NCBI GenBank assembly: GCA_903871465.1
Contig: CAIQHB010000039.1
Span: 1 to 64,000, forward strand
Length of the DNA stretch: 64,000 nt
Direction of reading: 5' to 3'
Origin: an uncultured Methanosarcinales archaeon
GTDB taxonomy: Archaea; Halobacteriota; Methanosarcinia; Methanotrichales; Methanotrichaceae
In this document: in pieces, positions 1 through 64,000 of the stretch
Position numbering within the stretch: position 1 is the first letter of the stretch
Layout: the number at the start of each line of letters is the position of its first letter
Notes under the pieces: generated by a model
Database searches by the model: none
What the model was told of the DNA's origin: nothing
What the model saw: the letters and a program-made list of their open reading frames with translations, nothing else
Program-made: the position numbers and the translations under genes

Positions 1-184
1 CGTTGCCCACATCGGATGGATCTCCAGGGATCCCATGGCTGACGGCCAGCTCAAGGGTCGCCATGCCGAGTACGGCAGATCTGTCGAGGACCTGACTGGC
101 GTCTTCTCCATCGAGAAGTTCATCCAGCTCTGGGGCAACTCTACATGCGGCGCAATCAGCGTTGACTGGCTGCCCTGTGTGTGA
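1..184 (+). CDS. Secreted protein, C-terminal end (partial, paralogue of the gene at 2796)
   Basis: The reading frame is open from base 2 to a TGA at 182-184 and is cut by the window edge. The 60 visible residues match the C-terminus of the protein at 2796-3509 at 59 of 60 positions, the exception being Ile for Val in the CGA(I/V)SVDW segment. The DNA differs at 20 of 180 coding positions, so nearly all changes are synonymous. This is a diverged duplicate under purifying selection, not a recent copy. Function is unknown. It belongs to the same exported family as 546, 1381, 2796 and 61626, sharing the C-terminal motif (E/H)x(L/F)xGxFxxEK. Confidence 0.85.
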   Translation, partial: VAHIGWISRDPMADGQLKGRHAEYGRSVEDLTGVFSIEKFIQLWGNSTCGAISVDWLPCV

Positions 185-424
185 ATAGCAGAATCTTTTT
201 CATTTCGGATACGGCTCCGGCCTATAATCCCGGAGTCCGTACATAATTTTAGCCTCTTCATGATTTTCTGATCAGTCTATATCCGTTTCATGCCTCAGTA
301 ACAAATATAGGTGACAGTAATACCTACAAAGACCCTTCTCGCTCGCTTCTCTCAAGAAGCCTATTTAGCAAGGCGGATCCCAGATACCTGCTGCCTTCTG
401 TGCTGAATACAAACAACAGATAGA

Positions 425-432
425 TTTATATC
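425..432 (+). promoter_or_regulatory. TATA-box candidate for the secreted gene at 546
   Basis: TTTATATC lies in an A/T-rich stretch about 115 bases before the ATG at 546. The intergenic region 185-545 (361 bases) holds no gene I can support. A GGGGGTGA Shine-Dalgarno-like sequence stands at about 530-537, eight bases before the start codon, so a leadered transcript is plausible. Confidence 0.4.
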
Positions 433-545
433 AAATAAAAGCATCAGCTTATAATTGTAGTTCAAGTCTCGGCTTTGATGCCAGAAAGGGACCTACATCA
501 AAAGGGATTAATAACTGTTACGTCAACATCGGGGGTGAATGTAGC

Positions 546-1325
546 ATGAAGGGAGCAGTAATAGTAGTACTTGCAATTGCCCTTATGGGGCTATGCGGAA
601 CTGTGATGGCCAATGCGCCTATAGTCCCGCCCGTGCAGTTTGAGCAATTCTGTGATAACCAAAAAGTTTCCGGAACAGGAGTTATCGACGTCAGCAACTC
701 GGTAATCGATAAGAAGATCGCTCTTGAGTACTATAATACCATGAACGGCGACGGCGACCTCGAACTCGATCAGGAGACCGCTTATTCGCAGGATGCCGAC
801 AAGCTCAAGAGGAATGTATCCTCAGTCAATGGTGGAAATGAGTCCAACCTGAACCTTGTCCAGTCCACGAAGATGACCTACAAAGGCGATACACCTTTGA
901 CAGGCGGAAAAATGCTCAATTCCAAGGCCTTCTATGGAGGCATTGGCGCCAATGTACAGGAGCTGTACTCGGTGAATGAATTGGAGCAGGATGAGACCGC
1001 GTTCTTCTCCTCAACCACGCCATACAATCCAGCTAATGGAATGACGCCCGAGAATCTCGTTGGCGCGCTCAAGAGCGCCGGAAGAGATACTGATAGAGTT
1101 GGTAAGCTTATGGGCAGCAATCCGGCTCACTTGGTTGGAATAGAGACCAAGAACACTTTCAACGGCACATGGGGCACCGATGCAACATGGCACAAGATAT
1201 TCTACAAGGATATCAAGGCTCACGAGATGTTCACAGGAACATTCGAAGCTGAGAAGACCATAAAGTTCCATGAGAACCCTGTACCTGAGAAAGAACGATC
1301 AGCGTGTGATGGTATAGACTGCTAG
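546..1325 (+). CDS. Secreted family protein, 259 aa
   Basis: Residues 1-22 form a signal peptide (Lys2, then a long hydrophobic core, likely cut after VMA). The mature protein has no membrane anchor. It aligns along its length with the product at 61626: both have a GTG-containing N-terminal strand, a GDGDLE motif, a (F/W)(Y/W)GGIGA motif, a (V/I)GI(E/D)T(K/R)N(T/A)FNGTW segment, a C-terminal FTGxF(E/D)xEK motif, HENP, and a terminal Cys pair ending GIDC. The conserved terminal Cys residues could form a disulfide. Start ATG 546 is preceded by GGGGGTGA. No biochemical role is known to me. As an abundant exported family in a filamentous sheathed methanogen, cell-envelope or sheath association is possible but unproven. 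Confidence 0.85.
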   Translation: MKGAVIVVLAIALMGLCGTVMANAPIVPPVQFEQFCDNQKVSGTGVIDVSNSVIDKKIALEYYNTMNGDGDLELDQETAYSQDADKLKRNVSSVNGGNESNLNLVQSTKMTYKGDTPLTGGKMLNSKAFYGGIGANVQELYSVNELEQDETAFFSSTTPYNPANGMTPENLVGALKSAGRDTDRVGKLMGSNPAHLVGIETKNTFNGTWGTDATWHKIFYKDIKAHEMFTGTFEAEKTIKFHENPVPEKERSACDGIDC

Positions 1326-1340
1326 GCTGAGACAGCTTAG

Positions 1341-1357
1341 CCGTTTTTTTCTTTTTT
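1341..1357 (+). terminator. Poly-T terminator after the secreted gene at 546
   Basis: CCG is followed by seven T, one C and six T just after the stop codon, typical of archaeal U-tract termination. No strong hairpin precedes it. Confidence 0.5.
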
Positions 1358-1380
1358 GGAAGCTTTGTTGGGGGATTAGC

Positions 1381-2559
1381 ATGAAAAGACGTCTGATTGC
1401 GATAATAATACTATCTTTCTTAACGGCGTGTCAGGCAATGGCAACCGTTGAGGACACCGGCATAGGATCTGATGATGTTTCGGGCAACACCTGGAACGGC
1501 CCCTCAACACCATCTTTGCCCACATACTTACCAAGTCCATGCTCCGGGGATTCGGGTTCACTTTCCGTGAGCATCAGCATTACCGGGCCAGAATCAGAGC
1601 CCGATAAATCATACACGACCCAAGGAAAGCCACTGGATTTCATAGTTACTATAAAGAATGCTGGTGAAACGGATGCTGTGACTGAGGTAAACGTCAAGCC
1701 AGAAGGCACGCCACTGGAATGGTTTAGCTGGACGACAACTTCTATAACTATCCCGGCAGGAGCAACTCGTTCCCAGAACCTGGAAGTCCTGCCTGACATT
1801 AATGCTGACGCCGGAGAATACAAGTTTGCGATCGAAGCCTCTGCCAAATGCCGTAGCCCCGATGAACGCGAGGCCAAATTCAAGGTGCAAGCATTCGACT
1901 ATGCCTCAGAGACCTCTATCAGCGGCTCAGGTCAGTTCCAGATCAATAAAGACATAAGCTCGATGAAATCGGGGATAAAGTCAACCAAGAATGTCGTATT
2001 CAGCGGTACCGTGGACGCACTCGTAAAGAATGAATACATGGTGGACCAGGCAAAGGGCAAAAATGCCAACTTCCAGGAGCAGGACGCTGTTGACAACTAC
2101 AATGCTGTAGCCAGTGGAGATGCGCTTGTGGGAACAGAGAGCTTCAAGAGCTCTGCGATCTTTGGTGGTGTAGGATCCAAGGTAAAAGAGAGCTATGATC
2201 TGCAACAGATGGATTTCAAGAGCCAGGACTTCACACTGCATCAGACAGGATCTTTAAAGAAGTCTGCGGAATTTAAGACGGCGGACAATTTCACCGGATA
2301 TTATCTCATAGACGCCAAGCAGACAATTCCTGGCCAAAAGAGTCTGAAAGAGCTTGAGGAGTACTTCGGCTCCTTTGAGATCAATAGGCGGATACTCTTC
2401 CGGGATAATACGAAATCCAAGACGCCATGCCTGGAAGCGGATTGTTTCAAAGCACCCAGCGTAAAAAGCCCAAGCAGTCCGACCTTTACCAGTCCCTGTT
2501 TGAGCGGCTCATGCAATGACTTCGTAAATAGGCTGAACACCTTCCCCAAGTCAGCTTGA
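1381..2559 (+). CDS. Secreted or lipid-anchored family protein with Ig-like domain, 392 aa
   Basis: The N-terminus MKRRL plus a hydrophobic run ends in LTAC (Cys17), a lipobox-like site, with AMA just after it as an alternative signal peptidase site. A Ser/Thr/Pro-rich linker follows. Residues of about 60-165 look like an extracellular Ig/NEW3-type beta domain (FIVTIKNAGETD, IPAGATRSQNLEV, AGEYKFAI). From about residue 175 the sequence is a divergent member of the same secreted family as 546 and 2796: GSGQF strand, IFGGVGSKVKESY, and the closing EEYFGSFEINRRILF motif. Cys-containing C-terminal repeats (LEADCFK, PCLSGSC) recall the GIDC tail of 546. It lies 55 bases after 546 on the same strand. 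A short T-run (2563-2573) follows the stop. Function unknown. Confidence 0.8.
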   Translation: MKRRLIAIIILSFLTACQAMATVEDTGIGSDDVSGNTWNGPSTPSLPTYLPSPCSGDSGSLSVSISITGPESEPDKSYTTQGKPLDFIVTIKNAGETDAVTEVNVKPEGTPLEWFSWTTTSITIPAGATRSQNLEVLPDINADAGEYKFAIEASAKCRSPDEREAKFKVQAFDYASETSISGSGQFQINKDISSMKSGIKSTKNVVFSGTVDALVKNEYMVDQAKGKNANFQEQDAVDNYNAVASGDALVGTESFKSSAIFGGVGSKVKESYDLQQMDFKSQDFTLHQTGSLKKSAEFKTADNFTGYYLIDAKQTIPGQKSLKELEEYFGSFEINRRILFRDNTKSKTPCLEADCFKAPSVKSPSSPTFTSPCLSGSCNDFVNRLNTFPKSA

Positions 2560-2781
2560 GCCTTTCTTTTTTTCCGATCTTTTATGATATTATCATCTAT
2601 CTCTGTAGGCCATTATTTTTATAAACAACGGCCAAAACCTTGAAATAGACTCCAGAGAACCTGATGGCGGGTGTTAGGGTTCATCAGGAGAGTTAATGGC
2701 CCGAACTTATGGGATTGCTGGCCTTGATTACATATTTGAGGCAAAAAAAAATCCCTCCATAAACTAGGTGTTCGGCCAAAA

Positions 2782-2798
2782 GGAGGTCGTGTGGATTG
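2782..2798 (+). promoter_or_regulatory. Shine-Dalgarno sequence with TTG start of the secreted gene at 2796
   Basis: GGAGGT at 2782-2787 sits eight bases before TTG at 2796-2798. The TTG opens a perfect signal peptide (MKRNLIVLAVIV...), so TTG is the real start. A TATA-like TTTTTATAAAC stands near 2614-2624. Confidence 0.7.
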
Positions 2799-3509
2799 AA
2801 GCGAAACTTGATCGTTCTGGCGGTTATTGTCATGGCTCTAGTGGGCATGGCGAGCGCTGCCAACTACATGTACGAGAAATCGTCCGTAAAAGGGGTGGGT
2901 TATCGGAGCCTGGAGATGGTTATCTCCACGGAAAGCGGCTTCAATGGACAGAAGCTGGTGGAGAAGCAATCCGGTTCGGGAAATGTAATCACCTCCAGGA
3001 TAGAGATGGAAGCTGAGAGGCAGCCAACGAACCTGGATTGTGCCTGGCCGACCGGCAGCTTCCCCATGGATTACATCAACTTCACCTCGGAGCAGGAGCT
3101 GGAGTATATGCCCGTATCTTATCAGACCGGCACTTACGACCAGAAATGGGTGGATAAGCTCTGTGTGCAGAACTACAAGATAGGCGCTGTCCTGACCGAG
3201 ATGTACACTCATGCAGAGCACCTGCAAAAGACCACCGAGGTCAAGACCAGGGGATACAACAACCAATCAGTTACCCCATGCTGCACAGGAGTACTGGAAG
3301 CCAATCTGAATAGCAACGTCATCGGTGTTGCACATATCGGATGGATCTCCCGGGATCCCATGGCTGACGGCCAGCTCAAGGGTCGCCATGCCGAATACGG
3401 CCGCAGTGTCGAAGACCTCACAGGTGTCTTCTCCATAGAGAAGTTCATTCAGCTCTGGGGCAACTCCACATGCGGAGCCGTCAGCGTTGATTGGCTACCC
3501 TGTGTGTAG
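2796..3509 (+). CDS. Secreted Cys-containing protein, 237 aa
   Basis: Residues 1-22 are a signal peptide (MKRNL, hydrophobic core, cleavage at ASA). The mature part contains about seven Cys (including PCC, STCG and the terminal LPCV), likely disulfide-bonded outside the cell. The C-terminal EDLTGVFSIEKFIQL fits the family motif shared with 546, 1381 and 61626. Its last 60 residues are nearly identical to the partial gene at the left edge, so the locus carries two copies flanking 546 and 1381. The start is TTG with a strong SD. Function unknown. A stem-loop with a T-run follows the stop. Confidence 0.83.
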   Translation: MKRNLIVLAVIVMALVGMASAANYMYEKSSVKGVGYRSLEMVISTESGFNGQKLVEKQSGSGNVITSRIEMEAERQPTNLDCAWPTGSFPMDYINFTSEQELEYMPVSYQTGTYDQKWVDKLCVQNYKIGAVLTEMYTHAEHLQKTTEVKTRGYNNQSVTPCCTGVLEANLNSNVIGVAHIGWISRDPMADGQLKGRHAEYGRSVEDLTGVFSIEKFIQLWGNSTCGAVSVDWLPCV

Positions 3510-3534
3510 GATGCCTAAATTGAGATAAATGAGG

Positions 3535-3576
3535 AGCGCCGCAGCAGAATCCGGCGCTGATTTTCTCTTTTTTTTG
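3535..3576 (+). terminator. Stem-loop plus T-run terminator after the gene at 2796
   Basis: AGCGCCG (3535-3541) and CGGCGCT (3552-3558) form a perfect seven-pair stem with a ten-base loop, followed by GATTTTCTC and a run of nine T. Confidence 0.6.
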
Positions 3577-3646
3577 GGTTGTGATTAACCCAGCGTGAGA
3601 TCGCGAGGACCATTTCTTTGCCTCACCGGGCTGTATTCAAATAGAA

Positions 3647-3753
3647 TAATAGATGCCTCTGTGAGTCCTCCGTGCGCTCTGTGCCTCTGTGATGAACGTC
3701 AGTAACCGCTAGAGAGCCAGCGGACTGACTCGAGACGTTTCAACCACAGAGCT
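3647..3753. repeat. Dispersed intergenic repeat, copy A
   Basis: This stretch of roughly 105 bases recurs in inverted orientation at 21945-22047. The conserved core reads CTCTGTGAGTCCTCCGTGCG followed by CTCTGTG repeats, and the block ends in GACGTTTCAACCACA. Both copies sit between the 3' ends of convergent genes. A second short CACAGAG series follows to 3785. No ORF is present. It could be a non-autonomous mobile element (MITE-like) or a REP-like element. Confidence 0.75.
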
Positions 3754-3885
3754 TCATCAAGGTCACAGAGTACGTACGGAGACGAACTAAAAACGGGAAA
3801 GCCATAGTAACCTGAGGTTAGCCACCGGAATGGTGAAAAGCCAATTATTCCATCCCGATGCCATCAGGTTTCTGGCAGTGTGCCT

Positions 3886-6105
3886 CTAAAAAGTCACTTC
3901 AATGGTTCTTCCTTTGAGAACATCTTCCTCGCTCACGTTAAGGTTCTTCATCCTCACGCCATTTTCATTACCGGAGAATACGAGATAAGGACTAGCTGCA
4001 TGGGTTTCATACCGGTTCTCTGTTGAATAAGGAACTCTTATCTCAAATGCGCCTCCCATCGGTATGGCCTCATTGACATAATTGAAGGGTCTTCCCTGGT
4101 TGGAGGTCATATTCAGCAAGGCGCCAACCTTCTGGTCCGGTCCAGCCGGAACTCTTATTATAGCACCCGGAACATACTCGAAGATCTTGACTTTGCTTTT
4201 CGAGGGATTGTCTCCGCTTCCGAGAAATGTGCTCGATTCGTGAATCAGCCGGAAGTGGCCTGTACCTGCGCCATCGAAGAAATAGAGCCTTCCTAAAGTC
4301 GTATTGAAGAACCTTTGCTGAGGTATGGCGGCAATCTGAGAACCTTGGTCCTCCATTTTCATATAGCTATTTATATCTTCATTCGCCCAGGCAGTAAGAG
4401 CTGGAAGTTTGCCATAGGCCAGATCGAAGTCCGCTATTATGTACTTAGTCCCCCTGGCATCCAGTACAGCGGTCGCGTTCTCTTCACTTTCCGATAGATA
4501 GAACTTGGCAGCATCTTCTACGCCTGCCTGAAAGTTGTTCGCTACCACCGGCCTTTCTGCCAGATAGACAATCCAGTTCCCGTAATCCCACCAGCTCATG
4601 ACGCTATACTCGGGAACTTTTTCTGGAAGTTCATAGTAGCTGGTCGTGTTGCTGTTATCCTTCAGCCAGATAAGAGACTGCTGCCAGTCACCGGCTACTG
4701 CAGGAGGGGTTCCTCCTCCATTGTATGCCATATTCACGGCATCCGTCAGAGTGGGCGATATCAAAAGCAGTAACAGGATTACAGCCCATCCCTTCGGAGC
4801 TTTTTTCGTTCGCGCTGCCAATTTCCGGTCAACCAGATCCATTGCCAAAAAGAAGAATATGCTCAGCAGAACTCCCATGGCAATCGTTGAGACGTAAAGA
4901 AATCTGGCCTGCCCAAAGGTGAGAAGGATAGTATAGACCGCCCAGACTAGAAGAAGCAGCTGACCTTGCCTCTTTCCACCGTCACTTCGTCGTATGTATA
5001 TTATGGAGGCGGCAATCCCTGCCAGGGAGATGAGAAGATTCAATCCCAGAGCGGAGAAGACCACCTCGTAAAATGTTTTTGCATCGTACACGAGAGGCTC
5101 GGCCTCGGAAATCTTTCCGATCATCCCGCCCCCCCATATAAGGTCTAGTCCATTCTGGATCAAAGCACCTAATCCAAATAGTCCGCCAAAAACCCTGGTA
5201 GATAAAGCGAAGACAACGGCCAGGACCAAGATACTGAGCGGAAACATTGTCCAGGATATCTTCCTCCCCTGCATGAAGCGTGAGAGAATATACATGACAC
5301 ATAGAGCGATTATTATGGCCACCATTCCCAGGAAGGATGGCGAGAGCCAGGGAGTATTCCAGAACGGCAGAACAAGCACCAAAGCCAGACCGACTGCGGT
5401 CAAGAGCGTTGTTGCAGTATTCGTAGATGGTTTTCCTTCTTTTAGGTCCAGTGTCATCCGGATAAATGCATAAATAAGGAATATTCCAATATAGAGATCC
5501 GCACCCTCCCAGGTATACGCGAGAGCCGCCACGGCAAATCCTGCCGCGCATGCAAATAAGTATCTCTTCTCATTCCTGCAAATGGCCATGATGATGAACA
5601 GGAGAGTGGTGAGCTGAAGCAGAACCTCCAGGCAGTGGTGATCTGTTGCCGCAAACATCGTATTTACGATAAAGTTGGGAGCGAGAGCAGTCAGGAAACT
5701 CGCCATGAGGGCGACTCTGTGATCGAAGAGCTCCCTCACCAGGTAATAGATCACTACAATCGCCAGGATTCCGGTGAGCATGGGAACAAAGGATGACACC
5801 ATCACCACGCCTTCGTTTGTATGCTGGCCCAGAACCACACACAACGCTGCAGAGATCTGATCGAAAAGAGGTGGCCAGGTTATGTTCAGGCCGTGTGGAT
5901 AGTTCAAGTACGAGTCGAACCAGAGCGTATTGGGAAAGTGGTTTACGGTATATAGAATCCTGCGCATGTGGTAATACTCATCATAACCCGGCAACAAGAT
6001 CCCGTTTTCCGTAAGAGAGCTCCTTCCCGCAAACAACCTCAGCAAAAAGCCAAAGAGAACAACAGCTAGAAGCTCTGCCGGTTCACTCCTCTTCCCTCGA
6101 TCCAT
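3886..6105 (-). CDS. aglB: AglB/STT3 oligosaccharyltransferase
   Basis: This is the archaeal catalytic oligosaccharyltransferase, which moves a lipid-linked glycan to Asn in N-x-S/T sequons on the outer face of the membrane. Counting from ATG 6105 (739 aa), a first membrane span is followed by the acidic GYDEYYHMRR loop (about 40-49, first DxD-like motif), a TDHHCLE segment (about 154-160), many membrane helices to about residue 455, ISEAEP (about 332, likely the TIXE-type loop), and WWDYGNW (505-511), the hallmark of the soluble domain. The frame extends to 6162, but a TATA-like TTTATATTT at about 6129-6137 (minus strand) lies about 25 bases before ATG 6105, favouring that start. It is divergent from 6165. 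The many sequon-rich exported proteins here are plausible substrates. Confidence 0.93.
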   Translation of the reverse strand: MDRGKRSEPAELLAVVLFGFLLRLFAGRSSLTENGILLPGYDEYYHMRRILYTVNHFPNTLWFDSYLNYPHGLNITWPPLFDQISAALCVVLGQHTNEGVVMVSSFVPMLTGILAIVVIYYLVRELFDHRVALMASFLTALAPNFIVNTMFAATDHHCLEVLLQLTTLLFIIMAICRNEKRYLFACAAGFAVAALAYTWEGADLYIGIFLIYAFIRMTLDLKEGKPSTNTATTLLTAVGLALVLVLPFWNTPWLSPSFLGMVAIIIALCVMYILSRFMQGRKISWTMFPLSILVLAVVFALSTRVFGGLFGLGALIQNGLDLIWGGGMIGKISEAEPLVYDAKTFYEVVFSALGLNLLISLAGIAASIIYIRRSDGGKRQGQLLLLVWAVYTILLTFGQARFLYVSTIAMGVLLSIFFFLAMDLVDRKLAARTKKAPKGWAVILLLLLISPTLTDAVNMAYNGGGTPPAVAGDWQQSLIWLKDNSNTTSYYELPEKVPEYSVMSWWDYGNWIVYLAERPVVANNFQAGVEDAAKFYLSESEENATAVLDARGTKYIIADFDLAYGKLPALTAWANEDINSYMKMEDQGSQIAAIPQQRFFNTTLGRLYFFDGAGTGHFRLIHESSTFLGSGDNPSKSKVKIFEYVPGAIIRVPAGPDQKVGALLNMTSNQGRPFNYVNEAIPMGGAFEIRVPYSTENRYETHAASPYLVFSGNENGVRMKNLNVSEEDVLKGRTIEVTF

Positions 6106-6164
6106 CGTTCTCGGTAAAGAGATGCAAAATATAAAAGTCTTTTGCAGTCGGCGCATCATCATCT

Positions 6165-6794
6165 ATGGCGGTTATGAGTTTTTCAACTTTCTTAAGGTCG
6201 AAATGGAATTTGACCCAATCTTTAATAGGTTCCGTGTCAGATCTCCTCGCCAAAGGGATTACTTTGGGCAAAGAAGATCGGGAATTGAAAGAAAGGCTGA
6301 AAAGGATAGTCTCTGGCATGATCGCTGCCAAAGATCGAGTGGCGCGTGGAGAGATTGCAGAAGGCTGCGAGGTCTCGAGTAACGGATTCCGGTTCTATGT
6401 GGGAAGATACTTCGGCCAGATTGGATCGATGGAGATGGAAGGGCGCTCAAACGACGAATTCCGCCAATCAGTCCCCATTCTACCCTACATCGTCTCCTTC
6501 CAGGTAGGAAGAATGCCTGACCGAAAGAGGCCGATCCTCTCCATTATTTGCACTATTTGCCTAGACGATATTCTAACCAATTTCTCCGCAAGCTCTCCGG
6601 AGAAGGAAACTCTGCTGAGAGACGTCGGGCTTGGCAGACGGCCTAATAGCGAAATTGGAAAAGAGATCCGCGGGCTGGAACTGAAATTGGCAAGAATGGA
6701 TGTGAATTTGGATCTCTACAGGTTTACAGAGCTATACTATGTCGTCCTTTCAATGCCGGTAGATGTAAGGAAACGTGACTACTCCTGCCAATGA
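6165..6794 (+). CDS. Hypothetical protein, 209 aa
   Basis: I do not recognise the family. The product is soluble and basic in its first half (LKERLKRIVSGMIAAKDRVARGE), with no signal peptide, and ends in a predicted helix-rich part (IRGLELKLARMDVNLDLYRFTELYYVV). The first codons overlap the promoter region of divergent aglB. The internal ATG at 6174, or one further downstream near residue 11-30, could be the true start. The intact frame of over 200 codons supports a real gene. Confidence 0.55.
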   Translation: MAVMSFSTFLRSKWNLTQSLIGSVSDLLAKGITLGKEDRELKERLKRIVSGMIAAKDRVARGEIAEGCEVSSNGFRFYVGRYFGQIGSMEMEGRSNDEFRQSVPILPYIVSFQVGRMPDRKRPILSIICTICLDDILTNFSASSPEKETLLRDVGLGRRPNSEIGKEIRGLELKLARMDVNLDLYRFTELYYVVLSMPVDVRKRDYSCQ

Positions 6795-6852
6795 ATTGGC
6801 GGGGATTAGCTCTGATTCCGTCCTAAAGAAGTGAATCTGTTCTGATCGCGAG

Positions 6853-7356
6853 CTAATTTGCAGAGTCTTCCTCCTGCCAGACCAGGTTGCTCATCTGGCT
6901 ATCATCAATATCTTGGCTGTCGAAGACCACCAGCTCGAAGAGGACTTCATTCTCGCTCAATTCAGCCCGGATTTCGTAGCTATCTGCAATCGCTTCGAAT
7001 ACCTCGTCGTCCAGATCCAGGCCGTGTTCAAGCTCAAAGCCCCCGATCTCCTCCCAAGAAAAGCCATGATCTGCCGCCGCCTTTGCCTTGATAAGTTCGA
7101 AGACCTCCAGCTCCTCCGCGGCTGCTATATAGATTCTGAAACCACCGATCTTGTCATCGATGAAGTCTATCTGGAGCCGCAAATGCCAGGGATCGTCGGC
7201 TATCATAAGATCTCTCTTATTTTTTAGATCATCGATCAGGGCCCGAGAGATCTCGAGCTCTTCCTCCGCCTGGTGCATGGCCATGAAGAGAGTTGAGTGC
7301 TCAAGTGCGACATCATCGATGATCTCCTTCCAGAGATCGTAAGTAAGGCTGTACAC
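6853..7356 (-). CDS. Hypothetical acidic protein, 167 aa
   Basis: No family recognised. The product is strongly acidic and helical, with coiled-coil-like stretches (EEELEISRALIDDLKNKRD, residues about 31-49), and is probably cytoplasmic. It has no Cys pair, signal peptide or membrane span. It is convergent with 6165 and runs toward it from the uracil-DNA glycosylase side. The frame is intact and free of the low-complexity bias that would suggest a shadow ORF. Confidence 0.6.
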   Translation of the reverse strand: MYSLTYDLWKEIIDDVALEHSTLFMAMHQAEEELEISRALIDDLKNKRDLMIADDPWHLRLQIDFIDDKIGGFRIYIAAAEELEVFELIKAKAAADHGFSWEEIGGFELEHGLDLDDEVFEAIADSYEIRAELSENEVLFELVVFDSQDIDDSQMSNLVWQEEDSAN

Positions 7357-7478
7357 GGGTAAGATCTCCCACGGATGTTGGTTCAGATACGGATTTTGGT
7401 CGAATATGCGGGGTCATTTGTTATTGCTATGGGCTATTCAGCTTTTTCCCAAAGATCGCCCCAACGAGGGAGGACTCC

Positions 7479-8012
7479 TTATTTCACTTTAGCCTTTTTA
7501 AGGTCAGATACGAACTCTTCCATCAAATTTCTATTCCTCAAAACCGCAGCGGGATGATAAGTAATAAGAAAGCGGCCCTGTTGGATCTGTCCACGCAAAT
7601 TTGTTACGCCCTGCATACCCAGGACGGCCTGAGTTGCAGTGTTTCCCATCAGGCAGACAATTCTGGGATGTACCAGATCCATCTGGGCCTGCAAATAGGG
7701 GTGACATAGATTGATCTCTTCTTTCTTTGGCTTTCTGTTTTCCGGGGGACGGCATTTAACGACGCTGGTTATAAAGACCTCGGATCTCTCCAGACCCGCC
7801 TGTGATAATGCCGTGTCCAGCAGCTTTCCCGCTCGCCCAACGAATGGCAATCCTTTAAGATCTTCCTCCCGGCCGGGGGCTTCGCCCACCAGCATGATCT
7901 CTGCCGGAGACGGACCACTGCCTGGGACTGCGCATTTTCGGCCTAGCGATAAAGGACAGAGCTGACACGTGCGGATCTTATCATGAAGTGTGGGGAGGTC
8001 TATATGGCTCAT
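7479..8012 (-). CDS. Family 4 uracil-DNA glycosylase (Fe-S)
   Basis: It removes uracil from DNA at the first step of base-excision repair. At 177 aa it is a normal size for the short, thermophile-type family 4. Visible signatures: GEAPGREED (43-51, water-activating motif), HPAAVLR (153-159, minor-groove loop with the conserved His), and the four Cys of the [4Fe-4S] cluster at C16, C19, C87 and C103 in the expected C-x2-C ... C-x15-C spacing. All key residues are present. It is a single-gene unit. A second DNA repair gene of the same pathway, endonuclease IV, is at 46161. Confidence 0.93.
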   Translation of the reverse strand: MSHIDLPTLHDKIRTCQLCPLSLGRKCAVPGSGPSPAEIMLVGEAPGREEDLKGLPFVGRAGKLLDTALSQAGLERSEVFITSVVKCRPPENRKPKKEEINLCHPYLQAQMDLVHPRIVCLMGNTATQAVLGMQGVTNLRGQIQQGRFLITYHPAAVLRNRNLMEEFVSDLKKAKVK

Positions 8013-8151
8013 AATGGTATCATCAACATTTCGTCATTGATAATCTTTCTCCAAAATCAAAAAGTTGCGGAAATTTCCCGGGGCCCTTTTCTCGCTTGAG
8101 AACGAAAGGTTCTTATTTGCTCAAATCCTGTAGCGAATGAGGAGGGTACGG

Positions 8152-8388
8152 ATGCAGTTTGCAGAGTGGACATATCCCCTGAGGAAGTTCGACGACATAT
8201 ATTATACAATTGAGCGGATTGTTTATGGCAAGGGCGAGCTGAAGGGCTTTACCACGGAAGATATCTACAATAACCTACGAGATAAACGATTTTTCCGGGA
8301 CGTTCCGGATCTGAATCGATATCTGCTGGAAAATGGTAGAAAATACAAGATCAATAAGATCGAAGTGGGCTGGGAGCGCTACTACTAG
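8152..8388 (+). CDS. Small conserved-looking hypothetical protein, 78 aa
   Basis: The frame opens at 8137, but GAGGAGGG (8138-8145) overlaps that first ATG and sits six bases before the ATG at 8152, so translation most likely begins with MQFAEW. The product is charged and aromatic-rich (PLRKFDDIYYTIERIVYGKGE, KYKINKIEVGWERYY) and looks like a small helix-plus-strand fold, possibly winged-helix. No name can be given. Its last four bases overlap the end of the convergent nucleotidyltransferase gene. Confidence 0.6.
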   Translation: MQFAEWTYPLRKFDDIYYTIERIVYGKGELKGFTTEDIYNNLRDKRFFRDVPDLNRYLLENGRKYKINKIEVGWERYY

Positions 8389-9662
8389 CGCTTCATCGAG
8401 TCTTTTTCTGTGAAGTAGATATTCCGTTCATCGGTTCCGAGTTCCACGAATCTGCCAGTGGCCAGAATGCCGTGGCTGTGCTTGAGCGGGGCCACCCTCA
8501 CACCAGCAGCAACTACCGATTCAGGCGGCAGTACAACATTCTCGCCAATTACGGCGACGCTTTTGCCTCCAAAACCATTTGATGACCCTAAGATGCTGTG
8601 CTCTCCCAGAGTGGAGTGGCGACCGACGATGGTACGGTTGATATTGACCCTGTGATGGATGTGGGAGAAGCTCATGATCATGCTCTCCCTGATCTCAACA
8701 TTGCGATCGATGAGGCTGGTGTGGCCTATGTGGGAGTTCTCGATTACCACGCCCTTTTCGATGCTGCAGTTCCGGCCTATAGAGACGTTACCTTTCAGCA
8801 ATATATCGCCCGATTCAAGCCTCGGCCCAATCTTGGCCAGCGTACTGGGATGAATCCATTGATTGGGCTTATAGTGGTACTTGCGGTCAAAGTGTCTGAC
8901 CCGGCCGGATAGACAGTCCATAGCTGCCTGATGCAGCCTTTCCGGCGTGCCTATATCAATCCAATAACCAGACACAGGAAAACCGTAGACAGTATATCCA
9001 TTCTCAGTCAGATAAGGGATCAGGTCGCCGCCTATATCCCGGGCTCTGTCGCCCATCTCAGCCAGAACCTCGCGGATCTGGGGGGAGAAGAGATAGAAGG
9101 CCGTGTTTATCATGCGGCTCGGCTCACTTCCCGGTTTTGGCTTTTCCACGAAGCCCCGAATGCGCATATCCTCGTCCACGCGTGCGACGCCGTAGGAAGA
9201 GATATTCTCGTCCGGCCCCAGCTCTTTCAGTGCTACGGTGAGTAGGGGCTTATGCTTCTGATGGAACTCGACGATGCTTTTCAAGTCGATATCGATGAGG
9301 TTATCGCCCGAGACTACTATCAGGTCGTCATTGATATCGAAATAGCTCATGCAGTAGCGCAACGAATCGGCGTTGCCTTTATCGTCATAGAGCGGCTGGT
9401 AGCTGAAATCCTGGTGGTCGGTGATTCCCAGGCGTTTGAAGAAGCCTTCACCGGCTTTAAAATAGTTGCTCAGGTTGAGGGTGTTGCTGGCACCCTTGCT
9501 GCCCAGGATGAACCTTCTGCAGCCCTGACTGGCCAAGACCCGGAAAAGATTGGCAATGATGGCAGTGTCACATAGTTCTACCAGGGGCTTGGGCTGGTCA
9601 AGCGTTAGGGGATATAGACGCGTTCCTGAGCCACCGACAGTTGCGAGAACCTGGGGAAACAT
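8385..9662 (-). CDS. Sugar-phosphate nucleotidyltransferase with left-handed beta-helix domain
   Basis: It probably makes an NDP-sugar from a sugar-1-phosphate and an NTP, feeding glycan synthesis. The N-terminal nucleotidyltransferase domain (about 1-235) carries GGSGTRLYPLT (10-20), the PKPL motif, VVSGDNLID (metal-binding Asp region), FVEKP and the GYWIDIGTPE motif. The second half shows hexapeptide-repeat spacing (SIGRNCSIEKGVVI, NVEIRESMIM), a left-handed beta-helix as in GlmU- and ManC/RmlA-like bifunctional enzymes. The C-terminal part may be an acyltransferase or only a trimerisation domain. Substrate is not deducible. A role supplying the AglB pathway is inference. At 425 aa, length is normal for the class. 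Confidence 0.85.
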   Translation of the reverse strand: MFPQVLATVGGSGTRLYPLTLDQPKPLVELCDTAIIANLFRVLASQGCRRFILGSKGASNTLNLSNYFKAGEGFFKRLGITDHQDFSYQPLYDDKGNADSLRYCMSYFDINDDLIVVSGDNLIDIDLKSIVEFHQKHKPLLTVALKELGPDENISSYGVARVDEDMRIRGFVEKPKPGSEPSRMINTAFYLFSPQIREVLAEMGDRARDIGGDLIPYLTENGYTVYGFPVSGYWIDIGTPERLHQAAMDCLSGRVRHFDRKYHYKPNQWIHPSTLAKIGPRLESGDILLKGNVSIGRNCSIEKGVVIENSHIGHTSLIDRNVEIRESMIMSFSHIHHRVNINRTIVGRHSTLGEHSILGSSNGFGGKSVAVIGENVVLPPESVVAAGVRVAPLKHSHGILATGRFVELGTDERNIYFTEKDSMKR

Positions 9663-9723
9663 GGCTCACGATAGGTGTACAATGAATATTAAGACTATCC
9701 CTTCAATCAGCTTTTAGCTTCAA

Positions 9724-9816
9724 TCAGTAGCCGCGCATGATCTTCATGATGATGCGGGCGATCATGAAGGCGAGCACGAACAAAATTATGTAGAAAGCAA
9801 TCGTTACTATGTCCAT
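9724..9816 (-). CDS. Membrane mini-protein, 30 aa
   Basis: The frame is open from 9921, but the sequence from ATG 9816 reads as one clean hydrophobic helix (MDIVTIAFYIILFVLAFMIA) followed by a basic tail (RIIMKIMRGY). A TATA-like sequence AGATATAAA (minus strand, about 9839-9847) lies about 25-30 bases before ATG 9816, as for leaderless archaeal mRNAs. That supports a 30-residue single-span protein. Role unknown. Confidence is limited because short hydrophobic ORFs arise by chance. Confidence 0.4.
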   Translation of the reverse strand: MDIVTIAFYIILFVLAFMIARIIMKIMRGY

Positions 9817-9917
9817 AGAATGGAGCATAGAGCTTTCTGGTTTATATCTTTGATTGAAGCAAAAATTATCAGATTGCCTAAAATTTGTCAATTCAATATG
9901 ATCTTCTTGAATTATAT

Positions 9918-10376
9918 TCAATCCTTTTTTGCCTTCGCCCCGTGGATCTCACATTCCCGGTTTCCCATCTCGCAGACCCGGCATATTTCTCGCTCCTCAT
10001 CCAGATGACGGGTGGCTGTTGCCAGCACACTGGCATTCACGAGGTTCCCGGCCAGGAAGATAGCGGCTGCAATCTGTTCATCGGTCACTCCCAGATTGGA
10101 GGCTACGTGAATATGCAGCTTCAGACAATGGCTGCACCTCATCGCGGCACTGACGGCGACGGAGATGAGCTCGATGGTCTTCGCATCCAGGTTTGAGCTT
10201 CTTAGTATGGCGTTGTTGTGAAGAATCTTGGTTATAAGAAGCTCAGGATGGTCCTTCATGAAATGAAAAACATAAGGGATCTCTCCGTAGGCGGTATCCA
10301 CGGCCTTGATCATATCTTCCGCAGAATCATCCACACCTCTTTCGATGATTCGTTCCAGGTCGTCAACGAAACTCAT
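9918..10376 (-). CDS. AhpD/carboxymuconolactone decarboxylase-like protein
   Basis: An all-helical protein of 152 aa with the AhpD-type redox motif RCSHCLKLHIH (Cys79-x2-Cys82, followed by His86, close to the family ExxCxxCxxxH pattern). Such proteins act as peroxidase partners or thiol-disulfide reductases. The preceding MAVDTAYGEIP-like segment and AILRSSNLDAKTIELISVAVSA match the family core. The C-terminal tail adds three further Cys (EICRVCEMGNRECEI), unusual for the family and possibly metal-binding. It lies 51 bases after the end of the MCR activation operon but reads as a separate unit. Confidence 0.85.
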   Translation of the reverse strand: MSFVDDLERIIERGVDDSAEDMIKAVDTAYGEIPYVFHFMKDHPELLITKILHNNAILRSSNLDAKTIELISVAVSAAMRCSHCLKLHIHVASNLGVTDEQIAAAIFLAGNLVNASVLATATRHLDEEREICRVCEMGNRECEIHGAKAKKD

Positions 10377-10427
10377 ATTAGCACTCCGGGCCCTAACCCA
10401 CGCGATCTACCGATAAGCACCGGGTTC

Positions 10428-11351
10428 CTAAAAGACGAACCCGGTCTCGGAATTGGGTAATATCCTTACCAGTATATAGTCTTTCATTCGCGACGGCCTG
10501 ATGGTAGCAATCTCGCCCAGTTTCACACCCTCATCGAATGTTACCGCCGCCACCTTATCCTTGTAGCCTTCGTAGGGAAGCTTCACCCGGCATCCGGTGA
10601 GATTCAGGGCAATTGGCAGCGGCGAATAAGAGAACTCCACCTCCGGCACCTGCTCACGCACGGCATCCATGACTCTTGGCGGTGAGGTCGTGAGTGGGTC
10701 CTTAGCTATTGCATTTCGGGTCTTATCAAGAGCCCTGCCGACAACCTCGACGATCTTGTCCAGGGTTCCAATCTCCGTGGACTTGCGGGCTCTGTGCGCA
10801 ACGCGGCCAATGGACGGAACATACTCGAAGGCATAGGGAAGGTCGCCTTTAGACATGTCCGGCCCGCCTGTGACCACGACCGGCACGCTGATGTTCCTGT
10901 AGAGGCACTCTTTCTTCTTAATGCACTCCTGGAAGTTGCCGAAGATGAACACGGCAGCATCATGTTCGTTTATCAGAGCCGTCTCGTATTCATTTATCTG
11001 GGCGATCTCCCGGCCCACTCCTCTGGCCAGGCCGAGCATGTTTGTCTTGGAGCCATGCCGACGCAGGTATTCGGCAATGTCGCAGGCTGTGTGCGGCAGA
11101 TGGTGGATGGCCAGCGTCGGCGTTACAACCGCCACCTCAGTTCCTGCCAGTGGCGCTCTTACCAGCTCACCTCTCAGTTCCTTGCTCAGGGCTTCAAGCG
11201 CAGCCGTATCTTCCGAAGGAATCAAGATTAGCAGGATGATCTCGGTCTGTGTCACATTTTTCTGCAAGACATAGCCGCCCAGGTCCTCTACCAGCTCTAC
11301 AACCAGGTCGTGCTTGTACAATCCTCCGGTGAACATCACAGGCTCAAGCAT
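10428..11351 (-). CDS. mmp7: Methanogenesis marker protein 7 (Mmp7)
   Basis: Last gene of the seven-gene MCR activation operon. The 307-aa product matches the methanogen-specific marker 7 family: N-terminal FTGGLYKHDLVVELVEDLGGYVLQ, a central Rossmann-like region (AAVFIFGNFQECIKKKECLYR with Cys residues, VPVVVTGGPD) and a C-terminal conserved segment. From the literature as I recall it, Mmp7 is a subunit of the ATP-driven complex (with McrC, Mmp3, Mmp17, A2 and others) that reductively activates the Ni centre of methyl-coenzyme M reductase. It overlaps mmp17 by eight bases, indicating translational coupling. Confidence 0.9.
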   Translation of the reverse strand: MLEPVMFTGGLYKHDLVVELVEDLGGYVLQKNVTQTEIILLILIPSEDTAALEALSKELRGELVRAPLAGTEVAVVTPTLAIHHLPHTACDIAEYLRRHGSKTNMLGLARGVGREIAQINEYETALINEHDAAVFIFGNFQECIKKKECLYRNISVPVVVTGGPDMSKGDLPYAFEYVPSIGRVAHRARKSTEIGTLDKIVEVVGRALDKTRNAIAKDPLTTSPPRVMDAVREQVPEVEFSYSPLPIALNLTGCRVKLPYEGYKDKVAAVTFDEGVKLGEIATIRPSRMKDYILVRILPNSETGFVF

Positions 11352-11916
11352 TCTCCATCTCCCCGATCTTCTCCTTTATCTCCGAGATCATTTCCGGCGT
11401 AAGGCTCTCCTCAGCCGCTATGAAGAAGAAACTGTCTTTGGTCATAACGTTTCGACGATTGCGAAAACCTTCCGGTGCTATTCTGACCAGGGCATCGGTC
11501 AGATCCTGCAGGAACTCCGCCTCCAGGTCCGCTACCATTAGATCGGCGGGCGACGCATCAGAGGCTATGATTACAATGTCTCTTGCCGGTTGTTCTACTC
11601 GCTCTCGGCCATAGTGGTTCCATAGGACACGGAGCATATCCGACATATGCTCTTCGTCATTGATCTTGACCTGATAGCCGCCCTGAACCTTTAGCACATC
11701 ACCCACATCCTTGACGGTGAGTGGCGGAATGCCGGAACGAAGGAGCCCGTAGACGGCGAAGACCGGCTTCATAATGTCGACATAAACATACAGCTTGCCG
11801 ATAGACCTGATGAGGCCGAGGTCCTGCAGAATGTCCATGATGAGCTCCCGATACTTCTTAGCTCCGAACTCCTCTTGCCCCGTGACCTCTATCTTGAAGA
11901 CCTCCATGGGGTCCAT
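11344..11916 (-). CDS. mmp17: Methanogenesis marker protein 17 (Mmp17)
   Basis: The product (190 aa from ATG 11916) matches marker 17: MDPMEVFKIEVTG start, KLYVYVDIMKPVFAVYGLLRSG, an ERVEQPARDIVIIASD segment, and a C-terminal FFIAAEESLTPEM part. The frame runs back to 11955, but ATG 11916 follows the mmp15 stop by one base, the natural operon arrangement. Known members are part of the methyl-coenzyme M reductase activation complex. No catalytic motif is obvious. A structural or cluster-handling role there is established only at the family level. Confidence 0.88.
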   Translation of the reverse strand: MDPMEVFKIEVTGQEEFGAKKYRELIMDILQDLGLIRSIGKLYVYVDIMKPVFAVYGLLRSGIPPLTVKDVGDVLKVQGGYQVKINDEEHMSDMLRVLWNHYGRERVEQPARDIVIIASDASPADLMVADLEAEFLQDLTDALVRIAPEGFRNRRNVMTKDSFFFIAAEESLTPEMISEIKEKIGEMENA

Positions 11917-11917
11917 C

Positions 11918-13144
11918 TCAGCCCTCCAGCAGCCCCGAGACGAGGAGCGCAGCACCTACGGCGCCAATGTACTGGGCGTACGGTGGAACCGTCACCTTGA
12001 CCTGGAGAAGCTGCTCCATGGCCTTTGGCAAGCCTTCAATGAGCGAGGTTCCGCCCACCATAATCACAGGCTCTTTCACCTCTACTTCCTGCAGCTGCTG
12101 CTCGTAGACCTGCTCGGCTACAGAATGGCAGGCAGCCATGGCCACATCCTCCGGTTTTTTGCCCATGGATAGGCTATTGACCAGGCTTTGCGTGCCGAAG
12201 ACTATGCAGTAGCTGTTCATGGCCACATTCTTGTAGTCTCCCTTCAGTGCCAGCTTTCCCAGCTCCGTGATGTCGACGCCAAGGCGCTTGGCCGTCAGCT
12301 CCAGGAACCTTCCTGAGGCTCCCGCACAGATTCCTCCCATGGTGAATCCGCCCGGAATTCCATCCTGCACGGAAATGGCTTTGTTGTCCATGCCGCCGAT
12401 ATCGATAACTGTTGCAGGCCCTTTCTGAGTGTCGGCCAAAAATACTGCACCTTTGGAGTTGACAGTGATCTCCTCCTGGATGAGCTTGGCGTCGATGTGC
12501 TTGCCGACAAGAAAACGCCCATATCCCGTTACACCAACCGCCGAAACCTCCTCCTTCTTGACGCCTGCCATCTTAAGAGCCTCCTGGAAGGCATCCTCGG
12601 CGCTCTTCATAACCTCGGTAGTGGGAACCCATCCGGTGCCTATCACCTTATTATCTCTCATTACTACGGACTTCGTCGTCGTAGAGCCGGAGTCGATTCC
12701 TGCAGTGAGGCCCGTCTGTTTCTCACGGGCCAGGAGACCTCTGTACTTGACGGTCGTGACCAGGGCTTCCATCCTGGTGAGCAGGGTTTCTGCCGTCGTC
12801 CTCTCTGTGAAGGAGTAGCTCAAGACGGGAATCTTGGAATGCTCGTGAATGAACTTTCGAATCTCCGATCGAATGATGGCAGCCTCTGCGCAGCGGAAGC
12901 ATGTCATAACCACAACGGCATCAGCCAGATCCGGGTTTTCTACGATCCGAACGGCCCGGGCCATAGCCAGGTTCAGGTCTCCGGAGGCCACACTGACGCC
13001 AAAAGTCTTCTCTACACTGAGGATATCGTCGAGAGTTACCTCAGGGTAGACGATTTTCGCTCCCACGGTTTCTGCGGCCCGCTCAATCTCTTTTTGAATG
13101 CCGCTGTACTCCGAGCCGCAAGAGAGCTGAGCTATTCGAATCAC
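11918..13144 (-). CDS. mmp15: Methanogenesis marker protein 15 (Mmp15), ASKHA-type ATPase
   Basis: A 408-aa protein related to the BcrA/BadF/HgdC activators, ATPases that drive electron transfer to low-potential clusters. The phosphate-binding motif [13 protein letters not shown] (about residues 149-161), the second [19 protein letters not shown] and the Cys-bearing [13 protein letters not shown] (cluster-ligand loop in relatives) are all visible. An N-terminal extension of about 145 residues ([27 protein letters not shown] with Cys) is typical of marker 15. It likely couples ATP hydrolysis to reductive activation of methyl-coenzyme M reductase. It overlaps mmp5 by four bases. Confidence 0.92.
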
Positions 13145-13578
13145 TTCAATCCCTCCAAAAAGGCGCGAATCTTCTGGACGAAGTCCCTGGCCTCGGCATC
13201 ATTTGTGGGATAAGATAGATCCAGGATAGGAACTCCTTTCGTCCTGATGAGCAGCCTGACCAGCTCGTTGGTCCGGGAGCATCCTGCGCAACCTGTCAGG
13301 CATCCAGGGTCTTGCACGATTATGGCAGCCTCAGCCTCTTCGATGAGGGGGCCAATCAGAGCCATGCGGCCCCGCACGCCGGAAGGAACATCCACAGCCG
13401 CATAACGGAGGCCCTTCTTTGGCTCCTCGGGAGTGACGTTCAAAGGCGGAGAATCTATCCCCTTTTCCGTGGCGAGCTTTCTCACAGCTTCTGGAACCAC
13501 AAGCGCTTTGTGGCCCATCCTCTCCACGAGGTCAGAGAGTATCATGCTGGTGGGAGGATAAACGATAACTTTTGCCAT
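13141..13578 (-). CDS. mmp5: Methanogenesis marker protein 5 (Mmp5)
   Basis: The 145-aa product matches marker 5: [26 protein letters not shown] at the N-terminus and a Cys cluster [18 protein letters not shown] (about residues 91-108), probably binding a metal or Fe-S cluster. The C-terminal [27 protein letters not shown] completes the family signature. The exact function is unknown. It sits between mmp6 and mmp15 in the MCR activation operon, with 15 bases to mmp6 and a four-base overlap with mmp15. Confidence 0.88.
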
Positions 13579-13593
13579 TGATTTACCTCAAGA

Positions 13594-14007
13594 TCAACCT
13601 TCTTTAATTATCTCATCCAGCCTCTTGATCGAGAGTGGTTTCTTCTTTTCCGGAATGGTTTCCGTCTCCTCGCCTTCGGATGCCAGTGCCCGGGAGATCA
13701 TGGGCAGCATCTTGGACTCAGACTCGATCATGTAAAAGCCGGGCCTCGCTCCGCCGCCTCTTCGACCGCGGCAGCGTCTGGGGTCGCCTGGTGGAAAGCC
13801 CCGGTCCTTGATGAATATGCCTGCCGGGTCCAGACTGCGGATCTCTTTTACCAGAGCATTTACTACGTCCTCTTCACCATTCACGATGACCCCAAAGCAT
13901 GTCTCTTTTACAAGAACATCGTATTTCGAGCCATAAATCTTCATGGCAATATCTGAGGGTAGAATATTCGACTCTGTGGAGGTTATCACATACTTTGTGA
14001 CAAGCAT
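13594..14007 (-). CDS. mmp6: Methanogenesis marker protein 6 (Mmp6)
   Basis: The 137-aa product matches marker 6: TKYVITSTESNILPSDIAMKIYGSKYDVLVKETCFG, then EIRSLDPAGIFIKDRGFPPGDPRRCRGRRGGGARPGF, a strongly conserved basic Gly-rich stretch with Cys78, and an acidic/basic tail. It starts at 14007, the last base of mmp3, so the two are translationally coupled. The family is restricted to methanogens and related archaea and is associated with methyl-coenzyme M reductase activation. Its molecular job is not established from sequence. Confidence 0.9.
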   Translation of the reverse strand: MLVTKYVITSTESNILPSDIAMKIYGSKYDVLVKETCFGVIVNGEEDVVNALVKEIRSLDPAGIFIKDRGFPPGDPRRCRGRRGGGARPGFYMIESESKMLPMISRALASEGEETETIPEKKKPLSIKRLDEIIKEG

Positions 14008-15530
14008 TATCGCTCCTCCAGAATGTAAATCGTCTCCCCTTCCAACACATTTTTCAGTTTCTCCGGTTCCAGTACCCGGCCGATGATGTTTGTCGCCTCG
14101 AATTTCTCTCCTGACGGGCCGTAGCGTTTATCCTCTGTTAGCCTCACTCCCACGAGGCCTATCTTCTTTGACACCTGATTGGAAACGCCTATGGTGCCGG
14201 CGGGCACAATGCCGGATGGCTTATTCTCGGGCAGCAGATCCTTGTAGCTGACGGCATCTATTTCTGGCTTGAAGAGCAGAGTATTTTCATAGACAAAATA
14301 GACGGGCAATGGACCCACGGGCCTCTCTTTGAGGCCTGTGACATGCCGGAAATAGTCCAATGTCTTGGGGGCTTGATCGTCATAGAGCTGGATGGCTACG
14401 AGGCGTCTGGCTGGGATGGTAAAGAGCGTTACCTTCTTCTTTTTCAAGATCGCCATTGTCGCTCCGGGCTCCTGCCTCACAACTACTGCGTCCTCGCCCG
14501 CATAGCCTTCTACCTCTGCCTCAATGCCTCGCTCTTTCATCTGCGTCAAGGCTTCTTTCAGGCTCGTGCCCATGAGCATTATGCGTTCCGGCGTCACCCG
14601 TACAGTTATCATCTGCCCGGGTTCCGCCAGCTTCACCATATCCATTCCGAGAGTGACGCGCGCCACAACGGAGTGGCTGGGGTTACTGGTTCGATCTTGC
14701 TTATAGACGAATAGACGGCCTAAGCCCCGTCCGCCTGTTCTTACAGTCACCACTCCTTCCAGGCGCGGCTCACGGTGCTCAAAGGCTATGGGCTCCGTCA
14801 ACAGCTGATCGCTGGAGATGTAGGAACTGGAGACGGAATCGACCTTTAAGGTGCCTTCTCGGGTTAAGGCCAGGAAGAATTCCGCGCCCAGTGGTGCATC
14901 CTCATTGAGCTCCGCCTGGATACGGGTGAATATCTCCATTCCGTCCTCCAAAAGAAGGGTCAAGTCCCGGGTGGCCAGCTTCTCAGTCAGGTCCTGCCAT
15001 TCCACGATGGGCTCGATTCCCTGGATCCGATCGCCCGCTTCCAGCCGGTCCAGAGTATTCTTGCCGCCTACAACGTGAGCAAGCACTCCACCATCATTGG
15101 GGGTACCATAGGCTGCCGTATGCCTCCTCTGCACGAAGATGAGCTGAGTATTTTCTGCATCAAAACCTGCAGCACCAAGGACAATTTCCCAGCGGTTGTA
15201 CTCATGGGCATCACGGCCGAAAGAGAGATGGGATGTAAACGGCCCGAAGGCGATGGCGTCCGCCGATGACCACCTTACACGAGATCCCTGGATCTTGTCC
15301 AGGTTCTCATGCCATATTCCCTGTAGCTCGTTTTCCAGAAGCTCGATTCTGAGTTTGCCTTTGGTGGTGTTGAGCCAGTAGGAGTTGGTCTGGCGAGACT
15401 TTTCCCCCCTGCCTTTGACCACCCCCACAATTGCGCCAGCGGCCGGGCTGGCTCCGGCTTCTTTCAGGGCATCGACAAGCCGCGCGCCGGGCTCCAGCTC
15501 GATCTCCCTCTCATCGACGAAGACTTTCAA
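14007..15530 (-). CDS. mmp3: Methanogenesis marker protein 3 (Mmp3), cyclophilin-like
   Basis: The 507-aa product fits marker 3 (UPF0288 group). It opens with an MKVFVDEREIELEPGARLVDAL beta-grasp-like segment and contains RHTAAYGTPNDGGVLAHVVGGKN and RRLVAIQLYDDQAPKTLDYFRHVTGL, which resembles a cyclophilin-type fold. Family members are subunits of the methyl-coenzyme M reductase activation complex. It lies one base after the end of atwA and overlaps mmp6 by one base. No missing parts are seen. Confidence 0.9.
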   Translation of the reverse strand: MKVFVDEREIELEPGARLVDALKEAGASPAAGAIVGVVKGRGEKSRQTNSYWLNTTKGKLRIELLENELQGIWHENLDKIQGSRVRWSSADAIAFGPFTSHLSFGRDAHEYNRWEIVLGAAGFDAENTQLIFVQRRHTAAYGTPNDGGVLAHVVGGKNTLDRLEAGDRIQGIEPIVEWQDLTEKLATRDLTLLLEDGMEIFTRIQAELNEDAPLGAEFFLALTREGTLKVDSVSSSYISSDQLLTEPIAFEHREPRLEGVVTVRTGGRGLGRLFVYKQDRTSNPSHSVVARVTLGMDMVKLAEPGQMITVRVTPERIMLMGTSLKEALTQMKERGIEAEVEGYAGEDAVVVRQEPGATMAILKKKKVTLFTIPARRLVAIQLYDDQAPKTLDYFRHVTGLKERPVGPLPVYFVYENTLLFKPEIDAVSYKDLLPENKPSGIVPAGTIGVSNQVSKKIGLVGVRLTEDKRYGPSGEKFEATNIIGRVLEPEKLKNVLEGETIYILEER

Positions 15531-15531
15531 A

Positions 15532-17148
15532 TTAACTCCCCAGCATCTCCTTCACTTCATCTTCGGTAATCTTTGCCATAACTTCATCGGGAAGACCTGT
15601 GAAAATCGCCTTCCCATTGCGCATAAGCATGGCCCTGTCGCAGACATTCTTAACAAAATCCATGTCATGGCTCACGATTACGAACGTCTCGCCCAGCTCT
15701 TCCCGAGCATTGAGGATGGATTTTGTGACCTCGATCTTGGTTATGGCATCCATGGTTCCCGTGGGCTCATCCAGGACTACTATTCTCGGCTCTTTTATCA
15801 ATACCTGTGCCATGGCAACCCGATGCCTTTCACCCTCGGATAGCTCATCAGGCATCTTTTCGAGCACAGCCACTGCCTGATCTTCTCCAAATCCTACTGT
15901 CTCCAGTGTATGGATAGCTTTCCTCTCCGCCAGTTCGAAAGGCAGAGATAGGCCAATGGCCTCGGTCATGTTCTCGATAACGCTGCGGGAGGGATAAAGG
16001 GTGTACTCCTGGTGGAGAATGCCAATGTATTTGGTGGCGCGACCGCGACCGTTAGGCCCTAAAACGGTCATGTCCACCCAATCGTCTCCCACCCGGACCG
16101 AGATGCTGCCGCCTGTGGGTGTTATAATCCCGCTCAACATCTTGGAGAGAGTGGTCTTGCCGCCTCCTGAGATGCCGACCAGGCCGAAGATCTCACCCTC
16201 ATTTATCTCCAGGCTCGCATTATCCACAGCCTTCACCACGCCCCGGTCGATGCTGATATATCTCTTTGACAGGCCATTGGCCTTGATTATAGGCGCTCCT
16301 ACCGCGACTTCTTCACGCAGGCCCAGCTCTCCGGCCATGGCCAGGAATTGAGCCGCTACGTCTTTTGGCTTGCCTTCCGCTTTGATCACTCCCTGGTCCA
16401 GAAGGATAGCTCTTTGGGTCAGCTCAACCATGACATCTTCCCAGTGGCTGGTGATGATTAGGGTCATCTTGAAGTCATGAACGGCGCGCTTGATGGATTC
16501 GTGCACAACTTTGGCCGTAGCCGGATCGAGAGTTCCCGTTGGCTCATCTGCCAGGAGGACCATGGGCGACTTGGCGAGCTGGCGTGCCAGAACGACGCGC
16601 TGCTTCTCTCCACCGGACAGCTCTCTGGCCACGTGCATCAGCCGGTGAGAGAGATTGACCTCATCCAGCAGGTCGGCGGCAACCTGAACGCTCATGGTGT
16701 CTCCTGTCTCCTCCACAGCTCGCATGACGTTCACTATCACTCGCTCATCACCGTAGAGGGCGAAGGTCCTTTGCAGCATTATGGCCATCCGTCTTGCAAT
16801 ATCGCGCCGCAGAGGATCATTTATGTCCAGGGCCACAAGATCGGCATCGATATGGTCCAGGACTCCTCCGCACTTGCACTTCTCGCCGGCACGACTGGGC
16901 GGCTCCACACGGCGGCAATTCATGCACCTGGCCACATGGAAGATCACGCTTCCGCTCATGCCCGGGAATGACTCTACTCCGCGCAAGACATGCATCAGGA
17001 CGCTCTTGCCGGAGCCGCTCCTTCCCAGGATACCTACCGACTCGCCCTCCTCTATAACCAGATTTATATTGCGAAGAGCTACAACATCACCGAACCGAAC
17101 TGTCAGATCCCGAATCTCGATAAAAGGTGCCAAACTATCATGCCCCAT
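15532..17148 (-). CDS. atwA: Component A2 (AtwA), ATPase for methyl-coenzyme M reductase activation
   Basis: First gene of the operon. The 538-aa protein contains two ABC ATPase domains without membrane spans. Domain 1: Walker A GRSGSGKS (42-49), a Cys-rich insert CMNCRRV...CKCGG (about 75-95) that looks like a zinc ribbon and is typical of A2, signature LSGGEKQR and Walker B LLADEPTG. Domain 2: Walker [10 protein letters not shown], signature LSEGERHR, Walker B VLDEPTG. A2 supplies ATP hydrolysis for reductive activation of the Ni(I) F430 centre of MCR. A TATA-like CTTAAGTA lies about 50 bases upstream (minus strand). The McrC subunit gene is not in this cluster. Confidence 0.95.
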
Positions 17149-17345
17149 AAACTCATTGGAATGTAAGGTTCATCCGGTACCAATTCACGACACAATGCTA
17201 CTTAAGTCTATCCGAAGCTTTGAATGTGTCCTGCTGATAACGATTGTTACAGCATTTGATCCCAAAGATAATGGACGTGCGACAGTACAATATCTCATCT
17301 TGAAGGTCATAATCAGAAAAAATAAAGGGCAGGATCCTGGTAGAA

Positions 17346-17798
17346 TCAGTATCCACAAGCCTTTCCCGTTAGCTCCTCTATCTCGACTTTGATGATAACC
17401 GTGCTCTCCAGGGTCTCTTCGGAATAGATGAAGGGTTCTTGGCGATAATGGCGCATTATCAGGTCCAGAGCCTCTGCCATAACATCACGTTCCTCCACAA
17501 TTCTTGCCAACCCGGACCCAATAACGCTCCGGTATCTCATGCTGCAGCGATCTATGGATCTGATCAGCTCTTGATCGAGATCCATCTCAAAGCATACGAG
17601 GCTATTATTGCGAAGCATATCCAGCTTTCTTCCTTCCCTGGCAGAATGAAAGTAAATTGCCCCTCGCCGATACCCAAAGCAGAGAGGCACCACATAGGGA
17701 ATACCCCTGTCGCAAAACGCCAGCCTGCATATGTCCGCCCTCCGAATTATCGACTCCATTTCGCCAAGATCCGAAATCTCTCTGTCCTTTCTTCTCAT
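17346..17798 (-). CDS. Pyridoxamine 5'-phosphate oxidase-like flavoprotein (NimA type)
   Basis: A 150-aa split-barrel protein: DLGEMESIIRRADICRLAFCDRGIPYVVPLCFGY matches the NimA/PPOX-like N-terminus, and YFHSAREGRKLDMLRNNSLVCFEMD the FMN-phosphate binding region, with His50. Such proteins bind FMN or heme and often reduce nitro compounds. The substrate is unknown. It is transcribed alone, away from the nitroreductase and flavin reductase genes at 18023-19129, so this stretch carries three small flavoproteins. Confidence 0.85.
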   Translation of the reverse strand: MRRKDREISDLGEMESIIRRADICRLAFCDRGIPYVVPLCFGYRRGAIYFHSAREGRKLDMLRNNSLVCFEMDLDQELIRSIDRCSMRYRSVIGSGLARIVEERDVMAEALDLIMRHYRQEPFIYSEETLESTVIIKVEIEELTGKACGY

Positions 17799-18022
17799 AT
17801 CATATCTCTACCTGCCGAATGTCTCTCCACCTTTTAAAACCCTGGCAAATTTCCCCCTTGGCCTAAATGTGCCATAACCTTTAAGCAAGAATAACCTTAC
17901 CGGAGATTAAAACAGCGGAACTGAGAATATATTTGATCGGATCCTGATCAGAACCCTCAAGTCAGCATATAGATTTATGCAAACAATGCAGATAACTATC
18001 ATATTCAATTGAAGGTATAGCA

Positions 18023-18544
18023 ATGGAAACTCTGGATGCTATCAAGACTCGCCGGAGCATCAGGAAATTTAAGCCTCAGATTATCTCCCGCGAGACAATA
18101 AAAAAGCTGCTGGAGGCAGCAATGTTTGCGCCATCTGCAGGAAACGAGCAGCCATGGCAGTTTGTGGTATTGGATGATCGCAAGATTCTGGATGAGGTGC
18201 CGAGGATCTGCTCTACAGCCGCCATGTGCAGGCAGTCGACAACCGCAGTTCTGGTTTGCGGGGATTCGACACAGGAGAAGTATCCGGAATTTTGGGTGCT
18301 GGATTGTTCTGCTGCGGTGGAGAATCTCTTGCTCGCCGCTCATGCCCTGGGTTTGGGAGCGGTTTGGGCCGGGGTCTATCCTCTGAGCAACCGGGTAGAG
18401 GCTTTTCGAAGGCTGCTCGCTTTGCCTCCGGAGATCACCCCGTTTGCCCTGGCGGCGCTGGGATACCCGGATGAAGAGCCAGCTCAGCCTAAGAGATACC
18501 GGGAAGATAGGGTGCACTACAATGGATGGGAGAGTGGATGGTAG
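18023..18544 (+). CDS. Nitroreductase family protein
   Basis: The 173-aa product has the family pattern AIKTRRSIRKFKP (FMN phosphate-binding Arg residues), AAMFAPSAGNEQPWQFVVL, central DCSAAVENLLLAAHALGLGAVW and the C-terminal ALGYPDEEP motif. It is an FMN-dependent NAD(P)H oxidoreductase of unknown substrate. It lies 18 bases upstream of the flavin reductase gene, most likely in one transcript. A TATA-like TAGATTTATG is near 17970. Confidence 0.9.
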   Translation: METLDAIKTRRSIRKFKPQIISRETIKKLLEAAMFAPSAGNEQPWQFVVLDDRKILDEVPRICSTAAMCRQSTTAVLVCGDSTQEKYPEFWVLDCSAAVENLLLAAHALGLGAVWAGVYPLSNRVEAFRRLLALPPEITPFALAALGYPDEEPAQPKRYREDRVHYNGWESGW

Positions 18545-18562
18545 AATGAATGGGAGAGGCTT

Positions 18563-19129
18563 ATGAAAAGATCTCTGGGAGCGAAGACCCTACTATACCC
18601 CACGCCCGTTTGCGTGGTTGGAACCTATGACCACGCTGGAAAGCCTAATGTAATGACTGCAGCCTGGGCGGGCATCTGCTGTTCCAGTCCGCCCTGCATA
18701 GCTGTCTCTCTTCGCAAGGCCACTTACACTTACGGCAATATCATGGAGCGAAAGGCCTTCACGGTTAGCCTTCCAACTGAAGATTACGTCAAAGAGGCGG
18801 ACTATTTCGGCATGGTCTCCGGGAGGGATGAGGACAAATTTTCCAGGTCCGGCCTCACTCCGATGAAGGGCAAACTGGTGGACGCGCCATTTGTGAAAGA
18901 GTTTCCTCTGGCACTGGAGTGCAAATTGCTCCATTCTATCAAGATAGGCCTGCATACGGAATTCATCGGGGAGATCCTGGATGTAACGGCGGATGAGGAA
19001 TGTCTGGGACCAGACGGTCTCCCGGATATCGAGAAGATCAGACCGATTCTCTTCTCTCCGGAGGGGCGCCGATACCACGGTGTGGGAAGACTTCTGGGCA
19101 AAGCCTTCTCCGTGGGAAGGGAGGTTTGA
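18563..19129 (+). CDS. Flavin reductase-like / flavoredoxin protein
   Basis: The 188-aa product matches the flavin-reductase-like FMN-binding split barrel: [51 protein letters not shown] is the classic N-terminus of flavoredoxin-type proteins. Cys40, Cys41 and Cys45 near the FMN pocket are notable. In anaerobes these proteins shuttle electrons to partner enzymes. Here the partner may be the nitroreductase encoded just upstream. The start ATG has GAGAGGC about seven bases before it. Confidence 0.88.
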
Positions 19130-19179
19130 AATCGCTCCACTTCCATTCAGCCCATATTACTCCCTGTTCGTAACGGTCT

Positions 19180-19791
19180 TTATTGCCCACCCCGGATCAT
19201 TTTCTCTTCTTCTTTTTGCGAAATAATAGCCTTCTTCCGTCTGGTGTAGGTTACAAAGGTGATGACGGCCGCAATCGCGATTGAGCCGAAAAGGAGCAGC
19301 ATGGCCACGGTTATTAAATGGAATATGCCCTCAACGAACCCTATTCCCACAGCCAGAACAACCTCGGGTCCGGGCACTTTGGGATAGGAGGTGTTGATCC
19401 AATAGATTCCAGGCCTCTCCACTTTAAAGGCCGTAATAGACTGGCCGGAGCGGCCGCCCATCGAATAGGTGGTTCCAGTAGCCGTATAGGTGGCCAGAGT
19501 CTCGCCGGACGCCTTCTCAGATACAATGATCTTGAGGCCCCCCGGCATCTGCCCGCCTGTATTGTAGACGCTGCCATTGAAATAGCTCTGGCTCTCATAA
19601 AAGATGGTATACTCGCCCGGCACCTTGAGATTCAGTTCTGCACTTCCAGGGGCCGTCAATTGCATTAGGCCGCTTTCCGTACTCGAAACTCCTGCGAATA
19701 AATACTCGGCAAATGCAACAAATCCGAGGATAATTATCAGCACGGCCAGGCCGTAATACCAGACGCTTGGCTGAACATTTCTATCATCCAT
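19180..19791 (-). CDS. Membrane protein with extracytoplasmic beta domain, 203 aa
   Basis: The frame extends to 19848, but GGAGG lies five bases before ATG 19791, which gives the start MDDRNVQPSVWYYG. A first membrane helix (GLAVLIIILGFVAFAEYLFA), an external domain of about 105 residues predicted as beta strands (MQLTAPGSAELNLKVPGEYTIFYES...) and a second helix (LITVAMLLLFGSIAIAAVITFV) are followed by a basic cytoplasmic tail. Two-span proteins of this build are common in Methanosarcinales, function unknown. It is convergent with the flavin reductase gene. Confidence 0.7.
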   Translation of the reverse strand: MDDRNVQPSVWYYGLAVLIIILGFVAFAEYLFAGVSSTESGLMQLTAPGSAELNLKVPGEYTIFYESQSYFNGSVYNTGGQMPGGLKIIVSEKASGETLATYTATGTTYSMGGRSGQSITAFKVERPGIYWINTSYPKVPGPEVVLAVGIGFVEGIFHLITVAMLLLFGSIAIAAVITFVTYTRRKKAIISQKEEEKMIRGGQ

Positions 19792-19934
19792 GAAAACCTC
19801 CCCCCACCACAATCCGGCCGAAAAGATGAACGGCCTTTTTTTACGCAATTATTCCTGATATATTTAGGTATTTAGATCTATTTGGTTGTTCTTCTGGAAC
19901 GACTGATTCTTCTCCAATGTTTCCGGCTTGATTC

Positions 19935-21287
19935 TCATACTGTTGGAAGCATATCGCGTTTCCAGGTGTCGATATAAGCCTGCACATCGAATTTTCTCTT
20001 CGAGCCGCTATAGCTCATGTAGCGCACCTTGCCATAGATCGGCCTTTCCTTCCAGGCGCGATCATGAAGGCCGCCGAGGCTCCAGGCCGCTCCCACATAA
20101 CCATTGGGATCTCTGCCGTCCAATTCGTACCGGTCATTAAGATAAATGACAGTGCGGAGCGCCTCCGCCGGAGACTCCGTCCACTCCAGGATCTTTTTGG
20201 CCCAGTACATCCTCATGTAGCCATGCATCTTACCACGCCGGACCATCTCCAGTTGAGCCGCATTCCAGAGATCGTCATGTGTTTTACCCATCTCCAGCTC
20301 TTCTACTCCGCAGAGGTACTCTCGTCTGTCTCTGGCATGCTCTTCCAGGGTCAACTTCGCCCAGGCCGGGAAACCCTGCAGGTTATCGTAGTTTTGATTG
20401 TAATAGCAGAAGTTGTCAGAGAGTTCCCTGCGCACGATCAGCTCCTCCAGGAATGCCCCTGCGTCTTGCATGCTCAATATGGCCTCCAGGGCCACTCTCG
20501 AGGCTCCTATCTGGCCGAAGTGCAGATAGGGAGAAAGATCCGACTGGCCATCCCGGTTGGGATCATTTCTATCCGCATCATAACGGGAGAGCTTCATCTC
20601 TAAAAAGTTCTGCAGGGACTTTGAGGCGCTGATCTCTCCAGGCTTAATCCAGCTCAAATCAGGGACCCTGTCGGCTTTGATACTCCTTGCCAGAGCATCC
20701 CAATCGTTCCCAACCACCCCGCTAGGCGGAAACGGATTCTGGTGCACTGCCGGGAACTCTTCCAGGAACTCGAAAAGCAGCCGTTGGACCTTCGGCCGGA
20801 AGCTGTAGGCGGCCCACTCCTGTTTGGGCGATGCCAACCAGCAAGGGATGATGTTATGGGCATCAACCTCGTAAAAGGGAAGACCGATCTCGTTTGCCAC
20901 AGCACTCTTCCATTCCCTGCTCTGCCTCAGAGGAGAAAAATCGCAAACCAGGGCACCTGCCTCGGTGTCGCTCAGAAGATCCGGAATCTCGCGCCCGGGA
21001 TCGCCCTGCATCAGGAAAAAGGGAATTTTCAGAGCCTGCAGTCTCTTTTCTACCTCTTTGAGACCATGCAGCATGAAGTGGTAGTGCCTGCTCGTCGCAC
21101 CCAGGAATTCCGGGGTGAGGCAGAAGGCCACGGCCAGGGAAGAGTCATGCTCATCGGCCAGCTCCTGGGCGTAAGTGAGTGCCCAATTGTCGCTGACCCG
21201 CTGGTCGCGGCTCATCCAGTAGACCACCGGGCCGTTCTCTTCTTCCGCCTGATGAAGGGTTCTGACCCTCCTGGGATTCACGGGCAT
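19935..21287 (-). CDS. phrB: Class II CPD photolyase
   Basis: Light-driven repair of cyclobutane pyrimidine dimers using FAD. The 450-aa product from ATG 21287 has the class II start VVYWMSRDQRVSDNWAL, then SRHYHFMLHGLKEVEKRL, CDFSPLR, VDAHNIIPCW, and the FAD/DNA-binding C-terminal part with SDNFCYYNQNYDNLQGFPAWA, GKMHGYMRMYWAKKILEW, NDRYELDGRDPNGYVGAAWSLGGLHDRAW. The frame continues to 21467, but the extra 60 residues are hydrophobic noise with no similarity. Methanosarcina homologues are well studied. Divergent from the PPC-domain gene at 21462. Confidence 0.95.
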   Translation of the reverse strand: MPVNPRRVRTLHQAEEENGPVVYWMSRDQRVSDNWALTYAQELADEHDSSLAVAFCLTPEFLGATSRHYHFMLHGLKEVEKRLQALKIPFFLMQGDPGREIPDLLSDTEAGALVCDFSPLRQSREWKSAVANEIGLPFYEVDAHNIIPCWLASPKQEWAAYSFRPKVQRLLFEFLEEFPAVHQNPFPPSGVVGNDWDALARSIKADRVPDLSWIKPGEISASKSLQNFLEMKLSRYDADRNDPNRDGQSDLSPYLHFGQIGASRVALEAILSMQDAGAFLEELIVRRELSDNFCYYNQNYDNLQGFPAWAKLTLEEHARDRREYLCGVEELEMGKTHDDLWNAAQLEMVRRGKMHGYMRMYWAKKILEWTESPAEALRTVIYLNDRYELDGRDPNGYVGAAWSLGGLHDRAWKERPIYGKVRYMSYSGSKRKFDVQAYIDTWKRDMLPTV

Positions 21288-21461
21288 AGACAACACCACA
21301 GAACTACAATTTTCCAGTACATTAATGCATAAGGCGATTTGAAGATTGTCAATTCTGTGATTATCTCCCAAATGTTTTTCAGAAATGAAGCAAAGAAGAA
21401 AGGAGAGGAAAAGGGAACGAAGAAGAAAAGGAAGAAGAACGAGAATGGATTGAGGTAAATC

Positions 21462-21908
21462 ATGCAATATTCAGAAGGAAATCTGGGGCGGATTTATGTC
21501 CTGAGGATGGACCACGGTGAAGACTTGATCGCATCGCTGCAAAAGTTCTTGCGGGAGAAGAAGATCGAGTCCTGCATGGCTCTTTTCATGGGGGCCCTCC
21601 GTGACGGCCGGGCTGTGACGGGGCCGGAAGTGCCTGTAATTCCGCCCGTCCCGCATTACGAAAGCTTTGATAGCGCCTGGGAGGTCTTCGGCATGGCTAC
21701 AATCTACCCGTCAAGCGAAGGACCGATGCTGCATATTCATTCCGGGTTGGGGCGGGGCACCAAAACGATTGTGGGCTGCATCAGGGAAAAGGCCGAGGTC
21801 TACCTGATTGTGGAAGTGGTCCTGCTGGAGTTCTCCGGGCTGAAGGCAGAAAGGGTCTGGGACGAGAAGATGGGGCTGAATCTGCTCTCTCTGGATAAAA
21901 GGCTATGA
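21462..21908 (+). CDS. PPC/DUF296-domain protein
   Basis: A 148-aa protein with the plants-and-prokaryotes conserved fold: GRIYVLRMDHGEDLIASLQKFLREKKIESCMALFMGALRDGRAV, then PMLHIHSGLGRG (the metal-binding His motif, His90 and His92) and a closing VEVVLLEFSGLKAERVWDE. Plant relatives bind AT-rich DNA with a separate hook, but stand-alone prokaryotic members are of unknown function and usually trimeric. ATG 21462 is preceded by GAGGTAAATC. It is divergent from the photolyase. Confidence 0.85.
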   Translation: MQYSEGNLGRIYVLRMDHGEDLIASLQKFLREKKIESCMALFMGALRDGRAVTGPEVPVIPPVPHYESFDSAWEVFGMATIYPSSEGPMLHIHSGLGRGTKTIVGCIREKAEVYLIVEVVLLEFSGLKAERVWDEKMGLNLLSLDKRL

Positions 21909-21944
21909 TCGAGACGGGGCCGGAAGATCCTGAAAATAGAGACT

Positions 21945-22047
21945 GAGCTATGTGGTTGAAACGTCGCGTGCACGCTGGCCCTCAGCGGTTACGGACGTCC
22001 ACCACAGAGCCACAGAGCGCACGGAGGACTCACAGAGGGCTCTATTC
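21945..22047. repeat. Dispersed intergenic repeat, copy B
   Basis: Inverted copy of the element at 3647-3753. The shared segment includes CACAGAGCGCACGGAGGACT and the flank TGGTTGAAACGTC. It again sits between the 3' ends of two convergent genes (21462 and 22112). The copies differ by scattered substitutions and small indels, so they are not recent duplicates. Confidence 0.75.
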
Positions 22048-22111
22048 ATATTATCCAATCGAAACAGCAATGAACCAAATTTATTCGGATTGAGGCAGGT
22101 TCGCCGCTCGT

Positions 22112-22501
22112 TCATCCCGATGAGCTGAAATCGATGAAAACCCCCACCAATTTGGTGCCGCTGAAGTATCCGTAGACCGGATAGTTGCCCGGACCCGGCC
22201 TTAACTGGACGCTATTGCCGCCATCGGCTGCAATAATCATGCCAGTAGTCACGTCAAGGTATCCTATGATCCGGTAACTGGGGGATGGATTCAGGAGAGC
22301 AAAAGCATGGCTGTGGTCTGCAACCTGGGTTGACCCAAAAGGATCGCCGCCTACCCACGGTCCTCCGATGCCTTTATTGAAGAGATTCTCTGCAGCCTTT
22401 TCTGCAGGTCTGTATTCCACATTGCCGATTCCAGCAGCCAGTGCGGGCAAGAGTATTGCGGCTACCAATATGATTAATATCGACTTTCCAATTATCCTCA
22501 T
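22112..22501 (-). CDS. Small secreted protein, 129 aa
   Basis: From ATG 22501 the product begins MRIIGKSILIILVAAILLPALAAG, a full signal peptide; the frame continues to 22693 without support. The mature part of about 105 residues is Gly/Pro/Asn-rich (GGPWVGGDPFGSTQVADHSHAFALL; LDVTTGMIIAADGG; GPGNYPVYGYFSGTKLVGVFIDF) and probably folds as beta strands outside the cell. No family recognised. It converges on the PPC gene, with the repeat copy B between them. Confidence 0.65.
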   Translation of the reverse strand: MRIIGKSILIILVAAILLPALAAGIGNVEYRPAEKAAENLFNKGIGGPWVGGDPFGSTQVADHSHAFALLNPSPSYRIIGYLDVTTGMIIAADGGNSVQLRPGPGNYPVYGYFSGTKLVGVFIDFSSSG

Positions 22502-22705
22502 TGATTGCACCACCGAAATGTCAACTTTCTTTATGATGATTATGTGCTTCATATTTATTTTGCTTTCCCTGAATTGGGTCCAGGGGCAACCGAAGAAGCG
22601 CCCCGGAGAGCTCGTCGCCGAACGGAGGACGGGCAAGTGCGGAGCTACTTCTTTTGACAACCCAATAGACTTATCTTTAAAACATTCAATCATGTTTCGA
22701 TAGAA

Positions 22706-23107
22706 ATGGTATTAGATCCAGTTAGTCTAGCCGCTCTGGCCACACCCTTTCTGGCTAAGGGCGCTGAAGCCTTCACAAAAACAGCCGGGGAAAAGCTGGG
22801 TGGAAAGGTCGTTGAGCTTTGCCAAGCTGTAGTGGATAAGTTCAGAGGAGATTCTTATGCGGAACAAACTCTGACCCGCGCCAAGGAGATGCCGGAATCA
22901 GAGGATCGACAGAGTGCCCTCAAAGGCATCCTTACGGAAAAGATGAAAGCAGACTCGGTTTTTGCAGAGGATATCAAAATGCTCCTAGATGAAATGCCGA
23001 AAGACGCCGCTTCGACTCAGGTCGCCTTCGATCAGCGGGGGCAGACCGTGGGCACTCAGACCAATATCGGAAATGTGCATGGTGCTGTGAACATTGGGAC
23101 CAAGTAG
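22706..23107 (+). CDS. Putative helical effector with C-terminal amyloid-like motif, 133 aa
   Basis: Residues 1-100 are predicted helical, with a hydrophobic or amphipathic N-terminus (PVSLAALATPFLAKGAEAF). Residues 108-121 read FDQRGQTVGTQTNI, followed by GNVHGAVNIG. The NB-ARC protein encoded 12 bases downstream carries FDQKEQKVNSQTNI at residues 7-20 (9 of 14 identical). A small helical protein with a C-terminal Gln/Asn-rich motif, next to an NLR-like protein with the same motif at its N-terminus, matches bacterial amyloid signalling (BASS) gene pairs, whose effectors often carry a membrane-active Bell domain. That role is inferred. A TATA-like TTATCTTTAAAA (about 22671) is 25-30 bases before ATG 22706. 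Confidence 0.7.
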   Translation: MVLDPVSLAALATPFLAKGAEAFTKTAGEKLGGKVVELCQAVVDKFRGDSYAEQTLTRAKEMPESEDRQSALKGILTEKMKADSVFAEDIKMLLDEMPKDAASTQVAFDQRGQTVGTQTNIGNVHGAVNIGTK

Positions 23108-23119
23108 ACACTCAAGAAA

Positions 23120-25597
23120 ATGAGCGGCGATCCCAGCTTCGATCAGAAAGAACAGAAGGTTAATTCACAAACCAACATAGCCAGCCAGACAAATAATTAT
23201 GGTGCATCCGCTCCGCCACCTGTGCCACACCAGATCCCTCAGAAACCTGCCGACTTTACCGGTCGCGAAGAAGAGATTGCCGAAATTTTTGCTAACTTCA
23301 ACCAGGGAGCAACCATTTCCGGTCTTCGTGGCATGGGCGGAGTCGGCAAGACTGCTCTGGCGCTTTTTCTGGCCGAAAAGCTCAACGATCGTTTTCCCGA
23401 TGGCCAAATATTTCTGGATATGCAGGGCACCAGCCCGAAACCCATGGCAACAGCAGAAGCGATGGTCCTCGTCATTCGTGCTTATCTGGGGGCGGAGGCA
23501 CGCCTTCCCGAAGATCTCAATGGTCTGAGAGGTCTTTACAATTCGGTGCTCTCCGGCAAGAGAACCTTGATCCTGTTGGACAATGCAGCCAGCCGGGAGC
23601 AGGTGGAACCGCTCTTGCCTTCGACAGGATCGGCTCTGCTCATCACCTCCCGGAACAAGTTCGTCCTGCCGGGCCTGAAAGAGACGGACCTGGACGTTCT
23701 GCCGCTTATTGACGCCAAAAAGCTGCTTCTGGAGATCGCCGGGCGCATAGGCGGACATTCAGAGGAGTTGGCAAAACTGTGTGGCTGCCTGCCCCTGGCC
23801 CTGCGAAATGCCGCTTCCGCCCTGGCTGAGAAGAAGAACCTGAATGTGGCCGATTATGTGGAAAGGCTGAACGATGCCAGAAAGCGGCTCGACCTGGTGG
23901 AAGCCTCCTTCAGCCTGAGCCACGAGCTTCTCACCCCGGAGCTGCAAAAGCTCTGGTGCTTGCTCTCCGTCTTTCCTGCCGACTTTGATCGCGCCGGTGC
24001 GGCTGCAGTATGGGAGATGGAACCTGATCCTGCCGAAGAAGCACTAGGAGAGCTTGTGAAGTGGAGCCTGGTTGACTTCCTCCCATCTGCCACCGGCGAA
24101 GGAGGGCGTTACCGTCTGCATGACCTGGCAAGAGTTTTTGCCGACTCGCGCCAGGAGTTTGATGCACGCGAGCTTGCGCAGCAGAGGCACGCAAAGCATT
24201 ATCAAGAACTTCTTTGGAAAGCAAACGAGCTTTTCCTCCGAGGAGGAGGAGAATCTCTGTCAATCGGTTTAATTCAATTCGACACCGATTGGATGAATAT
24301 TCAGGCGGGACAGAAATGGGCGAAGATTAATGCATTTAAAAGCCCGGAAATTGCCGAGATTTGCAGCAACTTTGCCTGGGCAGGCGCTATCATGAATCTG
24401 CGGCTACATCCGCTTACAATTATTGAATGGTCGGATGCGGCGTTGGTTGCAGTCCTCAAGACAAAGAATCGAAATGCAGAAGGTGCCCACCTGGGCCACC
24501 TGGGCAATGCCTACTCCTATCTGGGCGAAACGCGCAAGGCCATCAAGTACTACGAGCAGGCACTAAAAATTGACATCGAGATCGGAGACCGGCAGGGTGA
24601 AGGAAATGGCCTGGCCAGCCTGGGCAATGCCTACGCTCGCCTCGGTGAGCCCCGCAAGGCCATCGAGTACTACGAGCAGGGACTAAAAATATCGCGCGAG
24701 ATCAGAGACCGGCTCAATGAAGGAAACCATTTGAATAACCTGGGCAATGCCTACTCCGATCTCGGCGAGATGCGCAAGGCCATCGAGTACAACGAACAGG
24801 CACTGGCAATATCTCGCGAGATTGGAGACCAGCAGGGTGAAGGAAAACATTTAGGCAATCTGGGTCTAGCCTACACCAATCTGGGCGAAATGCGTAAGGC
24901 TATCGATTACTCCGAACAGGCCCTGAAAATATCTCGCAAAATCGGGGACATGCGGAGCGAAGGATGCTGCCTAGGCAATCTGGGCATGGCCTACTCCCAT
25001 CTGGGCGAGACGCGCAAGGCCATCGATTACCATGAACAGGCGCTGAAAATATCTCGCAAAATCGGGGACCGGCTCAATGAAGGAAGCCATTTGAACAACC
25101 TGGGCAATGACTACTCTGATCTGGGCGAGACGCGCAAGGCCATCGAATTCCAGGAGCAAGCGTTGAAAATAGCCCATAATAGTGGGAACCGGTCGGGCGA
25201 AGGAGCCTGTTTGGGTAGTTTGGGCAATGTCTATTCCCATATGGGCGAGCCATGGAGGGCCATCGAGTTCTACGAGCAGGCACTGAAAATTGCCCGCGAT
25301 ATCGGTGACCGGCTGGGTGAAGGAATACGTCTGGGCAACCTGGGCAATGCCTACTTCCATTTGGGCGAGCCCGCCAAAGCCATTGAGTACTACGAGCAGG
25401 CACTGGAAATATCTCGCATGCTCGGGGACCGACTCAATGAAGGAAACCACCTTTTAAACATGAGCCTTGCGCTTGAAAAGCTTGACCAGCGGGCAAAGGC
25501 CATTGAACTGTCAAAATCGGCACTTGAGATTTATGAGCAGATAGAGAGTCCATATGCAGAACAGGCTCTGCAACAGCTCAAGGCGTGGCAAAAATAA
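23120..25597 (+). CDS. NB-ARC/TPR STAND ATPase (NLR-like), 825 aa
   Basis: Residues 7-20 repeat the motif found at the end of the preceding protein, then a Pro-rich linker (APPPVPHQIPQKP). The NB-ARC core shows DFTGRE (45-50), P-loop GMGGVGKT (71-78), Walker B LILLDN, sensor LLITSR, CLPLAL (GLPL-like) and RLHDL (MHD-like), so ATP switching looks intact. A spacer of about 90 residues precedes eight 40-residue TPRs (462-781) and a degenerate ninth. Such STAND proteins bind a ligand through the repeats and oligomerise to trigger an effector domain. Here the effector is probably the neighbouring protein, recruited through the shared motif. No transmembrane segment. It forms a two-gene operon with 22706. 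Confidence 0.9.
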   Translation: MSGDPSFDQKEQKVNSQTNIASQTNNYGASAPPPVPHQIPQKPADFTGREEEIAEIFANFNQGATISGLRGMGGVGKTALALFLAEKLNDRFPDGQIFLDMQGTSPKPMATAEAMVLVIRAYLGAEARLPEDLNGLRGLYNSVLSGKRTLILLDNAASREQVEPLLPSTGSALLITSRNKFVLPGLKETDLDVLPLIDAKKLLLEIAGRIGGHSEELAKLCGCLPLALRNAASALAEKKNLNVADYVERLNDARKRLDLVEASFSLSHELLTPELQKLWCLLSVFPADFDRAGAAAVWEMEPDPAEEALGELVKWSLVDFLPSATGEGGRYRLHDLARVFADSRQEFDARELAQQRHAKHYQELLWKANELFLRGGGESLSIGLIQFDTDWMNIQAGQKWAKINAFKSPEIAEICSNFAWAGAIMNLRLHPLTIIEWSDAALVAVLKTKNRNAEGAHLGHLGNAYSYLGETRKAIKYYEQALKIDIEIGDRQGEGNGLASLGNAYARLGEPRKAIEYYEQGLKISREIRDRLNEGNHLNNLGNAYSDLGEMRKAIEYNEQALAISREIGDQQGEGKHLGNLGLAYTNLGEMRKAIDYSEQALKISRKIGDMRSEGCCLGNLGMAYSHLGETRKAIDYHEQALKISRKIGDRLNEGSHLNNLGNDYSDLGETRKAIEFQEQALKIAHNSGNRSGEGACLGSLGNVYSHMGEPWRAIEFYEQALKIARDIGDRLGEGIRLGNLGNAYFHLGEPAKAIEYYEQALEISRMLGDRLNEGNHLLNMSLALEKLDQRAKAIELSKSALEIYEQIESPYAEQALQQLKAWQK
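24503..25462 (+). repeat. Eight 120-bp tandem repeats encoding TPRs
   Basis: Eight direct repeats with an exact 120-base period encode the 40-residue TPR unit GNAYxxLGExRKAI(E/D)Y, EQALKIS(R)xIGD, (L/Q)xEG. Several blocks (GGGCGAGACGCGCAAGGC, GAACAGGC) are nearly identical in DNA, so copy number could change by slippage or recombination. Variation is concentrated at fixed columns within the unit, as expected for a binding surface. Confidence 0.9.
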
Positions 25598-25721
25598 TGG
25601 CGATCAGCCCAGAGCCATTACCTGTAATCCAAATCTCTTTGCAGTCCCCATGAAGATGCGCCCTCGCCAAAAATGCAAAACCCGGCAACCTTTTTATCCC
25701 CTCACTTGCTAGCCATTTCCC

Positions 25722-26396
25722 ATGATATTCGTCTATTCTCTAGGCGGCTCCATCCTGGCAGGCCGCGATGTCCAGAGCCTGCATGAGTACGCTGACGCGC
25801 TCCGGCAGCTCGCCGCAGAGCACCAGATCTTCGTGGTCGTTGGCGGCGGCAGGATCGCTCGCGAGTACATCGAAAAAGCCCGCGCCTTAGGCGCCAGCGA
25901 GATGTTCTGCGACACCATCGGCATCGGCGCGACCAAGCTCAACTCTGCCCTGCTCGTCGCTGCGTTGGGCGCATCCGCGCCGCAGGAGATCCCGGACTCC
26001 TATGCCCAGGCCGCCCGGCTCAGCCAGCCCGGCAAGATCGTGGTCATGGGCGGAGTTGCCCCCGGCCAGACCACGGACGCAGTCGCTGCCCTCCTGGCGG
26101 AGTACGTGCATGCCGACAAGCTGATCGTCGCCACATCGGTGGACGGCGTCTATACCGCCGACCCGGAGAAGGACCCCGCTGCGAAAAAGCTGGAGCGCAT
26201 GACCCACCAGGCTCTGGCGCGCCTGGCCATGGAGACTGAGATGAAAGCGGGCTCTCGCTCGCCCGTCGACCCGCTGGCTGCCAAGATCATCGAGAGGAGC
26301 TGCATCCCCACATCCATTGTCCTGGGCAGCAAGCTGGAAAACTTAAGAAAAGGTGCCCTGGGAGGGCACACTGGTACTGAGATCAGGCCGGAGTAA
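25722..26396 (+). CDS. pyrH: Archaeal UMP kinase
   Basis: It phosphorylates UMP to UDP with ATP. The 224-aa product has the amino-acid-kinase fold signature: YSLGGSILAG (phosphate-binding), VVGGGRIAREYI, GIGATKLNSALL, VMGGVAPGQTTDAVAALLAEY and ATSVDGVYTADPEKDPAAKKLERM, followed by a GTEI end. Size and motifs match the archaeal PyrH group. Its 3' end overlaps the convergent CBS-HTH gene by 14 bases. Confidence 0.95.
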   Translation: MIFVYSLGGSILAGRDVQSLHEYADALRQLAAEHQIFVVVGGGRIAREYIEKARALGASEMFCDTIGIGATKLNSALLVAALGASAPQEIPDSYAQAARLSQPGKIVVMGGVAPGQTTDAVAALLAEYVHADKLIVATSVDGVYTADPEKDPAAKKLERMTHQALARLAMETEMKAGSRSPVDPLAAKIIERSCIPTSIVLGSKLENLRKGALGGHTGTEIRPE

Positions 26397-27264
26397 GCGA
26401 CTTGATGAGGTCTCCGGGAGAGATGAAACCCCAGAGTACACCCTCTTCCGAGACGACCAGCTGGCTGGCACCGGTCTTACCCAGCATCTTGATGGCTTCG
26501 TAGATGGGCTCCTCTGAATCGATGGTGAGGAAGCCGCGAGTCATTATCTCTCGGGCTTCCTGACTTGTCCTGCCGTCCGCGACAGCACGGGTCACATCGG
26601 CCAGGTTGATCAATCCGGGTGAGCTGTCGTCCACCAGGGCCTCTGAAACGCCGTTATGCACCAGAATGCGCGCCGCCTCCTGAAGCGAGACGCTGGGAGG
26701 AATGCGCACGGCGCGGCGGGCGATCTTCTTGATGGCAACCTTGGGCACGGATATCATCTCATCGATGTGCAAGATGACCCGGCTCATGGTGTCATCCCTG
26801 CCCCGAACAGTACCTCTGAGGTAGAGCTTGTTCACGGGAGTTGGCCCTACCTCTATCTCGTCTCCCACATTGAAGTCCCTGATGTTGCCGATGACGCGAA
26901 TCACGCCGTCGCACTGCTGCGAGTGCATGACCTTGTTGAAGATGATCTCGCTGGCAGTGGCACCCTCCATCAGCACGCCGTTCCTGATTACGGGAACGGT
27001 TACAACGTCCCCGGTGGCTTCGATATTGAGCGCCTCAAAGGCGCCGCCTGTAGCCCGGTAGCCGCCTTTGGGCCCCGGCACGCCTTCCACCAGATTCAGG
27101 GCCTTGAGGGATTGCATCTGGTTTCGTATGGTACCTGGATTGCGATCTATCAGCTCGGCAATCTCCTCGCCCTTTACTGCTCGTCCTTCGATGCGATGAA
27201 TGTTGATCAGTGCGGTTAAGATGTCTCTTTGAACAGGTGTTAAATCCATAATTCGATCAAACAT
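26383..27264 (-). CDS. HTH regulator with C-terminal CBS domain pair
   Basis: The 293-aa product has an N-terminal winged helix (VQRDILTALINIHRIEGRAVKGEEIAELIDRNPGTIRNQMQSLKALNLVEG, about 9-59; GPKGGYRATGGAFEAL is the wing). A central domain of about 95 residues is predicted beta, and two CBS domains follow (about 170-290: RIPPSVSLQEAARILVHNGVSEALV; FLTIDSEEPIYEAIKMLGKTGASQLVV). CBS pairs bind adenosyl ligands such as AMP or SAM, so it probably senses energy state. This HTH-CBS build is common in methanogens. A near-perfect inverted repeat around its own TATA box suggests autoregulation. Confidence 0.88.
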   Translation of the reverse strand: MFDRIMDLTPVQRDILTALINIHRIEGRAVKGEEIAELIDRNPGTIRNQMQSLKALNLVEGVPGPKGGYRATGGAFEALNIEATGDVVTVPVIRNGVLMEGATASEIIFNKVMHSQQCDGVIRVIGNIRDFNVGDEIEVGPTPVNKLYLRGTVRGRDDTMSRVILHIDEMISVPKVAIKKIARRAVRIPPSVSLQEAARILVHNGVSEALVDDSSPGLINLADVTRAVADGRTSQEAREIMTRGFLTIDSEEPIYEAIKMLGKTGASQLVVSEEGVLWGFISPGDLIKSLTPA

Positions 27265-27268
27265 TGTT

Positions 27269-27303
27269 CATGATTAATGTCCTATATAGCTTTATTGATC
27301 ATG
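27269..27303 (-). promoter_or_regulatory. Promoter with flanking inverted repeat of the CBS-HTH gene
   Basis: CATGATTAAT (27269-27278) and ATTGATCATG (27294-27303) are inverted copies matching at nine of ten positions. The 15-base spacer contains CTATATAG, which reads as a TATA box on the minus strand about 20 bases before the start codon at 27264. A dimeric regulator bound here would cover the promoter. Confidence 0.55.
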
Positions 27304-27392
27304 ATGTCTCTAAACAAATTCAGTTTAATTCTGATCCGGCTTTCAGGCCTTTATAATAAAGCAATTTTGCTTGAAATGGGAAAAATAGCTTC

Positions 27393-28505
27393 TTATTTTC
27401 TCATGGGGCATATTTTGCTTCCCTGGTAGGGAAAACGCCCCATTCGTTGCCAGATTTTCTTCACCGGCTCCAACAAGATGTTGCCCCAGGACTCCGGGTA
27501 GCAGGAGCAGGGATAGACCTCTCCAGCCGGTGTCACATGCATCCAGCTGCGGGCCGCAAAGCAGCCAAAGCGCTTGTAGGCATCGGGAACCGAGAAGATC
27601 CTGGGCGCCCGCGCTCTTCTGCTCAGGACGAAGTCTGCCAGCAGGGCATGGTCGCCGGGCGTCAGGGCCAAACCCACTCGATCGGACCAGCGCCCCGTTG
27701 AGACCACCTCGAAGAATGTCAGCTCATGCGCGCCCACTCGTCGAGCGAGGTCATGGAACGCCTGCAGATGACAGATGTTCTCGCGGCGCAAGACGACGTA
27801 TAGGTCGACCAGCAGACCTGCTTGGAGAGCATTATCCACCGCCTGCATGGCCTCCCGAAAGACCCCCTCTCTTCCGCGCATGGCATCGTGCTCTTCTGCC
27901 ACAGGGCTGTCCAGGCTCACATTGACGGCATAAAGGCCCGCCTCCTTCAGCCGCTTGGCGAGTGGGGCGGTGAATCCCGCACCAGAGGTGAAGAGGGTGG
28001 AGATGGCTCGATCGTCCACACACCGCACCAATTCCGGCAGCTCCGGATAAAGTGCGGGCTCACCGCCATCAAATATCACCAGCGTGGTACCCATCTCCAG
28101 AATCTGGCTGATGAGGTCCCGGACCGTGGGCGGAGAAAGGCGAAGCTTGTTTCCGGAATTGGGCAGGGCGCAGTGTGCGCAGCGGTTGGGACACTCCTCC
28201 GTGATGGAGATGGTGACCTGGTCAGGGGTGCGCAGCCCCAGCATGGCCCGCATGCGGCTGTTCGCCAGCCGGTCGAAGGCCCGACCGGGCAGGGGAGGAA
28301 TCCAGGTGGACAGGGAGAGCCGCTCCTGTCCGGCATGAGCTGCAACCTGGCCCTCAAACATCTCCATGCTGGATTTGATCAGGGGCAGATGTGCCAGCGG
28401 CCCCGCAATATCGACCTTTACCCGGCCTTCCTGCACGCTGGCCTCAGCCTTGAGCAGAGGATTGCGATAGAGGAGATAGGACCTGGAACTGCCAAGGGAC
28501 ATCAA
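27393..28505 (-). CDS. Radical SAM protein of unknown substrate
   Basis: The 370-aa product carries the [4Fe-4S] motif ECPNRCAHC (Cys-x3-Cys-x2-Cys, about residues 104-112), the SAM-binding [10 protein letters not shown] and [21 protein letters not shown]. The C-terminal part has extra Cys residues ([29 protein letters not shown]) in the manner of SPASM/twitch domains that hold an auxiliary cluster, as in heme-maturation (AhbC/AhbD/NirJ-like) and peptide-modifying enzymes. An N-terminal extension of about 95 residues precedes the barrel. It overlaps hisI by four bases and is probably co-transcribed, which does not by itself indicate function. Confidence 0.85.
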
Positions 28506-28840
28506 TAGACATCCTCGGGATCGAAGACCTTCTCGCCCACCACCTTGCCGTCTATGGTGCGGTAGAAGCAGGATCTATAACCGGTATGGCAAGCCCCGCC
28601 TTCCTGCTCGATCATCAGCAGTATGGCATCTTCATCGCAATCGACTCGTATCTCCCTGACAAGTTGAAAGTGCCCTGAGGACTCGCCTTTCAGCCAGAGC
28701 TTCTTTCGCGAGCGAGACCAGTAATGGGCTTTCCCCGTCTCTCTGGTCTTGGCCAAAGCCTCGTCGTTCATATAGGCCAGCATCAGCACCTCGCCGGTCT
28801 TCCAGTCCTGGGCGATCGCCGGTATCAACCTGTCATTCAT
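28502..28840 (-). CDS. hisI: Phosphoribosyl-AMP cyclohydrolase
   Basis: Third step of histidine synthesis: opens the purine ring of PR-AMP. The 112-aa stand-alone enzyme contains [50 protein letters not shown] (metal-binding Asp cluster) and [14 protein letters not shown] (Zn-binding Cys/His). Size is normal for the monofunctional archaeal form. Its ATG overlaps the divergent nre start by two bases, so its TATA-like GGATATATCC (about 28856-28865) lies inside the nre coding sequence. Confidence 0.95.
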
Positions 28841-30089
28841 GGCAAGAATGGTAGTGGATATATCCTATAAGGGTCTTGCTGAAAGTGCGATGAAATGCAT
28901 CACCTGCAAAGGCCGGGGACACTGCGGCAGGCCGGTCTGCCCCATACTGCGGAGGTTGGAGGAGATATCCGCCCTGCCCAAAATAGGCAATCGCATGGAA
29001 GGAATGTCTCCTCCAGAGGTATTTGTAGGCAGGTACGGCTACCCGCTGGTCAGAGCCGGGCCCGTCATCCCATTGGACGAAGCCCGGACGCCGTCAATGC
29101 TGGGCATGGACATGGGGGAGATCATCGCAGCGCGTTCGCAAATGGTACGCTCCGAGACAAAGATCGGGATAAAGGAAGCACAGTCACCGGGAAAGCTGCT
29201 GGAGGCCTGCCAGCAGATCGCCATGTCGTCTGCGCCGGTAGGCACAGAGGTCTTTTTCTTCAAGCCGCCACAGGGAAATCTCCAGTTCGATGGGGTGCTC
29301 TCCCCTTCCGGCCCATCCGGAGAGCTGAAGAATATGGAGATCACCACCAATCCGCTCATCCCTCGCAAGGTGGACGAGATCGTAGAGGACAGTGATGTGG
29401 TCGCTTCCGTAGCTCTCGCCGAGCTGTATTCCTCGGGCATCGGAATGGATCACATATCTCGCATGCTTTCTCTGGGCTTGCTAGGCAGGAAAAGAAAGCT
29501 GGTGCCGACGCGCTGGTCCATAACCGCCTCGGACGACATGATAGGCAAAGAGCTCAAGGAAGCCGTGTTGGACAAAACACAGGTTAACGACTATTATCTC
29601 TTTTCCGGAGAGGATTTGGGAAACCACTTTGAGATTCTGCTTCTGCCGCGTCCCTTCAGCTTCGAGCTGATTGAGATCTGGATGCCCCGCTCCGTCTGGA
29701 CTGAGGACGGATTCATAGGCGGGGACCGGGAGGATGCGCGGCCAAAGATTGGATATAGCGGCCTGGCGGGCGGCTATTACGCGGCGCGCCTGGCGGCGCT
29801 GGAGCACCTGGCCCTGTTGGGGCGCCAGGCTGCGGTGTTGGCAGTGCGGGAGATCTCGGAAGCTTACTATGCACCATTGGGCGTCTGGGTAGTGAGAGAG
29901 GTTGCCCGTAAGGCAATGAGCTCGTTGCCAATGCACTTGGGGAGTCTGCCCGAGGCAATGGCGGAGATGCAACGAAGGATTAAGACACCAGCCAGTCAGT
30001 GGCGCAAGTCGGTTCAGCTTTTGGAGAAACCCGTACAAAGAAGTCTAATGGAGTTCCAAATGGGACTGCCAATTCCTGGAAAGCCCTGA
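28839..30089 (+). CDS. nreA: Nre family DNA repair protein (NreA-like)
   Basis: Archaeal Nre proteins act in DNA damage tolerance, reportedly with PCNA. The 416-aa product has the N-terminal zinc-binding [18 protein letters not shown] (Cys19, 22, 28 and 33), then [31 protein letters not shown], and [21 protein letters not shown], all family hallmarks. The C-terminus has QRSLMEF, fitting the PCNA-interacting (PIP) consensus Q-x-x-h-x-x-F. Alternative starts are ATG 28848 or 28890 (Met18, just before the zinc motif). The first start overlaps the hisI start codon on the other strand. Confidence 0.93.
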
Positions 30090-30200
30090 ACATAGTTTCT
30101 GATCAGTATATAGATCAACTGTTCCGATCATATGTGTCTAATTTTCAATAAGATCCAATCGCAATCGTCTATATGATCACTTGGGCTATATCTTATCCAT

Positions 30201-30539
30201 ATGGGATGGGAAAATTATCTGATGGCAATAATTGCATTTGCCATAGTAACGACATCAATAGGCCTGGCATCAGCGGTTGAAGATATCTCTGACGTGAAGA
30301 ACCTGATTTCATCTCTTGAAAAACCAGCCATGAGTTCCCAGGAAATGGCCGCCTTTCTTACGGCTCATGGGTTTGATGCAGTCGCCAAAAACGGCTACAC
30401 AGAGCTGGCGCTGACAGGCAAGATCTTCAAGATCACTCCCCGAGCCGACAAGCCAGGATCGTACGAGGCGGAACTCATAATACAACAATGTCCAAATACC
30501 AAAATGTACGAGGAAGACCAGATATCTCTGAAATCCTAA
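30201..30539 (+). CDS. Small secreted protein, 112 aa
   Basis: A signal peptide spans about residues 1-25 (MGWENYLMAIIAFAIVTTSIGLASA). The mature part of about 85 residues is soluble and mixed alpha/beta (EMAAFLTAHGFDAVAKNGYTELALTGKIFKITPRADKPGSYEAELIIQ) with one Cys (QQCPN). The TGKIFKITP...GSYEAELI part suggests a small beta sandwich. No family recognised. A TATA-like TATATAGATC (about 30106) lies upstream. It opens the accessory stretch that runs to 41 kb. Confidence 0.6.
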   Translation: MGWENYLMAIIAFAIVTTSIGLASAVEDISDVKNLISSLEKPAMSSQEMAAFLTAHGFDAVAKNGYTELALTGKIFKITPRADKPGSYEAELIIQQCPNTKMYEEDQISLKS

Positions 30540-31237
30540 GCGGTTTGTAGAATAACGCCTCGAAAGAGCTCACTATCCATATTTGTAGTAATTTCGAATA
30601 CAGATAGCGGGACGTCATATCTCTAAACAAATTGTTTTGGTCGAGAACCACTGGCTCAACTTCGCCTTTTGGGAAGTAACGGGCGCATATAAGGCCGCCT
30701 TCTTCCGGACGTCAATCACAAGGATGAATCAATGTACGCTGGAAATTTTTCCAGGTTGATGCCTAGCAGACGGAAGTGGTGAGGTGCGCGCTGTTTGATG
30801 GGTGACCCGGAACTGGGCCAGGCCATCAAGCCCTGTCACTTTTTTCGGCCTTCCGGTTTGGGGTTATTACATACTGGAATTTTCAGGTTGGATGGCGATT
30901 ATTGAGAGCCGAGCCCGCCCGAAACGAGAGGCATCACTGAGAAATCATGAATTAGGAGGGGGGCAAAAGTCATATGGAGGGGAAAGAAATGAGTTTCGAC
31001 CTTTGCCATGTACTATATACGTCAATTGCCGAGATATAAGCTTTTCGGCTATGGCATTTCTTTGGGGAATCATTGAGAGAATCGAGGTGCAAGGTGGCAT
31101 AATATCACACTCATCGAACCTCTGATTAATCACCCAAATGAAGTGATCTTTACATCAAACTCAGGCTCATGATCTATATTAGGCGTGGGCGGTTGCGGTG
31201 TCATGGTTCCTGGGAAGTAAAGCATTTAATATTATGA
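30540..31237. other. Intergenic stretch without a supported gene (698 bp)
   Basis: The longest plus-strand frame (30802-31125) has no start context and no recognisable sequence. A perfect seven-base inverted repeat with a two-base loop (CTGGAAATTTTTCCAG, 30739-30754) is present. TCTCTAAACAAATT at about 30620 also occurs at 27306 upstream of the CBS-HTH gene; 14 bases shared may be chance. In the frame through about 30638-30755 a run without stops (VENHWLNFAFWEVTG) could be an old gene relic, unidentified. Confidence 0.5.
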
Positions 31238-31810
31238 ATGCGTCTTCTAATTATGGAATTAGATGCATGCATAATGGGAAGGAGAAGCATACGCAGCTAT
31301 AAGGACCAAGCTGTGCCAAGAGACGTCGTCAACAAGATACTGTCTGCCGGATCTTGGGCTCCTTCGGGCATGAACGGCCAGCCGTGGCGATTCACAATCG
31401 TTGAGAATAGAGAGATCATCAACAAGCTGTCCCGCAGGACGAAAGAGCTGGTGACAGTGAAAATGCCACTTCCGGAGAACCTCCAGGCGGCATTCAAATC
31501 GGATAAGGACGTAGTCTTCTATGGCGCGCCACTTCTCATTTTGGTCAGCGTTCAGAAGAGTGAGGAATGGAGAACAGTGAACCTGCTGGACTGCGGCCTG
31601 GCTGCACAGAACATGTTCCTGGCTGCCTACCAGGCAGGTTTGGGCAGCTGTTTCATCGGTTTTGCCGCCTTCCTGAATCAGGATCCTAAGACATTGGCAG
31701 AGATTGGGATACCTGAAGACCATGAACTGGTTGCACCGCTCATATTCGGCTATCCGAACGAGACGCATGTTTCCAAATCCAGAGAAGCTAAGGTGCTGAA
31801 GTGGATTTAG
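31238..31810 (+). CDS. Nitroreductase family protein (second copy)
   Basis: The product (190 aa, or 185 from the more natural ATG 31253, MELDACIMGRRSIRSYKD) has the FMN-binding RRSIRSY, AGSWAPSGMNGQPWRFTIV, the central DCGLAAQNMFLAAYQAGLGSCFIGF and the terminal FGYPNETH motif. It is an FMN-dependent oxidoreductase distinct from the 18023 gene. A TATA-like TTTAATATT at about 31226-31234 lies about 20 bases before ATG 31253, supporting the downstream start. No partner gene is adjacent. Confidence 0.88.
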   Translation: MRLLIMELDACIMGRRSIRSYKDQAVPRDVVNKILSAGSWAPSGMNGQPWRFTIVENREIINKLSRRTKELVTVKMPLPENLQAAFKSDKDVVFYGAPLLILVSVQKSEEWRTVNLLDCGLAAQNMFLAAYQAGLGSCFIGFAAFLNQDPKTLAEIGIPEDHELVAPLIFGYPNETHVSKSREAKVLKWI

Positions 31811-32323
31811 CCAAAATCGTTATATTTTTTTAAAAATGATTGAGCGCAGTGAGCTTGGTGGAAAACAGAATCGACTTTGACGGCCTGAGTCGCACCAGTC
31901 AGAGATGAAACTACCAGAGATGGCCCCAGGCTTTCTAAACTTTTCAAAGGGGAAAGGCTCCGAAGCATCTCGATGCTCTTAATGGCAGAGTCTTATCCGA
32001 AGATCTGGTAGCATGCCATAAATGCTGTAAATTCGCAGTGGCCCTGCACCCGGGTTCAGTTTACTCCTCCAAAATCGCCTCTGCAATCCATAGTCTTAAT
32101 ATGCTGCAGAGAATTAATTTCTATTCAACGCGCTAACCAGTATGCAAAGTCGCAATGAACTCAATCATGATTAGAGAATTTATTTTATTCGAATGCTCAC
32201 AACTCCGCCGCCTGGGTACGTCGAAGCCATTTGATTAATCATTTTCATGACAGTTATGCTAGAACGTTTTTATATTATAAGCTACAAACGTTTTGGTGCA
32301 TTAATGTATTGGGGTTTTGAAAT
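31811..32323. other. Intergenic stretch, promoter at its right end
   Basis: About 450 bases hold no supported gene. The frame from about 31905 is open for roughly 30 codons to a TAG but is not recognisable. The right end carries the DUF1269 promoter described separately. Confidence 0.5.
32263..32294 (+). promoter_or_regulatory. TATA box between direct repeats AACGTTTT (DUF1269 gene)
   Basis: AACGTTTT occurs at 32263-32270 and 32287-32294, 24 bases apart, bracketing TATATTATAAG. Each copy contains the palindrome AACGTT. A regulator bound to both would straddle the TATA box. The ATG at 32324 gives a leader of about 25-30 bases. Confidence 0.5.
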
Positions 32324-32830
32324 ATGAGCGATTTGGTTATATTGGCCTTCGACACCGAGACTGATGCCGGGCAGATGAGAAATGACCTGTTGAGGCTGGA
32401 AAAGGAGCATCTAATAGGATTGGAAGATGCTGCGGTTATTGTTAGAAACAAAGAAGGAAAGGTTAAGGTCCATCATGAAGTCGACCTGGTGGAGGCAGGA
32501 GCTCTGGGCGGAGCCTTCTGGGGACTTCTGATCGGCTTCATCTTCTTTGTACCTATATTCGGATTAGTTCTCGGTGCAGCAGGCGGAGCCATTGCCGGGA
32601 AGTTTGCAAATGAGGGTGTGGACGGACAGTTCATCAAAGAAGCCGGAAATACCATTCAGCCTGGAAACTCCGCATTGTTCATGCTGGTTCGAGAATCCAC
32701 ACCGGATAAAGTAATGGACGAGCTGAAGAAGTACAAGAACGTCAAGGTATTGAAGACATCACTCTCCAAGGAGCAGGAAGAGCACCTCCGACAGGCTTTT
32801 GCTGGCCAGGACGTAAAAGTTACACTTTAA
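32324..32830 (+). CDS. DUF1269 family membrane-associated protein
   Basis: The 168-aa product matches DUF1269: LVILAFDTETDAGQMRNDLLRLEKEHLIGLEDAAVIVRNKEGKVKVH at the N-terminus, a hydrophobic Gly-zipper segment (GALGGAFWGLLIGFIFFVPIFGLVLGAAGGAIAGKF, about 59-94) and a conserved GNSALFMLVRESTPDKVMDEL end. The Gly-rich helices probably form a membrane hairpin. Family members are often stress-induced. Function is not established. A stem-loop follows the gene. Confidence 0.88.
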   Translation: MSDLVILAFDTETDAGQMRNDLLRLEKEHLIGLEDAAVIVRNKEGKVKVHHEVDLVEAGALGGAFWGLLIGFIFFVPIFGLVLGAAGGAIAGKFANEGVDGQFIKEAGNTIQPGNSALFMLVRESTPDKVMDELKKYKNVKVLKTSLSKEQEEHLRQAFAGQDVKVTL

Positions 32831-32848
32831 GACCCGTCAAATAAGCGC

Positions 32849-32880
32849 ACCCTGCAGCTCTGCTGCCGGGTATTTAATTT
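32849..32880 (+). terminator. Stem-loop terminator after DUF1269
   Basis: ACCCTGCAGC (32849-32858) and GCTGCCGGGT (32862-32871) pair with one mismatch around a three-base loop, followed by ATTTAATTTAAT. Confidence 0.45.
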
Positions 32881-32941
32881 AATGGCTCCTCGCTATTTGG
32901 TGTGGGTGAACTGGTAGGATCGGATCACGCAGATGGGCTGA

Positions 32942-33070
32942 AAAAATATAGAAGAACATCTGGATGAGTTAAGTGCTCAATTTTATAGACGGCGTCAGGC
33001 GGCTATCACTTAAGAACTGCTCGATGTTGTGACTGGATTTGAGGCCATAACCGGCGAAGATCACCGGATT
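32942..33070 (+). pseudogene. Relic of F-type ATP synthase gamma subunit (C-terminal end)
   Basis: In one frame the bases read KNIEEHLDELSAQFYRRRQAAIT, a TAA at 33011-33013, then ELLDVVTGFEAITGEDHRI and TAG at 33071. RxRQxAIT(K/E)ELL(D/E)(I/V)V(T/S)GxEA is the conserved C-terminal helix of F1 gamma subunits. The in-frame TAA replaces one residue at the Thr-x-Glu junction, a nonsense change. No other subunit gene is nearby and the rest of the gene is missing. Archaea normally use A-type ATPase. Some Methanosarcina also carry a bacterial-type N-ATPase operon, the likely source family. Recognition is by eye only. Confidence 0.6.
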
Positions 33071-33207
33071 TAGCTGAAAAAGGTTTCAGACTTTCCACGG
33101 GTCTGCATACCGGAATCATGTTCCTCCACTTGGACGGGGGGCACAATGGCGGTCCCTATAATTGTCTTGTGGCATCAAACCTGTCCGTTTAGGCAGCATG
33201 GTGGATC

Positions 33208-33942
33208 TTATGCTCCTCCTTTTGCCATTTTCATCATCCAATCGTGTGCAAAGATTTCAGCGTCTCCATTCACGATGCCCTCCAGTATCTTTAGTGCTAT
33301 ATATTCCGCCGTATCTGCTGGAGTTGGACTATTTCCTGGCTGTCTGTCTTCGCCTTGTGGATCCTTGATCGTGTTTTTTCCGAAATTGGTGAGAGTAATG
33401 TAGGGGTACACGACACCGACAACAATATGATCATTCTTTAGCTCTTCACGCGCGGTCAGGCTGAGACCTGCCAGCGCACGTTTCGAAGACGAATACACAC
33501 CCAAGTTCGGCAAACGCATGAGCGCTGTCCCTGAGCTGATGTTGATAATTGCACCCCGTCCTTGTCTTCTCATAATAGGAACGACCTGCTGCATGGCAAT
33601 GAGAGGTCCCATCAGGTTCAGATCGAAGATATGATGGAATATATCGAGATCAGTTTTTTCAATGGTTGCATAATACCCTTGACCGGCGTTATTGACCAGG
33701 ATATCAATCCGCCCAAAATGATCCATCGTTTGTTCCACCATTCTCTTGATCTCATTGGGCTTTGTCATATCGGCAGGAATCGCTATTGATTCGGGAAGCT
33801 CTTTTGAGAGTGCCTCCAACTTCTCTTTTGAGCGGGAAACGAGTGCGAGTTTTGCGCCTCGTTCTGTGAGAAGTCTTGCCGTGGCAAGGCCGATTCCTGA
33901 TGAGGCTCCGGTTACAACGACTATCTTATTCTTGACATCCAT
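33208..33942 (-). CDS. Short-chain dehydrogenase/reductase (SDR)
   Basis: A 244-aa classical SDR from ATG 33942 (a GTG three codons upstream is possible). Nucleotide-binding TGASSGIGLA, LVNNAG (NNAG), catalytic Ser in NISSG and the YSSSKRAL (YxxxK) motif are present. The basic pattern SRSKEKL after the first strand suggests NADP(H). Substrate unknown. A transcript from about 33970 upstream is likely. It points toward the ATPase relic, with no operon partner. Confidence 0.9.
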   Translation of the reverse strand: MDVKNKIVVVTGASSGIGLATARLLTERGAKLALVSRSKEKLEALSKELPESIAIPADMTKPNEIKRMVEQTMDHFGRIDILVNNAGQGYYATIEKTDLDIFHHIFDLNLMGPLIAMQQVVPIMRRQGRGAIINISSGTALMRLPNLGVYSSSKRALAGLSLTAREELKNDHIVVGVVYPYITLTNFGKNTIKDPQGEDRQPGNSPTPADTAEYIALKILEGIVNGDAEIFAHDWMMKMAKGGA

Positions 33943-34325
33943 AAAATTCACTTCTCTTTTTCAATAATAAGTCCTGATGATTTTTAAACCAAACGCTTTG
34001 TGCCTCCCGGTTTGCCAAAAATGGCAGACTGCTGTAGCCGGAACCTCTTCTGCCCTACATGCTTCATCCCGAGCGTTTCTCTAGATCCGGAGTCCTCTGT
34101 TGGTGGAGAAATTTCGCAAATGATACCTGCCATTGAAAGCCATATCATGTTTCTCACTTTGTACTATAATTCGCAATATGTGTCATAAAAGGCTTATATG
34201 TACATGCCAAACAGCCATGCTACAGAACAATTGACCAGCGCATGGCTTCTCTACAGAGGGTGGATGAGTCTGAACTCGTCGATCTATTCCATATTCAGGA
34301 GCAGTTAGTAGAGGGGGTGTTCTAA
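33943..34325. other. Intergenic stretch with promoter for the TTG-start gene
   Basis: No gene recognised. A TATA-like TTATAT at 34194-34199 lies about 130 bases before the 34326 start, so the transcript would carry a long leader. Shine-Dalgarno-like GAGGGGGT stands at about 34312-34319. Confidence 0.4.
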
Positions 34326-34661
34326 TTGAATTCGTTGTCGGTTAATGAGATCATGAAATTTTCGTCCCTCCGGGGTGCACATAAAAAGGATGTCGAATAT
34401 TTCTTAAATACGGTTGGGCAGGCTGGCACAGAGGAAGGCGCTCTCATGAACCTGTACTACGATGCGCGTCTCTTCAGCTGGAATATTTCGACAATAAGGG
34501 CCATCGAGGCCGGCATAAAGTTGGCTTATACTGATAAAGTGGATGTCGGAGAGCATGTAGTGGAAAAGGCAATAGAGACTCCTCTGCCCGGGGGGGCTTA
34601 CTCGCTTTGGCCGCAAATGAGCTACAAGGATCCGGCAGAAGCGTCTTCGCTCGTTAGTTGA
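34326..34661 (+). CDS. Hypothetical protein, 111 aa, TTG start
   Basis: TTG 34326 follows GAGGGGGT by about seven bases, a better context than ATG 34353 (codon 10), so TTG is preferred. The product is soluble and mixed alpha/beta (EIMKFSSLRGAHKKDVEYFLNTVGQAGTEEGALMNLYYDARLFSWN...) with no Cys. No family recognised. It lies alone between the SDR gene and an acidic hypothetical gene, in a part of the window with gene relics. Confidence 0.5.
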   Translation: MNSLSVNEIMKFSSLRGAHKKDVEYFLNTVGQAGTEEGALMNLYYDARLFSWNISTIRAIEAGIKLAYTDKVDVGEHVVEKAIETPLPGGAYSLWPQMSYKDPAEASSLVS

Positions 34662-34806
34662 CACGGGTCTGCCCTCTTGCATTCTTTTATGAGGTCATGC
34701 CTTCGCCCCAATAATTGATCGACCCTTGGCGGAGTCATCTTTCTGTTTCCAGATAAGCTGTTATTGAAGCCATCCGGATATGGCTTCACTGGTCGCCAAA
34801 CGCCTC

Positions 34807-35229
34807 TTACTCGCCCGACCCTTCCTCGGCTGCCGTTTCTTCGTCCTCCTTTTCTTCCTCCTGCGGCTCTTCGAGGCCTTCGAATGCCTTCTTCAGCAGG
34901 TCAATCGCGAAGCCTATGATCGCTCGGCCGCGCAGGTCGGTACCGGCATCCTCATCGAGCAGATCTTCATAGAGCTCCCTGGTCACTTCATCGTAATCAT
35001 CATCTGTGTACTCCAGGTCGCTGCTATCCTTTATCTCCTCTTGCAGCATGACCGTGACATCTTGCAGGAGAGCGTAGTCTTCCTTGGTCGGGATGGCTAA
35101 CTCGATCTCGGCAAACCTGTTGTCGAGTGCCTGCATGCGATCGTAATCATTGGTTCCCAGGATATCGCTAATATCTCTCTTCCTCGAAGCAGCTCTATTC
35201 TCATTTTCTATTTCATCATTTTTCTGCAT
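34807..35229 (-). CDS. Acidic hypothetical protein, 140 aa
   Basis: A hydrophilic, strongly acidic protein (YTDDDYDEVTRELYEDLLDEDAG; Glu-rich C-terminus EEPQEEEKEDEE) with a short non-acidic core (LRGRAIIGFAIDLLKKAFEGL). Helical, possibly partly disordered. No family recognised. Its start ATG 35229 lies just after the response-regulator relic, whose end supplies a GGAAGTGA Shine-Dalgarno-like sequence about seven bases upstream, so the relic now acts as its leader. Confidence 0.55.
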   Translation of the reverse strand: MQKNDEIENENRAASRKRDISDILGTNDYDRMQALDNRFAEIELAIPTKEDYALLQDVTVMLQEEIKDSSDLEYTDDDYDEVTRELYEDLLDEDAGTDLRGRAIIGFAIDLLKKAFEGLEEPQEEEKEDEETAAEEGSGE

Positions 35230-35236
35230 CTCTCAT

Positions 35237-35308
35237 TCACTTCCTTCTCTTTAGAGCCTCTATTGTCAATCGCACATCTCAGGGATTGTCTTCCACCAAA
35301 AGAATCCT
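35237..35308 (-). pseudogene. Relic of a response regulator N-terminus
   Basis: On the minus strand the codons read IRILLVEDNP, TGA (35281-35279), DVRLTIEALKRRK, TGA (35239-35237). (R)ILLVEDNPxDVRLTxEALK is the classic start of a receiver domain, where the position now TGA is normally Gly (GGA), so one base change explains the stop. The sequence then ends after 13 codons, without the phosphorylated Asp or the rest of the domain. It is a truncated relic. An intact response regulator is at 47019. Confidence 0.7.
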
Positions 35309-35473
35309 AATAGGATCACATGTCGTTTCATACCTCATAATTTCTATCTCCATCTTCTCAGCCTCGTGCACGTGGAAGCGTGCGTGAATGCAAAGGCTCG
35401 CGATTCTGGCCGCATTTATGCCAGCATCAAGACTCATAATGCCATCAAATTTCTGAAAGTAACAAATCCTCAA

Positions 35474-35868
35474 TTCTTAGTGTGGATTTTCGTTCCCACA
35501 TAGGTCAATACGCTCATGAGATGCTGGATACAGCTTCAGGCATCTGCAAGACCGCAAAGCTCCGATGAGACACTCTTTGTGTTCCAGGAAATCTCCGGTT
35601 GTGTGCCTTAAAGATAGGCATTCATTTTATAAGAATATTATGAGATCAGGATCCAACGCAATAGAGATCTAGAGAAATATGCGTTACCAATGATTGTTCT
35701 CCTCCGACTGGTATTATGGGATTTTGCTGATGCGAGATGATGAGCTTCTCCATACTCAAATACAGCACGATGGCGGAGTTTGACGGAGGAGGTTATCACT
35801 AGTGAGATGGCTATCGGCCTGACCTACCAATGGCAGCTAACCTCAGGAACACCTCACGACGACGGCCA
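35474..35868. other. Intergenic stretch without a supported gene (395 bp)
   Basis: Only short frames are present. The region upstream of the response-regulator relic continues open on the minus strand to 35473 without recognisable similarity. TTTTATAAGAATATTATG at about 35625-35642 is A/T-rich and TATA-like on either strand. Confidence 0.4.
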
Positions 35869-38685
35869 TCATCCCCAAAATCTCTTCGTCCTGGCGTACT
35901 CCCTTTCCGCCTTCAGGATGTCCCTGTAGAACTCCAGCTCATCACTCTGCCGTTTTCCCACTACCCGTGCTGCCGTCTCCGGCCCCAGGCCCCTGCTCGC
36001 CAGCGCTATTGCGGCGGTTTTGCCATAGCTCAAGACCAGATTGGCATTCCGAAATACCCTCTTTGTTCTGCGCTTCTCCTCGGCGGTCTTCTTCTTCTCC
36101 GGCTTCTTGACAACCTTGATCTCCTCCTCCTCCCAGGGCTTGAGTGCGGCCACCATGCGAGATCCGCATAGGGGGCACTCCGGTTGCTCCGGCACGCGCT
36201 CGACCTGGCGCATGGACTTCCACTTCTTGCAGTTCACGCAAAAAAGCAACACCCGGTCGTTCATGATCCTGTTCTTGAGCAGGTTGATGACAGCCGCATC
36301 GGCATGCTCCGGCGAGGTAACATCTCTTCCTCCACCTCGACCACTGGTTCCGATAGGCGAGAGCCCGCTGGTCGTGATTGTGATCGTTCCTTCCCGGATC
36401 TTCTCCAGAACCCATTTGGCCCGGTTTATATCCAGGCGGTCGTGGTAGATCTCCCGCAACGCTTCGCGGTACATGGGTGTGCCCTCGAAGACGGCCAGAA
36501 GCTTCGCCATGCTTACCCTCTGGTAGTCTATGTCCCTGGAGAAGGCGCCAAACTTGCGGGCCACATGCACCATTTTCCAGCGCAGGAGGGTGGTATTCTT
36601 CAGGGTCATCTCCAGGATGGGCTCGACGTATGTCGGGTCCAGATCCCGGATCATCTTCTCTATCTCTTCCGCCAGCAAGGCCTTTGGCAGCGTCAGCTCG
36701 ATTCGATAGGGGTCAATCTGCATGGCTACGCTGCTGCCAAAGCGAGCGGAAAGGATGGCGGTGATGACCCTTCCCAGGGTATCATTGGTCTTGTGGCCAA
36801 AGCATGCATTGATGACGACCCCTTCTCCACCGCTCTCCACAACGATGTTTGACTCATCTGGAACGGGCAGGTTCTTTTCCATCTGTTTTTTTATGAGGTC
36901 GACCAGCTCCTCTGCCGCTTCCTGGTCTACAGGATACAACCCTCGCAGCTCTTCTATGGCCAGCGTGCTCCCGCCCTCGCCCTTGTCCACCGCGCCTTTC
37001 TCCAGGGTCTCGCGGATCTCTCGCCGGATCCGGCCGACCTCCTGCGCCACATCAAAGGGAACGGGAATCTCCTCGCCGGTCCAGCTGGGGATCTCGCCGC
37101 TGCGATGAATGGGCACGACCTTGATCTCGTTCTCTCCGATCTCCGTAATCTCCCAGATCTCTCCCTTGGTGACGAAGGTGGCTCCTGCTTTGGCGAAGCT
37201 GATCACGAATGCTTCATCCAGGGTTCCCACAGACCGTCGGCCCACGATATCATAGACATTGAACCTCTTCTCATCCGGGATCATGGAGAGGTTCTCAATG
37301 TAATACTCCCGAGCCTTGCGGGTTCTCTGCAAAATCCCGTTGTTCTGTCGAACCAGCCTGTTTTCTTCCATCTGGTCGGCGACTCCCTGTATTTCATTGA
37401 GTGTCAGATCCCGGAAGGGGTAGGCTCTGCATACAATCTGGTAGGTCTTTTCCAGGCTGATATCTCCGAAATCCATCTCTAACCCCACAATCTGGTTAGC
37501 CAGGACATCAGTGGGCTTCTCGTGAATCTGGATCGACTCTAGCTCCATTGCTGCCGCCTTTCTGGAGATAGCGCAGGCCTCGGCCACATCGTCGGCGCAG
37601 GTGGCGATTATTGTCCCGGAAGAGATGAGGCCGATCTTGTGGCCTGATCGCCCCACTCGTTGCAGCAACCTCGATACCTCGCGCGGTGAACTGTACTGGA
37701 TGACGTGATCCACATCGCCGATATCGATTCCTAGCTCCATAGACGAGGTGCAGATGAGCCCCCGCAGGGCTCCTGTCTTGAAGGCCTCCTCCGCTTCCAC
37801 CCGCGCTTCCACAGAGAGGCTGCCGTGATGGACGCCAATGGGCTCGCCCAGTTGCCTGAATCGTGAGCCTAAAACCTCAGCCGCCTGGCGTGTGTTGACG
37901 AATATCAGGCACTTTCTGGTATGCACCATCTCCCTGATCAGTCGAATCTGCGCTGCCAGGCGGGGATCGCACTCTAGATGACTTGCCGTAGCGTAGTCTG
38001 GCCGGGCGGCCTGAGGGCTGACTACTCGAAAGTCGCTCGCCCTTTCCATATCCGTCTGGACGATTTTGCAGGAACGACTTGATCCGACAAGCAATTTAGC
38101 TACGGCCTCCGGCGAGCCGACTGTGGCAGAGAGACCTATACGCTGAAAGTCGCCTGCAAGCTCTGCCAGCCTCTCCAGGATCACGGCCAGCTGCGAGCCG
38201 CGCTTGGATGTGGCCATCTCGTGCACCTCATCAACTACTACGATCTTGGTCGTGGAAAGATTCAACCGCAAGCGCTTGCCGGTCAGCATTATCTGCATCG
38301 TCTCAGGTGTCGTGATCAGCAAATCCGGGGGCTTGAGCGACTGCTTCCTCCGATCACTCTGGCTGGTGTCGCCGTGACGAACTGCCACGGTAATATGAAG
38401 CTGTTCCCCCCATTCATGAAAGCGGCGCAGCATATCTCTGTTCAGTGCGCGCAAGGGCGTGATGTAAACCGCCTGGATGCCCTTCCTCTCCCCCGCAAGA
38501 ATCCGGTGAAAGATCGGCAAGCTCGCAGCCTCGGTCTTGCCGGTGCCGGTGGGCGCAATGAGGAGCACATTTTCGCCTGCCAGAATTGCCGGCATGGCCT
38601 GCTCCTGGGGCAGCGTCGGCTCGATAATAGACTGCTCCGCTAGCCTCGCCCTGATCTGGGGATCAAGCTGACCAAAAGCGTTCAC
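35869..38685 (-). CDS. lhr: Lhr-type superfamily 2 DNA helicase
   Basis: A 938-aa ATP-dependent 3'-5' helicase of the Lhr family, implicated in DNA repair. Visible motifs: Q-like TLPQEQAM, Walker A APTGTGKTEAA (about 44-54), ITPLRALNRD (Ia), TTPETM (Ib), DEVHEM (II), LSATVGS (III), IFVNTRQAAEVL (IV), STSSMELGIDIGDVDHVIQYSSPREVSRLLQRVGRSGH-type V/VI region, followed by the winged helix and Lhr domain. The C-terminal part holds CVNC...CPLCGS, a likely zinc ribbon. The start is GTG 38685. Length is near that of archaeal Lhr-core proteins. Single gene, no operon partner. Confidence 0.93.
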   Translation of the reverse strand: MNAFGQLDPQIRARLAEQSIIEPTLPQEQAMPAILAGENVLLIAPTGTGKTEAASLPIFHRILAGERKGIQAVYITPLRALNRDMLRRFHEWGEQLHITVAVRHGDTSQSDRRKQSLKPPDLLITTPETMQIMLTGKRLRLNLSTTKIVVVDEVHEMATSKRGSQLAVILERLAELAGDFQRIGLSATVGSPEAVAKLLVGSSRSCKIVQTDMERASDFRVVSPQAARPDYATASHLECDPRLAAQIRLIREMVHTRKCLIFVNTRQAAEVLGSRFRQLGEPIGVHHGSLSVEARVEAEEAFKTGALRGLICTSSMELGIDIGDVDHVIQYSSPREVSRLLQRVGRSGHKIGLISSGTIIATCADDVAEACAISRKAAAMELESIQIHEKPTDVLANQIVGLEMDFGDISLEKTYQIVCRAYPFRDLTLNEIQGVADQMEENRLVRQNNGILQRTRKAREYYIENLSMIPDEKRFNVYDIVGRRSVGTLDEAFVISFAKAGATFVTKGEIWEITEIGENEIKVVPIHRSGEIPSWTGEEIPVPFDVAQEVGRIRREIRETLEKGAVDKGEGGSTLAIEELRGLYPVDQEAAEELVDLIKKQMEKNLPVPDESNIVVESGGEGVVINACFGHKTNDTLGRVITAILSARFGSSVAMQIDPYRIELTLPKALLAEEIEKMIRDLDPTYVEPILEMTLKNTTLLRWKMVHVARKFGAFSRDIDYQRVSMAKLLAVFEGTPMYREALREIYHDRLDINRAKWVLEKIREGTITITTSGLSPIGTSGRGGGRDVTSPEHADAAVINLLKNRIMNDRVLLFCVNCKKWKSMRQVERVPEQPECPLCGSRMVAALKPWEEEEIKVVKKPEKKKTAEEKRRTKRVFRNANLVLSYGKTAAIALASRGLGPETAARVVGKRQSDELEFYRDILKAEREYARTKRFWG

Positions 38686-39216
38686 AAATAATCATTTCCT
38701 GGAATCGGGTATGAAAACCTTGCGGCAAATTCGATAAATGACTACGTCGATAAACGATTGCGAAAAGCCTTTGTGACAAGGTGTTTCATGTTTATGAAGG
38801 GGTTGTTTTATTCGTCTCGCTCGAAGAATGCCCACAAGATTCCCTTTAGACCCGGGCTCAATACTACTCGCGGCAGGTCTCATATTTAATTTTTAAGAAG
38901 AATCCTAAACCCGTCGCTATTGGGCTCTTAGCAGATAATTGCACCTACATTATCCTCAGAATGGATGATTTTTTCATTTTAAGAGGCGATTAAAGTCTGA
39001 TTCTACTATTGAACCAAAATTAAAGAATATTTTAGAAAACAGAACCATTAAATGCATATGAATAAGCATCTAAACCTTCTTTAACCTTTAATTCCGGAGT
39101 TGTTCGAAGTTCGTTGCATAGTCGTTCGGCCCCATCTTTTTATATCGTTCAAAGAAAGATGCATGTGCAGGAAAATTCTCCGTGTAGAGAAATGATCCTG
39201 AGTGGAGGTATATTAA
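38686..39216. other. Intergenic stretch with promoter of the Cys/Met-rich repeat gene
   Basis: About 450 A/T-rich bases without a supported gene; the short minus frame 38692-38883 looks spurious. At the right end, TTTTTATATC (39136-39145) is a strong TATA box and GGAGGT (39204-39209) a strong Shine-Dalgarno sequence seven bases before ATG 39217. The transcript would have a leader of about 45-50 bases. Confidence 0.6.
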
Positions 39217-39882
39217 ATGAATTACGTTAAGTTCTTGGTGGCATTGGCCGCTTTATGTGTTCTTGTCATCCCGGCCTTTTCAATGCCGGACAATGGAAAT
39301 GGAAAGGATGCCAACCAGATGTGGCAGGGTCATGACGACAAGCAGATGTCTCAGGGCCAAGATAATACTCAGACCTGTGGCTGCCAGAATTCCATGATGG
39401 GCAGTCAAGACGGCAAAGAGAAGACCTGCGGATGCGAGAAGTCCATGGCAGGCCAAGATGGAAAGCAGTTGCCCCCCATGATGGGCCGGGATGGCAAGCA
39501 GAAGACCTGCGGATGCGAGAAGTCCATGGCAGGCCAAGATGGAAAGCAGTTGCCCCCCATGATGGGCCAGGATGGCAAGCAGAATACCTGCGGATGCGAG
39601 AAGTCCATGATGGGTCAGGACGGCAAGCAGATGCCCCCCATGATGGGCCAAGACGGTAAGCAGAACACCTGCGGATGCGAGAAGTCCATGATGGGTCAGG
39701 ATGGCAAGCAGTTGCCCCAGGGACCGGATAATGCACAACAGCCCTGCGGCTCCGAGAAGTCCATGATGGGCGGTCAGGATGGCAATAAGATGGACCACAA
39801 GAACGTGAAGTCCATGATGGGCGACAGGGAAAAGGGCGGCAATGCTGGCGTCAAAGTAGTAATCCTCAATATAAATGTTTAA
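39217..39882 (+). CDS. Secreted Cys/Met-rich tandem-repeat protein, 221 aa
   Basis: Residues 1-22 are a signal peptide (MNYVKFLVALAALCVLVIPAFS). The mature protein consists largely of a 27-residue repeat: TCGCEKSM(A/M)GQDGKQ, (L/M)PPMMG, then (Q/R)DGKQ(K/N). Four full copies and degenerate flanks are present. Each copy brings a Cys-Gly-Cys pair and three to four Met, so exported metal binding (Cu, or another soft metal) is a reasonable guess. No family is recognised and no hydrophobic C-terminal anchor is seen; the tail VKVVILNINV is short. Strong promoter and SD suggest high expression. A T-run terminator lies near 39916-39925. Confidence 0.85.
   Translation: MNYVKFLVALAALCVLVIPAFSMPDNGNGKDANQMWQGHDDKQMSQGQDNTQTCGCQNSMMGSQDGKEKTCGCEKSMAGQDGKQLPPMMGRDGKQKTCGCEKSMAGQDGKQLPPMMGQDGKQNTCGCEKSMMGQDGKQMPPMMGQDGKQNTCGCEKSMMGQDGKQLPQGPDNAQQPCGSEKSMMGGQDGNKMDHKNVKSMMGDREKGGNAGVKVVILNINV
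39424..39747 (+). repeat. Four 81-bp tandem repeats inside the Cys/Met-rich gene
   Basis: Units begin at 39424, 39505, 39586 and 39667, each exactly 81 bases apart, opening with ACCTGCGGATGCGAGAAGTC. The first two units are nearly identical in DNA, as are the third and fourth, suggesting recent amplification. The next, degenerate unit begins 75 bases after the fourth at 39742. Confidence 0.9.
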
Positions 39883-40135
39883 GCCAGTGGGAATGATCTA
39901 AGAAAATATCACAAATCATCCTCTTTTTTTTGGGTGATGATCTTTCATAGTCGTGGTGAAATATAGTGGTTTTGTAATTCCTCTGTTGTTGGTGCGGGTG
40001 GTCTCCTAATCAAGGGTTCGCGGCTAACTCAATCACGGGCCATGATGCCACAAGTAGATGCATATCATGTCCAATATAGAATGAGCAAATGGATTGCAAG
40101 AATAGAGGAGTAATTAGTCTAAGGGGAAAACTGAT

Positions 40136-40840
40136 ATGAAAAATAGTTATTGTTTAGCGATATTAATGCTATTAGTGAGCAGCAGCACGCTGCTGGTCGC
40201 ATCCGCCCAGGATCAGGTCGCTCTGACGGTCCATGTATACGAAGGGGACTTCAATGGGAGCCTGCTTTCGGGTGTCTCGGTAAGCGGACAGGATGCAGCG
40301 GGCAGCAGCTTTCAAGCAGTTACAGATTCGAACGGAGATGCGGTGGTTTCAGGACAACCGGGTGCCTGGCAGTTCATAATTGCAAAGGACGGTTACAACA
40401 CCCTGACTTTGAAGTATGATGTCACGGCGACCGGTGATGGTTCTGTTTATCTACAAAAAGCAACTCCAACCGTAGATAATGTCGCTCTGACCATCGACGT
40501 TCACGAAGGGGACCTTAACGGGACGATGCTATCCGGCGTCCAGGTCACGGGACAGGATGCAGCGGGCACACCGTTACAAGGACTGACTGACTCGAATGGA
40601 TTGGTGGTCGTTAGCGGACAGCCTGGAACCTGGCAGTTCAATTTCACAAAAGAGGGTTACAGTCCCCTCAGCTTGAGTTACGACGTTACTCAAACGGACG
40701 AAGGTGCAGTCTATCTGGTAAGTGCTGATCTGTCTCAAGGGGCTCAAGAAGGGGCCATCTCCTCCCAACCGGATCAACAGATTAATCCAACTTCCAAATG
40801 GACCCAATCCAGCGAAGCTGAGAGAACGAATCAGAATTGA
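40136..40840 (+). CDS. Secreted protein with two Ig-like/carboxypeptidase-regulatory repeats
   Basis: After a signal peptide (about residues 1-25, ending VASAQ) come two homologous domains of about 85 residues: DQVALTVHVYEGDFNGSLLSGVSVSGQDAAG...GQPGAWQF...KDGYNTLTLKYDV and DNVALTIDVHEGDLNGTMLSGVQVTGQDAAG...GQPGTWQF...KEGYSPLSLSYDV. The pattern (variable insert, TDSNG, GQPG, W-Q-F, GY) resembles carboxypeptidase-regulatory/PEGA-type beta sandwiches used in cell-surface stalks. A Ser/Gln/Asn-rich tail of about 40 residues lacks an anchor. Function is probably surface binding or structure. A run of nine T at about 40882 ends the transcript. Confidence 0.8.
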   Translation: MKNSYCLAILMLLVSSSTLLVASAQDQVALTVHVYEGDFNGSLLSGVSVSGQDAAGSSFQAVTDSNGDAVVSGQPGAWQFIIAKDGYNTLTLKYDVTATGDGSVYLQKATPTVDNVALTIDVHEGDLNGTMLSGVQVTGQDAAGTPLQGLTDSNGLVVVSGQPGTWQFNFTKEGYSPLSLSYDVTQTDEGAVYLVSADLSQGAQEGAISSQPDQQINPTSKWTQSSEAERTNQN

Positions 40841-40871
40841 TGTTGATCGAGGATCTTGGAAGCATTCTGAT

Positions 40872-41096
40872 CTATAACAAATTTTTTTTTAAAGTTTTGA
40901 GTTCTTGCCTGAGCTTCCAGTCAGCGAATGGATATATGAGAAGACACAGGACCATGATCATGCAAAGTGCTTCAATCCGCTCCTCTTTTTTGAGATAGAC
41001 TTCGGAAACATGGAAGTTCTTATTGATGATCTAGGCCATCATCGATTCGATATGCATTCCGAACCATAGTTTGCAATTGATTCATCCTGGTCGTTG
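40872..41096 (-). pseudogene. Transposase relic (C-terminal fragment)
   Basis: The minus strand reads NCKLWFGMHIESMMA, TAG, then IINKNFHVSEVYLKKEERIEAL, CMIMVLCLLIYPFADWKLRQELK and a final TAG at 40874-40872. (V)(F/Y)LKxxERI(E/A)AL, xMxMVLCLLxYxxxxxxLRxxL is the conserved end of IS1634-like DDE transposases. The upstream part, including the catalytic residues, is gone and there is an internal stop. No terminal inverted repeats or target duplication could be seen. Identification is by pattern memory only. Confidence 0.6.
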
Positions 41097-41118
41097 AAAT
41101 TTAGGCAGTCTCGCTCTA

Positions 41119-42108
41119 TCAGGCCCATGTCACCCTGACATCGTCCGTCCTGTATCCCGGCCTCACCTTCGATTCCCCTAACGGAGTCGACGCGCCGCTC
41201 TTGAGCATAAGTAGTCCCAGGTAGGCGATCATGCTGCCGTTGTCACCCATGAACGACCTGGGCGGCAGGAAGAACTTCGCGCCACGCTCCAGGCACATGG
41301 TGTTCAGCATCTCGCCCAGCCTGGCGTTTGCCCCCACGCCGCCCACCAGCATGACCTCTTTCTTCTCGGCGTGGGCCATGGCCCTCTCGGTCACCTCTAC
41401 CAGCATGGCGAAAGCCGTCTCCTGAAGGCTGTAGCAGACGTCTGTCAGATCGTGTTTCTTGGCGGCTTGTGTGGCTGCCGTGGAAAGACCGGAGAAAGAG
41501 AGGTCCATGCCCTTCACGGTGTAGGGTAGAGGGATGTACTCCTTCGCGCTATGCGCGAGCTCTTCAACCTTCGGCCCGCCTGGATGCGTCAGCCCGACGC
41601 TGCGAGCGAACTTGTCAATGGCGTTCCCCACGCTGATGTCCAGAGTCTCGCCGAAGATCCTGTAGTGACCCCGGCGCAGGGCGAGAATTTGCGTATTTGC
41701 CCCGCTGACATAGATCACGGCAGGGTCGCGGGCCCCGGACTGCCACTTGCCCACTTCGATGTGGGCCACGCAGTGGTTTACGCCGACGAGGGGTACCCCT
41801 AAGTGCAACGAGAGCGCTCGTGCCGCTGTCGCAACCGTGCGCAAGCACGGCCCCAGGCCCGGACCCTGGGAGAAAGCGATGGCATCCAATTTCAAGCCGT
41901 CTTCACGGGATCGGGCCAGAACATCTCCTACTACCTTGGCCATGTATTCCGCGTGGTGCTGCGCGGCCTCGCGAGGGTGGATGCCGCCAATGGCCGGCGT
42001 GTAAGTGGCGCTCTTTTCATAGATCACGCCCTCTTCGTTCACCAGGGCGGCGCTGAGGTTCCAGGCAGTTCCTTCCAGGCCGAAGATTATCAAGGGATTT
42101 TCAGACAT
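41119..42108 (-). CDS. kae1: KEOPS subunit Kae1, tRNA N6-threonylcarbamoyladenosine transferase
   Basis: Transfers threonylcarbamoyl to A37 of ANN-decoding tRNAs, within the KEOPS complex. The 329-aa product shows FGLEGTAWNLSAAL (ASKHA phosphate 1), HPREAAQHHAEYM, SQGPGLGPCLRTVATAARAL, the metal-binding GVNHCVAHIEVG (His107 and His111), YVSGANTQIL, GETLDISVGNAIDKFARSVGL and VGGVGANARL. In many archaea Kae1 is fused to the kinase Bud32; here it is stand-alone and no Bud32 gene is nearby. It overlaps purD by eight bases and is co-transcribed with it. Confidence 0.96.
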   Translation of the reverse strand: MSENPLIIFGLEGTAWNLSAALVNEEGVIYEKSATYTPAIGGIHPREAAQHHAEYMAKVVGDVLARSREDGLKLDAIAFSQGPGLGPCLRTVATAARALSLHLGVPLVGVNHCVAHIEVGKWQSGARDPAVIYVSGANTQILALRRGHYRIFGETLDISVGNAIDKFARSVGLTHPGGPKVEELAHSAKEYIPLPYTVKGMDLSFSGLSTAATQAAKKHDLTDVCYSLQETAFAMLVEVTERAMAHAEKKEVMLVGGVGANARLGEMLNTMCLERGAKFFLPPRSFMGDNGSMIAYLGLLMLKSGASTPLGESKVRPGYRTDDVRVTWA

Positions 42109-43519
42109 ATCCGAGACCTATGTCCTTGCGGTAGCGCATTCCATTGAAATGGATACGTTTTATATTGTCGTAAGCCTTAACTCTGGCCTCACTCAGACTT
42201 TTGCCGCGCGCGACCAGCGTCAGCACCCGTCCGCCCGTAGTGAATAGCCTTCTCTTGCCAGCGGAATCATCGCCTTTGGCCGTGCCGTTGTGATAAACCA
42301 GAATATCCGGGTCCACTTTATCGAGGCCGCTGATCGGCATATTGGTGTAGTGCTCTCCTGGATAGCCTGGTCGCTCTGGGCCGCCTGAGGCAAGAGGTTT
42401 GATGGCCCGGCCGGATATGGCGCAAATCCCCAGGCAGACGTCCCTGGACCACTGCATCGGCACCGAATCCAATTCTCCATCCAACACCGCTTCTGAGAGC
42501 TGGTAGAAGTCCGTCTCCAACCTGGGAAGAATCACCTCCGTTTCAGGATCCCCCAGGCGCACATTGATCTCCAGAACGGACGGCTCTTTCTCCTCCGAGA
42601 TCATGAGCCCGAAGTAGATCACACCCTTATACTCGTGGCCCGTGGACTCTTTGAAGCCGCGCACCGTCGGGATGGCGATTCTATTCATTATTTTATCAGT
42701 CAGCTCCTCGTCCAGCCAGGGATGAGGCGAAAAACCTCCCATGCCGCCGGTATTGGGATTGTTATCCAGATAGGGGTTGCCGGCATTCTTATTGAAGAGC
42801 CGAACGGCTACGGCTTCGTCTGAGGCATAGGCCTGCTTGTAGTCCAGCGCCGACTGCATCGGCTGAACCGTCCGCCCGTCGCTCAAGGCGAAGAACATCA
42901 GCTCGCGCCCCTGCAAACGCTCCTCGATCTCGATCCGCTCCCCGGCTTTCCCAAAGAGCCGGGGGCTCACCATTATGCGATCAATGGTAGACAGGGCCTC
43001 TTCAGTTGTGGCGCAGACAACGGTTCCCTTTCCTGCCGCCAGGCCGTCTGCCTTGATCACCAGGCCCTTGCCGGGGTTTTCGGAGCAGTGGTGCATGGCA
43101 TACTCCTTTGCAGAATCGGCGTCGTCGAAGTTCCGGCAGAGCGGCACTGGAACCCGCAGACCTTTGAGAAGGTCCTTGGTCGTGCACTTGCTATTCTCCA
43201 GTATTGCCGCTTCTCTATGCGGGCCCAGGATTCTCTGCCCTTCTTCCTGAAAGATATTGACGATACCATCGGACAAATAACCCTCCGGCCCAACAAAAGT
43301 CAGGTCTATTTTCACCAGTTTTGCAAACGCGAGCAATTCCGAGATCGTCTTTGGCGCCGTGCCCTGCATCGTTGCCAGACGGCACTTCTTCATCATCTCG
43401 CTGCCTGCGTTACCTGGAGCAACATATACGGTTTCAACTGCCTCGCTCCTGGCAAAGGCATGAGCTATAGCATTTCCTCTGCCACCTGCGTCCACCACCA
43501 GAACTCTCTTGCCGGACAT
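42101..43519 (-). CDS. purD: Phosphoribosylamine-glycine ligase
   Basis: Second step of purine synthesis, joining glycine to phosphoribosylamine with ATP. The 472-aa product from ATG 43519 (MSGKRVLVVDAGGRGNAIAHAF; three more codons are possible upstream) shows the ATP-grasp motifs GLVIKADGLAAGKGTVV, EERLQGRELMFFAL, VIYFGLMI and LEINVRLGDPETEVILPRLE. The insert and C-terminal length are on the large side for PurD but typical of methanogens. Upstream of kae1 in one operon. Confidence 0.95.
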   Translation of the reverse strand: MSGKRVLVVDAGGRGNAIAHAFARSEAVETVYVAPGNAGSEMMKKCRLATMQGTAPKTISELLAFAKLVKIDLTFVGPEGYLSDGIVNIFQEEGQRILGPHREAAILENSKCTTKDLLKGLRVPVPLCRNFDDADSAKEYAMHHCSENPGKGLVIKADGLAAGKGTVVCATTEEALSTIDRIMVSPRLFGKAGERIEIEERLQGRELMFFALSDGRTVQPMQSALDYKQAYASDEAVAVRLFNKNAGNPYLDNNPNTGGMGGFSPHPWLDEELTDKIMNRIAIPTVRGFKESTGHEYKGVIYFGLMISEEKEPSVLEINVRLGDPETEVILPRLETDFYQLSEAVLDGELDSVPMQWSRDVCLGICAISGRAIKPLASGGPERPGYPGEHYTNMPISGLDKVDPDILVYHNGTAKGDDSAGKRRLFTTGGRVLTLVARGKSLSEARVKAYDNIKRIHFNGMRYRKDIGLGYV

Positions 43520-43634
43520 CAAATCCACTTGAAGAATATGACACTAGATAAGCATATTTGCACAGCACTCCTGGATTGCCAGGAAGCTGTATTTCCCATC
43601 GGTTAGCTATTTAAAACACCTGGGTTAAGCCAGA

Positions 43635-43643
43635 CTTATAAAT
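43635..43643 (+). promoter_or_regulatory. TATA-box candidate for glnA
   Basis: CTTATAAAT lies about 95 bases before ATG 43738, giving a leader of about 70 bases. The GAGGAGTTG at about 43720-43729 serves as Shine-Dalgarno. Confidence 0.5.
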
Positions 43644-43737
43644 CTTCATAAATGCCTTGGCGTATGGCTTTGGGTATTTAATCTCGCGGATTTCTGCGTA
43701 TGTAGTTTCCACGGGTCGCAGAGGAGTTGAAAACGTA

Positions 43738-45063
43738 ATGTATTCCCAAGAGCAGATGCTTAAAATCATTCAGGAGAAGAACGTGGAGTTCCTCCGGCTA
43801 CAGTTCACGGACATATCTGGAATTGTGAAGAACGTGGCCATTCCCGCTACCCAAATGGGAAAGGCCCTGAAGAGCGGCATATCCTTTGATGGCTCATCCA
43901 TCGAGGGCTTTGCCAGAATCCAGGAGTCTGATATGGTCCTCCGGCCTGACCTCTCCACCTTCAGCCTCTTGCCCTGGCGCAGCAAGGACGGCTCCAATGA
44001 GGCCCGTCTAATCTGCGATGTGCACCTCCCCAATGGGAAGCCGTTCGAAGGTGATCCTCGCTATGTATTGCGCAAACAACTTGAAATAGCGAAGGAGATG
44101 GGCTTCACGATGAACGTCGGTCCGGAACTGGAGTTCTTCCTCTTTGAGAAGCAGAATGGAGGCTCCGCGACCACCCCGCACGACCATGGAGGTTACTTCG
44201 ATCTGGGTCCCGTGGATCTGGCAGAAGACGTTCGCCGTGAGATAGTCAGGGCACTGACGCAGATGGGCTTCACCATCGAGGCCTCCCATCATGAGGTAGC
44301 TCGCGGACAGCACGAGATCGACTTCGTCTATGACGATGCTTTAAAGAACGCAGATAAAGTGGTGACCTTCAAGTACGTCACGAAAACCATTGCCATGCAA
44401 GAGGGCCTGCGCGCGACATTCATGCCCAAGCCCATCTTCGGCGCATCCGGTACGGGAATGCATGCCAACATCTCGCTCTTCCGCGGCCTGGAGAATGCAT
44501 TCTTTGATCCTGATACAGACTTGAACATAAGCGATCTGGCCAGGTTCTTCGTAGGAGGCTTGATCGAGCATGCCTGTGCCATAACCGCTATTGCCAATCC
44601 GCTCATCAACTCCTATAAGCGACTTGTCTCGGGCTTCGAAGCTCCAGTCTACATCACCTGGTCCGGACCGAACCGTTCCTCGCTTATTCGCATACCTGCA
44701 GGCCGCGGCCTCTCTACTCGCCTGGAGTTCCGCTCACCTGACCCGACCTGCAACCCCTATCTCACCTTCGCCGTCATTCTTGCAGCCGGACTGGACGGGA
44801 TCAAGAGGGGCATCGATCCGGGAGAGCCAGTGGATCTTAATGTCTATCATCTCACAGCTTTGGAGCGTGAATCTATGGACATTAAGACACTGCCCGCCAA
44901 TCTCAAGGAGGCACTGGATTATTTGGAAGCGGATAAGGTGATTCGTGTTGCTCTTGGCGAGCATGTATACGAAAATATCATGCGCCTCGGCCTATCCGAA
45001 TGGGAGGCATACAACACCTTTGTTCATCCCTGGGAGATCGAGAGGTATATCAACAATTATTGA
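43738..45063 (+). CDS. glnA: Glutamine synthetase type I
   Basis: ATP-dependent synthesis of glutamine from glutamate and ammonia. From ATG 43738 (GAGGAG about ten bases before) the product is 441 aa, the size of GSI-alpha enzymes; the frame upstream to 43657 is not part of it. Motifs: FTDISGIVKN and GSSIEGFARIQESDM (N-terminal beta-grasp), GPELEFFLF, VARGQHEIDF, the Mg/substrate loop GMHANISLF, NRSSLIRIPAGR (nucleotide site) and EFRSPDPTCNPYL. The Tyr-adenylylation loop of GSI-beta is not evident, as expected for alpha-type enzymes. A clean hairpin terminator follows. Confidence 0.96.
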   Translation: MYSQEQMLKIIQEKNVEFLRLQFTDISGIVKNVAIPATQMGKALKSGISFDGSSIEGFARIQESDMVLRPDLSTFSLLPWRSKDGSNEARLICDVHLPNGKPFEGDPRYVLRKQLEIAKEMGFTMNVGPELEFFLFEKQNGGSATTPHDHGGYFDLGPVDLAEDVRREIVRALTQMGFTIEASHHEVARGQHEIDFVYDDALKNADKVVTFKYVTKTIAMQEGLRATFMPKPIFGASGTGMHANISLFRGLENAFFDPDTDLNISDLARFFVGGLIEHACAITAIANPLINSYKRLVSGFEAPVYITWSGPNRSSLIRIPAGRGLSTRLEFRSPDPTCNPYLTFAVILAAGLDGIKRGIDPGEPVDLNVYHLTALERESMDIKTLPANLKEALDYLEADKVIRVALGEHVYENIMRLGLSEWEAYNTFVHPWEIERYINNY

Positions 45064-45098
45064 CGGGCATTTGATGCCCTATCGTCTCTTTTTTTGCA
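45064..45098 (+). terminator. Hairpin plus T-run terminator after glnA
   Basis: GGGCAT and ATGCCC form a perfect six-pair stem with a TTG loop at about 45066-45080, followed by TATCGTCTC and a run of T. Confidence 0.65.
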
Positions 45099-45218
45099 GC
45101 CAGCCTTTCCCGTGCCAGGCATAGGTTTCAATGACATGATTCATCATTTGCTCCGATTACAAAAGCGTGCACAGTGGCTCATTTCGAGCCAATTTCTTGA
45201 AATGCATCATCCGAAACG

Positions 45219-45225
45219 TATATAT
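45219..45225 (+). promoter_or_regulatory. TATA box of the tRNA-Lys/tRNA-Trp unit
   Basis: TATATAT ends 23 bases before the first base of tRNA-Lys, the usual archaeal spacing for a tRNA promoter. Confidence 0.6.
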
Positions 45226-45248
45226 CCAGCATCGACCTTGAGGGGTCC

Positions 45249-45322
45249 GGGCCGGTAGCTTAGTCAGGTAGAGCGAAAGGCTCTTAACCTTTAGGTCGGG
45301 GGTTCAAATCCCTCCCGGCCCG
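45249..45322 (+). tRNA. tRNA-Lys (anticodon CTT)
   Basis: A 74-base cloverleaf: acceptor GGGCCGG pairs with CCGGCCC (45315-45321), D arm GCTTAGTCAGGTAGAGC, anticodon stem AAAGG/CCTTT with loop CTCTTAA, and T arm GGGGG-TTCAAAT-CCCTC. Discriminator G73. No intron; CCA is not encoded. tRNA-Trp follows 13 bases later. Confidence 0.95.
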
Positions 45323-45335
45323 CTTTAAAACCACC

Positions 45336-45542
45336 GGGGCTGTGGCCTAGCCAGGTAGGGCGATGGGCTCCAGCGGTATATTTAATGATGAGCAACGGGT
45401 CTACTGAGATCTCTCGACGGGGAGGTCGTTGATGATCCGTTGGAGCACTGAAATGGGTTGTTATCAGCCACCGTTTTCCGGCTGTAAGAACTTCAGTATC
45501 GGAGATACCCGTCGATCGTGAGTTCGAATCTCACCAGCCCCA
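45336..45542 (+). tRNA. tRNA-Trp (anticodon CCA) with 133-nt intron
   Basis: Acceptor GGGGCTG (45336-45342) pairs with CAGCCCC (45535-45541), discriminator A. D stem GCCT/GGGC, anticodon stem ATGGG (27-31) with CCCGT (39-43), loop C-T-CCA-G-A and T arm GTGAG-TTCGAAT-CTCAC. The gene is interrupted after position 37 (45373) by an intron at about 45374-45506, the position used in euryarchaeal tRNA-Trp, where the intron carries a box C/D guide RNA. Removing the intron restores the loop. Splicing would be by the archaeal endonuclease at a bulge-helix-bulge formed by the exon-intron junctions. Confidence 0.93.
45374..45506 (+). ncRNA. Box C/D guide RNA within the tRNA-Trp intron
   Basis: C box ATGATGA (45385-45391), D' box CTGA (45404-45407), C' box TGATGA (45430-45435) and D box CTGA (45448-45451) are all present in order. 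The D' guide ACGGGTCT pairs with AGACCCGT across the spliced junction, placing the fifth base against C39. The D guide CCGTTGGAGC pairs with GCTCCAGCGG of the unspliced transcript (one G-U pair), placing the fifth base against C34. In Haloferax the equivalent intron guides methylation of C34 and U39. Here the second target would be a C. Confidence 0.88.
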
Positions 45543-45609
45543 CCTTTTTCTTCCGATTTCTCCACAGCGTTTAAATATCCATGACGCCCTGAAAAGACAG
45601 GGTGCCGAG

Positions 45610-45936
45610 ATGTTCAGGGATATCCTCACCACGTGCTGGTCTATTAAAGAGGTCAATAAGAACCTCGCCGACAGGAAGCCTACGTCCGACTACTCGATAA
45701 AATACCTCAAAAATACCTGTTCTGTGCTGGCAGGCCAGATGCGGGAACTGGGCAAGTCCATGCCCAAAGAGGCAATCGAAGTGGTAGACAAGTCTGGCCA
45801 GAAGAAGAGCTTTGCCTTGAATGATGTGGCAGAGATGCTCTATGATACTCGAAAGATCGTGGAGCTGAACTTGATAGACAATATCAGTCGATGGGCCAAG
45901 GCTCACACAATCATCAGTGATCCGGGAAAATTTTAA
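45610..45936 (+). CDS. Hypothetical protein, 108 aa
   Basis: A helical, slightly basic protein (DILTTCWSIKEVNKNLADRKPTSDYSIKYLKNTCSVLAGQMRELGKSMPKEAIEVVDKSG...) without signal peptide. Two Cys. No family recognised. A TATA-like TTTAAATATCC at about 45569-45579 lies about 30 bases before ATG 45610, which supports expression and the start. It follows tRNA-Trp but has its own promoter. Confidence 0.6.
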   Translation: MFRDILTTCWSIKEVNKNLADRKPTSDYSIKYLKNTCSVLAGQMRELGKSMPKEAIEVVDKSGQKKSFALNDVAEMLYDTRKIVELNLIDNISRWAKAHTIISDPGKF

Positions 45937-46160
45937 CCTCTAGAAAGTCTTTTTCTCTTTTGTCTCTTGGCTATATTTACTGTACCATTCCCGGGTTATC
46001 TTCACATATCGTATTCATAATATAATATCGCGTGCCTCAGAACTCATAGGGCTCATCATGGATTCAGTTTGACTGCATCATCATCGGCATCGCGACTTAA
46101 CCCCGGCCGCCATTATCAATATCGATTATCGATCATCCTCCAGGGCAAGGTTGATCCGAG

Positions 46161-47033
46161 ATGCTCTCCCTGGAAGCGCACATGATGCGATTGGGCGTGC
46201 ATGTCTCAGTTGCAGGCGGCTTGTTTAAGGCTGTTGACCGAGCCCAAGAAAAAGGCTGCGATGCGTTTCAGATCTTCACATCCAACCCGCGGGCCTGGAG
46301 ATCAAAGCCCGTCTCAGCCAATTGCATGAATCGCTTCGTCTCCAGGCTCAAAGAGTCCGAATTATCTCCAGCTGTAGCCCACATGCCATACCTCCCCAAT
46401 CTAGCCTCGCCAAGAGACGACGTTCATGCGAAATCGGTGCAGGCTCTCTCTCAGGAGTTGATGCGCTGCCAGGCACTCAGCATACCGTATCTTGTAACCC
46501 ATCTGGGAAGCCACCTTGGCGAAGGGCGGGAGAGGGGATTGGAGAGGATTATGAGTGCCCTGGATACTGCACTCTCCCTGGCAAAAAACGATGTGGTCAT
46601 TCTCCTGGAGAACAGTGCCGGCACCAGGAACAGCATGGGCAGCTCCTTTTCAGAAATTTCCTCCCTTTTGGAATCACTGCACGCCAAGAGGCGTTTAGGT
46701 GTATGCCTTGACACCTGCCATCTTTTTGCCGCAGGCTACGATCTGCGAACAGCTTCTGCTTTGGAGAAAACTCTTGGCCAATTTCAGGACTGCATCGACC
46801 TCGAAAGGCTCATGCTCATACATCTCAACGACTGCAAGGGACCCTTGGGATCGCATCTGGATCGACATGAGCATATAGGTTTAGGGCATATAGGTGAGTC
46901 GGGTTTTAGGGCAATTTTGAGCCACCCAGCGGTGCTGCGCACACCAATGATCCTGGAAACGCCAGAAGACTCTCGCCGGGATGATCGAGGAAACCTTGAC
47001 GCGGCAAGGAGCCTCGCATCAGGGATAAAATAG
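46161..47033 (+). CDS. nfo: Endonuclease IV (AP endonuclease)
   Basis: Cuts 5' of abasic sites in base-excision repair. The product is a TIM barrel with the Zn-ligand pattern: RLGVHVSVAGGLFKAVDRAQEKGCDAFQIFTSNPRAW, LVTHLGSHLG, ILLENSAGTRNSMGSSF, GVCLDTCHLFAAGYDL, LIHLNDCKGPLGSHLDRHEHIGLGHIG and ILETPEDSRRDD. The natural start is probably Met8 or Met9 (46182/46185), giving about 282 aa. The uracil-DNA glycosylase at 7479 would feed it abasic sites. Confidence 0.95.
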   Translation: MLSLEAHMMRLGVHVSVAGGLFKAVDRAQEKGCDAFQIFTSNPRAWRSKPVSANCMNRFVSRLKESELSPAVAHMPYLPNLASPRDDVHAKSVQALSQELMRCQALSIPYLVTHLGSHLGEGRERGLERIMSALDTALSLAKNDVVILLENSAGTRNSMGSSFSEISSLLESLHAKRRLGVCLDTCHLFAAGYDLRTASALEKTLGQFQDCIDLERLMLIHLNDCKGPLGSHLDRHEHIGLGHIGESGFRAILSHPAVLRTPMILETPEDSRRDDRGNLDAARSLASGIK

Positions 47034-47411
47034 TCTCTCGATAACCAACATCAGAGCATTACTGGAGATAGGCTTGACCAGGTAGCTGCTTGCTCCCAGA
47101 TCATAGCTCTTCTGGATATCCAGATCCTCATTTGATCCGGTAAGAATGACAACAGGAATATTGGAGAGATCCTTGTCACTCTTTATGAGGGTAAGGAGAT
47201 CGATGCCACTGATGTCGGGAAGGTTAATGTCCAATAAGATGAGCAGTGGCAGATTTCCCCTGACCAGGCCTTTCAGAGCCTTCATGGCCTCTTCGCCATT
47301 AGTGGCGACAATAAGATCCTTGTTCAGCTTATTATGTTTCAAGACCCGCTTCGTAAAAGCGGCATCCATTATATTGTCCTCAACCAGCACGATCCTTATA
47401 TCCCGATCCAT
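47019..47411 (-). CDS. Single-domain response regulator (Rcp1/CheY-like)
   Basis: From ATG 47411 (preceded by GGGTGAATCT) the 130-aa product is a receiver domain only: IVLVEDNIMDAAFTKRVLK with the acidic pocket, LLILLDINLPDISGIDLL (phospho-acceptor Asp after LLL), VVILTGSNEDLD (Thr) and SSYLVKPISSNAL (Lys-Pro). The frame upstream to 47588 is not part of the gene. No output domain and no neighbouring kinase gene, so it is an orphan receiver that may act by protein contact. Its 3' end overlaps the end of nfo by 15 bases. Confidence 0.93.
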   Translation of the reverse strand: MDRDIRIVLVEDNIMDAAFTKRVLKHNKLNKDLIVATNGEEAMKALKGLVRGNLPLLILLDINLPDISGIDLLTLIKSDKDLSNIPVVILTGSNEDLDIQKSYDLGASSYLVKPISSNALMLVIERLFYP

Positions 47412-47940
47412 AGATTCACCCTGAGCTCCTTCGCCGATCCTTGCCCTTGATCGATTGAATTCAAAAGTGTTATAGGAACTACACACAAAAATAGTTTTCC
47501 CACTGGATGATGTGTTCTTCAACACAATGGCCCGACTTAACTTAGACCTGTAACTTAAATCTGTGCGATCAAATATCATGTTTAGCAAATGAACTTTTCA
47601 TATATTTGTAAATATTTATTTTTTGTTTCAATAGTGCTTATCAATCCGTGGCATTGATCTTAATAGGAGTGACTTATTAGCATATCGATCAGCTGCCTCC
47701 AGGCATTTCTCATGGAAGTGCACGGCATTTGCCTTTCAAGCCCAACGAGAAGGCTTTTCCCAAGGCCGCTAAACTCTTTCGCGCCGCTGCGAAGGCAGAG
47801 GCGGTCACGCTGTCAATCACCAGCGCCCAAAAAGCCATCAAATCGACCATGGAGATTCTGCGCGAGGCCATTACTAGGGAGACGCATGAGATGATTGAGA
47901 TGATCGAATAGAGCAAATAGATATACCCCACCAGCTCCGT
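47412..47940. other. Intergenic stretch with one doubtful small ORF
   Basis: A/T-rich region between the response regulator and the sequon-rich protein. The part 47412-47670 shows no supported gene. The right part holds the short frame described at 47729. Confidence 0.4.
47729..47911 (+). CDS. Possible small helical protein, 60 aa or longer
   Basis: From TTG 47729 the frame reads as an amphipathic helical protein (FPKAAKLFRAAAKAEAVTLSITSAQKAIKSTMEILREAITRETHEMIEMIE) with natural-looking composition. The frame is open back to a TAG at 47678-47680, including LPPGISHGSARHLPF, but no ATG or GTG exists in it. An AGGAGTGA stands at about 47664-47671, too far from the TTG to decide the start. Either a true small gene with a non-ATG start or the remnant of one. 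The overlapping minus-strand frame looks like a shadow. Confidence 0.35.
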   Translation: MPFKPNEKAFPKAAKLFRAAAKAEAVTLSITSAQKAIKSTMEILREAITRETHEMIEMIE

Positions 47941-49098
47941 ATGCTGCCTATGAGAAACCTTACGCTTTTAGCGCTGGCACTGCTGCTTTGCAGTTCCGCC
48001 GCTTCTTGCCAGATGAACAGCACTACCCAAGAGGATATGAATGCCTCCGCCCTGAGGGCACTGGTGGTTGACTCTTCTCTGAAGCTCGAATCTTATCGCT
48101 TTTCGATGGAAATGGCGCAGGATATAGATTTGGTCAACCTTTCCTCGAGGGAGGCCCGGAGGCTCTATACGCGCTCCATGGGGTTAGGCTCTGCGAACAT
48201 GACTGATCACGCCCTGAAACTGGTCATGGCTTCTCTCACCTATGCCAAAGGCAATGAGGTCAATGCCTCAGCCGTTGCCCTGGATGAGTATTTACTCAAT
48301 AACACCATCTACCTCAAGTTAGATGGCAACTGGACGGTTCTTAGACTGCCAGCGGCTGCAACAGCCGGGTCTCAGCAGGACACTATGGCGCAGCAGGTCA
48401 ATATGCTCAATCAGTCCGACCTCACCTTGATGGGCGCGGAGACCGTGGAGGGCCAGAACTGCTACAAGGTCAGAGCTAAAATTGATATGCGCGCCTATGC
48501 GGGTCAGCTCTCCGGTGAGGTTGCATCTTACCTGCCGATGGCGTCCGCGAACAGCACAGATCTCTTCCGCAATATGACTCTGGATGTCTACTACTGGATA
48601 ACCAAAGATGTGCATCTTCTCAAAAAGACCGATGTACATGAAGTCATCAATGTGACTCCTCAGTCTTTGGGTCTGCCTGCCGCCGGACAGGAGATGCGTG
48701 TGAATTCTACGACCTCCATGATCTTTGAGGGCTTCAATGAAAGCGTGAACATTGTGCTCCCGTCCGTTGCCGGCAGGGCACAACCGTTCCTGTCGGGTCT
48801 GACTGCCTCCAATGAGACAGTTCCAGTCGCTTCGAACGGAAGCGAAATAAGGCCAAATGAATCTATGTCCGATGCCGCCCGGTTAAGCGAATCGATCCCA
48901 AATACAACAAAGTTAGACGAATCAAAGTCGAGGTTAAATGAATCAGTCTCGAGGCTAAATAAATCAATGCCAGATGCCGCAAGGTTAAATGAAACGATGC
49001 CAATCGTTACATTGTCAAACGCTGCACTGCCGAATGCTCCAAAGCAAGAAAAAGGAACGATTCAGGCTGCTTCGACACCCTGGCGAATCTTTCTTTAA
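47941..49098 (+). CDS. Sequon-rich secreted lipoprotein-like glycoprotein, 385 aa
   Basis: The N-terminus (from ATG 47941 or Met4, 47950) is a signal peptide ending SAASC, a lipobox-like site. The body (about residues 30-270) resembles LolA/LppX-type carrier folds: LVVDSSLKLESYRFSMEMAQ, an AETVEGQNCYKVRAKID segment and YYWITKDVHLLKK. The tail (about 285-385) is low complexity with repeats of RLNES-type units. I count 20 N-x-S/T sequons (NST, NAS, NLS, NMT, NWT, NES and others), so the mature protein is probably heavily N-glycosylated by AglB. Function unknown; a surface lipid- or ligand-binding role is only a guess. Confidence 0.8.
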   Translation: MLPMRNLTLLALALLLCSSAASCQMNSTTQEDMNASALRALVVDSSLKLESYRFSMEMAQDIDLVNLSSREARRLYTRSMGLGSANMTDHALKLVMASLTYAKGNEVNASAVALDEYLLNNTIYLKLDGNWTVLRLPAAATAGSQQDTMAQQVNMLNQSDLTLMGAETVEGQNCYKVRAKIDMRAYAGQLSGEVASYLPMASANSTDLFRNMTLDVYYWITKDVHLLKKTDVHEVINVTPQSLGLPAAGQEMRVNSTTSMIFEGFNESVNIVLPSVAGRAQPFLSGLTASNETVPVASNGSEIRPNESMSDAARLSESIPNTTKLDESKSRLNESVSRLNKSMPDAARLNETMPIVTLSNAALPNAPKQEKGTIQAASTPWRIFL

Positions 49099-49104
49099 AT
49101 TTAT

Positions 49105-49683
<579 letters not shown>

Positions 49684-49843
49684 TTAATAAGGAGGAACAT
49701 ATTTGCTGGTGGCTTGTGGCCTGGGGCGGCTTTTCTTTACAATCTCCCTACCTTTACCTTTTTGCCGCCTCTGGCCCTATCCTCCTTTCCATCCGACAAC
49801 CTGGACAAATAGGATAGTGCAGGTTATGGGAATTCTTTGCAGA

Positions 49844-51481
49844 TCAATTTGTCGGATGAGTCCCGCAAAGCACCTGGATCTTTTCCGCCTGCGCGATCAC
49901 TTCCGCAAAGTTGGTTGCCGCTCTTCCCCAGGCAGCCGCCTTTTCGGAACTCGTTTTCTCCAGCAGGGAATGGTTATGCCACCAGACCGCTTTCCAGTAA
50001 TTGTTTTCCGCGTCCTCCCATAAATTTGCCAAATTTCCCGGTGGCTGTTTTCCCATCACCTGTACCGTCTTCCACAGGGCAGCAGATGCATCTTCCTTGA
50101 GGCCAAATACGAGGTCTTCCGGCCTTTTTCCTAAGGATAGGTTGACATATGTTCCGGTCTGGTCGACGGCCAGAGTGCCCCAGTAAGGCATGCCGGGATT
50201 TCCCGTGCAGATGGAGACTTTATGATCGCTCGGAATGGCTATGGCCGAATAGAGGGTGGCAACATCAGGACGGAAGCGATTGATGGTATTGGTGCTCCAG
50301 GGATCGTCAAGATGCCATTCCTTCCCGTCCCACCAATCGGTCAAGGTGAGGGTCTCAACAGCCATTGAATAGTTGAATCTGCCCTGGTGGTCGGCGATCA
50401 TTTTTTCGGCCGTTAGGTATCGATAATAGCTGGAAGGATAGTACTTTTGTGGGTCCCAAATCGGTTGAGAAGGCTTCATGATGGGATTCAGATAATGGTT
50501 GGTCATAACCAGATAATCCGACTCATTGTTGTCCCCCGCCGTTCTCAGTGCATATCTGGCCCGAGTGGCCTCCAGAACCGTGGCATTGCCACCGGCATCA
50601 AGGAGCATGTGATTAAGGCCGAACATGCGGGTCGAATTGAATAGGAATTTTTCCGCCTCGGCAACCGTATCGCAGGTCATGGCCACATAGGGCAGCTCCA
50701 AAAAGCCACTGATGCCGGGACCGTTGTCGTCCGGTCCCTTCTGTGGCGCTGCGGCCATGATGTATACCAACCCCTTTTCGTTGAAGGCAGAGTTGCTTCC
50801 TGTCCGGCCAGCGCCGGTGGGAATGATACAGGAATTCCCTGAATCGGGGTAGAGGGCAAGGATAATCGAATATGAATTAGAGGGCAGATGATAGTAATCA
50901 AAATTTGTCCCGACGATCATACCACTGCCGGTGGCATTGCCAAAAGCAGCTATGGCTGTGCAGTGATCAGGAGGCTGTGGCCCTTGCCTTCCGCCCCAGT
51001 AGAGCATCACTATCGGATCATCCGGACCAAACTGCAAACCCTGATCAATCATGGCATCCGACATACCCCGGAAAAATGAGCTGAAATCGAATTGGTACAG
51101 CTCTCTTGCGATATATTGTCTGTATTCCTTGCAGCTCTGCCTGATCTCCTGTGACGAGTTCGTCGTTAGTGCACTGGCCCAGGCGGCGTCACGCACGATT
51201 GCAATGTAGTCTTTGGCCTGGTGGCCGTACTGATATCCCATCTCATAGGGACTACCCTGCAACACGACAATGGGCATTATGCCCGGCGGAGGGAGATAGG
51301 ATTTCGAGGATATGCCGAGCGACGGACCTGAATTATTTAATGGGTTGCTGGATAAATTAGTGGGAATTATTTTTCCCATATTTTCGGCATTTGAGAGTCC
51401 GGCCAGAGAACAGCAAATAACGATGCAGAGCAGGACAAGAGCGAATTGAAGGGAGATCTTCCGGGATTGTTGTCGATACAT
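49844..51481 (-). CDS. Secreted C45-like Ntn-hydrolase
   Basis: From ATG 51481 the product (545 aa) begins with a signal peptide (MYRQQSRKISLQFALVLLCIVICCSLAGLSNA). The body matches C45/acyl-CoA:isopenicillin N acyltransferase-like and phospholipase B-like Ntn hydrolases: MPIVVLQGSPYEMGYQYGHQAK (usual opening), DHCTAIAAFG with the likely nucleophile Cys, GMIVGTNFDYYHL, and SNSAFNEKGLVYIMAAA. Autocleavage before Cys would free the nucleophile. Possible roles are amide or peptide hydrolysis at the cell surface; substrate unknown. The upstream frame to 51559 would overlap the RNR gene and is not part of it. Several sequons occur. Confidence 0.78.
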   Translation of the reverse strand: MYRQQSRKISLQFALVLLCIVICCSLAGLSNAENMGKIIPTNLSSNPLNNSGPSLGISSKSYLPPPGIMPIVVLQGSPYEMGYQYGHQAKDYIAIVRDAAWASALTTNSSQEIRQSCKEYRQYIARELYQFDFSSFFRGMSDAMIDQGLQFGPDDPIVMLYWGGRQGPQPPDHCTAIAAFGNATGSGMIVGTNFDYYHLPSNSYSIILALYPDSGNSCIIPTGAGRTGSNSAFNEKGLVYIMAAAPQKGPDDNGPGISGFLELPYVAMTCDTVAEAEKFLFNSTRMFGLNHMLLDAGGNATVLEATRARYALRTAGDNNESDYLVMTNHYLNPIMKPSQPIWDPQKYYPSSYYRYLTAEKMIADHQGRFNYSMAVETLTLTDWWDGKEWHLDDPWSTNTINRFRPDVATLYSAIAIPSDHKVSICTGNPGMPYWGTLAVDQTGTYVNLSLGKRPEDLVFGLKEDASAALWKTVQVMGKQPPGNLANLWEDAENNYWKAVWWHNHSLLEKTSSEKAAAWGRAATNFAEVIAQAEKIQVLCGTHPTN

Positions 51482-51521
51482 ACCGAAACCTAATATGCAC
51501 TGTTTAATAAAATTCTTTTGG

Positions 51522-53246
51522 TCACCCGCAGTACTTGCACCCAGGCATGGTCTCCCCATTGCCCAGATACAGCACCTGGCTGCGGCTGCCGTACCTGAAG
51601 ACCGTCACGCCTTTGCACCCCAGATCGTAAGCCAGATTGTACACCTTTAAAACGTCGCTTACAGTCGCATCAGCAGGCAGGTTGACAGTCTTGGAGACGG
51701 CATTGTCCGTATACTTCTGGAAGGCGGCCTGAATGCGAACGTGCTGCTCGGGCGGGATGTCCAGTGCCGTGACGAACAGGTCCTTAAGATCCAGGGGCAC
51801 GCCTCTGATATCCTGCACAGAGCCCTTCCGGGCCAGCTCCGCCTTCAGATCAGGGGTGTAGATGCCGCGCGCTATTGCCGTCTGCTCAAAGAGGGGCGAG
51901 ACCTCCAGGAGACGGGCCCCATCCAGGACATTGCGAACGAACGCGAGAGCGAACAAGGGCTCGATGCCGCTGCTCGTCCCCGCGATGATGCTGATGGTGC
52001 CCGTGGGGGCAATGGTGGTAACGGTGGAGTTTCTCATGGCACCCCATTTCTTGAGACGGCTCACCTCGAAGAGCGGGAAGGAGCCGCGGGCTTCGCCCAG
52101 GAGGGCAGACTCGGCCCGGGCTCGCTCGGTGATGAACTTCATCAACTCTTCTGCCGTACGAACGGCCTCGCCAGAGTTGTATGAGATGTTCAAGAGAATG
52201 AGCATATCAGCGAAGCCCATCACACCCAGGCCGATCTTGCGCCTATGCAGCGTCGCCTCCTCTATTTGCTTCAGCGGAAAGCGATTCATATCGATGACGT
52301 CGTCCAGGAAACGAACGGCAAAAGAGACCAGTTCACCCAGCCGGTCCCAGTTTATCTCGCCCTTCATCACCATTCGCGAGAGGTTGATGGACCCCAGATT
52401 GCAGGACTCATACGGAAGCAGCGGCTGCTCGCCGCAGGGATTGGTGGCCTCGATCTGTCCGGGCAGGGGATGAGCGGCATTGATCTGGTCGATGAAGATT
52501 ACTCCCGGATCGCCTCCCCGCCAGGCGGAGCTGGCAATCAGATTCATCAGCTCCGCGGCATTAAGCCGGCCCGCGGCTAGACCGGTGCGCGAATTGACCA
52601 GATCTATCTCACTTCCCGTACGGGCTTTTTGCATGAACTCATCGGTCACCGCCACAGAGATGTTGAAGTTCTCCAGGAACCCCGGCTTCGACTTGGCATC
52701 GATAAACTCCAGGATATCTGGATGATTGACCCGGAGAACGCCCATGTTCGCGCCGCGACGTCGGCCGCCCTGCTTGATTACATCTGTGGCCGTGTCAAAG
52801 ATGCGCATAAATGAGACGGGACCGCTGGCCACCCCGCCCGTGGCCTGCACGACGTCATCTTTTGGCCGCAGCCGGGAGAAGGAGAAGCCCGTGCCTCCTC
52901 CGCTCTGATGGATAAGAGCCATGTTCTTCAAGGCATCAAAGATGCCGGGCAAGGAGTCTTCCACAGGAAGAACAAAACAGGCAGATAGTTGGCTTAGCGG
53001 CAGGCCTGCATTCATGAGCGTGGGGGAATTGGGCAAGAAGTCCAACTCCTGCATCATCTTTAGAAAACGGGCTCGATAATACTCGGCATCGTCGCCATAG
53101 CGGGTCTCGGCCCGCGAGACGTGAGATGCGACGCGCCCGAACATCTCACCCGGCGTCTCCGCCACCTGCCCGCTCTCGTCCCTCCGCAGGTATCTCTTCT
53201 TCAGGACTTCCATGGCATTGATGCCAAGCTTAAGATCGTCAGCCAC
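51522..53246 (-). CDS. nrdJ: Adenosylcobalamin-dependent ribonucleotide reductase (class II)
   Basis: Converts ribonucleotides to deoxyribonucleotides with coenzyme B12. The 574-aa product starts at GTG 53246, with GAGGAGG about ten bases before. Visible: FLPNSPTLMNAGLPLSQLSACFVLPVEDS (substrate-site Cys), GGGTGFSFSRLRP, NPCGEQPLLPYESCNLGSINLSRMV (NxCxE radical/acid motif and second redox Cys), PTGTISIIAGTSSGIEPLFAL, and the C-terminal redox pair CKYCG. All required Cys are present. The length is compact compared with some class II enzymes but complete at both ends. Divergent from cooC. No cobalamin riboswitch was seen in the leader. Confidence 0.95.
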   Translation of the reverse strand: MADDLKLGINAMEVLKKRYLRRDESGQVAETPGEMFGRVASHVSRAETRYGDDAEYYRARFLKMMQELDFLPNSPTLMNAGLPLSQLSACFVLPVEDSLPGIFDALKNMALIHQSGGGTGFSFSRLRPKDDVVQATGGVASGPVSFMRIFDTATDVIKQGGRRRGANMGVLRVNHPDILEFIDAKSKPGFLENFNISVAVTDEFMQKARTGSEIDLVNSRTGLAAGRLNAAELMNLIASSAWRGGDPGVIFIDQINAAHPLPGQIEATNPCGEQPLLPYESCNLGSINLSRMVMKGEINWDRLGELVSFAVRFLDDVIDMNRFPLKQIEEATLHRRKIGLGVMGFADMLILLNISYNSGEAVRTAEELMKFITERARAESALLGEARGSFPLFEVSRLKKWGAMRNSTVTTIAPTGTISIIAGTSSGIEPLFALAFVRNVLDGARLLEVSPLFEQTAIARGIYTPDLKAELARKGSVQDIRGVPLDLKDLFVTALDIPPEQHVRIQAAFQKYTDNAVSKTVNLPADATVSDVLKVYNLAYDLGCKGVTVFRYGSRSQVLYLGNGETMPGCKYCG

Positions 53247-53363
53247 TAGGCTTTGGCCTCCTCGGAATATCCCTCGTCGATGAAAGCGCGCTTTTCAGTT
53301 CGCTCGATCCTCCTGCTGCCTATTGCCAAACGCCCCCTCGCTAATACTATACAATAACACACA

Positions 53364-53392
53364 ATTCTGTCCGATACTAGATCATACAGAAT
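53364..53392. promoter_or_regulatory. Inverted repeat in the nrdJ-cooC intergenic region
   Basis: ATTCTGT (53364-53370) and ACAGAAT (53386-53392) are a perfect seven-base inverted repeat with a 15-base spacer. It abuts CGATATAAAC, the likely TATA box of cooC (ATG 53448), and is near CTAATACTATACAAT, TATA-like on the minus strand for nrdJ. Candidate operator; no sensor is known. Confidence 0.4.
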
Positions 53393-53447
53393 CGATATAA
53401 ACATACATGTCAAAATAGGGATATTCACTTTCAAGAGGTTCACAAGA

Positions 53448-54212
53448 ATGAAAATTGCCATCTCAGGAAAAGGAGGCGTGGGAAAGACCACCCTGGCAGG
53501 AACTCTGGCCCGCCTCTTTGCGCGCGACGGCTATAACGTTCTGGCCATCGACGCCGACCCGAGCATGAATCTGGGCTCGGCGCTTGGAATAAAGCAGCTC
53601 CCGCGACCCGTCACGGATCATAAAGACCTGGTAGAGGAGAGAGCGGGCATGCCCGGGGGCATGTTCAAGATGAACCCCAAGGTCGACGATGTGGTGAATA
53701 TGTGCGGCTGCACCGGTCCCGACAACGTCAAGCTGGTGGTCATGGGCACCATCGATTCAGGCGGCTCGGGCTGCATGTGTCCAGCCAATGCTTTCGTCAA
53801 AGCGCTCATCAGGCACGTCATCGTTCGGGAAAAGGACCTGGTGATCATGGATATGGAAGCGGGCATAGAGCATCTGGGCCGCGCTACTGCCCGGGGAGTG
53901 GACGCTATGATCGCCGTGGTCGAGCCGGGCATGAGATCCATTGAGACCGTGGAGAGGATAATGCATCTCGGCAAAGAGATAGGTATTACCCGGTTCTTCG
54001 CCGTCATAAATAAGGCGGATGATCCGGGACCGGTAGCCGAGAAGCTGGCGCTGATGGGCATACCGGTCCTCGGTACCATTCCCTTCGACAAATGCCTGGT
54101 TCAGGCCGATCTGGATGGAATTACGCCCATCGATGCAGACTGCCCGGCGGTGGAGTCCATCAGAACGATAAAAACCAAACTGGAAGAGATGTTCATTGAA
54201 AAAAAGCAATAA
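53448..54212 (+). CDS. cooC: CooC-type nickel-insertion ATPase
   Basis: A MinD/ParA-like P-loop ATPase that delivers Ni to CO dehydrogenase. The 254-aa product shows the deviant Walker A KGGVGKTT (8-15), IDADPSMNLGSALG (Walker A' region), GCMCPANAFVKAL with the Cys-x-Cys metal site (about residues 109-111), DMEAGIEHLGRATARGVDAMI (Walker B) and NKADDPG. In a methanogen it is expected to serve CO dehydrogenase/acetyl-CoA synthase, central to acetate use. No CODH gene lies in the window. The adjacent CGCTGP motif (about 85) is an extra Cys pair. Confidence 0.9.
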   Translation: MKIAISGKGGVGKTTLAGTLARLFARDGYNVLAIDADPSMNLGSALGIKQLPRPVTDHKDLVEERAGMPGGMFKMNPKVDDVVNMCGCTGPDNVKLVVMGTIDSGGSGCMCPANAFVKALIRHVIVREKDLVIMDMEAGIEHLGRATARGVDAMIAVVEPGMRSIETVERIMHLGKEIGITRFFAVINKADDPGPVAEKLALMGIPVLGTIPFDKCLVQADLDGITPIDADCPAVESIRTIKTKLEEMFIEKKQ

Positions 54213-54218
54213 ACAGGC

Positions 54219-55214
54219 CTAGAGGGTCAGGTGGCCTGCCTTCAGACCCTCTTTTACAATAGACCCGATAACCTTAGACCCGGGACCCATGATCCTGCAG
54301 GCTTCCTGGGCCTCTTCTTCGGCTACTACCACAACAAAGCCCATACCCATGTTGAAGGTCCTGTACATCTCTTCATCGTCGACATTCCCCTGCTCCTGCA
54401 GGAACCGGAAGATAGGTTGAGGCTCCAGCGGATCGGTGATCTCAAATCCAAGATCCGTGATCCTGTGCAGCTTGAGAAGCCCGGAGCCGGTTATGTGCGC
54501 CAGCCCGTGCACACTGCATTGCCGGACCAGCTCTACGATCTCGGGATAGATCCTGGTAGGTGTAAGCAGCTCTTCTCCGATGGTATTTTTCCCATCCGGC
54601 ATCTGATCGAAATAAGTATACTTGGACTCGGCTACGATGGCGCGGGCCAGAGTGTAGCCGTTGCTGTGCAGACCGCTGCTGGGGACACCAACGAGCGTGT
54701 CCCCCATCTGGATCTTCTCTCCGGTCACAATCTTATCCTTGTCCACGACTCCGATGGCGGTTCCCGCCAGGTCAAAGCCCCGAATGATCTCCGGTAAGGA
54801 AGCCGTCTCCCCACCCACGATAGTCATATTGGAGATTTCAGCCCCGCGGGCTAGCCCGATGGCAATCTGCGCCGCGCGCTCCGGGTCCACCTTTTCTACA
54901 GCCAGATAGTCCACAAAGGCTATGGGCTCAGCTCCGATGGCATAAAGGTCGTTCACATTCATGGCGATGCAGTCAATGCCCACCGTATCCCATTTCTCAA
55001 TGGCGTTGGCGATGAGAACCTTCGACCCTACACCGTCTGTAGTCATGGCCAGGGCAAAGCTTCCCATATCCAGCAATCCGGCGTAGTGGCCGATCTGTGT
55101 CATTGCCGCACCGAACCCCTTGCGCTTCGTGGTCAGCACGGCCTTCATGGCGTCAATGGATCTGTTCTCTAAGTTGATATCCACACCGGCATTTGCATAC
55201 GTAAGCTTCCTCAT
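54219..55214 (-). CDS. purM: Phosphoribosylformylglycinamidine cyclo-ligase
   Basis: Purine synthesis step 5, making AIR. The 331-aa product matches PurM: LTYANAGVDINLENRSIDAMK, DGVGSKVLIANA (metal/ATP), DCIAMNVNDLYAIGAEPIAFVDYLAVE, GGETASLPEI, GVPSSGLHSNGYTLAR and GLAHITGSGLLKLHRI, ending with NMGMGFVVVV. It overlaps the aspartate kinase gene by four bases, so the two are co-transcribed although their pathways differ. Convergent with cooC. Confidence 0.96.
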   Translation of the reverse strand: MRKLTYANAGVDINLENRSIDAMKAVLTTKRKGFGAAMTQIGHYAGLLDMGSFALAMTTDGVGSKVLIANAIEKWDTVGIDCIAMNVNDLYAIGAEPIAFVDYLAVEKVDPERAAQIAIGLARGAEISNMTIVGGETASLPEIIRGFDLAGTAIGVVDKDKIVTGEKIQMGDTLVGVPSSGLHSNGYTLARAIVAESKYTYFDQMPDGKNTIGEELLTPTRIYPEIVELVRQCSVHGLAHITGSGLLKLHRITDLGFEITDPLEPQPIFRFLQEQGNVDDEEMYRTFNMGMGFVVVVAEEEAQEACRIMGPGSKVIGSIVKEGLKAGHLTL

Positions 55215-56605
55215 ACCTCACCGCCCAGACCGAACTCGCTATGCAGTTCCCTCACGGCCCGTTCTCCATCCTTGGATGCGACCACGAAGGAGATATTGTG
55301 CTGACCCGATGCCTGGCTGATCATAACCACATTTATCTTGGCCGCCCCCATGGCCTTGAAGACCCTGGCGGCGACTCCGGGAGTGCCGGCCATTCCAGAG
55401 CCGGTTACAGCCACGGTTGAGACATCATGGTCGTGAGAGATCTCCTTGACCAGATCCTGAGGGAACTCTGAACGCAATACATCCTCGGCCACCTCTACCT
55501 GACGCTCTTCGATGACCATGGAGATATTGGCTTCAGAAGACCCCTGGCTGATCATGACGATGTTAATGCCGGCTTTTGCCAGTGCCGTGAAAGCGCGAGC
55601 GGCCACTCCTAGTGTCCCAATCATTCCTGCACCGGATATGTTCAGCAGGGCCACGCCCTTGTGTAATGTGACCGCTTTTATCACATCCTTCTTTGGGATA
55701 TCTTCATGCACAATCTGTGTGCCCGGGGCATCGGGATCGAATGTGCATTTGACGCGCACTGGAATGCCCTTGCGAATGGCGGGCTCGATGGCCCTGGGGT
55801 GCAAGACCTTGGCTCCGAAGTAAGACAGCTCCATGGCTTCCCGATAAGAGATGATGGGAATTGTCTTGGCCTCGGGCACAATCTTGGGGTCCGTGGTCAT
55901 GATCCCTAAGGTCTCCTTCCAAAACCATATCTCGTCTGCGTCTATGGCCGCCCCGATGAGCGAGGCGGACAGATCTGAGCCGCCACGTCCCAGGGTAGTA
56001 ATGGTACCCTTCTCGTCTTTGGCTATGAAACCGGTTACCACCGGAACCCCCTTGAGGGGCAAGAGCCTTTGGGGAATCTGACTGTAGGTCTTTTCCAGCG
56101 GTCTGGTGTCCCCGTAGTTGCTGTCCGTGACGATTCCGGCCTCCGAGCCGGTATAATGCTGAGAGGGGATACCCAGATCCCTTAAAACTCCGGCCAGGAT
56201 GGGAGCAGCCAGTTGCTCGCCATAGCTGGAGATATAATCTAAGGAGCGCGGTGTCAGCTCGCCCAAATAGCAGATGCCGATATAGGCTTTCTCCAGCTCG
56301 GAGAGCTTCATGGATACCGTCTCACGAACCTCTTTGGCGATTTCTGGATCTTTGATTGCATCGAATATAGCCTGATTATGTCGATCCGTGAGCTTCTCCA
56401 TAAAATCGATCACATCTGAGACGTTTCCCTCTTTTGCCGCCTTTCTGGCACAGGCCAGTAGGTCATCTGTAACGCCTTGAAGGGCAGAGGTGACGAGAAC
56501 TATCTCATTGTCGCGGTTGAAATGCTTGACCAGATCGCCCACATGCCTCAGCCGGTTTCCGTCAGCAACGGAAACACCACCAAACTTCATTACCAAGCGC
56601 GCCAT
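55211..56605 (-). CDS. lysC: Aspartate kinase with two ACT domains
   Basis: First step of the aspartate pathway (Lys, Thr, Met). From ATG 56605 the product is 464 aa: VMKFGGVSVADGNRLRHV, VTSALQGVTDDLLACA, GYLGELTPRSLDYISSYGEQL, FIAKDEKGTITTLGRGGSDLSASL. Two ACT domains fill the C-terminus (GVALLNISGAGMIGTLGVAARAFTALAKAGINIVMISQGSSE; VSTVAVTGSGMAGTPGVAARVFKAMGAAKINVVMISQAS), indicating feedback control. A TATA-like GCTTAAAT lies about 30 bases upstream (minus strand), consistent with a leaderless start. First gene of the lysC-purM unit. Confidence 0.95.
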   Translation of the reverse strand: MARLVMKFGGVSVADGNRLRHVGDLVKHFNRDNEIVLVTSALQGVTDDLLACARKAAKEGNVSDVIDFMEKLTDRHNQAIFDAIKDPEIAKEVRETVSMKLSELEKAYIGICYLGELTPRSLDYISSYGEQLAAPILAGVLRDLGIPSQHYTGSEAGIVTDSNYGDTRPLEKTYSQIPQRLLPLKGVPVVTGFIAKDEKGTITTLGRGGSDLSASLIGAAIDADEIWFWKETLGIMTTDPKIVPEAKTIPIISYREAMELSYFGAKVLHPRAIEPAIRKGIPVRVKCTFDPDAPGTQIVHEDIPKKDVIKAVTLHKGVALLNISGAGMIGTLGVAARAFTALAKAGINIVMISQGSSEANISMVIEERQVEVAEDVLRSEFPQDLVKEISHDHDVSTVAVTGSGMAGTPGVAARVFKAMGAAKINVVMISQASGQHNISFVVASKDGERAVRELHSEFGLGGEV

Positions 56606-56733
56606 CGTAAAAACCTTTGTTTTGCTATCTTCGCAGCGATTTAAGCTTTGCCTACCAATGGGCAATTAACTAAAAAAAGGAGGCAGCCCCAGCATTCAAA
56701 ACAATCCGAATCGAAACCACCCTGAGAAGGCCG

Positions 56734-56743
56734 AAGGCTTAAA
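56734..56743 (+). promoter_or_regulatory. TATA-box candidate for the EF-2 gene
   Basis: GGCTTAAATAG lies about 75 bases before ATG 56815, so a leader of about 50 bases is expected. Confidence 0.5.
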
Positions 56744-56814
56744 TAGATTGAGTCCGAGGAATCTGAGTCCTAGTCTGGATTATAACATTTATCTTAAACT
56801 TCGCGAGGCGTATT

Positions 56815-59010
56815 ATGGGCAAGAGGAAAAAGATAGCAGAACGTGTGACGACTCTGATGGATAAGCCTGAATTTATCAGGAATATTGGAATCGTAGCGCA
56901 TATTGATCACGGTAAGACAACCCTTTCTGATAACCTTCTGGGAGGCGCAGGCATGATCTCCATGGAGCTGGCAGGTAAGCAACTCTTCATGGATTTCGAT
57001 CCCCTGGAGCAGGCCAGAGGTATCACCATCGATGCGGCCAACGTATCCATGGTCCATGAAGTGGACGGCAAAGAATATCTGATCAACATGATCGATACTC
57101 CCGGTCACGTAGACTTCGGAGGCGACGTCACTCGTGCCATGCGTGCCGTAGACGGCGCTGTAGTCGTTGTGGACGCTGTCGAAGGCGCCATGCCCCAGAC
57201 GGAGACGGTGCTTCGGCAGGCCCTGAAAGAAGGCGTTCGGCCGGTCCTGTTCGTCAATAAAGTTGACCGCATGATCAACGAGCTCAAGGTGGAGAAGAAG
57301 GACATGGCTGCCCGCCTGGGCAAGGTCATCGACAATGTCAATAAGCTCATTCAGGGAATGGACGAAGAGAAATACAAAAACGGCTGGAAACTGGATGCGT
57401 CCAAAGGGAATATCGCATTCGGCTCAGCCCTCTACAACTGGGCAATAAGCGTTCCTCAGATGAAGAAGACAGGCATCGGCTTTGATCAGGTTGTCGATTA
57501 CTGCCGGGAAGGAAAGATGAAGGAGCTGGCCGAAAAAGTGCCGCTTTACATAGCCGTTAACGATATGGTGGTAAAGTTCCTTCCCAGCCCCATCGCCGCC
57601 CAAAGGGAGAGGGTCAAGGTCATCTGGCACGGCGACTGGGATAGCCCCGTCGGAAAAGCCATGGCGACCTGCGATCCGAAGGGTCCAGTCGCCTTCATGA
57701 TCAACAAGTTGAAGATCGACCCGCACGCAGGCGAGGTGGCCACGGGAAGGCTCTTCTCTGGAACCCTCAGGCGCGGCATGGAGCTATACGTATCCGGCGT
57801 GGTCGAGACCAACCGTATCCAGCAAACGGGCATCGTCATGGGTGCAGAGAGAGTTGAGGTTGAGGAGATTCCTGCCGGAAACATCGCGGCAGTCACTGGT
57901 CTGCGAGATGCCATTGTGGGCTCTACCGTCTCTTCGGAACAGGACATGTCGCCCTTCGAGCAGATCAAGCACGTCTCTGAACCGGTCATGACCGTAGCCG
58001 TCGAGGCCAAGAATACCCGCGACCTGCCCAAGGTGGTAGAGGTCTTGAGGCAGATCGCCAAAGAGGACCCGACCCTGCAGGTCACCATCAACGAGGAGAC
58101 CGGCGAGCACCTCCTGGCCGGCATGGGTGAGTTGCATCTGGATGTCACTGTAACAAGGCTTCAGCGCGATCGCGGCGTGGAGTTGAAGACCTCACCACCC
58201 ATAGTAGTATATCGTGAGTCCATCAGCGGCAGAGCCGGGCCCGTAGAAGGAAAGTCACCCAACCACCACAACCGCTTCTACATCGAGTTTGAGCCCCTGG
58301 AACCGGGCGTGATCGAGGCCTTGAGAGAAGGCAAGATCAGCATGAAGATGGAAGAGGTCGAGCGCAGGAAGGTTCTCATCGAAAAGGGCATGGAAAAGGA
58401 GGAGGCCAAGAGCATTGTCGGATACTTTGGCACCAATGTCCTTCTCAACATGACCAAGGGTATTCAGTACCTGAGAGAGACCATGGAGCTCATCTTGGAG
58501 GGCTTCGAGGAGGCCCTGAAGAACGGCCCCATATCCAGAGAACCTGCGCAGGGCATAAAAGCCAAGCTCGTCGATGTGAAGCTGCATGAGGACGCCGTTC
58601 ACCGCGGCCCAGCTCAGGTCATTCCTGCGGTCAGACAGGCAGTGCAGGCCGGAATACTCATGGCGGACCCAGTTCTGCTGGAACCCTTCCAGAACGTCTA
58701 TATACAGGTGCCTCAGGATCAAATGGGTGGAGCCATGTCTGAGATCCAGGGACGCAGGGGCGTTATCCTGAACATGGACAGCCAGGGCGACATGATAATC
58801 CTCAAGGCCAAAATGCCTGTGGCACAGATGTTCGGATTCTCCGGGGCCATAAGGTCGGCCACCGAAGGAAGAGCTCTCTGGTCATCGGAGTTCGCAGGAT
58901 TCGAGCCCTTGCCCAACAACCTGCTGCTAGATACCGTCAAACAGATCAGGACAAGAAAGGGGCTGAAACCGGAAATGCCCAAACCAAGCGATTATCTGAA
59001 GGTTGTATAA
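56815..59010 (+). CDS. fusA: Translation elongation factor 2
   Basis: GTPase that moves tRNA and mRNA through the ribosome. The 731-aa archaeal EF-2 begins with a [38 protein letters not shown] segment (P-loop AHIDHGKT), then [38 protein letters not shown] and NKVDRM (NKxD). Domain IV contains [16 protein letters not shown], whose His is the diphthamide site in archaeal and eukaryotic EF-2. Full length. Leads the translation gene set 56.8-60.7 kb. Confidence 0.97.
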
Positions 59011-59088
59011 GTTCGGCCTTCGAAAAGATTAAACACAAAGGCAGAAATACTGAAAAATATGGATAGTGCCAGTTGGAGGAGATAAGTT

Positions 59089-60363
59089 ATGGCAGATGCA
59101 AAGCCACATCTCAATCTAGCATTCATTGGACATGTCGACCATGGTAAGTCGACCACTGTAGGCAGATTGATGTTCGAGACGGGAGCAGTAGATGCTCACG
59201 TCATTGATGAGTACAGGAAAGAAGCAGCATCCAAAGGAAAGGCAACCTTCGAGTTCGCCTGGGTCATGGATAGCCTGAAGGAAGAGCGGGAGAGGGGCGT
59301 CACCATCGATATCGCCCATCACCGCTTCGATACCGCCAAGTTCTACTTTACCGTAGTGGACTGCCCTGGTCACAGGGACTTCGTGAAGAACATGATCACT
59401 GGAGCCAGCCAGGCCGATGCGGCCGTACTGGTAGTAGCTGTCCCGGACGGCGTCATGGCTCAGACCAAGGAGCACGTATTCCTATCCAGGACCTTGGGAG
59501 TCAACCAGTTGATCGTGGCCATGAACAAGATCGATGCCACCACACCACCCTTCGATGAGAAGAGATTCAACCAGGTTAAGGATGAGGTAGGCAAGCTCCT
59601 GAAGATGGTCGGATACAAGCTGGAAGAGATACCCTTCGTGCCCATTTCCGGGCTGATGGGAGATAACCTCGCGAAATCCAGTGCCAATCTGCCCTGGTAT
59701 AAGGGTCCGACCCTGCTGGATGCCCTGAACGGCCTCAAGGTGCCAGAGAAGCCAACCAAACTGCCTCTGCGCGTGCCGGTGCAGGATGTCTACACTATAT
59801 CTGGTGTCGGCACAGTGCCAGTAGGCAGAGTTGAGACGGGCGTCATGAGAAAGAACGACAAGATCATCTTCGAGCCCGCCGGCGTGGCTGGTGAGGTCAA
59901 GTCCATCGAGATGCATCACGAAGAAGTTCTCGAGGCATTCCCTGGAGACAACATCGGATGGAACGTGCGCGGTGTCTCCAAGAAGGATATCCGTCGCGGT
60001 GACGTCTGCGGATCGGCTGAGAAGCCCCCAACCGTGGCCAAGGAGTTCAAGGCCCAGATAGTAGTGTTGCAGCATCCCAGCGCCATATCGGCAGGATACA
60101 CTCCCGTGTTCCACTGCCATACCGCTCAGATCGCATGCACCCTAACTGCGATTCTGGCCAAGCTGGACCCGAAGACAGGAGCTGTCAAGGAAGAGAACCC
60201 GGCCTTCATCAAGGCAGGAGATGCGGCCATTATCATGGTTGCGCCCTCCAAGCCCATGGTCATAGAGCCAGTGAAGGAGATCCCACAGCTGGGAAGATTC
60301 GCCATTAGAGACATGGGCACGACCGTCGCCGCCGGCATGTGCATAAGCGTGGTCCCACGCTAA
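59089..60363 (+). CDS. tuf: Translation elongation factor 1-alpha
   Basis: GTPase that brings aminoacyl-tRNA to the ribosome. The 424-aa product shows [10 protein letters not shown] (P-loop), the [27 protein letters not shown] effector region, [22 protein letters not shown] and MNKIDA (NKxD), with domain 2/3 conserved to the end ([17 protein letters not shown]). GGAGGAGAT lies eight bases before ATG 59089. It is 78 bases after fusA and 21 bases before rps10, the conserved archaeal order. Confidence 0.97.
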
Positions 60364-60384
60364 GCCAAATTTTTTGGTGTAAAC

Positions 60385-60693
60385 ATGCAGAAGGCAAGAA
60401 TTCGGCTCTCCGGCACAAATCCTCTGATGCTGGACGATATTTGCAACCAGGTCAAAGGAATTGCCCAGAGAACAGGTGTCCACATGGCGGGACCTATTCC
60501 ACTGCCCACGAAAAAGATGGTCGTTCCCTGCAGGAAGAGTCCTGATGGAGAAGGAACAGCCACGTGGGATCATTGGGAGATGAGAGTGCATAAGAGGCTC
60601 ATCGATCTGGATGCAGACGAGCGAGCCCTGCGGCAGCTCATGAGAATCCAGGTACCCAAAAACGTAAATATTGAGATTGTTCTCGAAAGCTAG
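60385..60693 (+). CDS. rps10: 30S ribosomal protein S10
   Basis: The 102-aa product is the archaeal/eukaryotic S10/S20e type: [98 protein letters not shown], in normal order and size. It follows tuf by 21 bases and is surely co-transcribed. Confidence 0.97.
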
Positions 60694-60798
60694 ATGAGTA
60701 GGTAGGGCTGCTTCCAGGGGAAGAGAGCCCGTTGCCTATATATCCACAATTTTGCTGATATATAATGGAGTTCCCGAGCACCCCGAAAAGGAAAGCAT

Positions 60799-60872
60799 GG
60801 ACTCGTAGTATAGTCTGGATAGAATAGAGGCCTCCGGAGCCTCGGGCCCGGGTTCGAATCCCGGCGGGTCCG
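60799..60872 (+). tRNA. tRNA-Arg (anticodon CCG)
   Basis: Acceptor GGACTCG pairs with CGGGTCC (60865-60871; one G-T pair), anticodon stem GAGGC/GCCTC with loop CTCCGGA, T arm CCGGG-TTCGAAT-CCCGG, discriminator G. The D stem is weak (G-T, T-A, A-A mismatch, T-G). No intron. A TATA-like GATATATAATG lies about 30-40 bases upstream. Confidence 0.9.
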
Positions 60873-60889
60873 TCAGAATCTTTTTTGAG

Positions 60890-61165
60890 CTATCGCAGAG
60901 ATTGCGGCGACACCGTCACTAAGCCGTTATCATTGACCGGATTTGCGATCAGCTTCCCGGTGGCATTCATGGAATAGCCTAAGGGCAGCTTCCCCCAACC
61001 CCATAGATCCGCCTCATTGCTGGAGTTGGTCTGGTTGGTGCTGTTGTTTGAATCAATGGTGCCAAGAATGGACCGGCCCGTGCCTCCGCTGAGCTGCAAC
61101 GGTGCAGCGAAGCAATTCACGGCCAATAACAAAAAGACTACGCAAAATACGATCAAGTCCTTCAT
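60890..61165 (-). CDS. Small secreted sequon-rich protein, 91 aa
   Basis: From ATG 61165 (preceded by GGGTAAGTGAT) the product starts with a signal peptide (MKDLIVFCVVFLLLAVNCFA). The mature part is about 70 residues with a Ser/Asn/Thr-rich stretch (SNNSTNQTNSSNE) carrying several N-x-S/T sequons, then WGWGKLPLGYSMNATGKLIANPVNDNG. No family recognised; a surface protein. The 12 codons upstream (to 61201) are unlikely to be used. Convergent with tRNA-Arg. Confidence 0.65.
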   Translation of the reverse strand: MKDLIVFCVVFLLLAVNCFAAPLQLSGGTGRSILGTIDSNNSTNQTNSSNEADLWGWGKLPLGYSMNATGKLIANPVNDNGLVTVSPQSLR

Positions 61166-61301
61166 ATCACTTACCCTGGCCAGTCTCTCATGCGGGATCA
61201 TTAAATAGCCATCGCCGCCTTGGAGGCGCCACCGATCTATTCGGGCAAACTATTTTATATTTGCTCATTTCGAGTGGCACCAATGGTTCCAGGGAGAGAT
61301 C

Positions 61302-61499
61302 TTAGCTATGTGCCGATTCTTTCATCCTGTCCTGGGACCGATCCCTGCAAGCCAAATTCTCCTCGCCCTCGATCTTCTTGAGGATGATTGTCCCATCCCC
61401 GAGCTGATCCACCGCGATCTTGTCTCCCGAGCAGAGGTTCAGGCCGTATCTGATAGCAAGAGGAAGCTGGATCCTGCCGTTGGCATCAATATTTGTCAT
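61302..61499 (-). CDS. AbrB/SpoVT-like transcription regulator, 65 aa
   Basis: A short swapped-hairpin AbrB-type DNA-binding protein: NIDANGRIQLPLAIRYGLNLCSGDKIAVDQLGDGTIILKKIE has the (D/N)xxGRIxLPxxIRxxLxLxxGDxIxV pattern, with the TxI..IxLKK end. The C-terminal 15 residues are hydrophilic (NLACRDRSQDRMKESAHS). Starts at ATG 61499. Such proteins act as dimers, sometimes as antitoxins; no toxin gene is next to it. Possible targets nearby include its own promoter. No operator was identified. Confidence 0.8.
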   Translation of the reverse strand: MTNIDANGRIQLPLAIRYGLNLCSGDKIAVDQLGDGTIILKKIEGEENLACRDRSQDRMKESAHS

Positions 61500-61625
61500 C
61501 AAACCCACTCACCAAAGATCCCTAGTTGCGGATTTATAAAAAGATTATTCTGAGATGAGGTTCATATGAAAGCCGGGGATATTTGCCGTGCCCGAAATAG
61601 ATGCCAAAATAGCCACATTGATCCA

Positions 61626-62318
61626 TTAGCAGTCTATGCCGCATCCCGGCTGCACCTTCTCTTCGCCGGGATTTTCATGGAACACCAGCCTTTTCTCCAC
61701 ATCGAACTTGCCGGTGAATGCCTCATGGACCTTGAGATCCTTGCTGAACATCTTGTGCATGTGAGCGTCAGTCTGCCAGGTACCGTTAAAGGCATTCCTG
61801 GTATCTATGCCCACAGTTTGTACTGGACTTGCTTTGAGCAGTTCTGCGATCTTATTGGGATCGCCGGTATAGGAAGCAGGGTTGGCAGAAGCAAAGTAGC
61901 TGCTTCCAACTCTGTCCATCTCCGTGACTGAGAAGGTTTCCGTGATATCTGCGCCTATGCCGCCCCAGAATGAATTGGAGCTGATATGCTTTATTCCCAC
62001 CAAGGGAGTCTTGCCGGAGTAGGTGAGACGGGTATTCTCGAAAAGGTCCAGCGGCACAGCTGAGCCGTTGACCAACCCTGGGATCTTGGCAGACTTCTGA
62101 GCTTCGACGGTACCTGTATCCATCTCCAGGTCGCCATCGCCGGTCATGAAATTGTCATACTCCAAGGCTAGCTGCCTGTCCTTTACGGAGACGCCCACCT
62201 CGAAGGTGCCTGTTCCCGTCACCTTCAGCGTGTTGCTAAAATCTCCATCCTGGCCCTGCTCGTTGATGGCAGGAGTTGCATAGACCGGCCCCAGAGAGAA
62301 GAGAAACATTAGCAACAA
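61626..62318 (-). CDS. Secreted family protein, paralogue of 546 (disturbed 5' end)
   Basis: Mature part aligns with 546 over its length: VTGTGTFEVGVSVKDRQLALEYDNFMTGDGDLEMD, YSGKTPLVGIKHI, SFWGGIGADITETFSV, VGIDTRNAFNGTW, HEAFTGKFDVEKRLVFHENP and the final CGIDC. In the frame, the only start codons are TTG 62318 and 62315 or ATG 62309, which leave a short, uncharged signal peptide. Removing one G from GGGG at 62347-62350 (minus strand) joins an ATG at 62352 to the gene and gives MGRSTKGVAIALLLMFLFSLGPVYA, a normal signal peptide resembling that of 546. A frameshift or a sequencing error is therefore suspected. Confidence 0.8.
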   Translation of the reverse strand: MLLMFLFSLGPVYATPAINEQGQDGDFSNTLKVTGTGTFEVGVSVKDRQLALEYDNFMTGDGDLEMDTGTVEAQKSAKIPGLVNGSAVPLDLFENTRLTYSGKTPLVGIKHISSNSFWGGIGADITETFSVTEMDRVGSSYFASANPASYTGDPNKIAELLKASPVQTVGIDTRNAFNGTWQTDAHMHKMFSKDLKVHEAFTGKFDVEKRLVFHENPGEEKVQPGCGIDC

Positions 62319-62479
62319 AGCTATTGCTACTCCCTTCGTGCTTCTACCCCATTTCTTATCTTAGCACACATTAGCTCTTCTAGCTAAAAAAGTTATTGTT
62401 GCCAGGGATGAAATGATCCATTTTTCAGCCGCCATTTTCTGATTAAAATAAATAAATTTCCCGGATATATTTCAAATTA

Positions 62480-63229
62480 TTACCGTATTCCATATCGAGG
62501 ATGCAAATCAACGCTCCTGCCACCGGGAATGCTGTAGCCCCCCTCAGATAGGCCGTCTCCTCGATCCTTGCGGCCAACTGCCGAATTATCTAACTCGCCG
62601 TAATAGTTTTTGTCCCATAAGTTCAATCCATCGTCGAATGCGTCCAGCGAATTCCCTTCCAGGCTGTTGTTGCAAATGGTATTGCCGATAGCCTTCTCCA
62701 GACGGATGCCGTAGCCTAAATTTCTGCAAACTGCATTGTCGAGAATGCTGTTGTTCTTGACGCCTACCAGGAGAATTCCGTTAAAATTGTTGCTAACGTC
62801 ATTTTTGGTTATCCGATTTCCTTTGGATAGAACCTTGATTCCTGCCTCGGCAAGGGATTCGGAGGGCCAGCTACCTGCATTAACAATCTTGAAGCCCTCT
62901 ACCGTGATGCCGTCCGCCAGCAGAGTGACGGCACTGCCGCTGGCGGTGGCATCCAAGACAGGCATCATTTGACCGCGCAAAATTATGGATTTATCTACTC
63001 GGATGTGCTCGCAGTATGTTCCTTCCGATACCAGAACCACGTCACCTGTACGGGCCATGAATATTGCGGCCTGGAGGCTGTCGTCCGGTCCGACGGTGAG
63101 CGTTTTGGCATCAGCAGATAATGCAAAGAGCAATAGCAGAAGAAGGACACATATAATGCGCCCAGGGATTGCTATTCTCGGATCGCGAACACCGCAATGA
63201 GCACTTCGTTCGTGAACGTCTCTGAACAT
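62480..63229 (-). CDS. NosD-like secreted parallel beta-helix protein
   Basis: The 249-aa product has a charged N-terminus and a hydrophobic export segment (IAIPGRIICVLLLLLLFALSADA, about 19-41), then KTLTVGPDDSLQAAIFMARTGDVVLVSEGTYCEHIRVDKSIILRGQ and PbH1-type turns (GIKVLSKGNRITKNDVSNNFNGILL, NNSILDNAVCRNLGYGIRLEKAIGNTICNNSLEGNSLDAFDDG). The YYGEL...DRGDGLSEGGYSIPGG end is typical of NosD-like surface beta-helices in methanogens. Such proteins bind glycans or act in surface structure. Normal length for a short member. The copper-processing role of true NosD should not be assumed. Confidence 0.8.
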   Translation of the reverse strand: MFRDVHERSAHCGVRDPRIAIPGRIICVLLLLLLFALSADAKTLTVGPDDSLQAAIFMARTGDVVLVSEGTYCEHIRVDKSIILRGQMMPVLDATASGSAVTLLADGITVEGFKIVNAGSWPSESLAEAGIKVLSKGNRITKNDVSNNFNGILLVGVKNNSILDNAVCRNLGYGIRLEKAIGNTICNNSLEGNSLDAFDDGLNLWDKNYYGELDNSAVGRKDRGDGLSEGGYSIPGGRSVDLHPRYGIR

Positions 63230-63354
63230 TCATCTTGATAGTTCCCTTCGAATCGTAAGTACCTATCGATATTCCGCGCGACGTGTTTAAGGATTGAACA
63301 ACCATTTTTTGCCGCCGATAGTTTGATCTCATCCTTTTATCCAACCAATGATAG

Positions 63355-64000
63355 ATGTCTGGAGATCTCGCCGTGGTCATGGACGTAGCAGGTACAATCT
63401 TGATGATGTACCGCGTGGCCAAAGATATCGGTCGAGGAGTCATTCTTGAGAAGATTGTTACCTGGGAGCTGATCATGGAGAAGAAAGGCCGGGCCCTTGT
63501 GGTGCCTCAGATGGATCCGGATCTCGTCGTCTCCAGTAGACCCGACGACCTGCTGGGCTCACTTGTCCAGGGCCGGGAGGAGTGCGTGGAGATAAGCTGT
63601 TCCAGCAGTCATATCTCGAGAGATGAGGTTCTCGGCATCTTGGGCCGCTCTCAAGTCAGAGTTCGCGAACTGCAGGAGGTATATCTGGCGGTAAGAGCCA
63701 GGTGCCCGGGCATCTATCGAACTACGGGCATGATAGTGGACCGGGATCTGCATGAAATAGCCTACACATTGAGCACGGGTGGCGCCCCTTTTCCGGGATT
63801 GAGGAATGTCCTGCTAGATCTGGAAAACCTTGGTGCGGACGTCTATGTGGCTTCTGGAGACAGCATGCGCAGCCTTACAAGCCTCAAGGAATACGGCATA
63901 GACTTGTCGCGAATCCATTCCGCCGCCAGCCCGCGACGGAAAAAGGAGATCGTAATGGATCTGAAGAAGAAATACCGTCTAGTGGTGATGGTTGGTGACG
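63355..64000 (+). CDS. HAD-superfamily phosphatase (partial, runs off the window)
   Basis: The frame from ATG 63355 stays open to the window edge (215 codons). The N-terminus VVMDVAGTILMMYRV has the HAD motif I nucleophile (DxxGT, Asp10). VYVASGDSMRSL is motif II and PRRKKEIVMDL supplies the motif III Lys, with the VMVGD of motif IV starting at the edge. An insert of about 100 residues between motifs I and II fits archaeal soluble P-type-ATPase-like HADs. The substrate is unknown. A TATA-like TTTTATCC lies about 20 bases upstream, suggesting a leaderless start. Confidence 0.82.
   Translation, partial: MSGDLAVVMDVAGTILMMYRVAKDIGRGVILEKIVTWELIMEKKGRALVVPQMDPDLVVSSRPDDLLGSLVQGREECVEISCSSSHISRDEVLGILGRSQVRVRELQEVYLAVRARCPGIYRTTGMIVDRDLHEIAYTLSTGGAPFPGLRNVLLDLENLGADVYVASGDSMRSLTSLKEYGIDLSRIHSAASPRRKKEIVMDLKKKYRLVVMVGD

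What the first reader, a model, noticed from the sequence alone, without database searches (positions are those of the whole stretch)
39217..39882. Exported Cys-Gly-Cys/Met repeat protein under a strong promoter
Four exact 81-bp units encode TCGCEKSM(A/M)GQDGKQ(L/M)PPMMG repeats on an exported protein with a strong TATA box and SD. Paired Cys plus dense Met suggest soft-metal binding or redox storage outside the cell. I recognise no described family.
Basis: partly seen in the sequence, partly recalled or inferred. Interest (0 to 1): 0.55.

Follow-up and report, generated by a model that had tools for sequence, protein, structure and literature searches.

The report
Surface repeat protein in archaeal regulon
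A methane-making archaeon carries a secreted, probably unfolded repeat protein whose gene has the same unusual promoter as dozens of other secreted proteins in its family, and that promoter travels with a membrane-spanning sensor, so it looks like part of an undescribed surface-response system rather than a simple metal store.

Summary
The 221-aa exported ORF is real. Its 81-bp units are not four exact copies (80/81, then 68-69/81, then 54-59/81). The host is Methanothrix-type. No Pfam or NCBIfam model matches. Relatives keep the signal peptide, a repeated [KR]S-Met-Met-[GD] motif, often a C-terminal strand, and usually a neighbouring Ig-like gene. The Cys pair is not kept. The "strong promoter" is a 28-bp element, CGTTC[GT]G-N7-TTTTTATATCGTTC, bracketing the TATA box: 94 exact sites in 34 of 37 family genomes, none in 23 others. 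Of 88 sites with readable downstream DNA, 72 precede secreted-type proteins and 16 a small regulator/AbrB pair. The element co-occurs with a membrane protein that has an outer beta-domain and a cytoplasmic DUF7343 winged helix; in three genera its gene is divergent to a relative of the finding. Sensor and element recur in a second family whose McrA best matches PDB 3SQG (ANME-1 by recall). Published sheath proteins occur in all Methanotrichales and 40% of ANME-1. Best reading: a secreted effector of an undescribed membrane-sensor regulon, probably a multivalent polymer of the sheath space. Metal binding remains possible but untested.

The parts
39123..39150 (+). Promoter element CGTTCGG-N7-TTTTTATATCGTTC (CGTTC boxes bracketing the TATA box)
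   Evidence: Exact match; 3 exact sites in the own genome, 94 exact sites in 34 of 37 family genomes, 0 in 23 other genomes
39137..39145 (+). TATA-like box TTTTTATAT
   Evidence: Read from sequence; aligned in relatives
39170..39198 (+). 5'UTR hairpin just upstream of the Shine-Dalgarno sequence
   Evidence: 17-sequence alignment A4: 91% of cells paired against at most 52% when slid; 5 of 8 pairs with double-sided changes. One pair (39175/39192) is a mismatch in this copy
39204..39209 (+). Shine-Dalgarno GGAGGT
   Evidence: Read from sequence
39217..39882 (+). Exported 'SMM' repeat protein, 221 aa: signal peptide, TCGCEKSM(A/M)G repeats, last KSMMG, C-terminal strand VKVVILNINV
39421..39744 (+). 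Four 81-bp repeat units (two near-exact, two diverged)
40136..40840 (+). Partner gene: exported protein with two Ig-like (CarboxypepD_reg-type) repeats, motif VHEGDLNG..VQVTGQDAAG
   Evidence: A homologue lies within the flank of 21 of 29 SMM loci (18 directly downstream, 3 upstream); a relative passes the CarboxypepD_reg cut-off, 34.9 against 32.3 bits; this copy itself has only weak Big_1/RHS hits

Best explanation
The gene is a secreted effector of an undescribed envelope regulon. SHOWN BY SEQUENCE: its promoter carries a 28-bp element shared, in this family, almost only by secreted proteins and by a small regulator pair. That element co-distributes with a membrane-spanning protein made of an outer beta-domain, a TM helix, a long linker and a cytoplasmic DUF7343 winged helix. 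In three genera that sensor gene is divergent to a relative of this gene. INFERRED: the sensor detects a change outside the cell and its winged helix binds the CGTTC boxes at the TATA box, switching the set on or off. The product is a disordered, multivalent chain whose repeated [KR]SMM[GD] motif and Cys residues make many weak or disulfide contacts with other surface components; where present, its C-terminal strand docks on the neighbouring Ig-like protein. Together they reinforce or repair the space under the sheath. Confidence is about 0.85 for regulon membership and about 0.45 for the physical role.
For: Element upstream of 18 of 20 relatives that were found by protein similarity alone, 57-76 bp from the ATG with at most 2 mismatches; a 21st row, L137, was itself found through the element. 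94 sites in 34 of 37 family genomes, 0 in 23 others; reversed-pattern control 1 in the family and 5 outside. A spacer one base longer (typed by mistake) gives 0 in the 11 family genomes sampled and 2 of 294 overall. Of 88 sites: 33 NMTL-repeat, 23 SMM, 6 NKS, 5 EVHEMS-class, 5 other secreted-type, 16 regulator/AbrB; 67 classed by script and 21 by eye. Sensor match in all 37 family genomes at E<=1e-5, though only its outer domain aligned in G032. In 294 genomes strong sensor hits only in f1 (11) and f8 (28); 13 of the 14 genomes with TATA-type elements have it, Fisher p=7e-12, not corrected for phylogeny. Divergent sensor/SMM pairs in G022, G026, G035. In 6 of the 10 f8 loci read (L261-L270) the element begins 30-39 bp after a sensor-type winged-helix ORF, in a seventh (L266) after what looks like a broken one, and 9 of 10 lead into an exported NKS-class protein. 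Sensor model: TM 9-29, beta-domain 41-163, TM 182-212, winged helix 335-409. Two f8 McrA sequences match PDB 3SQG best by far. Sheath proteins in all Methanotrichales and 40% of ANME-1 (PMC11576556, passages).
Against: No expression, binding or localisation data. Whether the element activates or represses is unknown. L007 and L028 lack the element at 2 mismatches; G034 has a sensor but no element within the stretch read; G189 has an element but no sensor match. No DNA contact of the sensor is shown. Signal peptides were judged by eye. The sheath co-distribution is at family level only, and sheath proteins themselves were not recognised among the genes after the element.
Confidence: 0.5

Rival explanations
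1. Soft-metal or oxidant sink: exported Met/Cys repeats bind Cu(I), Ag, Hg or scavenge oxidants outside the cell, and the regulon is a metal or redox stress response.
For: Mature protein 11.6% Met and 5.5% Cys; NMTL co-regulated proteins look Met-rich by eye as well; MM pairs strongly conserved.
Against: Cys pair not conserved: 5 of 26 relatives have no Cys between motifs or a single Cys. The MM pair sits in a fixed [KR]SMM[GD] context, 69 of 100, which a generic metal sink would not need. No metal transporter seen after 88 element sites.
Confidence: 0.2
2. Strong constitutive surface promoter, no regulation: the element is just the family's high-output promoter for abundant secreted proteins.
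For: The element includes the TATA box; targets are nearly all secreted.
Against: Only 3 exact sites in a 3.1-Mb genome, the other two before a regulator pair and an NMTL protein; tight co-distribution and physical linkage with a membrane winged-helix protein; a CGTTC box lies downstream of TATA as well as upstream.
Confidence: 0.15
3. Pro-peptide: the repeats are cut at the basic residues before SMM to release near-identical small peptides (signals or antimicrobials).
For: Near-identical repeats with a conserved basic residue before the motif; MacB-type ABC operon beside the regulator pair in other genomes.
Against: Repeat length and sequence vary widely between relatives; no protease or modifying enzyme seen next to the gene; class-5 members have the motif without regular repeats.
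Confidence: 0.08

Closest known systems
Bacterial Cpx-type envelope stress regulons (CpxA/CpxR with CpxP, Spy) - recalled
   Same: Works like: membrane sensor plus a set of secreted proteins, one class of them encoded beside the sensor
   Different: One-component sensor with its own DNA-binding domain; no sequence or fold match of the NMTL protein to any solved structure; archaeal
Membrane-bound one-component regulators of archaea (ArnR/ArnR1 of Sulfolobus; described in PMC13286277, passages seen)
   Same: TM protein with a helix-turn-helix controlling surface-structure genes
   Different: Here the winged helix is C-terminal and DUF7343; the passage puts the HTH of ArnR in its N-terminal region; targets differ
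Archaeal sheath (SH) proteins of Methanotrichales, ANME-1, Methanomicrobiales (PMC11576556, passages)
   Same: Same host lineages; secreted; sheath hoops are joined by disulfides
   Different: SH proteins have an amyloid core of two six-strand sheets; the SMM protein has no such core by composition, only a single C-terminal strand
Met-rich copper-binding proteins (PcoC, CopG, Ctr1-type Mets motifs) - recalled
   Same: Met clusters on an exported chain
   Different: No family match; motif is a fixed [KR]SMM[GD], Cys not conserved, no copper genes seen linked

Membership tests
Soft-metal binding protein / metallothionein-like store | Conserved Cys/Met ligand spacing across relatives | tested here: not met
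   CxC lost in many of the relatives; repeats without Cys in L251, L011; MM kept
Soft-metal binding protein / metallothionein-like store | Binds metal in vitro or in vivo | not testable with these tools
   No assay
Soft-metal binding protein / metallothionein-like store | Linked to or co-regulated with metal transport genes | tested here: not met
   None seen by eye in the first genes after 88 element sites or in the 10 neighbourhoods read
Archaeal sheath (SH) protein | Signal peptide | tested here: met
   By eye
Archaeal sheath (SH) protein | Amyloid core of two six-strand beta sheets | not tested
   No structure was predicted for the SMM protein; its composition (G, Q, K, D, N rich) makes it unlikely
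Envelope-sensing regulon (Cpx-like in function) | Shared cis element upstream of several secreted proteins | tested here: met
Envelope-sensing regulon (Cpx-like in function) | Membrane sensor with outer domain and DNA-binding output linked to the element | tested here: met
   By sequence, model, linkage and co-distribution only
Envelope-sensing regulon (Cpx-like in function) | Transcription changes on envelope damage | not testable with these tools
   No expression data held for these loci
Envelope-sensing regulon (Cpx-like in function) | Secreted helical chaperone homologous to CpxP/Spy | tested here: not met
   NMTL model (mean pLDDT 67.6): 4 matches with E<=10 and none with E<=0.001 in PDB by fold; none by profile
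CarboxypepD_reg (partner gene 40136-40840) | Pfam gathering score | tested here: inconclusive
   A homologue in G129 passes (34.9 against 32.3); the window copy has no CarboxypepD_reg hit, only weak Big_1 and RHS hits

The most novel reading that the evidence does not exclude
Methanotrichales and ANME-1, the two lineages reported to have exchanged sheath proteins, share a membrane-anchored one-component regulatory system (DUF7343 sensor plus CGTTC-TATA-CGTTC element) that senses the state of the sheath-enclosed surface and deploys secreted polymers. The [KR]SMM[GD] repeat protein is one of its effectors and docks through its C-terminal strand on an Ig-like partner. It would be the first regulatory system, and the first non-SH components, tied to sheathed archaea.
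Probability: 0.4. Interest if true: 0.78.

Novelty: new variant of a known kind. Interest (0 to 1): 0.6.

Why it matters
Methanothrix is a major acetate-consuming methanogen and ANME-1 a major methane consumer; both can live in proteinaceous sheaths whose other components are unknown. [quoted passage not shown] A shared element and sensor give a short, testable list of surface proteins and a regulator. My nine literature searches showed no description of this regulon in their listings; the word DUF7343 is in no paper of the held library.

Tried and rejected
(1) Four exact repeats: rejected. (2) Plasmid spread: no match. (3) genome-contig scan with the SMM protein: 2 stretches matched a pattern, none confirmed. 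(4) Strict family restriction of the element: first seen, then corrected, because a phylum sample found it in f8 as well. (5) The 75-aa regulator as the binding factor: it is in 23 of 60 genomes and missing from several genomes that have the element (G022 has only a weak relative; G028, G030, G033, G035 and G036 have none), so the membrane sensor is the better candidate. (6) Spy/CpxP homology of NMTL proteins: no fold or profile match. (7) Partner gene counts by motif missed L004, L005, L017 and L022 and were replaced by tblastn. C-terminal strand against partner directly downstream: 11 of 11 strand-positive loci, 6 of 14 strand-negative (class-5 loci included, contig-end loci left out), p=0.003. 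The Fisher test for the same question used outdated counts and is withdrawn. (8) Sensor: the best PDB fold hit is a yeast oligosaccharyltransferase chain at TM 0.24, not interpreted.

Rows dropped before counts: of the 94 exact sites I did not fetch two that lack a TATA-like stretch (G009:C115, G036:C51). De-duplication left 90 sites, of which 2 had under 250 nt downstream. From the hits I dropped as false or of another class L002, L003, L019, L020, L023, L024 and L025; L026 is a partial copy, and L030 and L031 duplicate other loci.

Full report
WHAT IS THERE. The ORF at 39217-39882 is real and codes for a 221-aa protein with a signal-peptide-like start. Its 81-bp repeats are genuine (TRF score 460), but only the first two are near-exact; the third and fourth have diverged. 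The mature chain is 17% Gly, 13% Gln, 12% Met, 11% Lys and 5.5% Cys and ends in a short hydrophobic strand, VKVVILNINV. Pfam and NCBIfam have no match. The genome has 81 contigs, 3.13 Mb and 99.6% completeness. Its genus is Methanothrix: contigs of same-genus genomes match named Methanothrix/Methanosaeta records in length (for example 128,927 bases for contig 86 of G019 and 75,718 bases for contig 41 of G011).

RELATIVES. A protein search of 60 related genomes found matches in 23; reading them leaves 22 SMM-type loci, all in the window's own family. The profile of 17 members found 3 of 294 genomes of the phylum, all in the same family. A relative in G129 (one 1.9-Mb contig, same family) has repeats of KSMMDGRLDRPDMRELPADDTSDKPVAEKPAL without any Cys, the C-terminal strand VYVVIVQA, a promoter like the element (upstream box CGTTCGC instead of CGTTCNG) and the same downstream partner gene. 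Across 26 proteins 69 of 100 isolated MM pairs follow [KR]S, against 0.6 expected from composition. So the conserved feature is a linear motif, [KR]SMM[GD], not the Cys-Gly-Cys pair. In the own genome a DNA pattern for the motif hits 10 places, four of them in this gene.

PARTNER GENE. The next gene downstream (40136-40840) encodes an exported protein with two Ig-like repeats. Homologues lie within the fetched flank of 21 of 29 SMM loci, 18 of them directly downstream on the same strand. Of the eight without, L013, L016 and L032 end within 33 nt of the SMM gene, L028 and L137 have short flanks, and L010, L012 and L027 lack one within about 1.4 kb (flank lengths). All 11 loci with the C-terminal strand have the partner directly downstream, against 6 of 14 without the strand (p=0.003). 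This suggests, but does not show, strand docking.

PROMOTER ELEMENT. Aligning upstream regions of 21 relatives showed CGTTC[GT]G, seven bases, TTTTTATAT, CGTTC: the TATA box sits between two CGTTC boxes. Of 20 relatives found by protein similarity, 18 have it with at most 2 mismatches, 57-76 bp before the ATG. Exact sites: 3 in the own genome, 94 in 34 of 37 family genomes, none in 23 other genomes; the reversed pattern gives 1 and 5. I read downstream DNA for 88 distinct sites: 23 SMM, 33 NMTL-repeat, 6 NKS-class, 5 EVHEMS-class, 5 other secreted-type proteins and 16 small regulator/AbrB pairs. The script classed 67 and I classed 21 by eye. GAAC occurs in the 120 nt upstream of 81 of the 90 sites, 88 of which had at least 110 nt upstream. 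A hairpin of changing sequence lies between promoter and SD: on 17 sequences 91% of cells pair, against at most 52% when slid, with 13 double-sided changes.

SENSOR. The own-genome NMTL gene on contig 50 follows a 427-aa membrane protein and the element. That protein matches DUF7343 at its C-terminus. The model, made from 15 relatives, gives TM 9-29, a beta-domain 41-163 (block means of pLDDT 84-95 over residues 41-130, 67-84 after that), TM 182-212, a disordered linker and a winged helix 335-409; mean pLDDT of the whole is 63. All 37 family genomes have a match at E<=1e-5, though in G032 only the outer domain aligned; 7 of 23 others have only weak winged-helix hits. In G022, G026 and G035 the sensor gene is divergent to an SMM gene, with an NKS-class gene near or beside it. 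In 294 genomes of the phylum, strong sensor hits occur in f1 (11) and f8 (28) alone; three further weak hits (G175, G193, G249) align only the winged-helix part. TATA-type elements occur in 14 genomes of the same two families, 13 of them with the sensor (p=7e-12, uncorrected for phylogeny). Six further element matches elsewhere lack a TATA and look like chance. In 6 of 10 f8 loci the element begins 30-39 bp after a sensor-type winged-helix ORF, in a seventh after what looks like a broken one, and 9 of 10 lead into an exported NKS-class protein.

SECOND FAMILY. MCR alpha was found in 8 of 14 f8 genomes tried. I compared two of these with the PDB: both match 3SQG best (1156 and 1142 bits, next 692 and 691). 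That 3SQG is the ANME-1 enzyme is recalled. The sheath survey PMC11576556 (passages seen, not the whole text) reports sheath proteins in all Methanotrichales and 40% of Alkanophagales (ANME-1), exchange of sheath proteins between them, disulfide links between hoops, and no further proteins associated with sheath or plug formation. It also reports sheath proteins in some Methanomicrobiales and Thermofilales, where I saw no sensor or have not looked. This overlap is why I place the product in the sheath space. It is a family-level coincidence, not a test.

REGULATOR PAIR. The 75-aa protein plus AbrB/MazE-type protein follows the element in 16 of 88 sites. It is followed by a MacB-type ABC operon in several genomes and sits near SMM genes in G006, G009, G011 and G012. 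It is missing from several genomes that have the element, so it is more likely a target or second layer than the binding factor.

CONCLUSION. Regulon membership is well supported by sequence; direction of control, signal and physical role are inferred. I rate regulon membership at about 0.85, the sheath-space polymer role at about 0.45, and the metal/redox store at about 0.2.

Noticed in passing
L161 8739-8987 and L033 1826-1990 (own contig C26): Small winged-helix-like protein (two conserved Cys) plus AbrB/MazE-type protein under the same element, followed by the start of an ABC-transporter ATPase gene at the contig end.
   Followed up: partly
L162 8310-8966 (own contig C50): Exported NMTLGEI-repeat protein with N-glycosylation-type sequons in a helical repeat; large family in Methanothrix with no Pfam model above its cut-off and no PDB relative.
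   Followed up: partly
L246 (G004:C1:2946500-2955500): Several membrane-sensor paralogues close together in one genome (one search lists ten partial matches in G004).
   Followed up: no
window 45336-45542: Rfam finds a tRNA match 207 nt long with an sR3 C/D-box RNA inside it (45381-45453), looking like a tRNA with an intron that holds a guide RNA; ARAGORN does not list it.
   Followed up: partly
window 24487-25452: Array of about eight 120-bp repeats, which look like TPR-coding units.
   Followed up: no
L170 8047-9252: In G019 the Ig-like partner protein is fused to C-terminal TPR repeats.
   Followed up: no
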